Assembly: GCA_905235905.1 (NCBI GenBank)
Contig: CAJONO010000167.1
Location: 1-32,115, forward strand
DNA length: 32,115 nucleotides
Reading direction: 5' to 3'
DNA from: an uncultured Prevotella sp.
GTDB taxonomy: Bacteria; Bacteroidota; Bacteroidia; Bacteroidales; Bacteroidaceae
Part shown: positions 1 to 32,115 of the stretch, piece after piece
Layout: each line of letters begins with the position of its first letter
How positions within the stretch are numbered: the first letter of the stretch is position 1
Translations under genes and position numbers: made by a program
The notes under the pieces: model-generated
Database searches by the model: none
Seen by the model: the letters and a program-made list of their open reading frames with translations, nothing else
What the model was told of the DNA's origin: nothing

Positions 1-1
1 C

Positions 2-1510
2 GGTGGCTGGTTTCCAGGCGGTAAAGGAGAGTATCGCAAGACGTTTAAGACACCTAAGGCAGACATCGTGAAACTGCATTTCGAGGGTGTCTACCAAAAG
101 GCCGAGGTCTATGTGAACGGACAGAAGGCAGGACAGCATGCCTATGGATACACACCGTTCACCATTGATATTACACCCTACCTAAAGAAAACCTCAAACC
201 TCAACGAGATCCTCATTAAGGTGAATAACTCGGAGCAGCCCAACTGCCGATGGTACTCCGGTTCCGGCATCTATCGCCATGTGTGGCTCGTCACCACGCC
301 TAAGCGCCACATTGACGAGCAGAGCGTGTATGTGACTACGCCCGACATTCATACCGTAAAGATTCAGGCTGAGGTGTTAATGGAGGATGGCGTACGCAAA
401 CCGATCGAAAAAACTATCCACGTAGAGAACCCTCACCTGTGGTCGCCCGACGACCCATACTTGTATCACACCACTATCGAGGCCGAGGGTGACGTGTTGC
501 CCGTTACGTATGGTATCCGTACCATAGAGTATTCTGCTGAGAAGGGCTTTGTCCTCAACGGTAAGCCGCTGCTCATCAACGGCGCGTGTGTGCATCACGA
601 TGACGGGGTACTGGGCGCAATGGCCTTCGATGCCGCAGAAATCCGTAAGGTCAGGCTGATGAAGGAGGCGGGCTTCAACCTCATTCGCACGGCCCATAAC
701 CCTACCACGCGTGCCTTCCTCGATGCCTGCGACTCGCTGGGCATGCTCGTCATCGGCGAGGCTTTCGACGGCTGGCGCACACAGAAGAACCCCTACGACT
801 ACTCGACACTCATTGACTCGTGTTATCGCGAGGACATCCACGCCATGGTGCGCCGCGACCACAATCACCCCAGCATCATCAGCTGGAGCATAGGCAACGA
901 GGTCATAGAGCGCAAGGACATACGTGTGGTCACTACTGCCAGAAAGCTCAAGAAGGCTATTCTTGAAATGGATCATACGCGTCCCGTGACAGAAGCCCTT
1001 TGCGCGTGGGACAGTGACTGGGAGATTTACGACCCGCACTTTGAGGTGCTCGACATCGGTGGCTACAACTATATGATTCACAAGCATCAGGAAGACCACG
1101 CTCGCGACCCCAAACGTGTGATGTGGCAGACGGAGAGCTTTCCGCGTGATGCCTTCAAGAACTGGGCGCTGGTGCAGCAGTATCCCTATATCATTGGTGA
1201 CATCGTATGGACGGGTCTCGACTATTTGGGCGAGAGCGGCATCGGCCGCACCTACTATGAGGGTGAGCGACCGGGTGAGCATTGGATTGAAGGTGGACAG
1301 CCCGACTGGCACGGCGCCTACTGCGGCGATGTGGACATCACGGGTTGGCGCAAGCCTATCAGTCACTATAGGGAGATGCTGTGGAGCCTCACCCCCAACC
1401 CCTATCCCAAGGGGAGTATATACCTTGCTGTAAAAGAGCCGGATGGCTATCGCGGCAAGATACGCGAAACATCCCTGCCCACCGTCACAATATCCATACT
1501 TTCAAAATAA
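2..1510 (+). CDS. Glycoside hydrolase family 2 (beta-galactosidase-like), 5'-partial at the window edge
   Basis: Frame is open from base 2 (GGWFPGGKGEYRKTFKTPKADIVKLHFEGVYQKAEVYVNG). GH2 signatures: HNPTTRAFLDACDSLGMLVIGEAFDGW, SWSIGNEV (acid/base), MWQTESFPRDA (nucleophile). Ends abruptly at ...GYRGKIRETSLPTVTISILSK. Confidence 0.9.
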   Translation, partial: GGWFPGGKGEYRKTFKTPKADIVKLHFEGVYQKAEVYVNGQKAGQHAYGYTPFTIDITPYLKKTSNLNEILIKVNNSEQPNCRWYSGSGIYRHVWLVTTPKRHIDEQSVYVTTPDIHTVKIQAEVLMEDGVRKPIEKTIHVENPHLWSPDDPYLYHTTIEAEGDVLPVTYGIRTIEYSAEKGFVLNGKPLLINGACVHHDDGVLGAMAFDAAEIRKVRLMKEAGFNLIRTAHNPTTRAFLDACDSLGMLVIGEAFDGWRTQKNPYDYSTLIDSCYREDIHAMVRRDHNHPSIISWSIGNEVIERKDIRVVTTARKLKKAILEMDHTRPVTEALCAWDSDWEIYDPHFEVLDIGGYNYMIHKHQEDHARDPKRVMWQTESFPRDAFKNWALVQQYPYIIGDIVWTGLDYLGESGIGRTYYEGERPGEHWIEGGQPDWHGAYCGDVDITGWRKPISHYREMLWSLTPNPYPKGSIYLAVKEPDGYRGKIRETSLPTVTISILSK

Positions 1511-1520
1511 ACCGTCCACT

Positions 1521-3989
1521 ATGAACAGAATTACATTACTATTCTCCATTTTGCTGACTGTGGCAGTTCAGGCACAAGTGCAGTTTACAGAACCTACTAC
1601 AGTATTCGTGATGCACAGTAGCGGCAATCACCTGACAATGGCCAGTGACTATGGCGGTCAGCTGGAGGCAGTGACGGCATCAAGTCCCCGACAGATGACT
1701 ATCGTTCCCGATGGAAAGGGGTATTACTACATTCAGGAGAAGTCAGGACGCTATCTCTCGAAACTGAATACATGGAACACAACGTTCGTCACCACTAACA
1801 CCAGCGACGATACCCGTTTCTCGTTTGAAAAGTCGACGGGAGCCTATTTTCTCATTCGCTGTAAGGGTAACGGCCTCTGTTTGGGCACCGATGCTAACGA
1901 TGCTGGCACAAAGGTCTATTCCAACAAGGACGGTGCCGACATGAAGCACCAGTGGTTTTTCAGCGACAAGGTGAACGGCACCGTGCCCACAGACACCATT
2001 TCCTACGCGGTGTTTCCCTCCATCATACGCCAACAGTTCGATGGATGGGGCGTGTCGCTCTGCTGGTGGGCTGGCCAGTGTGGCAAGTGGAGTGACAAGA
2101 AGATTGACGAGATTGTGACGTGGATGACCAGTCCCACAGGGCTCAACTACAGTCATTTCCGCTATAATATAGGCGGCGGCGACGACCCCAAAAACAGACA
2201 CTGCGATCCACACCACATGGGCAAGGGCAAAGGGCTGCGTGCTGAGATGGAGGGTTTCAAGGACTTCTCTGGAGACGATTATCACTGGGACCGTGACGAG
2301 GCGCAGCGCAAGATTATGCTGAAGATTCGTGAGAAGCGCCCCGATGCCGTGTTCGAGGCGTTCAGTAACTCCTGTCCTTACTACATGACTTACAGCGGCT
2401 GCGTGAGCGGCAATACCGATGGCGGCAAGGACAACCTGAAACCCGAATACTACGAGGAGTTCGCCCACTACCTCGTTGATGTTTGCAAGCACTACAAGGA
2501 CGAATACGGCATCGAGTTTAAGACGCTGGAGCCGTTCAACGAGTCGGTGACGGGATTCTGGTTTGCCAACGGCGTACAGGAGGGTTGCCACTTCGACTAC
2601 GAGTCGCAGGTGAAGTTCGTCAAGGTGCTCAAACCCATCCTCGACAAGTCTGGACTCAGCACTGTCATCTCAGCCTCCGACGAGACCAACGTCGGACTGG
2701 CCGTCAATGGCTACAAGGCTTTCAAACAGGGAGGCGCGCTCTCGAAGATAGGCCAATGGAACACCCACACCTACTCTGGCAGCAATGCCGATCGTGTACA
2801 CATGGCCTACTTGGCCCATCATAACAATATGCCGCTCTGGATGAGCGAAGTGGGAGCTGGCGGCAACGGCATCGGCGGCAACTTGAGCCTGACACAAAAA
2901 CTGTTCGACGATATGCGCTACCTGCAGCCGGAGACGTGGATTGACTGGCAGTATATGGAGGAGGCCAACGACCAGTGGTGTACCATCCGAGGCAGTTTCA
3001 GCAACCAAACCTACGCCAAGGTGAAGAACTTCTACGTGCGCCAGCAGTGCTCGCGTTTCATCAAGCGAGGCTACGACATTGTGGCATCGCTCTGCGACCA
3101 GTCGCTGGCTGCCATGAACGAGGCGCAGGATACACTGGTGCTCGTGCTACTGAATGAGGGTAGCCTAACCTGTCATTGTGTAGACTTGTCACAGTTTGCC
3201 AGTTTGCCAGCCGTCAGTGCCATCAAGGCCTATCGCACGTCGTCATCGGAAAACCTGAAGAGCGTGAAGGATTTCGCGCTGGACGACACCCAGTTGTTGG
3301 TCAAGTTGCCTGCACAGAGTATTACTACCCTCGTGCTGCCTGTCGGCTGTACAGTTGCAGAGCAGACGACGCTGGCAGAAGGAGAATACATCATTGTGCC
3401 GCGTCATAATATGACCACCGCACTAACCGCCTCGGCAGACGGAAAGATAACCATTGAGAACACGACCTATGGGGACGGTCAGCGGTGGAAACTCGTTGCA
3501 GAGGGCAACAATTTTATTCTCGAAAATGCACGTGGACAACGCCTGACATCATTCCGCTCTTCCAGCTCGTCGAGCCTGAAGGCGCAGACGGCAACGTCCA
3601 GCGAACAGCAGTTCCTCATTGAGGCAATCGACCTGCCGTATTACAAGATTATGCCTGCTCGCTACAGTAGCTACGCCTTCGACCTCAGCAATGCCAACAG
3701 CAACGCTGGTACCACCGTATGCACTTGGCAATACACGGCCGATACCGATACGCCAACTCATCGCCAGTGGATGCTCTGTCCTCTGCATGTTCTGGGCGAA
3801 AACACTGGTATAGACCAACTCCCGACTTCGTCGTCTGACAAACAGTCCGACATTGCCGACGGTGTTTATGACCTGACTGGACGTTGTGTCCTGAGGGGCT
3901 GTGCTTTCGGCAATGCTCTACGGCAGTTGCCTGGTGGCATTTACATTGTCTGTAGAAACGGAGAAAGAATAAAAATTCATTTGGATTAA
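1521..3989 (+). CDS. GH30-like glycoside hydrolase (endo-beta-1,6-galactanase-like) with N- and C-terminal ricin/trefoil-like regions and a T9SS-like C-terminal tail
   Basis: Start at M27 of the 1443..3989 ORF gives a signal peptide, MNRITLLFSILLTVAVQAQ. Catalytic region DGWGVSLCWWAGQCGKWSDKKIDEIVTWM...FRYNIGGGDDP; putative catalytic Glu in TLEPFNES and PLWMSEVGAGG. Tail GVYDLTGRCVLRG...LPGGIYIVCRNGERIKIHLD. Confidence 0.85.
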   Translation: MNRITLLFSILLTVAVQAQVQFTEPTTVFVMHSSGNHLTMASDYGGQLEAVTASSPRQMTIVPDGKGYYYIQEKSGRYLSKLNTWNTTFVTTNTSDDTRFSFEKSTGAYFLIRCKGNGLCLGTDANDAGTKVYSNKDGADMKHQWFFSDKVNGTVPTDTISYAVFPSIIRQQFDGWGVSLCWWAGQCGKWSDKKIDEIVTWMTSPTGLNYSHFRYNIGGGDDPKNRHCDPHHMGKGKGLRAEMEGFKDFSGDDYHWDRDEAQRKIMLKIREKRPDAVFEAFSNSCPYYMTYSGCVSGNTDGGKDNLKPEYYEEFAHYLVDVCKHYKDEYGIEFKTLEPFNESVTGFWFANGVQEGCHFDYESQVKFVKVLKPILDKSGLSTVISASDETNVGLAVNGYKAFKQGGALSKIGQWNTHTYSGSNADRVHMAYLAHHNNMPLWMSEVGAGGNGIGGNLSLTQKLFDDMRYLQPETWIDWQYMEEANDQWCTIRGSFSNQTYAKVKNFYVRQQCSRFIKRGYDIVASLCDQSLAAMNEAQDTLVLVLLNEGSLTCHCVDLSQFASLPAVSAIKAYRTSSSENLKSVKDFALDDTQLLVKLPAQSITTLVLPVGCTVAEQTTLAEGEYIIVPRHNMTTALTASADGKITIENTTYGDGQRWKLVAEGNNFILENARGQRLTSFRSSSSSSLKAQTATSSEQQFLIEAIDLPYYKIMPARYSSYAFDLSNANSNAGTTVCTWQYTADTDTPTHRQWMLCPLHVLGENTGIDQLPTSSSDKQSDIADGVYDLTGRCVLRGCAFGNALRQLPGGIYIVCRNGERIKIHLD

Positions 3990-6947
<2,958 letters not shown>

Positions 6948-6951
6948 TAAA

Positions 6952-7045
6952 AGTCCGAAGGACTGATATGACTACAGGCAGGGGTGAAAACCCCTGTAAG
7001 AAGGGCGATGGTATACAGAGTGCCGAAGGTACGATAGAAGCAGTC
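6952..7045 (+). other. Hairpin-rich segment downstream of GH2
   Basis: AGTCC-gaa-GGACT (6952-6964); CAGGGGT-gaaa-ACCCCTG (6979-6996); a second CCGAAGG motif at 7023-7029. Confidence 0.45.
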
Positions 7046-7082
7046 TGCCCCGATTTTGTAACTTCTTGATTTACAATGTGTT

Positions 7083-7166
7083 GTAATTTAACCTGAATTA
7101 CAACGCAATTCATGCTGAATTACGCGACAATTCAGGCTTAATTGCGTCGTAATTCAGCATGAATTT
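7083..7166. repeat. Array A: 11-bp phased AATT array
   Basis: AATT starts at 7085, 7096, 7107, 7118, 7129, 7140, 7151, 7162: eight occurrences at exactly 11-bp spacing. Confidence 0.9.
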
Positions 7167-7235
7167 CAGACCTGTTTCCGTCAAGCCCCAAAGTGCATGA
7201 TTATGCAGGTGGAAGGGGTGAAACTACAGTTGGCA

Positions 7236-8696
7236 CTACATGTAGCCCAACCAGCGTAGGATGTCGTTGAGGTTGGCCACGACCATGAGCAGGATAACGA
7301 TGCCGAAGCCCACATATTCGGCGCGAACCATGAACGTGTCAGAGGGCTTGCGACCCGTAATCATCTCGTAGACGAGGAACAGCACGTGGCCGCCATCGAG
7401 GGCGGGTATGGGCAGGATGTTCATGAAGGCGAGGATGATGCTGAGGAAAGCGGTCATGAGCCAGAACATGTGCCAGTCCCATACGGGTGGGAAGAGATTG
7501 CCTATGGTGCCGAAGCCACCGAGCGACTTAGCCCCCTCGGAGGTGAAGACATACTTCAGGTCGCTCACGTAGCCGGAGAGCACGTTCCAGCCATAGGCAA
7601 TGCCGGCGGGGAAGCTCTCGAAGAAGCCGTACTTGATGGTCACGGGCTTGTAGAGATCGGTGAGCATCACGGGCATAATGCCAAGCTTCAGGTCTTCGGT
7701 GAGCACGATTTGCTTGGTAAATGTTCCCATCCGTGATTGTATCGTGGCCATCGGCATGAACGTGCTGTCGGCATTGGCGGTGGCAGCGTCATTGACGAGC
7801 GTGTCGCGCTGCCAGCCGTAGTAGGTTAGCATGACGGTTCTGACCTTCAGGCTGTCGTCGTGGGTTTGTGCAGCCGTCATCTGGTCTTGCAGCCGGCCTA
7901 ATTCGTAGAGGAAGGTGTTGTGCGAGTCGACTTCATGGCCGTTGATGGCCAGAATCTTGTAGCCGCTCTCTAAACCAGCCTGGTCGGCAGGCGAACCGGG
8001 CAGCACACTGTCGATTCTGTTGGGAAGCAGCGGACGCACAAACTGCGGGTCGCTCTTCAGCATGCCCAACAGGTTGAGCTCGCCGGGTAGCGACAGGTGC
8101 TCATGCTGACCGTTGCGCACTATCTCTACGTCGTGGGCTTCAGACAGCTGGCGGTAAAGGTCGGCACCAAACTCGCGAAACAGCTTGCCGTCGGCAGCCA
8201 CCAGAATGTCACCATCGTTGAAGCCCAGCTCCTTGGCCTCATCGTTAAACTTCATGGTCATCTCGCCTACGGGAACGTAGCTTTCGCCCCAGGTAAAGAG
8301 AATCATGGAGTAGATGAACAGGGCGAGCAGGAAATTGACTAGCACACCGCCTATCATGATGAGCAGTCGTTGCCACGATGGCTTCGAGCGGAACTCCCAC
8401 GGCTGTTCGGGCTGTTTCATCTGCTCGGTGTCGAAGCTCTCGTCGATCATGCCGGCAATCTTGCAGTAGCCGCCCAGTGGCAGCCAGCCCACGCCATACT
8501 CTGTGTCGCTGTTCTTGGGCTTGTGGCTCAGCAGCTTGCCGCTCCATTTGCCTATGCCCAGGTCGAAGAACAAATAGAACTTCTCTACTCTTACGCCGAA
8601 GAGCTTGGAGAAGAAGAAGTGGCCACCCTCGTGCAGGAGCACCAGAAGCGAGATGGCGAGAACGAACTGCAATACTTTAATAAGAATAATATCCAT
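7236..8696 (-). CDS. rseP: RIP metalloprotease RseP-like (site-2 protease, M50)
   Basis: HEGGHFFFSKLFGVRVEKF (HExxH), PDZ region PGSPADQAGLESGYKILAINGHEV, C-terminal NILPIPALDGGHVLF. Confidence 0.93.
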   Translation of the reverse strand: MDIILIKVLQFVLAISLLVLLHEGGHFFFSKLFGVRVEKFYLFFDLGIGKWSGKLLSHKPKNSDTEYGVGWLPLGGYCKIAGMIDESFDTEQMKQPEQPWEFRSKPSWQRLLIMIGGVLVNFLLALFIYSMILFTWGESYVPVGEMTMKFNDEAKELGFNDGDILVAADGKLFREFGADLYRQLSEAHDVEIVRNGQHEHLSLPGELNLLGMLKSDPQFVRPLLPNRIDSVLPGSPADQAGLESGYKILAINGHEVDSHNTFLYELGRLQDQMTAAQTHDDSLKVRTVMLTYYGWQRDTLVNDAATANADSTFMPMATIQSRMGTFTKQIVLTEDLKLGIMPVMLTDLYKPVTIKYGFFESFPAGIAYGWNVLSGYVSDLKYVFTSEGAKSLGGFGTIGNLFPPVWDWHMFWLMTAFLSIILAFMNILPIPALDGGHVLFLVYEMITGRKPSDTFMVRAEYVGFGIVILLMVVANLNDILRWLGYM

Positions 8697-8712
8697 TTTT
8701 AATTATAGAAAA

Positions 8713-8733
8713 AATCCGTTTAATCCGTTGTGG
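8713..8733. repeat. Short 9-bp-period ATCCGT repeat between dxr and rseP
   Basis: AATCCGTTTAATCCGTTGTGG; same motif family as 31878-32115. Confidence 0.55.
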
Positions 8734-8759
8734 AAAAAATATAGAATGATTCGTTGTCG

Positions 8760-9923
8760 TTAAAGGGGGCGGAGAAGTTCCGTGGCAATGCGCCGCGCCT
8801 CGGCATCGGTCTGCATATAGTCGTCGAGCGTCGGCGTCTTGATGAAGGTGGCGCGCTGCATGGTCTCGGCAATGATGTCGCCCATCTGCAGGAAGCTGCA
8901 GCGGTCTTCGAGGAAGGCGCGGTTCACTATCTCGTTGGCCGCATTCACGATACAGGGCATGTTGCCGCCACGGCCGAGGGCCTCGTAGGCCATAGCCAGA
9001 CAGCGGAACTTCTGCAGGTCGGGCTCGAAGAACTCCAGCTTCTGCGCCTTGAACAGGTCGAGACGCTCGCCTGAGAGCGGCAAGCGCTGGGGGAAGGAGA
9101 AGGCATACTGGATGGGCAGGCGCATGTCGGGTACGCCCAGCTGGGCCTTCACCGAGCCGTCCTGGAACTGAACGGCACTGTGGACGATGCTTTGCGGGTG
9201 GACGAGCACCTGTATCTGCGATGCCTCGACGCCGAAGAGCCACTTGGCCTCGATGACCTCGAAGCCCTTGTTCATCATCGAGGCCGAGTCGATGGTAATC
9301 TTTGCACCCATGTCCCACGTGGGATGGCGCAGGGCGTCGGCCTTCGTCACACGGGCAATCTCTTCCATCGTCTTCGTGCGGAAGGGACCGCCCGAAGCGG
9401 TGAGCAGAATCTTGTCGATCTCATTCTGGTCTTCGCCCACCAACGACTGGAAGATGGCCGAGTGCTCGCTGTCTACAGGCAGGATGCTGGCCCGGTATTC
9501 CTGCGACAGCCGGCAGATAAGCTCGCCTGCCACGACGAGCGTCTCCTTGTTGGCCAGACAGATGGTCTTATGGGCCTTGATGGCATGGATGGTGGGCGTG
9601 AGGCCGGCAAAGCCCACCATGGCGGTGAGCACCATGTCGATGGGGTCGGCCTCTACAATCTCGTCGAGGGCGCGGGCACCGGCATACACCTTGATGTCGG
9701 GGCGGTCGTGCATGAGGGCCTTCAGCTCGTCGTAGCGCGCCTCGTTGGCAATGACGATGGCGGCAGGACTGAACCGATGGGCCTGCTCGGCCAGCAGCTC
9801 GACCTTGTTATTGGCGGTGAGACAATAAACCTCGTAGAGGTCTGAGTGCTCATCGATGACTTCGAGGGCCTGCGTTCCGATGCTTCCTGTAGAGCCAAGA
9901 ATAGCTATTTGTTTCTTGTTCAT
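8760..9923 (-). CDS. dxr: 1-deoxy-D-xylulose 5-phosphate reductoisomerase
   Basis: Start at M42 of the 8760..10046 ORF: MNKKQIAILGSTGSIGTQALEVI (NADP-binding GSTGSIG); LLTASGGPFR; HPTWDMGAKITIDSASMMNKGFEVIEAKWLF. Confidence 0.95.
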   Translation of the reverse strand: MNKKQIAILGSTGSIGTQALEVIDEHSDLYEVYCLTANNKVELLAEQAHRFSPAAIVIANEARYDELKALMHDRPDIKVYAGARALDEIVEADPIDMVLTAMVGFAGLTPTIHAIKAHKTICLANKETLVVAGELICRLSQEYRASILPVDSEHSAIFQSLVGEDQNEIDKILLTASGGPFRTKTMEEIARVTKADALRHPTWDMGAKITIDSASMMNKGFEVIEAKWLFGVEASQIQVLVHPQSIVHSAVQFQDGSVKAQLGVPDMRLPIQYAFSFPQRLPLSGERLDLFKAQKLEFFEPDLQKFRCLAMAYEALGRGGNMPCIVNAANEIVNRAFLEDRCSFLQMGDIIAETMQRATFIKTPTLDDYMQTDAEARRIATELLRPL

Positions 9924-9925
9924 AC

Positions 9926-9991
9926 GTCTTTTTGCAATCTCCTTTTTGTCTTTTTGCAATCTCCTTTTTGTCTTTTTGCAATCTCCTTTTC
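9926..9991. repeat. Three tandem copies of a 22-bp unit in the dxr 5' leader
   Basis: GTCTTTTTGCAATCTCCTTTTT at 9926 and 9948; third copy at 9970 differs only in its last base. Confidence 0.95.
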
Positions 9992-10004
9992 TGAAATTCG
10001 GGTG

Positions 10005-10012
10005 CAAAAGTA
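10005..10012 (-). promoter_or_regulatory. Putative Bacteroidetes -7 box for dxr (TACTTTTG)
   Basis: Plus strand CAAAAGTA is TACTTTTG on the minus strand and matches TAnnTTTG. No clear -33 element seen. Confidence 0.5.
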
Positions 10013-10158
10013 CAAAAAAGCATTGACATAGCCCACTTTTTCTCATTTATTAACCTAATTTCCGTTGTCAGGTAACGAAAATGAAATGTGATTATTTGCT
10101 AAATATCTTGACATAATGTGCTCTGTTTGGATAAAAATGAGTAACTTTGTACCATTAA

Positions 10159-10319
10159 CAACGAACCAATAGGTGGTTGGCCGAACAAGTGGGTTATGCC
10201 CCTAAACGGTTTCAAAATGGTGTACCAACGTTTGCCAGCCTACAATGGAAACGTATATCAAGATAGCCAGACAACTTGATGTTGGCTTGAATGAGTTAGT
10301 TCTGCAAAGTAGTTGGTAG
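10159..10319 (+). pseudogene. XRE-family HTH regulator remnant with a single frameshift
   Basis: Frame 1: QRTNRWLAEQVGYAP (to 10203); after a 1-nt shift: TVSKWCTNVCQPTMETYIKIARQLDVGLNELVLQSSW* (10206-10319). An N-terminal stop precedes QRTNRW. Confidence 0.75.
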
Positions 10320-10353
10320 GTAAGTCGAATTGGAACAACAAAATAATTCAAAT

Positions 10354-10497
10354 ATGGAAACAATTATCATCGGACAAGGTTACAATATTGAGGAGGATTC
10401 CTCTGTTGGGAAAGTATTAATCAAACAATTCGAATCCAAGATATATGACAGTTTTACTTGCCTCGTAGCTTTTGCAAGTTATGGAGGTTATAGATAA
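10354..10497 (+). pseudogene. Truncated N-terminus of a PLD-like / helicase-associated restriction-type protein
   Basis: METIIIGQGYNIEEDSSVGKVLIKQFESKIYDSFTCLVAFASYGGYR* (47 aa). Resembles, from memory, the N-terminus of large PLD-domain helicase-type proteins. Confidence 0.5.
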
Positions 10498-10562
10498 AAG
10501 GAAATAATGGGTGAGTTGATTTAAGCGGTCAAATTGTTTCGCAATTCGAAACAAAATCTTTG

Positions 10563-11579
10563 ATGCAGGATTTGCGTCGGATCATCGAACAAGCTCGTGG
10601 TCATGTGGCAGCTACAGCCAATTATGAACAGACCATGATGTATTGGCATATTGGCGAGCGTATCAATCGCGACGTACTTGGAAATAAACGGGCTGAGTAC
10701 GGAATGAAAATTGTGTCGCAGGTTGCGACACAATTACAGTATGAGTATGGTAAGAAGGGGTTTGAGCCTCGGAATATCAGACGAATGATGCAATTTGCGA
10801 CTCTGTTCCCAGAAGAGCAAATTGTCGCGCAACTGGCGCGAAAATTGTTCTGGTCTCATTTTATAGAGGTACTTCCATTAAAAGACTCCCTTCAAAGAGA
10901 TTTTTATATTACAATGGCTGCATCTGGAAGATGGGGGCGCGACAGGCTTCGCAAAGAAATAGACGGTATGCTTTTTGAACGCACGGCTATTAGTGGCAAG
11001 CCTGATGAGTTCATTAAGAAAGAGCTTGCCTCATTACGTGATGACGATGTAATGTCGCCAGATTTGGTATTCAAAAGTCCGTATTTTCTTGAATTTGCAG
11101 GACTGAAAGGCATGTATAGTGAAAAAACTCTGGAGGACTGTCTGGTGGCACACTTGGAGCAGTTCATTATAGAACTGGGTAACGGATTCAGTTTCGTGGC
11201 GCGACAGAAGCGGATGATTATCGACGGTGAAGACTTCAAACTTGACCTCCTATTCTATCATCGCCGCTTGCACCGTCTGATTGCAATTGACCTGAAACTG
11301 GGGCGTTTTAAGGCTGAGTACAAGGGGCAGATGGAACTCTATCTGCGTTGGTTGGAGCAGAACGAAGTGGAACCTGGCGAAGAATCACCATTGGGATTGC
11401 TCCTTTGTACAGAGGGCAGCGAGGAACAGATAGAGCTGCTGCAACTCGACAAGGCTGGTATTAAGGTTGCTCAATATATGACAGAGTTACCTCCTCGTGA
11501 GGTGCTGCAACACCAAATCCAAAAGTCTTTAGCAGCGGCAAAAGCACGATTGGCTAATTATGTAGAGGATGATATTTAA
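10563..11579 (+). CDS. DUF1016/YhcG-type PD-(D/E)XK nuclease family protein
   Basis: MQDLRRIIEQARGHVAATANYEQTMMYWHIGERINRDVL (DUF1016 N-domain); FIIELGNGFSFVARQKRMIIDGEDFKLDLLFYHRRLHRLIAIDLKLGRFKAEYKGQMELYL (PD-(D/E)XK-like C-domain). Listed ORF uses TTG at 10560; the first ATG is at 10563. Confidence 0.88.
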   Translation: MQDLRRIIEQARGHVAATANYEQTMMYWHIGERINRDVLGNKRAEYGMKIVSQVATQLQYEYGKKGFEPRNIRRMMQFATLFPEEQIVAQLARKLFWSHFIEVLPLKDSLQRDFYITMAASGRWGRDRLRKEIDGMLFERTAISGKPDEFIKKELASLRDDDVMSPDLVFKSPYFLEFAGLKGMYSEKTLEDCLVAHLEQFIIELGNGFSFVARQKRMIIDGEDFKLDLLFYHRRLHRLIAIDLKLGRFKAEYKGQMELYLRWLEQNEVEPGEESPLGLLLCTEGSEEQIELLQLDKAGIKVAQYMTELPPREVLQHQIQKSLAAAKARLANYVEDDI

Positions 11580-11602
11580 AGGTAACAGGTAAACCTTTTG
11601 CC

Positions 11603-11755
11603 ATGAAATACATCATGAATTTTGGACGTGATTTTACGTTCGTTGGCAATCAGTATCTGAGAATCCGATGGGCGTAGCCACATATAAGACTGCCGAAGAT
11701 GTCAGGAAAGTATCAGTGACACGTCCTCTTCCTGTCGGTAGGTATGCTCTTATGG
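11603..11755 (+). pseudogene. Internally deleted relic of a second DUF1016-type C-terminal domain
   Basis: MKYIMNFGRDFTFVGNQY... (from 11603), then in another frame ENPMGVATYKTAEDVRKVSV (from ~11660). Both pieces resemble DUF1016 C-domain segments. Confidence 0.55.
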
Positions 11756-11757
11756 GA

Positions 11758-12570
11758 TTAGAAACTGGCGAGCCAGGCTTTCAGTTCGTGGAGCATTTCG
11801 AGGTGATAGTCGAACGAGGCGCGGTAGCCCCAGCCATGACCGCCGGTGGGATAGATGTGGAGCGAGGCTGGCACGTCGTGGCGATAGCACTCTACGTAGT
11901 AGTTGGCACCGTTCATGGGCAGCACGGCGTGGTCGTCGTCGCTCAGGGCGATGAAGGCACGAGGCGTTACGCGGGACACCTGCTGGTCGCTGCTGAACTG
12001 CTGGATGGCTTTCTTCGAGGGCTTCTCGCCGAGGAAGTTGACCATCGAGCCGCGATGGGTGAAGCTGGGATCCATCGTGATGACGGGGTAGAACAGAATC
12101 TGGAAGTTGGGCTTCGCGTCGTCCTTGGCTTGCGTGGCCACTGTCGATGCTAAATGGCCGCCGGCCGACGAGCCCATGATGCCCACCTGGTTGGGGTCAA
12201 CATGCCAGGCCGCGGCATTGCGCCGCACCACGCGGATGGCCTCTTCGGCATCGCTCACGGGCACTTTGTGGTTGCCGTGGGGCATGCGATATTTCAGTAC
12301 TACGACGGCTATGCCCTGCTGGTTGAAGAAAGGTGCCCAGTCGGTGCCCTCGTGCTGCATGGCCAGATGGCTGTAGCCACCGCCCGGACAGATGACCACT
12401 GCCCGTCCCGTGGCCCTGTTTTCTTTGGGCAGAAACACGGTGAGCTCGGCCTTGTCGGCGGCATCGCTGCTCTTTACTGCCGGTTGTTCTGGCCACAGGT
12501 CGATGGTTTTCTGGGCGGAAATGATTACGGTACTCATAGTCGTCATTAGGAAGATAAGAAAGCGTTTCAT
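11758..12570 (-). CDS. Alpha/beta hydrolase, secreted acetyl-esterase-like
   Basis: MKRFLIFLMTTMSTVIISAQ signal peptide; VVICPGGGYSHLAMQHEG; GIMGSSAGGHLAST (nucleophile elbow); C-terminal GGHGWGYR. Confidence 0.88.
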   Translation of the reverse strand: MKRFLIFLMTTMSTVIISAQKTIDLWPEQPAVKSSDAADKAELTVFLPKENRATGRAVVICPGGGYSHLAMQHEGTDWAPFFNQQGIAVVVLKYRMPHGNHKVPVSDAEEAIRVVRRNAAAWHVDPNQVGIMGSSAGGHLASTVATQAKDDAKPNFQILFYPVITMDPSFTHRGSMVNFLGEKPSKKAIQQFSSDQQVSRVTPRAFIALSDDDHAVLPMNGANYYVECYRHDVPASLHIYPTGGHGWGYRASFDYHLEMLHELKAWLASF

Positions 12571-12594
12571 AACGGTAGTTGTTTTTTATGGGTG

Positions 12595-12602
12595 CAAAGA
12601 TA
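12595..12602 (-). promoter_or_regulatory. Putative -7 box (TATCTTTG) for the esterase gene
   Basis: Plus strand CAAAGATA, 25 bp upstream of the start codon. Confidence 0.5.
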
Positions 12603-12643
12603 ATCAAAATAATCGAGAATCTACTCATTATTGTGAACTATAA

Positions 12644-12675
12644 TTTGGGTAATTGCGGTAAAATGGTTATCTTTG
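12644..12675 (+). promoter_or_regulatory. Putative Bacteroidetes promoter for the NUDIX gene
   Basis: TTTG at 12644-12647 and TATCTTTG at 12668-12675, 20-bp spacer, ATG at 12711. Confidence 0.6.
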
Positions 12676-12710
12676 CAGTGACAATTACCCTATACGACAA
12701 GAAAAATACG

Positions 12711-13247
12711 ATGCACCCATTAGACAAATTCCTGTATTGCCCCGCATGCGGCAGTCGCCGTTTTGTGGTGAACAACGTGAAGAGCAAGCATTGTGAGGAT
12801 TGCGGTTTCACCTATTATGCCAACCCTTCGAGTGCCACGGCGGCCTTTATCGTGCGCCCCGACGGCTGTCTCTTGGTGGCGCGACGGGCGCAGGAGCCGG
12901 CAAAGGGTACGCTCGACTTGGTGGGCGGCTTTGTGGATATGGACGAGGACATGGAGCAGGGCATGCTGCGCGAGATACGAGAAGAGACGGGCCTCTGCCT
13001 CGCCACTCCCCAGTATCTTTTCACCATTCCCAATCTCTATGAGTATTCGGGCATGACTATCCACACGCTCGATGCCTTCTTCTTGTGCCAGGTGGAACAG
13101 GATGCCGAGCCACATGCTGCCGACGATGCCGCCGAGCTGCTTTGGATTCCACGCGAGGAATTAGACCCATCACAGTTTGGGCTGTGGAGCATCAGACAGG
13201 CGGTGGAACGGTTTCAGCGTGACCTACTATTGAAAACGGTGAAATAG
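12711..13247 (+). CDS. NUDIX hydrolase with N-terminal zinc-ribbon-like motif
   Basis: Start at M45 of the ORF: MHPLDKFLYCPACGSRRF...SKHCEDCGF (CxxC..CxxC); Nudix box GGFVDMDEDMEQGMLREIREETGL. Confidence 0.92.
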   Translation: MHPLDKFLYCPACGSRRFVVNNVKSKHCEDCGFTYYANPSSATAAFIVRPDGCLLVARRAQEPAKGTLDLVGGFVDMDEDMEQGMLREIREETGLCLATPQYLFTIPNLYEYSGMTIHTLDAFFLCQVEQDAEPHAADDAAELLWIPREELDPSQFGLWSIRQAVERFQRDLLLKTVK

Positions 13248-13259
13248 CCGTACGGATGC

Positions 13260-13895
13260 TTAGAACTCGAACGGCAACGACAGCTGGCCGTCGCCCAGCA
13301 GATTGTAGCTGCGGCGGTGATAGGGGGTGATGCCGTGCTGGCGGATGGCCTCGCGATGGCGTGGGGTGGGGTAGCCCTTGTTAGAGGCCCAGTCGTACTG
13401 CGGATATTCCTCGGCCAAGCGCAGCATGTAGTCGTCGCGATAGGTCTTGGCGAGTATCGATGCCGCCGCAATGGCCAGATACTTGCCGTCGCCCTTCACG
13501 ATGCAAGTGTGGGGCAAAGACTGGTAGGGACGGAAGCGGTTGCCGTCGACGATGACTGCCTGCGGGCGCACCTGTAGCTGGTCGAGGGCGCGGTGCATGG
13601 CGAGGAACGAGGCGTTGAGAATGTTGATCTCGTCGATTTCCGAGGGTTCGACCACGCCCACAGCCCATGCTATGGCATCGTGCTCTATCTCGGTGCGCAG
13701 CTGATAGCGGCGGTGCTCGGTGAGTTGCTTCGAGTCGTTGAGCAGTGGGTTTTGGTAGTCATCTGGCAGAATGACGGCAGCGGCATAGACGGCCCCGGCC
13801 AAGCAGCCACGCCCGGCCTCGTCGCATCCGGCCTCGACGAGACCTTTGTAATAATGGCTTTCTAACATGGTTTCTACGTGAGTTTTTTGTGACAA
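13260..13895 (-). CDS. rnhB: Ribonuclease HII
   Basis: [67 protein letters not shown]. Start could be M10 (13868). Confidence 0.95.
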
Positions 13896-13910
13896 CTCCT
13901 GAACCTCCTT

Positions 13911-14063
13911 GCAATTCGTGCTGAATTGGCTCGTAGTTCATGCTGAATTACAGCGTAATTAATACTGAATTATGGCATAATTAATACTGAATTATGGGGG
14001 CTGAATTATGGGGGTAATTCATACTGGATTGTGAGGCAATCGATGCTGAATTGCGAGGTAAAA
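13911..14063. repeat. Array B: 11-bp phased AATT array upstream of rnhB
   Basis: AATT-like tetramers at 13913, 13924, 13935 (AGTT), 13946, 13957, 13968, 13979, 13990, then 14004, 14016, 14027 (GATT), 14038 (AATC), 14049, 14060 (AAAA). Steps are 11 bp except two (+14, +12). Confidence 0.88.
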
Positions 14064-14065
14064 GG

Positions 14066-14096
14066 ACAGGGGCGTGAAGAAAAATCACGCCCCTGT
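14066..14096 (-). terminator. Strong hairpin at the 3' end of the SusC/D-FAS1 operon, likely terminator
   Basis: ACAGGGGCGTGA / TCACGCCCCTGT, perfect 12-bp stem, 7-nt loop (agaaaaa), 27 bp past the SusD stop. Followed on the minus strand by CCTTTT. Confidence 0.8.
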
Positions 14097-14122
14097 GCTG
14101 TTTCAGAAGAATAGAGGGCGGC

Positions 14123-15982
14123 TTACTCGCCTATGAAGCCTATCTTTCCGTTCCACTTCATGTACCAGTTGCGCTGGTCGGTGAGCGAAGTGGTGATTTC
14201 GGCATTCTTGCCCAAGCCCTTGCGGGCACCTACGATTTTCTGCATGGTGGCACCGGGGTTCTGCTGGCGCAGGGCATAGCGCATGATGTCGTAGAAGCGC
14301 ATGCCCTCGAAGGCAAACTCCAGGGCCGACTCGTTCAGCAGGAGGCTGTCGACAAACACCTTGTGCTCTTCAATGAGCTGTGCGCGCTTGGTATCGTCGG
14401 TCTCTACCGTGTCGTTAGGCATGACGTAGTATTCGTTCATGGGCGTATAGCCGCAGCCACGGCTGTGGATGCCCAGCATGTTGTGGGTCGCCGTCAGGTT
14501 GTCTACGATGTCGTCGGCAGTCACGATGCCATAGCGCGTGTCGGGGAAGTCGAACTGTGCCAGGAACAGCGAGTCGGCAAGCGTCGTGGTGTTGCCCAGC
14601 GTGTCGCGATAGTGATAGTAGGGCATGACCTCGTTGTTGATGAGCTTGGTGGTAAGACCCTCGGAGAGAATCTTGAATGCCATGTGCGGATAGCCTGCCA
14701 TGTTGAGGGCTTCGGCCATGTGCATGTAGACCATCATGCGACGCCAGATGTGGACGTTGCGCGAGCTGAACTTGTCGATGTCCTGGTCCTTGTAGCGCTC
14801 GTTTGTAATGTGGTCTACGCGGTCGCGCTCACTATAATAGTAAGCCAGGCGCAGGTCGCCAGAGCGGTTCTGGTCGAGGCCTGCCGGAGCGTAGATGACG
14901 CTCTGCCCGTTGGCAGAGAGGCAGCAGTTCACCTGTGATGCCGAGATTTCGAACAGTCGTGCTGAAGGTGTGGCCGACACCTTGTAGTCGTTCTCTTCAC
15001 GCGAAACGAAGATGTTGCGCAGCTCGCTGTAGTTGCCCTCGGCACGGATAGAGTCGCCGGGAATCATGGTGATGAGTTCGCCGTTTGCCGTCTTGCTTTC
15101 GGTCGTACCGAAGAAACTGCCGGAAATCATGCCCGTGGTCGACAACCAGGTCGACGAGCCGGGGGTCCACATGTAATAGGTTACTCCCGTGGGGTAGGCC
15201 GAGTTCTCGCCGTTGCGCTCGCTGATGTACTTATAGTAGTTGAGCGCAGCCTGCTTGTAGTCTTCCTTGTTCTTGGTGACGCAAGCCCGCCACAGATAGA
15301 GTTCGCCGCGCATGATGCTCAGCGGGAACCAGAACAGTGCCGACTCGGTGTTGCGGATGGTACGGTAGCCGGGGAACTCGACATTGTAGCGTTCGGGCAG
15401 TGCCGACAGGTCGTTGATGAAGTAGTCGCAGACGGTCTGCAGGTCGGCCTGTGTGCCCTTCTCGGCAGCCTCGGCGGCCTCCTTCGTGAGCAACGGCTCG
15501 GTGAAGAACGGCACACGGCCGTAGTTCAGTGCCAACTGCAGGTAGGTCCAGGCGCGGATGGCCTTCACGGCGCAATACTCTTTCATGAAGATGTCCTCGT
15601 TGCGGTTGCTCTTCAGCGAGGTATCGGCATGGGCAATAAAGTAGTTACAGTTGTTGATGACGGCATAGTAGTCGCTCGGCGTGTTATACTTGTTGTCGTC
15701 GCTCACGCTGAAGTTGGCCAGCTCGCGCAGGTCGTTGCTGGCAACCGAGGTGAGGTCGACCAGGTCGCCGCGCACCTCGCCAAGAAGGATGGTGCGGTCG
15801 GCAAGGACCTGAAGCTTGTTGAGTATGCCGGTAACGCTGTAGATGGTGTCAACGGCATTGTTCAGGTGCTCCTTGTCGGCATAGAGCACGTCGTCGGACT
15901 CCTGCTTGAAGAAGTCTTCGCAGGAGGTCGTGAAAATTAAAACATTAAAAAATGAAAATATTAAAATAGTCAAACGTCTCAT
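14123..15982 (-). CDS. SusD/RagB-family outer-membrane lipoprotein
   Basis: Lipoprotein signal MRRLTILIFSFFNVLIFTTSC; EDFFKQESDDVLYADKEHLNNAVDTIYS; typical C-terminal ALEFAFEGMRFYDIMRYALRQ. Confidence 0.93.
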   Translation of the reverse strand: MRRLTILIFSFFNVLIFTTSCEDFFKQESDDVLYADKEHLNNAVDTIYSVTGILNKLQVLADRTILLGEVRGDLVDLTSVASNDLRELANFSVSDDNKYNTPSDYYAVINNCNYFIAHADTSLKSNRNEDIFMKEYCAVKAIRAWTYLQLALNYGRVPFFTEPLLTKEAAEAAEKGTQADLQTVCDYFINDLSALPERYNVEFPGYRTIRNTESALFWFPLSIMRGELYLWRACVTKNKEDYKQAALNYYKYISERNGENSAYPTGVTYYMWTPGSSTWLSTTGMISGSFFGTTESKTANGELITMIPGDSIRAEGNYSELRNIFVSREENDYKVSATPSARLFEISASQVNCCLSANGQSVIYAPAGLDQNRSGDLRLAYYYSERDRVDHITNERYKDQDIDKFSSRNVHIWRRMMVYMHMAEALNMAGYPHMAFKILSEGLTTKLINNEVMPYYHYRDTLGNTTTLADSLFLAQFDFPDTRYGIVTADDIVDNLTATHNMLGIHSRGCGYTPMNEYYVMPNDTVETDDTKRAQLIEEHKVFVDSLLLNESALEFAFEGMRFYDIMRYALRQQNPGATMQKIVGARKGLGKNAEITTSLTDQRNWYMKWNGKIGFIGE

Positions 15983-16029
15983 AATGGTAATTCTTTTTAA
16001 TTTTTGAATTTTTCAATCTTTCAATTTTC
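15932..16029. repeat. AT-rich short-period repeats at the SusC/SusD junction, overlapping the SusD signal-peptide codons
   Basis: 15994-16025: TTTTTAAT TTTTGAAT TTTTCAAT CTTTCAAT (8-bp period). 15932-15970: related AT-rich tract inside the SusD 5' coding region. Confidence 0.7.
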
Positions 16030-16031
16030 GC

Positions 16032-19000
16032 TTACAGGTTAATCTTCACACCGGCCACGATGCTGCGGCTCTGGCCCAGACGTCCCAGGTCGATGCCCTG
16101 GCCGATGACGCTCGAGGTCATGGTGAACTCAGGATCGGTGCCCAGATACTTGGTGAAGGTGAGCAGGTTGTTGCCCTGTACCCAGAACTGCAGACCCTGA
16201 ATGTATTCCGATTTCAGCGGAAGGTCGTAGGACAGTGTGACGGTCTTCAGGCGCAGATAGCTGCCATCCTCAATCCAGCGGTCGCTGAAGCGCGAGTTGC
16301 CCATGGGGTCTTGGAACGTGATGCGCGGAATGTCGGTCGTCTGTCCTTCTACCTGCCAGCGGCGCACCAGTGCGGTGCTCTGGTTCATGAAGCGCGAACC
16401 TCCCTCAAGCTGGGCGCGCATGTAGTTGTAGACATCGTTGCCCAAGGAGTAGTTGAAGCACACGTCGAGACGCAGGTTCTTCCATGCAAGGGTGGTGAAG
16501 ATGTTGCCATAGAGGTCGGGGTTCGGATCGCCAATGATGGTGCGGTCGGCATCGGTTATCTGGCCGTCGTTGTTCAGGTCGGCAAAGTGCATGTCGCCAG
16601 CCTCGAAATAGTGACGGTCGATGCCGTTGTCGTCGAGGAAGTAGAGGCCCTTCGGATCGGTAGTGCCGGCAGCCATGGCTTCCTCGGTCGACTTGAACAC
16701 GCCGAGGGCCTTGTAGCCGTAGAAGGCATTGGCCACACCGCCCACCTGTGTGCGGATGGTGGCACCATAGAGCTCGTTGTCGAGATAGTTAGCGGCGTCG
16801 GGCAGCTCGGTAATCTTGTTCTTGTAGTGGCCCATGCTTCCGCCCACCTGCCACTGGAAGTCTTTCAGGGCAAGCAGCTTCAGGTTGAGGCTTACGTCGA
16901 AGCCCTTGTTTTCGAGCTTGCCGCCGTTCGACCAGTTCTTCTCCAGACCACTGAGGAAGCCCAGCGTCTGCATGGCCAGCAGGTTGTTGGTCTTCGAACT
17001 GAAGGCGTTGAAGCCCAGGCTCACGCGGTTGTTAAGCAGGCTGGTCTCTAAGCCCACGTTCATGCGCTTGGTGGTCTCCCACTGTATGTTCGTGTTGCCA
17101 ATGCCCTCGAAGGCAATGCCCGAGATGGCATGGAGGAACTGCGAGGCACGGAAGTAGGAGCGCGAGGCGTAGTAGTCGATGTCGTCGTTGCCGCTGACAT
17201 CGTAGCCGGCCGAGAGGCGCAGGTAGCTGACGGGCTTCACGGCGGCCATCCACGGCTCGTTGCTGATGACCCATGATGCCTGCACACCGGGGAACACGGC
17301 CCATGGCGCGTTGAACATTCTCAGGCCGTCGGCATCGGTGCCGAAGCGCGACGAACCGTCGAGCGTGAGGTTGGCCTGCAGGTAGTAGCGGCTCTTGAAG
17401 TTGTATTCGGCTTGCAGATACCACGACATAGAGTTCCAGTTCTCGTTGATGCCTACCACGTCCTTGTCCTTCAGCGAACCGCTCATGAACGGTGTCTTGT
17501 CGCTACCGGTGTTGTAGCCCACCTGCGAAGCGGTGGTGAAGCTCTCCCAGTTGATGCGGGCACCAAGGAAGGCATGCAGGAAGTGGGCACCGAAGCGGTC
17601 GTGGAAGTCTACGCGGGTGTCGCTCATCACAGAGTTCTGCTTCGATGCGAGCGAGCGTACCTCATTCTCGCGATAGCCGCCGAGCGAGGTGACGTAGTAT
17701 TGAGGCGTACCGTTGATGGGGATGTAGTACTTCTCGTTGGTGTTCACTAAGTTGTAGCTGAAGTGCTCGCTGATGAAGAGGTTGGGCGAGAACGAATACT
17801 TCGGGGTGATGGTCAGGTTGAGCATCGAGTTCTCGAAGCGGTTCTTGTTGGCTGCCTCGGCATACTCGTTGATGGCGGCGGGGTTGCCTAACTGCCAGTT
17901 GTAGCTGCTGTAGTTGGCCAAGGCCTCGCTCAGATAGGACTCCTCGTCGATGTCGAAGTGTACGTCGGAGAAGCGGCCCTTGCCCGTTTCGTCGTGACCA
18001 TAGCTGTAGGGGCTCATGAAGGGGCTCTTCACGTAGGCCAGGAAGGCCGGCGATGTGGGCGTTCCCTCGTCATAGCTCTCAGGAGCACCGTCGTCGCGAA
18101 TGTTTCGCGTCTGGTTGGCAAACGAGGCGTCGAAGCGCACGTCGAGGTTGCGGGAGAGCGAGATGTCGGTGTTGAAGCGCACGTTCAGACGGTCCATGTC
18201 GTTATACTTCAACGGGCTCTTTGCCGTCATGTAGCCCACCGAGAGGTTGTAGTTGGCCACATCGTCACCACCCTCGACGTTGATACCATAGTTCTGCGTC
18301 ATGGCCGTGCGGTAGACCTGCTCCTTCCAGTCGGTGTTCTGATGATACTGGTCATAATAATAATAGGTGGGATCCTCGGTGAGGAACTTGAACTTGCGAA
18401 TCGTGGTGTTGGTGGTCTTCAGCATCTCAGAAGCATAGCTGCGATACTGGGCGGCATCCATCACCGACAGGTACTTCGGTTCTGTCACCACGCCAGCCGA
18501 GATGTTGGCCGTGATGCGGGTGGCCATCGACTTGTTGCGGCGCGTCTGTATGAGAATCACGCCATTGGCACCCTTGGCACCATAGAGGGCGGTACCGTTG
18601 CGCACCACCGTCACCTTCTCAATGTCGGAGGGGTTCAGGTTGGTGAGAATGTCGTTGTAGAAACCGTCGTGCAGCAGGGTGCGGCCATACTGCTGGTCGA
18701 TGATGACATCGTCGATGACAATCAACGGCTGGGCGTTGACGTTCAGCGAGTTCAGACCCTGCATGAACATGACGCTGCCCACGCCCGGCGTACCGTTGCG
18801 CGAGATGGTGCGCACCTGGCCTCCCATTTGCTTCTGCACCTCGTCCTTGATGTTGATGGCACTGGTGTACTTGAAGTTGGTGGCCGAGACATCGCCGCGG
18901 TTGTTGGTTTGCTGGTCGTACTCGGCATTGAACGTCTTGGAATAGAGGCGGGCCTCATGCTGATTGACGGCATTGACAAGACCGATGCGCACGGGGTTGT

Positions 19001-19310
19001 GGTCGGGCGAGCTGACAAAGATTGCCGAGGTAAAGACGGGCACTTTCAGCTCGTAGGTGCCGTTGTCCTCAGTGAGCACACTGTAGCCGTCGATCTCGGC
19101 GGCACGGACAATGGCACCGGGGATGGGCTGTTGGGTAGCGGCATCGACCACGACACCCTTGATGGTGCGTGTCTCGTACTGCTTCTTCTTCACTGTGAAA
19201 GTGCGTTTGGTCTGGGTGGTCTCCAGCTCGTCGGTCTCATCGTCTTGTGCAGACACGCTCAAGGGGAAGGCCATTAGCAGCGAAAATCCGAATAAGATAT
19301 ATCGTTTCAT
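16032..19310 (-). CDS. SusC/RagA-family TonB-linked outer-membrane protein
   Basis: CarboxypepD_reg-like IKGVVVDAATQQPIPGAIVRAAEIDG; plug GTPGVGSVMFMQGLNSLNVNAQPLIVIDDVI...EKVTVVRNGTALYGAKGANGVILIQTRR; C-terminal barrel. Confidence 0.95.
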   Translation of the reverse strand: MKRYILFGFSLLMAFPLSVSAQDDETDELETTQTKRTFTVKKKQYETRTIKGVVVDAATQQPIPGAIVRAAEIDGYSVLTEDNGTYELKVPVFTSAIFVSSPDHNPVRIGLVNAVNQHEARLYSKTFNAEYDQQTNNRGDVSATNFKYTSAINIKDEVQKQMGGQVRTISRNGTPGVGSVMFMQGLNSLNVNAQPLIVIDDVIIDQQYGRTLLHDGFYNDILTNLNPSDIEKVTVVRNGTALYGAKGANGVILIQTRRNKSMATRITANISAGVVTEPKYLSVMDAAQYRSYASEMLKTTNTTIRKFKFLTEDPTYYYYDQYHQNTDWKEQVYRTAMTQNYGINVEGGDDVANYNLSVGYMTAKSPLKYNDMDRLNVRFNTDISLSRNLDVRFDASFANQTRNIRDDGAPESYDEGTPTSPAFLAYVKSPFMSPYSYGHDETGKGRFSDVHFDIDEESYLSEALANYSSYNWQLGNPAAINEYAEAANKNRFENSMLNLTITPKYSFSPNLFISEHFSYNLVNTNEKYYIPINGTPQYYVTSLGGYRENEVRSLASKQNSVMSDTRVDFHDRFGAHFLHAFLGARINWESFTTASQVGYNTGSDKTPFMSGSLKDKDVVGINENWNSMSWYLQAEYNFKSRYYLQANLTLDGSSRFGTDADGLRMFNAPWAVFPGVQASWVISNEPWMAAVKPVSYLRLSAGYDVSGNDDIDYYASRSYFRASQFLHAISGIAFEGIGNTNIQWETTKRMNVGLETSLLNNRVSLGFNAFSSKTNNLLAMQTLGFLSGLEKNWSNGGKLENKGFDVSLNLKLLALKDFQWQVGGSMGHYKNKITELPDAANYLDNELYGATIRTQVGGVANAFYGYKALGVFKSTEEAMAAGTTDPKGLYFLDDNGIDRHYFEAGDMHFADLNNDGQITDADRTIIGDPNPDLYGNIFTTLAWKNLRLDVCFNYSLGNDVYNYMRAQLEGGSRFMNQSTALVRRWQVEGQTTDIPRITFQDPMGNSRFSDRWIEDGSYLRLKTVTLSYDLPLKSEYIQGLQFWVQGNNLLTFTKYLGTDPEFTMTSSVIGQGIDLGRLGQSRSIVAGVKINL

Positions 19311-19338
19311 ATCGTTCTTTCTTTATTTATGTGGAACA

Positions 19339-21258
19339 TTAACGTAGCATATACCACCACTTAAAGGGTCGGTCATTGTAGAATGTCTGGTTGGTGGGGT
19401 CGTAGAAACCTCCGTGGGGGAGCATAATCAAGCCTGGCTGACCCGCATACCTCGTGTCTATACTCGGATTCGAAGGCAGGGCATCGACCACATGGAACTG
19501 GCCATGGGGCACAAGCAGGATGCAGTCTATGCGCATGGTGCGCTGGTACTGGTTGTTGTTCTGTCGGTTGGTAACCTTCGTCTCTACAGTGAGCGTGGCC
19601 TGCATCTTCTCGTCGTCCAGGTCGTATGTGCTGTGTCCGAACTTGTAGTCCTCGGCCAAAAGCAGATAGTCGATCGTGTCGACGCGGGTGACGAACTCTT
19701 TGGCCTTGCCGGTTTCAGGGTCTATGATTTCCTCACTACCACTATCGGGGCAGAAGATGCTGCACTTCAGCTTCACCGGCAGACGTGCCTGTGTGGTGGC
19801 ATTGCTGTCGTTGGCCAGTGCGGGAACGGTGACCAGATAGATGTCGTAGCCTACGTTAGAGAGCACGTTGGGCAGGCGGAATGTCACCCAGTGGTCGACC
19901 GATGTCTTGTTGGGCTCGAACTCGACAAATGAGTTGCTCCATACCTTGCCGTAGTAGTTCTTGATGTCGCTGGTGACATAGCGGGTGACAGGAGTGACGG
20001 TGGCTACGGAGTCGTCTTTCTCCTTCACCTTTCTCATGTCCTTGATGGCGTTGCGGCCTTCAGCCTCGACAATGATGTACTGGTTGAAGGTGTTCAGCTT
20101 GTTGATGTTCCATGTGTCCTTCCTGGCTTTCTGAATCTTACCGTTGCTGCAACTAACGATGTCGGAGGCATTCTGGTTGAGTACGCCCTTGGCGCCTTTC
20201 GGCATGTAGTACTGGTAGTACTCGAAGGGCAGGCCCCACGCGGCCACGCGATAGGTGTAGTTCTTCAAGGCGTTGACCGACAGGGCCGAGTCCTGCAGGG
20301 CCTCTTCGCTGTTGAAGGTCGAGCTGAAGGTGGTACCGCGCAAGATGGCCAGTCCCGTGTTGGTGTAGATCATCGAGTCGCGCTTGCTCACTCGGCTGGG
20401 ATAGTTGAAGTAGGAACTATATTCGGCCTGCAGGCTGTCCCACAGCTCGTTGGTGGGTGCCACCATCGTGTAGCTACTGTCCTCGCTGTTCAGGATGCCA
20501 AGATAGTCGAAGAGCTCGTTTTCCTGTCTGAACACCGAGTCGAGATACTGCGTCTTACCGTTCACGATACTGCCAGCTACGCTGAGCGTGGGCTGGAACT
20601 CCTTGTAGTAGAATCGGGGATAGGTGCGCCCGCTGAGCAGGAGGTCGCCCGAATAGAGGAATTTGCGCAGGGAGTCGAGTTCGGCATCCTTGCGGAGATA
20701 CTCGAACACGTTTGTCATGTACGACACTTTGTTCTTCACAACGAACAGAACGCCATTGCTATAGAGCTGGTTCTTGGTCTGGAAGGACACACCGTCGATG
20801 TTGTCGCTCTTCAGAACGGCATACTTACCGTTCATCAGGACGATGGAGTCGTTGGTGTTCTCGCTGACGGAGTAGTTGTAGAGGGCTACATGGTTCTGGA
20901 TGAACTCCTTGTAGACGGTGTTGTCGTCTTCAGTGACCCCGGCATTCTGCTGTGTCTTATAGTCGGCAATGAGCGCCTTGGCCTCAGTCTCGGTGAAACT
21001 GTCATTAGTGGGTGCAAAGACGGTGAACATCTGGCTGCCGTTGAGCGACTTGGCAAAGTCGCAGGATTCAATCACCAGGGCAAAGTTGCTCAGGTTCTTG
21101 TCGGCCTTGATGGCCTGCCATAGCGTACCTTCATGCACTTCGCCAGAGCCGAGGGAGTTGTAGTGTTCGTCCCATTTATCGGTGCAGGCGGTGATGGCTG
21201 CGGCAACACCGCAGACCATCAATCCCACACTGATATATTTGTTTATCTTGCTAATCAT
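19339..21258 (-). CDS. Fasciclin (FAS1)-domain lipoprotein, 639 aa
   Basis: Lipobox GVAAAITACTDKWDEHY; FAS1 motifs MFTVFAPTNDSFTETEAKALIADY and YTMVAPTNELWDSLQAEY; unidentified beta-rich C-terminal region. Confidence 0.85.
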   Translation of the reverse strand: MISKINKYISVGLMVCGVAAAITACTDKWDEHYNSLGSGEVHEGTLWQAIKADKNLSNFALVIESCDFAKSLNGSQMFTVFAPTNDSFTETEAKALIADYKTQQNAGVTEDDNTVYKEFIQNHVALYNYSVSENTNDSIVLMNGKYAVLKSDNIDGVSFQTKNQLYSNGVLFVVKNKVSYMTNVFEYLRKDAELDSLRKFLYSGDLLLSGRTYPRFYYKEFQPTLSVAGSIVNGKTQYLDSVFRQENELFDYLGILNSEDSSYTMVAPTNELWDSLQAEYSSYFNYPSRVSKRDSMIYTNTGLAILRGTTFSSTFNSEEALQDSALSVNALKNYTYRVAAWGLPFEYYQYYMPKGAKGVLNQNASDIVSCSNGKIQKARKDTWNINKLNTFNQYIIVEAEGRNAIKDMRKVKEKDDSVATVTPVTRYVTSDIKNYYGKVWSNSFVEFEPNKTSVDHWVTFRLPNVLSNVGYDIYLVTVPALANDSNATTQARLPVKLKCSIFCPDSGSEEIIDPETGKAKEFVTRVDTIDYLLLAEDYKFGHSTYDLDDEKMQATLTVETKVTNRQNNNQYQRTMRIDCILLVPHGQFHVVDALPSNPSIDTRYAGQPGLIMLPHGGFYDPTNQTFYNDRPFKWWYMLR

Positions 21259-21293
21259 AACTATAAACTATTAACTGTTAACTATAAAACTGC

Positions 21294-23468
21294 TTACAGA
21301 TCGTCTTCCATAGCTCCATCTGCATCGATAGCGTAGACGCTGCTTGGAACCATCTCGAAGAAGTCAAGCATGAACTCGTTGTTGTTTCCTTGCTTACCGT
21401 CGGAAGCCACACGGAACCGCACGTAGTGGTCTTTTGTGGCATCGATGTAGCCCTGATAGAGAATTCGGCGATAGGTGCGGTTGTTACCCAAGAAATAGTC
21501 CTTTGTCTTAGAACCCGGAGCGAAATGGTACTGGCTGCGCCCGTCACGATAGGCACTCAGGTTTCTCAGCAGTTTCTGCTCCTCAGCTTTCTCCTCATCA
21601 TCATGGGCATTGTACTTTGCAAGTGTCTCGTCAAATTCGAAACGGTCACCCAGATAGAGTTCTGAATCCAGATATTTCATCATGTCCAAGGGGATACCCT
21701 GCGGAATGCCGTCGAAGTAGGCCTGCATCACGCCACGGGTCTCGATGGCGCAGAAGCCCAGACGCAGCTGATAGTTACCCGACTTGGGCACGGGTGGGAT
21801 GCGGAAGGTGAAGTCATAGTCGCCGAAGAGGTTCCACTCGTCGCCCTGCCATGACCAGAAGCCACTATGAGGACGGCGCATCACCACATAGCAGTTGGTG
21901 AAGGTGACACCGTCGAGATAGCCCAGCGGGAAGTAATAGTTCTTACCGTTCTTCGGTTCATTGGAGTCATCAGGAGTTGTATTGGAGTCGTCGACCTTAT
22001 AATTGCCTTTCTGACGGATGCCTTGGGTCATCACCTCAGGGAATATGGTCGAGAAGTCCATGCGGATACGCATGTTCTGCACCTTATCCTGCACACTCTT
22101 GCTGAACACCACGAGGTTGTCGACGTAGAAGTAGTGACCGTTGAGCGCATCGTGGATGTTTTCGGTTTCAATCGTGTTGTCGACCAGCGAGCCGCGGAAA
22201 ATGTATTCAGGTGCGGCATAGCGGCGGTTGATGAAATGACGGCCTACGTAGGCGGCATCATCACCACGACAGTCCTGGCCCTGCTCGTTCTTATTCATAG
22301 TGAGCATCTCAACCTTGAGCATGGTGTGAGGCAGTAGCGTCTGGAACCATTCAATTGGGTTGATAAGCTTAGAGTCTTGACCAAAAGGCTCTTTCATTTC
22401 ATCGGTTATCAGAGCCGACAAGTCACTGGTGCCTGCCACGTAGCGGGTCATGATATGATACTGCACGAATCGCTTCAATGGGTTGACATCGCAAGTCAGA
22501 CTGTCAAAGCTGTGCTCTGGCTTGTTTGCGTCGTCCGGGTAAACAGGGTCGTAAATCTTGCAAGCCAGGTCATACATGGCATAAAGCTCGCCCTTAGTGG
22601 TATCGATATCCGTGATGCTAAGCTCACCATCGTGATAGCCTTCACTGAAAATCTTCCGATAGATAGAGTCTGGTTCGACGAAGGCCGTAAATCCATACTT
22701 CTTGGTGTCGGGCACCCAGCCCACTTCGTTCCACGTGTGCGACTTGTAGTAGTACTTGGGATAGTCGTTCTTGTTGTAGTCGGGATCCTCCACAAGCGCA
22801 ATCTGCTCCCTCACACCTGTTTTTACAAGTGCTTCGTAGAAGATGCTGATGTTCTTGTTGTCGCGCAGGATGTCATTCACATAGCTGTTCGATTTCTCGA
22901 TGACCATATTGACGGGCTGCACAATGCCGTTCTCGACAGAGTCGTTCTGGTGGATGATGTTGCCATTCTCCATCACTTTCTCGAAAATGATATGTGCCAA
23001 TCCCTCGATATACACGACGGCATTGCTGTCGTTGTCGACGCCCTGCGATGTGGCCAGATAGCGGCCCAGCATGTTGGGTGTGGGAATACGGTCGACGCTC
23101 ATCTCATAGGTACTGTAGAGGTTGGCAATCAAGTGTGTACGTGCGATGGTGTCGCAGTCGGGATCACTAAGCTCGTCGACAGATGTCAGTCCACGACTCA
23201 GCAGGAAGCTGTCAACAGCCTCGTTCGACGGTGCGAAGCAGGTGTACTGGCCGTAGGTGGACAGTAAATCCATCAGATTGGCACGTTCCACAATCTTTGC
23301 AAACTCACTGAACTCATCTCGGTTCTTCAGGTAGTCGCTCATCATCTCGCCCGTAAACGTGTAGAAGTTCTCGCTGTCGGGCTCGTCAGAGCAACTGGTC
23401 AGCGGTTCTGTGGCCATCAGGGCAGCCAGGGCCATCAATGCTACTCGTATGTTATTCTTAATATTCAT
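21294..23468 (-). CDS. Fasciclin (FAS1)-domain lipoprotein, ~724 aa
   Basis: Start at M11 of the ORF: MNIKNNIRVALMALAALMATEPLTSCSDEPDSENFY (lipobox with acidic +2/+3 residues); FAS1 MDLLSTYGQYTCFAPSNEAVDSFLLSRG; unidentified C-terminal region. Confidence 0.85.
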   Translation of the reverse strand: MNIKNNIRVALMALAALMATEPLTSCSDEPDSENFYTFTGEMMSDYLKNRDEFSEFAKIVERANLMDLLSTYGQYTCFAPSNEAVDSFLLSRGLTSVDELSDPDCDTIARTHLIANLYSTYEMSVDRIPTPNMLGRYLATSQGVDNDSNAVVYIEGLAHIIFEKVMENGNIIHQNDSVENGIVQPVNMVIEKSNSYVNDILRDNKNISIFYEALVKTGVREQIALVEDPDYNKNDYPKYYYKSHTWNEVGWVPDTKKYGFTAFVEPDSIYRKIFSEGYHDGELSITDIDTTKGELYAMYDLACKIYDPVYPDDANKPEHSFDSLTCDVNPLKRFVQYHIMTRYVAGTSDLSALITDEMKEPFGQDSKLINPIEWFQTLLPHTMLKVEMLTMNKNEQGQDCRGDDAAYVGRHFINRRYAAPEYIFRGSLVDNTIETENIHDALNGHYFYVDNLVVFSKSVQDKVQNMRIRMDFSTIFPEVMTQGIRQKGNYKVDDSNTTPDDSNEPKNGKNYYFPLGYLDGVTFTNCYVVMRRPHSGFWSWQGDEWNLFGDYDFTFRIPPVPKSGNYQLRLGFCAIETRGVMQAYFDGIPQGIPLDMMKYLDSELYLGDRFEFDETLAKYNAHDDEEKAEEQKLLRNLSAYRDGRSQYHFAPGSKTKDYFLGNNRTYRRILYQGYIDATKDHYVRFRVASDGKQGNNNEFMLDFFEMVPSSVYAIDADGAMEDDL

Positions 23469-23474
23469 AGTCTT

Positions 23475-23515
23475 AAATCTCCAATTTTCAATTTTCAATC
23501 TTCAATTTCTAATCC
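23475..23515. repeat. Heptamer-type AT-rich repeat at the SusD/FAS1 junction
   Basis: CAATTTT CAATTTT CAATCTT CAATTTC TAATCC, 7-bp period. Confidence 0.8.
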
Positions 23516-25269
23516 TACTTGGCTTTCTCCATACTGGTACTTTCACCACTGCCGAAGGCTGGGTTGGGCTCCAAGTTAGAGTTCACTTTCATTTCTTCAT
23601 TGTTATAGGGCCAGAAGATGGCATCCATTTTCTTGAAGAAGTTCGGCACATACGACTTGTTCACATCATCGCGGTTGGTAACTGCGTTAATGATGGTGCT
23701 GGTATTTCCGTCGCGAAGTGAATAGCGGACGAGATCGTAGTAGCGCTTGCCTTCGAACATCAGTTCGCGCTGGCGTTCACGCATCACCAGACCCTCCATC
23801 AAGCTCTTGGTGTTGTAATTGCCGGGCTTCAGCGTGTCGGCATCGGTCAGGATAGCCTTGCAGATGGAGCGCTTGTTGATGGCGTTGACGAGGCGGAAAG
23901 CCTTTTCGAGCAAGGGCTTGTTGGTCTCAATGACAGCCGAGTCGCTACCCTCAATCATTTGCTGACAGAGAGCTTCAGCCTCTAACAGCATGATGTCAGG
24001 CAGACGGTAGATAATCCACTGGCTCGAATTGTTGTCCTTGGCATACAATGAGCCACTCATTTTCGGACTGCTGGTGTTGGTGGCATCTATAGTCAATGAC
24101 CTTACCGCCATCTTTACTACCTGCTCGTCATCGGTACTGCAATTGCTGTAAAGGCGGGAGTCAATCATCTTGTTTGCATCTTCGAAAATGGTACGGTTTG
24201 TCGTCGAGGTAATATCTTCCATGACAAGTGTAGACGGTTTCAGGAATCCCGAAGTAGAAGAACTGCCAAACATGGCCTGAACTGCCGAATTGGAAAGCAT
24301 GCCTGATGTCGAGGGGCTGTTGTCGTAGTTCAGCTCGAAGATGGTCTCCTTGCTGGCTCCTTTGACAAAAATGGCCTCGTATGCATCGCCGAAATAGTTG
24401 CCCGTGATGGCATCGTTTTCAAGTGGGAAGCCGTTGAGACGAGCCTCAATCGTCGATTGGCTGTTGAACCTGGAGCTCTTGCTACGATTTTCCTCCTCCA
24501 TGTCTTTCAACTCCTTGGTTACCATTTCGGCATACTTGATGCAGTTGTCGTAGTCCTTCTTCCAGAGATACATCTCGCAAAGCATGGCATAGATGGCATT
24601 GCGGGTGATGCGTCCTGTCTGGTAGCGGGGCTTGTTTTCAGGATAGCGGCTCACAGCATCGCCCTTCACCCGCTCCAAGTCGGAAATCAGACTGTCGAGC
24701 ACGGTCTCGAAAGGTGTTGCCGGCAAGTCCATCTTCTGGTTGTCGTCGGTGAAAGCTTCAGTAGAGTAGGGCACGTTGCGGAATGTGCGGATGAGATAGA
24801 AGTAGCAGAGGTCGCGCAGAGCCGACACCTCGGCAATGGTAGCCTTCAGGTCGCCCTCGGTGTAGCCCGGGTCGATGGCTGCCACGCCAGGAGCATACTT
24901 GATGACCGTGTTGCAGCGGTTGATGACATCATAGAATCCGTCCCAATTGGTGTAAGAGTTTTTGGCGTTGATGTTCTCACGCAGAACGTTATAGAGATTA
25001 AGATCTTCGTTCTGAACATTCGAGCCTGCCTGCACGTTGTCGCTGCGCACCTCGCCCCACACCATCATGCGGCGGCGTACGCCATCGCCTTGCAGGGCCG
25101 AATAGCAGCCGGCAACAATGTTGTCGACGTCGGCTTTTTCATTCCAGAAATCTTCCAGGATGATTTCATTCTGCGGCTTGATTTCAAGGAAGTCAGCACA
25201 CGACGTGAAACCACTGACTACGCAGATTGCACCGATTATTTTATAATAATTCTTTTTCATGATCTTCAA
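23515..25269 (-). CDS. SusD/RagB-family outer-membrane lipoprotein
   Basis: MKKNYYKIIGAICVVSGFTSCADFLEIKPQNEIILEDFWNEKADVDNIVAGCYSALQ; C-terminal RERQRELMFEGKRYYDLVRYSLR. Confidence 0.95.
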   Translation of the reverse strand: MKIMKKNYYKIIGAICVVSGFTSCADFLEIKPQNEIILEDFWNEKADVDNIVAGCYSALQGDGVRRRMMVWGEVRSDNVQAGSNVQNEDLNLYNVLRENINAKNSYTNWDGFYDVINRCNTVIKYAPGVAAIDPGYTEGDLKATIAEVSALRDLCYFYLIRTFRNVPYSTEAFTDDNQKMDLPATPFETVLDSLISDLERVKGDAVSRYPENKPRYQTGRITRNAIYAMLCEMYLWKKDYDNCIKYAEMVTKELKDMEEENRSKSSRFNSQSTIEARLNGFPLENDAITGNYFGDAYEAIFVKGASKETIFELNYDNSPSTSGMLSNSAVQAMFGSSSTSGFLKPSTLVMEDITSTTNRTIFEDANKMIDSRLYSNCSTDDEQVVKMAVRSLTIDATNTSSPKMSGSLYAKDNNSSQWIIYRLPDIMLLEAEALCQQMIEGSDSAVIETNKPLLEKAFRLVNAINKRSICKAILTDADTLKPGNYNTKSLMEGLVMRERQRELMFEGKRYYDLVRYSLRDGNTSTIINAVTNRDDVNKSYVPNFFKKMDAIFWPYNNEEMKVNSNLEPNPAFGSGESTSMEKAK

Positions 25270-25301
25270 TTTTCAGTTTTTCAATCTTCAATTTTCAATC
25301 T
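25263..25301. repeat. AT-rich heptamer-like repeat at the SusC/SusD junction
   Basis: CTTCAATTTTCAGTTTTTCAATCTTCAATTTTCAATCT. Confidence 0.75.
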
Positions 25302-25304
25302 ACG

Positions 25305-28300
25305 TTAGAAGTCGACAGTCACACCCAGTGTGTAGGAACGTGAGCGCGGTGTCTGGGCATTGTCGATGGCAGGACTGTAGCCGCCAGCCGAGATGTCGGG
25401 GTCGACGCCGGAGTACTTCGTGAGAACAAACGGGTTGTTGATTGAAGCATAGAAGGATATGCGGTTCAGGCCAATCCATGTGAGGTACTTCTTCTTCACG
25501 GTGTAGTTCAGCTGTGCATAGCTCATGCGCAGGTAGGTACCATCCTCAACGAAGCGGTCGCTAATCAGAGTGTTGTAGTTGCTCGACGAGCCGAACATGG
25601 CGCGGGGAATCGAGGTGACGTCGCCTTCCTTGCGCCAGCGATAGTTCACGGCCTGCGACTGGTTGTCGTTGCCAGTCATGGCTTCTGCACGCAGGCGGGC
25701 CATGTTGATGATCTTGTTGCCCACACGATAGGTGAACTGTGTGGAGAGACGCCAGTCGCCATAGGTGAACGAGAAGCCGAAACCACCGGTGAGCTTAGGC
25801 AGCGACGAGCCTAAATAGGTAATGTCGAGTGCGTTAATCTGGCCGTCGTGGTTGATGTCCTCGTAGATGGCATCGCCACCGTTGAAGCCGGGATAGCTGC
25901 CGTCGTGGCCCGTACCGTCGATGCGGTAGTCGTAGCGCATGCGCAGAGGAACGTTGTTGGCATCGACAATCACGTCGCCGTCGGCATTGGTGGCCACGGG
26001 AGCCGTCTTGCCCTCGGCACGGAAGTTGCGGTAGTATTCGATAACCTCTTCCTTTGACATGCCGGCCACGGCGTTCTTGAAGGTGTTGTAGTTATACTGG
26101 TAGACACCCTGGTATCTGAAACCGTAGATGGCGCCGAAGGGGTTGTGCAACTGCACACGCTGCAGCGTCTCGGCGTTGGCATAGCCGTAGGTAGAGTTCA
26201 GGTTGTTCAGGATGTATTCGTCCATCTCCAGAATCTCGTTGCGGTTGTTACCGAAGTTACAGTTCAGGTCCATCACGAACTTGCCTGCCTTCACCAGACG
26301 GTTGGTGTTGATGTGGAACTCCCAACCCGTGTTGCGCATCTTACCGCTGTTGTGGTAGGGCACGGTCATATAGCCGGCATTTGAAGGAATGCGGTAGTTG
26401 GACATGAGCATGTCGGTGGTCGTCGAGTTGTATGCCTCGACAGTGAGGTTCAGGCGCTCGTCGAAGAAGTGGATGTCAAGACCGAGGTTGTAGCTCGACA
26501 CTTTCTGCCATTTCAGGTCGGTAAGGCGGATGTTCAAGGGTCTCATGGCTGCCATGTCGATATAGCGCGAGGCCGAGCCGTACTTGGAGGTGTACAGATA
26601 GTTCTGGTTGGGCTGGTTACCCACGCGGCCCCATGACGGACGAATGGCAAACGTCGACAGGACGGGCTTGAGGAACTGCATCCAAGGCTCGTCGCTCATA
26701 ATCCATTTCAGTGACACGGAGGGGAAGTAGCCCCAGCGGTTGCCCGGACCGAACTTGGTGGTACCATCCATACGGACGGTGGCATCGGCAATGTAACGTC
26801 CCTTATAGGCGTAGTGGGCCGAGAAGGTGTAGTACATGGAGCGCCACTGGTTATAGCCCGATGCGGGGGTGTCGATCAGACCGCCTGCCGAAGGGCTGGT
26901 GATGGTGCCGTTGGTCGATGGCAGGCCGTAGCCGCTGGTCGACTGGCTGCTCGACGAGCCTGAGGTGAGTTCGAAGCGTCCCATCACCATGGCCGAGTGG
27001 TCTTTGTTGACAAAGGCGGGAATCAGGGTCAGCGTCTGCTTCGTGTTGAACGACACGCTCTTCGACGAACCGGTATAGGAGGTGTTCACCTTGTCTTCCC
27101 AGTTGATGGTCTTCAGCTCCTGCGGATAGAAGGAGTCGTCATACTGGTTGAAGATGTTCATATAGACGGAGCCGCGCCAGTTCAGCTGCCAGTGGTCCTC
27201 GTCGAGGCCGAGCAGCTGGTAGTTGATGACCAATTCGGGCGACATGTCGTAGGTGCGGCGCTCGTTCTTGGCCAGATGGGCCGAAGCCACGGGGTTCACG
27301 TAGGTGCGCTGGTCGTGCTCGAAGACGCTCGAACCGATGTAGGGGCCGCTCTGTATCATATTATAATAGGTAGAAGTGTTCTCGCCGGTGACGGGGTCCT
27401 TCTCGTAGATACTCATGTTGGGCATCTTCTTCAGGGCGATGGCCAGCAGGTCGTCGCTGTTCATCTTGTTCTTCGTATAGGTCAGGGCGAAGTTGGTCTG
27501 CACACGTATGCGCTGGCTCACGTTGTAGTCGAGGGCCACACGGGTGGAGAAGCGGTTCAGCTTCTGCTCGATCATCGTACCTGTCTCATGGTCGAAGCCG
27601 CCGCCAATGCGGAACGAGGCTTTCTCACCGCCACCCGAGATGGTCACGTAGTGGTTCTGGCGCAGACCCCACTGTGTCACGGCGTCGCGCCAGTCGGTAT
27701 TGTCGCGATACTGCCGCCACTCCGAGAAGCCGCCGGTCTCGTCGAGATAGTTGATTTCGGGGATGCGGTTCTGGTTGGAGGCGTTGTCGTCCTGGCGGGG
27801 GTTGAAGTAGGCCTCCTTCAGCATCATGGTGTAGTCGTCGCCGCTCAGCAGGTCGTAGCCCTTGGGCTGATAGGTGCCGGTGAGCTTGAGCGAGTAGGTC
27901 ACTTTGGGTTTACCGCGGGCACCACGCTTGGTGGTGAGCTCGATGACACCGTTACCACCCTGCGAACCGTAGACGGCCGTTGCGGCGGCGTCCTTCAGCA
28001 CGTTGATGGTGGCAATGTCCTCAGGGTTGATGTTGAGCAGCTCGGCAAACTTCTCGTCGTTGGCACCGGCCATGTCGAAATTGTCGAGGTTTACCTCGCG
28101 GATGTTACCGTCGACCACGATCAGGGGGTTCGAGTCGGTGAGCGTCGAGAGCGAGCCGGCACCACGCAGACGCATGGTTGAGCCCTTGCCCAGGTCACCG
28201 CCTGCCACGATGTCGAGGCCGGCGATACGGCCCTGCAGGGCCTCGTCGACGGTGGTGATGCCTAAGCCCTCGAACTCTTTCATCGAGATGCTCTGGGAAG

Positions 28301-28688
28301 CGTAGGATATTTCGCGTTCAGGAATGGGCAGACCGTTACCCTGTGCGCGCTTCTTCGACTTCACCACGACTTCCTTCAGCTGTGTGGCCGATTTCATGGT
28401 AATGTTGTAGGTCGTGCGGTTGATGGCGTGGGTCTCGGTCTTCAAGCCTACATAGCTGAAGCGAATCTTGTCCTTCTGGTTGCGGATTTTCATCGTGAAG
28501 TTACCGTTCAGGTCGGTAACAGCCGACTCGATGATACGGCCTGTAGCGTCGATTTCGCACACCGTAGCACCCATCAGCGGGCCCATGTCGTCGCTCAGCG
28601 TACCGTGGACCGACGTAATTGTCTGTGCGCTGACTGTCGTCGTGGCAATCAGTGCCAGTGTCATAATGATGGCTTTTAGTATTTTCAT
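25305..28688 (-). CDS. SusC/RagA-family TonB-linked outer-membrane protein
   Basis: SVHGTLSDDMGPLMGATVCEIDATG; ALQGRIAGLDIVAGGDLGKGSTMRLRGAGSLSTLTDSNPLIVVDG; TINVLKDAAATAVYGSQGGNGVIELTTKRG. Confidence 0.97.
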   Translation of the reverse strand: MKILKAIIMTLALIATTTVSAQTITSVHGTLSDDMGPLMGATVCEIDATGRIIESAVTDLNGNFTMKIRNQKDKIRFSYVGLKTETHAINRTTYNITMKSATQLKEVVVKSKKRAQGNGLPIPEREISYASQSISMKEFEGLGITTVDEALQGRIAGLDIVAGGDLGKGSTMRLRGAGSLSTLTDSNPLIVVDGNIREVNLDNFDMAGANDEKFAELLNINPEDIATINVLKDAAATAVYGSQGGNGVIELTTKRGARGKPKVTYSLKLTGTYQPKGYDLLSGDDYTMMLKEAYFNPRQDDNASNQNRIPEINYLDETGGFSEWRQYRDNTDWRDAVTQWGLRQNHYVTISGGGEKASFRIGGGFDHETGTMIEQKLNRFSTRVALDYNVSQRIRVQTNFALTYTKNKMNSDDLLAIALKKMPNMSIYEKDPVTGENTSTYYNMIQSGPYIGSSVFEHDQRTYVNPVASAHLAKNERRTYDMSPELVINYQLLGLDEDHWQLNWRGSVYMNIFNQYDDSFYPQELKTINWEDKVNTSYTGSSKSVSFNTKQTLTLIPAFVNKDHSAMVMGRFELTSGSSSSQSTSGYGLPSTNGTITSPSAGGLIDTPASGYNQWRSMYYTFSAHYAYKGRYIADATVRMDGTTKFGPGNRWGYFPSVSLKWIMSDEPWMQFLKPVLSTFAIRPSWGRVGNQPNQNYLYTSKYGSASRYIDMAAMRPLNIRLTDLKWQKVSSYNLGLDIHFFDERLNLTVEAYNSTTTDMLMSNYRIPSNAGYMTVPYHNSGKMRNTGWEFHINTNRLVKAGKFVMDLNCNFGNNRNEILEMDEYILNNLNSTYGYANAETLQRVQLHNPFGAIYGFRYQGVYQYNYNTFKNAVAGMSKEEVIEYYRNFRAEGKTAPVATNADGDVIVDANNVPLRMRYDYRIDGTGHDGSYPGFNGGDAIYEDINHDGQINALDITYLGSSLPKLTGGFGFSFTYGDWRLSTQFTYRVGNKIINMARLRAEAMTGNDNQSQAVNYRWRKEGDVTSIPRAMFGSSSNYNTLISDRFVEDGTYLRMSYAQLNYTVKKKYLTWIGLNRISFYASINNPFVLTKYSGVDPDISAGGYSPAIDNAQTPRSRSYTLGVTVDF

Positions 28689-28706
28689 ACGTTTGTTCCT
28701 CCTCTG

Positions 28707-31469
28707 TTACTTTTTAAGTGCGCTAAGTGCTTCTTTCACGACATTTCGCCAAGGCTGCATGTCTTCAAACATAAGCGGACTGTCGATTTGGTGTACGACG
28801 ACACCGCTGGCCATGAACTGGCGGGCAGCATTGTCCTTGCCCTCGAACCAGTATTCGCGGCAGATGATGTTGTAGAGTTCGGGATTGGTGGTGACCACAT
28901 TGTGGGTTCTGCCAGTGGCATCCTTGACGGTCATGCTCTGTGCGTCGTAGGTCACGTTCAGCGGATAGAAACGTCCCGTTTCCAGGTTGCGCTTCATGCT
29001 CTCATAGTTGCCGTCGGTGTCTAACTCGGGAGCCATGCCGATGGCCACGGAGTGGTCTTGCACGTGGTAGCGAATGAAGCTGACGACGATGTCCTTCAGC
29101 ACCTCCTTGACCTTTGACTGCACGTTTTCGCGGCTGGTGTTGCCTACCAGGTCTTCACTATACCAGTTCTCGGCCTGACAGATACTGTCGACGACGGCAT
29201 CGCCATCGCCCTTCTCTAACTCGTCAATAGTGGGCAGCAGGTTGTCTTCCTGCAGCTTGGCGATTGAAGCGTTGGTGGGAATATAGACGGTGTAGTTATA
29301 GTTGTCGAAGAGGGTCAGGTTCTTGTTCATGATGGCATAGTTGCCCGCATTATACTTGTTGCTCAGTTTCTCTTTGAGCAGGTCGGCGGCATAGTCGCAC
29401 TCCAACAAGTTTCTGAAGGCGTTAAACTCTGAATGGTTTCTCACCGTCATATAGAGTGACTTCTGCGAGCCCATTGGCACCTGGCTCTCCAACTGGTACG
29501 ACGTACCGTTGGCCTTCGGGTACGACTCGACCGAGGTGATGCCTCTCTTGTTGTGCTCCAACTGCCATCCGCCGAGGAACACGAGCGAGTCCTGGGCATT
29601 CTTCTCGGCGTAGATCATGCTACCGCCCTTGGTCTTGAAGAAATGATAGCCCTCGGCCACGTAGTCCTCGACGGTCTTGGTCTTGTCGGGGATGACGATG
29701 ATGAGCTGGTCCATCAGACCGTCGAACATGGTCTCAATCACTTTCTGGGCTACGTTCACCTGCTTGCGCTCGCCCTTTGTCAGGTTGCCGTCGGCATCGA
29801 CGGTGCAGGCAAAGCGCTGGGCCTGTACGCGCTGGGAGAGCGACTTGGTCATGTCGTAATAGAACTCGATAATGTCGGGCGACTCCACGGCCAGGCTGTC
29901 AGAGCCGTCCTGCGCCTTGAGGGTGGCCGTCTTGCCATACGAACCTGGGTCGAGGTAGGTGAGCAGGGCATTGTTGGTGGGCAGCAGCATGGCATACTTC
30001 GAGTCCATGGATAGCAGGTAGGGCAGGAAGTTGCGCTGGTCGATGGCCCAGTAGATGACGTTCATGGTCGAGGCGTGGGCCAGTGCGGGGTAGGCCACCG
30101 ACGAATACTCGGCCGGTGTGAACACCTTGTTGGTCAGGTAGACCACGCCGTTACAGCCCATGTAGCTGGCCACCACGTCGTTGGGGGTGATGCCCAGGGT
30201 TTCCTTGGCGTCGTTGAGCACACTGCCGAACTTCGAGGGCACGGCCTCTGAGAAGGTGCTCAGCATGTTGACGTTGAGCAGCTTCACGAGCGTGTTGTCG
30301 GGAATGGAGTCCCACTCCTTATACTCGTCGTGCAGGTCTCTTCCCTCGCCGTTCCACCATGCCTGGAGGGCCGAGTCGGTAGGAACGATCATCACGCCGG
30401 CATCGTAGTGCAGGTCGTTGTTGTTGGCCGAGTTGGCATCGATATACTGGTTCCAGCCCGGATCGAAGGAGAGCAGTGCCGAGACGGGATCGCCGTTGGG
30501 GGCCTTGCTGTTCTCGCCAATCGTACCGTTGTTGTCGATGGAGCGCTTGCTGTAGTAGCGCAGCACGTAGACCGAGTCTTCGTTATTATAGATACGGTTG
30601 TACTCGCGTGTGCCTGCGGCCGTATAATAAGGTGCCGAATAGCGGTCGAGCAGGTGGCTCCACATGGTCATCCTCGGATTCGTGCGTATGATTTCGGCCA
30701 TGTTGGGGCTCGACTCTATGACGCCGCTCACCTTCTGTATGTAGCCGTTCTTGCAGGTGATGTCGCGCTCTACGACCTTCTTGCCGTTGACCCATGCCTC
30801 GGCGGCACTCGTGGCCACGTGGTTGGTCAGGATGGCGAGGTCGCCGTCGGTAATCCTGTTGTAGTTCATGTAGGCGGGCAGGAAGTGAATCATCGGGGCT
30901 GCCGTGGCATCCTTGAAGATGGGGATCGACTTCTTGCGATTGCGGAAATCGGCCCATGCCTTGGTGTTGGGCATCTCGTCCCACGACATCACATAGACGG
31001 AGTCGTAGATGCTCGTGGCAGTCTCGCGGCGCATGGTGCGGCCCTCCTCGGGAGTGGCGGCGTCGCCCTGTGCCTTTCCGTTCGACATCAGCTCAATGAG
31101 GTAGGCATTGTTGATCATCGAATTGTTCAGCAACAGGCGCTTCTGCGCGTCGGTCAGGTCTTCGTAGCGGCTCACGCCCCATGAGTTGTTCTTGAACCAT
31201 TCCTCATAGGCATTGTCGTCAGCCGCAAACAACGTTTTTGAACCGGTGTGGCCCAGCACTTCCTTCTGGCCCAGGTCGTCAATGAGACGAAGGGTGTAGG
31301 TGTAGATGCCATCGTCCTGAAGCCGCTCATAGATAGAGTTTCCCAACCACGAAGGCTGGCCGGTGAGAACGTCGTCCTTACACGACTGCATCACCGATGC
31401 CCCTATCAGCAGTCCGCAGACGGCCTTTGCCATCCTTTGTCCGTGCTTTACGATAGTTTTACGTTTCAT
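28707..31469 (-). CDS. Multi-FAS1-domain lipoprotein, 920 aa
   Basis: Lipobox GASVMQSCKDD; four FAS1-type motifs: KTLFAADDNAYEEWF, VMIVPTDSALQAWW, AMLLPTNNALLTYL, TVYIPTNASIAKLQ. Confidence 0.85.
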   Translation of the reverse strand: MKRKTIVKHGQRMAKAVCGLLIGASVMQSCKDDVLTGQPSWLGNSIYERLQDDGIYTYTLRLIDDLGQKEVLGHTGSKTLFAADDNAYEEWFKNNSWGVSRYEDLTDAQKRLLLNNSMINNAYLIELMSNGKAQGDAATPEEGRTMRRETATSIYDSVYVMSWDEMPNTKAWADFRNRKKSIPIFKDATAAPMIHFLPAYMNYNRITDGDLAILTNHVATSAAEAWVNGKKVVERDITCKNGYIQKVSGVIESSPNMAEIIRTNPRMTMWSHLLDRYSAPYYTAAGTREYNRIYNNEDSVYVLRYYSKRSIDNNGTIGENSKAPNGDPVSALLSFDPGWNQYIDANSANNNDLHYDAGVMIVPTDSALQAWWNGEGRDLHDEYKEWDSIPDNTLVKLLNVNMLSTFSEAVPSKFGSVLNDAKETLGITPNDVVASYMGCNGVVYLTNKVFTPAEYSSVAYPALAHASTMNVIYWAIDQRNFLPYLLSMDSKYAMLLPTNNALLTYLDPGSYGKTATLKAQDGSDSLAVESPDIIEFYYDMTKSLSQRVQAQRFACTVDADGNLTKGERKQVNVAQKVIETMFDGLMDQLIIVIPDKTKTVEDYVAEGYHFFKTKGGSMIYAEKNAQDSLVFLGGWQLEHNKRGITSVESYPKANGTSYQLESQVPMGSQKSLYMTVRNHSEFNAFRNLLECDYAADLLKEKLSNKYNAGNYAIMNKNLTLFDNYNYTVYIPTNASIAKLQEDNLLPTIDELEKGDGDAVVDSICQAENWYSEDLVGNTSRENVQSKVKEVLKDIVVSFIRYHVQDHSVAIGMAPELDTDGNYESMKRNLETGRFYPLNVTYDAQSMTVKDATGRTHNVVTTNPELYNIICREYWFEGKDNAARQFMASGVVVHQIDSPLMFEDMQPWRNVVKEALSALKK

Positions 31470-31657
31470 AGTTTTGTTAGTTATTGTTAATATTATAAAG
31501 TCAATAAGACACCTTTATAGACAGACAAGAAGTCCGCCTACACTTGGCCTTTCCTCAAAAGAGAATGGTCGCATTTCGGGTTTGAACCATTGCTTGTTTT
31601 TGAATATTCTGTAGCCGTCGGCAGTCACGTCAGGATGCCTTCGGGATTAATCGGTTG

Positions 31658-31665
31658 CAAATTTA
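31658..31665 (-). promoter_or_regulatory. Putative -7 box (TAAATTTG) upstream of the FAS1/SusCD operon
   Basis: Plus strand CAAATTTA; implies a leader of roughly 180 nt before the ATG at 31469. No convincing -33 element at the usual spacing. Confidence 0.45.
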
Positions 31666-31877
31666 CTCAAAAAATTAATAAGTCGTATCATTTTTCAAAG
31701 TTTTTTTTTGAAAAAAAGTAAAATAGTGCTGTAAGAGGGAATATTTGTTGCCATAAAAACTTCAAGAAAAAGGGTATAATCGGACATGCTCATTGAAAAC
31801 ATTTCGGTATTTTCGGAGGTTTTTGCCAAAAACATTTGCGTAAGTCAAATAATTCAAGTTTCTGTATTTTTTTTTTC

Positions 31878-32008
31878 GACCACGGATTTTACAGATTTTA
31901 CGGTTTTTTTGACCACGGATTTTACAGATTTTACGGATTTTTTTGACCACGGATTTTACAGATTTTACGGATTTTTTTGACTACGGATTTTACAGATTTT
32001 ACGGATTT
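31878..32008. repeat. Four tandem copies of a 33/34-bp unit
   Basis: GACCACGGATTTTACAGATTTTACGGATTTTTTT-type units start at 31878, 31911, 31945 and 31979 (GACTACGG). Internal 9-bp period GATTTTACA/GATTTTACG. Confidence 0.93.
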
Positions 32009-32085
32009 GGAATTCTCTTTATTTATTATTTCACAGATCTTTTATTGGATTACAGCAGCTAAGGCCGCGATGATGAAACCGCATG

Positions 32086-32115
32086 GAATCCGTTATATCC
32101 GTGAAATCCGTGGTC
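32086..32115. repeat. Inverted diverged copy of the 33/34-bp unit, cut by the window edge
   Basis: GAATCCGTTATATCCGTGAAATCCGTGGTC is the reverse complement of GACCACGGATTTCACGGATATAACGGATTC. Confidence 0.8.

Follow-up and report, generated by a model that had tools for sequence, protein, structure and literature searches.

The phased array of AATT boxes at positions 7085 to 7165 of the window (i.e., the whole stretch of 32,115 nucleotides from an uncultured Prevotella sp. that was analysed here) is, on balance, best read as the central part of a non-autonomous, MITE-like repeat of intergenic regions, of which this locus holds one copy, the core being a putative protein platform. Judging from the ends and edges of its copies, the repeat has probably been scattered by transposition through this rumen-type Prevotella genome, and the element that contains array A is here filed under the MITE/BIME kind. 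The original prediction described the array exactly but overlooked the surrounding element, which has inverted ends and is dispersed over many sites.

Array A is composed of eight AATT boxes that start at 7085, 7096, 7107, 7118, 7129, 7140, 7151 and 7162, a step of exactly 11 bp, as had been reported correctly to the base. Two other early observations also hold: (i) the spacers are of two alternating kinds ("odd", CAxxxTG-like; "even", (A/G)C...(G)(C/T)-like), which generate a 22-bp unit; and (ii) the array occupies a convergent gap, limited by the end of GH2 (plus strand) at 6947 and by that of rseP (minus strand) at 7236. The element is wider than the coordinates first assigned to it, since its right inverted end, recognisable though diverged, reaches approximately position 7229, about 6 bp from the rseP stop. 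In the left terminal part, which is diverged in this copy, no clear inverted end was found. When the arrays of the genome are aligned, they fall into subfamilies and occur in both orientations; array A belongs to the subfamily SF1. The features of the locus, together with a second array, are as follows:

7085..7165, no strand: array A, with eight AATT boxes phased at 11 bp (from the sequence)
7083..7101, no strand: palindromic unit 1, GTAATTTAACCTGAATTAC (from the sequence, by the unit definition)
7105..7123, no strand: palindromic unit 2, GCAATTCATGCTGAATTAC (from the sequence, by the unit definition)
7127..7145, no strand: palindromic unit 3, ACAATTCAGGCTTAATTGC (from the sequence, by the unit definition)
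7149..7167, no strand: palindromic unit 4, GTAATTCAGCATGAATTTC (from the sequence, by the unit definition)
7066..7229, plus strand: copy of the dispersed element, subfamily SF1, matched by the model over 7066-7201 and completed by the right end (SF1 model)
7194..7207, no strand: conserved right-flank palindrome of SF1, TGCATGATTATGCA (from the sequence)
7211..7229, minus strand: right terminal inverted repeat GGAAGGGGTGAAACTACAG, a diverged copy of GGGTGGGAAACTTCAG (from the sequence and the family terminal inverted repeat)
13913..14062, no strand: second array of the array A kind, longer and more decayed (from the sequence)

The second array lies in a tandem gap, downstream of a SusD-like gene and upstream of a ribonuclease HII-like gene. 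Its phase slips near 13990-14016, where steps of 14 and 12 bp separate successive AATTs, and it contains GATT/AATC variants. Relatives of rseP come from Prevotella and Prevotellaceae genomes, the best of them from rumen metagenomes (65-69% identity), and no comparable array was found in the rseP neighbourhood of the named relatives at the loci examined.

The core consists of four 19-bp palindromes, GYAATTCAnnnTGAATTRC, at a pitch of 22 bp, which provide eight half-sites 11 bp apart. Each AATT lies within an oriented box, TGAATTRC, and neighbouring boxes alternate in all classifiable cases (193/193, 0 with the same orientation). The higher-order repeat of 22 bp that was proposed at the outset stands, but the bare AATT is not the unit: the 22-bp palindromic site is. 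Conservation is partial in the "odd" spacers, where 188 instances comprise 60 types and CAGCATG, in either orientation, accounts for 60; the "even" ones are hypervariable, with 94 types among 171 instances. The ends of the even spacers were also inspected in the arrays of the genome itself, including 7085-7165, and 88 of 124 have the form A...C or G...T, which means that the facing half-sites pair one ATTAC half with one ATTGC half.

The original prediction would have been contradicted if a genome-wide scan for AATT(N7) had found such arrays at chance frequency or only at two loci. Neither is the case: the pattern AATT(N7)x4 has 467 overlapping matches in the genome itself versus 0 for the reversed-pattern control. 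In the window, there are 13 cases of three in-phase AATTs (allowing at most one mismatch), while shuffled sequences contain 0.02 on average and never more than 1. Over 726 kb of the same genome, 11 bp and its multiples are the only preferred distances between two AATTs (280 pairs at 11 bp, where the background is 17), none of the other four-letter words has such a peak at 11 bp, and 53 chains of at least three boxes are present, mostly with seven or eight boxes. Longer arrays of 11-15 boxes also exist in this genome.

The array is embedded in a larger conserved sequence. With a sequence model of SF1, the genome yields 158 matches, approximately 65 of which are near full length; the total includes some palindromic arrays that are counted on both strands. 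Complete SF1 copies measure 235-242 bp and have outer inverted ends, CTGAAGTTTCCCACCC. Further inside, the conserved flanks are TGAATA..TATTCA on the left and AAGCCCCAAAATGCATGATTATGCA on the right; the array is flanked by 14-bp palindromes, TGAATA(A/T)(A/T)TATTCA on the left and TGCATGATTATGCA on the right, both of which presumably resemble ArgR-type boxes. In a sister subfamily, SF3, 169-182 bp lie between perfect 12-bp inverted repeats, CAATGTTTCACG, and the SF1-like terminal motif then follows outside in several copies. As in MITEs, both subfamilies have terminal inverted repeats at their ends, and the element is short, non-coding and present in many dispersed copies on both strands. Direct duplications are found at the edges of three of the seven complete SF1 copies (TCAGTGA twice; AATTCTTAA/AATTCTCAA; TTAAAAG/TTAAAAAG), with unequal lengths, and are absent in several copies; when the right flanks were shuffled among the complete copies, these duplications were matched in 0.15% of the trials (pairing permutation p 0.0015). 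The inverted ends and the suggestive target duplication are the reasons for calling the element MITE-like. With regard to an autonomous partner, no pair enclosing 0.7-2 kb was found among 37 matches to the terminal inverted repeat in the draft assembly, which is 82% complete.

Two SF1 copies are rearranged. In the first (L113:567-703; G000 C33), spacers 4-6, which form the array interior, run in the opposite direction to those of other copies, while the flanks keep their orientation; it looks as though the stretch between the CATGCTG/CAGCATG arms had been turned round by recombination. The second (L134:86-151; G000 C118) has lost most of its boxes through an internal deletion and retains the first and the last, which is what recombination between in-phase repeats would produce.

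Conservation within the element is markedly uneven. Among 21 SF1 copies, pairwise divergence amounts to 3.5% in the AATTs, 30.1% in the spacers and 25-38% in the flanks; in other words, the letters between boxes diverge approximately nine times as much as AATT itself, as would be expected if a protein gripped the boxes. Because the first SF1 copies had been found via AATT, the search was repeated with only the right flank as the query. Among its 24 matches, 22 keep 5-8 of the 8 boxes in phase, and the other two are a contig edge and an internal deletion. Besides, not a single indel was found in 107 columns of 22 copies. Taken together, the low divergence of AATT, the flank-only search and the lack of indels indicate that the phase and the AATTs are kept while all else drifts, and homogenisation between copies may contribute to the conservation of AATT.

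It could be argued that the array works as RNA, namely as a bidirectional terminator hairpin or as protection of mRNA 3' ends between convergent genes. Actually, the arrays sit 3' of genes, often convergent ones; the RNA fold of array A is strong (z -7.2 versus dinucleotide shuffles); and a separate intrinsic terminator is rarer at array-adjacent gene ends (9/59 versus 60/220, with unequal search lengths). This explanation is nonetheless unlikely and, as the main reading, was rejected on the following grounds: (i) no terminator with a G+C-rich stem and a T-tract was found between 6900 and 7300 on either strand; (ii) covariation is absent in all eight hairpins tested (the long one and seven local ones), where pairing is equal to or below that of shuffles; and (iii) the fold is equally strong when spacers of the same parity are permuted (mean z -0.2) and, hence, is a by-product of the palindromic modules. 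Against it also speak the closing pair of the even spacers, which is anti-complementary (A..C 41, G..T 47, Watson-Crick 22 versus 55 expected), the ordinary independent terminators that precede the element in several copies, and the drift of the would-be stem neighbours next to conserved AATTs. A search of Rfam gave no match.

Given that AATT is nearly frozen relative to spacers and flanks, and that the hairpins lack covariation, selection most likely acts on the recognition of AATT in double-stranded DNA. The pattern of the boxes suggests that AATT is probably recognised by a dimeric protein, through alternating half-sites one helical turn apart. The core would then offer double-stranded DNA to a single kind of sequence-specific protein, with room for up to four of its dimers along the same helical face. 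The putative binder might be (i) a host DNA-binding protein, in which case the array would act at gene ends; or (ii) a factor used in the spread of the element.

The letters of SF1 and the layout of the array differ in their distribution. By BLAST, no SF1 letters were found outside the species in 249 genus genomes; none were found in plasmids, and the two-unit pattern had no match in 293 other genomes of the order. The SF1 model matches 17 of 149 other genus genomes, in the array part only. The same layout with other letters is present in relatives, and the letters agree among copies within a species. For instance, G035 has (GTAAATCAAATTGAATTGCAAA)-like units, four at most loci, with unrelated flanks; G006 has the four-unit layout; and G016 has about five units of the GYAATYTGAnTCAnRTTRC type, as judged by eye. 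Since the arrays of G035 lack conserved flanks, terminal repeats do not always belong to the architecture.

The reversed control pattern (TTAA) also has matches in some relatives, and those of G049 and G161 are simple 11-bp minisatellites. In G049 (e.g., C37:10198-10322, L202-L205), the 11-bp tandem repeat TTAAAGGGGAG yields 248 overlapping matches in many places. In G100 and G185, which belong to another genus of the same family, the matches are TTTAAA(N5) arrays with a variable N5 and 11-bp spacing, which occur in many intergenic places (e.g., L169-L173). These arrays, which may be unrelated to the AATT arrays, share the phase with them but not the palindrome.

With respect to mechanism, the original prediction offered intrinsic curvature or cooperative minor-groove binding. 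Protein binding to the phased AATT boxes is the better supported of the two, by virtue of the near-frozen AATT and the 193/193 alternation, while curvature as a purpose is weak. In its pure form, that proposal would make the array intrinsically curved DNA that places supercoils or isolates genes without any specific protein, which is improbable. In a simple wedge model with assumed parameter values, AATT arrays come out as more curved than expected (mean z about 2.0, with 2.8 for array A), and the 11-bp phase of the boxes fits curvature; phased A-tracts are a known genome-level signal (PMC3940949). But the alternation of box orientation and the conserved letters next to AATT (TG/CA, RC/GY) are superfluous for curvature, and the TTTAAA(N5) arrays of G100 and G185, which may be unrelated, have the same 11-bp phase with no predicted curvature. 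According to the model, curvature may contribute; it is a poor common denominator if the TTTAAA arrays are related.

Gene context was derived from 726 kb of stretches of the same genome with a home-made gene caller, and the first 20 stretches were partly picked for arrays. None of 50 arrays overlaps a coding sequence. The proposed mapping against gene ends places the arrays mostly just behind genes, with an enrichment in convergent gaps: where both neighbours are known, 24 arrays are convergent, 14 tandem and 1 divergent, versus 58, 346 and 51 among all junctions. The median distance from array to stop is 82 bp overall; in tandem gaps, the upstream stop is at a median of 90 bp and the downstream start is farther away (median 244 bp). 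The arrays of relatives are less uniform in this respect (5 convergent, 9 tandem, 4 divergent). A like convergent enrichment of the pneumococcal repeats BOX, RUP and SPRITE was read by the authors as tolerance of parasitic insertions (PMC3049150). Similarly, the position of the present element behind gene ends would mainly mirror where insertions are tolerated.

This context has a bearing on another explanation, according to which the element is a neutral minisatellite or a purely parasitic repeat, with 11- or 22-bp units produced by slippage and transposition and no host function. The enrichment in convergent gaps is the pattern of parasitic repeats (PMC3049150), plain 11-bp tandem arrays exist in relatives (TTAACTCCCCT in G049), and the genome itself has the longer arrays of 11-15 boxes mentioned above. 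The explanation has, however, little probability: neutral drift accounts neither for the ninefold lower divergence of AATT relative to the spacers nor for the indel-free phase, and the unit number is four at most of the loci read in G035 and G006. A parasite that needs the boxes for its own spread is possibly part of the best explanation.

The protein-platform reading of array A can be extended to the genus, although only tentatively and with doubt. In such an extension, a fixed multi-dimer platform (usually four 22-bp palindromic units, with their eight half-sites on one helical face) would mark intergenic sites throughout Prevotella, in many copies per genome; the layout would be kept and the letters would change between species, along with a putative DNA-binding protein. 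The whole would constitute a lineage-specific system for chromosome organisation or for the marking of gene ends, which spreads as a mobile-like repeat.

Several known systems are similar in some respects. The BIME/REP elements of enterobacteria are likewise multi-copy, extragenic mosaics of palindromic units, most of them downstream of genes. BIMEs act as platforms to which host proteins (IHF, gyrase) bind; to our knowledge, BIME/REP elements have no phased AATT. REP/REPtron palindromes have a GTAG or CGTC tetranucleotide at their foot (PMC3733652), and membership in the REP/REPtron group was rejected, as this tag is absent from the SF1 consensus. Nor is there a consistent RAYT (Y1_Tnp) gene flanked by the repeats: among four Y1_Tnp-like matches, a single one lies within 1.5 kb of an array, which is on one side of it. 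The Correia elements of Neisseria are MITE-like, with 26-bp inverted repeats and a site for a host protein (IHF); they differ in that they have one site instead of a phased array of eight half-sites. Finally, parC of plasmid R1 has 11-bp iterons bound by ParR, i.e., 11-bp phased boxes for a dimeric DNA-binding protein. The likeness is a functional analogy only, since parC is made up of direct repeats at a single plasmid locus and is not dispersed.

Within the Bacteroidales, the BrickBuilt MITE of Porphyromonas gingivalis is built around a 23-nt direct repeat, present 1 to 22.8 times, and can be as long as 991 bp (PMC4596501). Both elements are intergenic and species-restricted, and both have inverted ends around a tandem-repeat core, predicted stem-loops and no Rfam match. 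The element described here has instead 22-bp palindromic units, usually four, with alternating AATT half-sites, a length of about 237 bp and far more copies. Membership in BrickBuilt was rejected because 23-nt direct repeats with a leader and a tail are absent, the unit is a 22-bp palindrome and the ends differ. The BOX, RUP and SPRITE elements of Streptococcus pneumoniae are short, MITE-like intergenic repeats enriched in convergent gaps; BOX is modular, with internal tandem units, and RUP is densest 50-150 bp from genes (PMC3049150). They differ from the present element in their unrelated sequence and in having no 11-bp phased half-sites.

Prevotella is a dominant genus of the rumen and the gut, and its dispersed repeats have hardly been described, the literature found being mainly on P. 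gingivalis. Drifting letters in combination with a fixed 11-bp phase and AATT boxes are a direct handle on the putative DNA-binding protein. In addition, the species that share this layout but differ in its letters form a natural series, in which one could ask whether protein and site have changed together.

The window contains two other repeats: (i) a 22-bp repeat, GTCTTTTTGCAATCTCCTTTTT, in three perfect copies at 9926-9990, just upstream of the likely start codon of dxr, a minus-strand gene; and (ii) a 34-bp repeat, TTTTTTTGACCACGGATTTTACAGATTTTACGGA, in four tandem copies that are 97% identical, at 31871-32008, at the end of the window.
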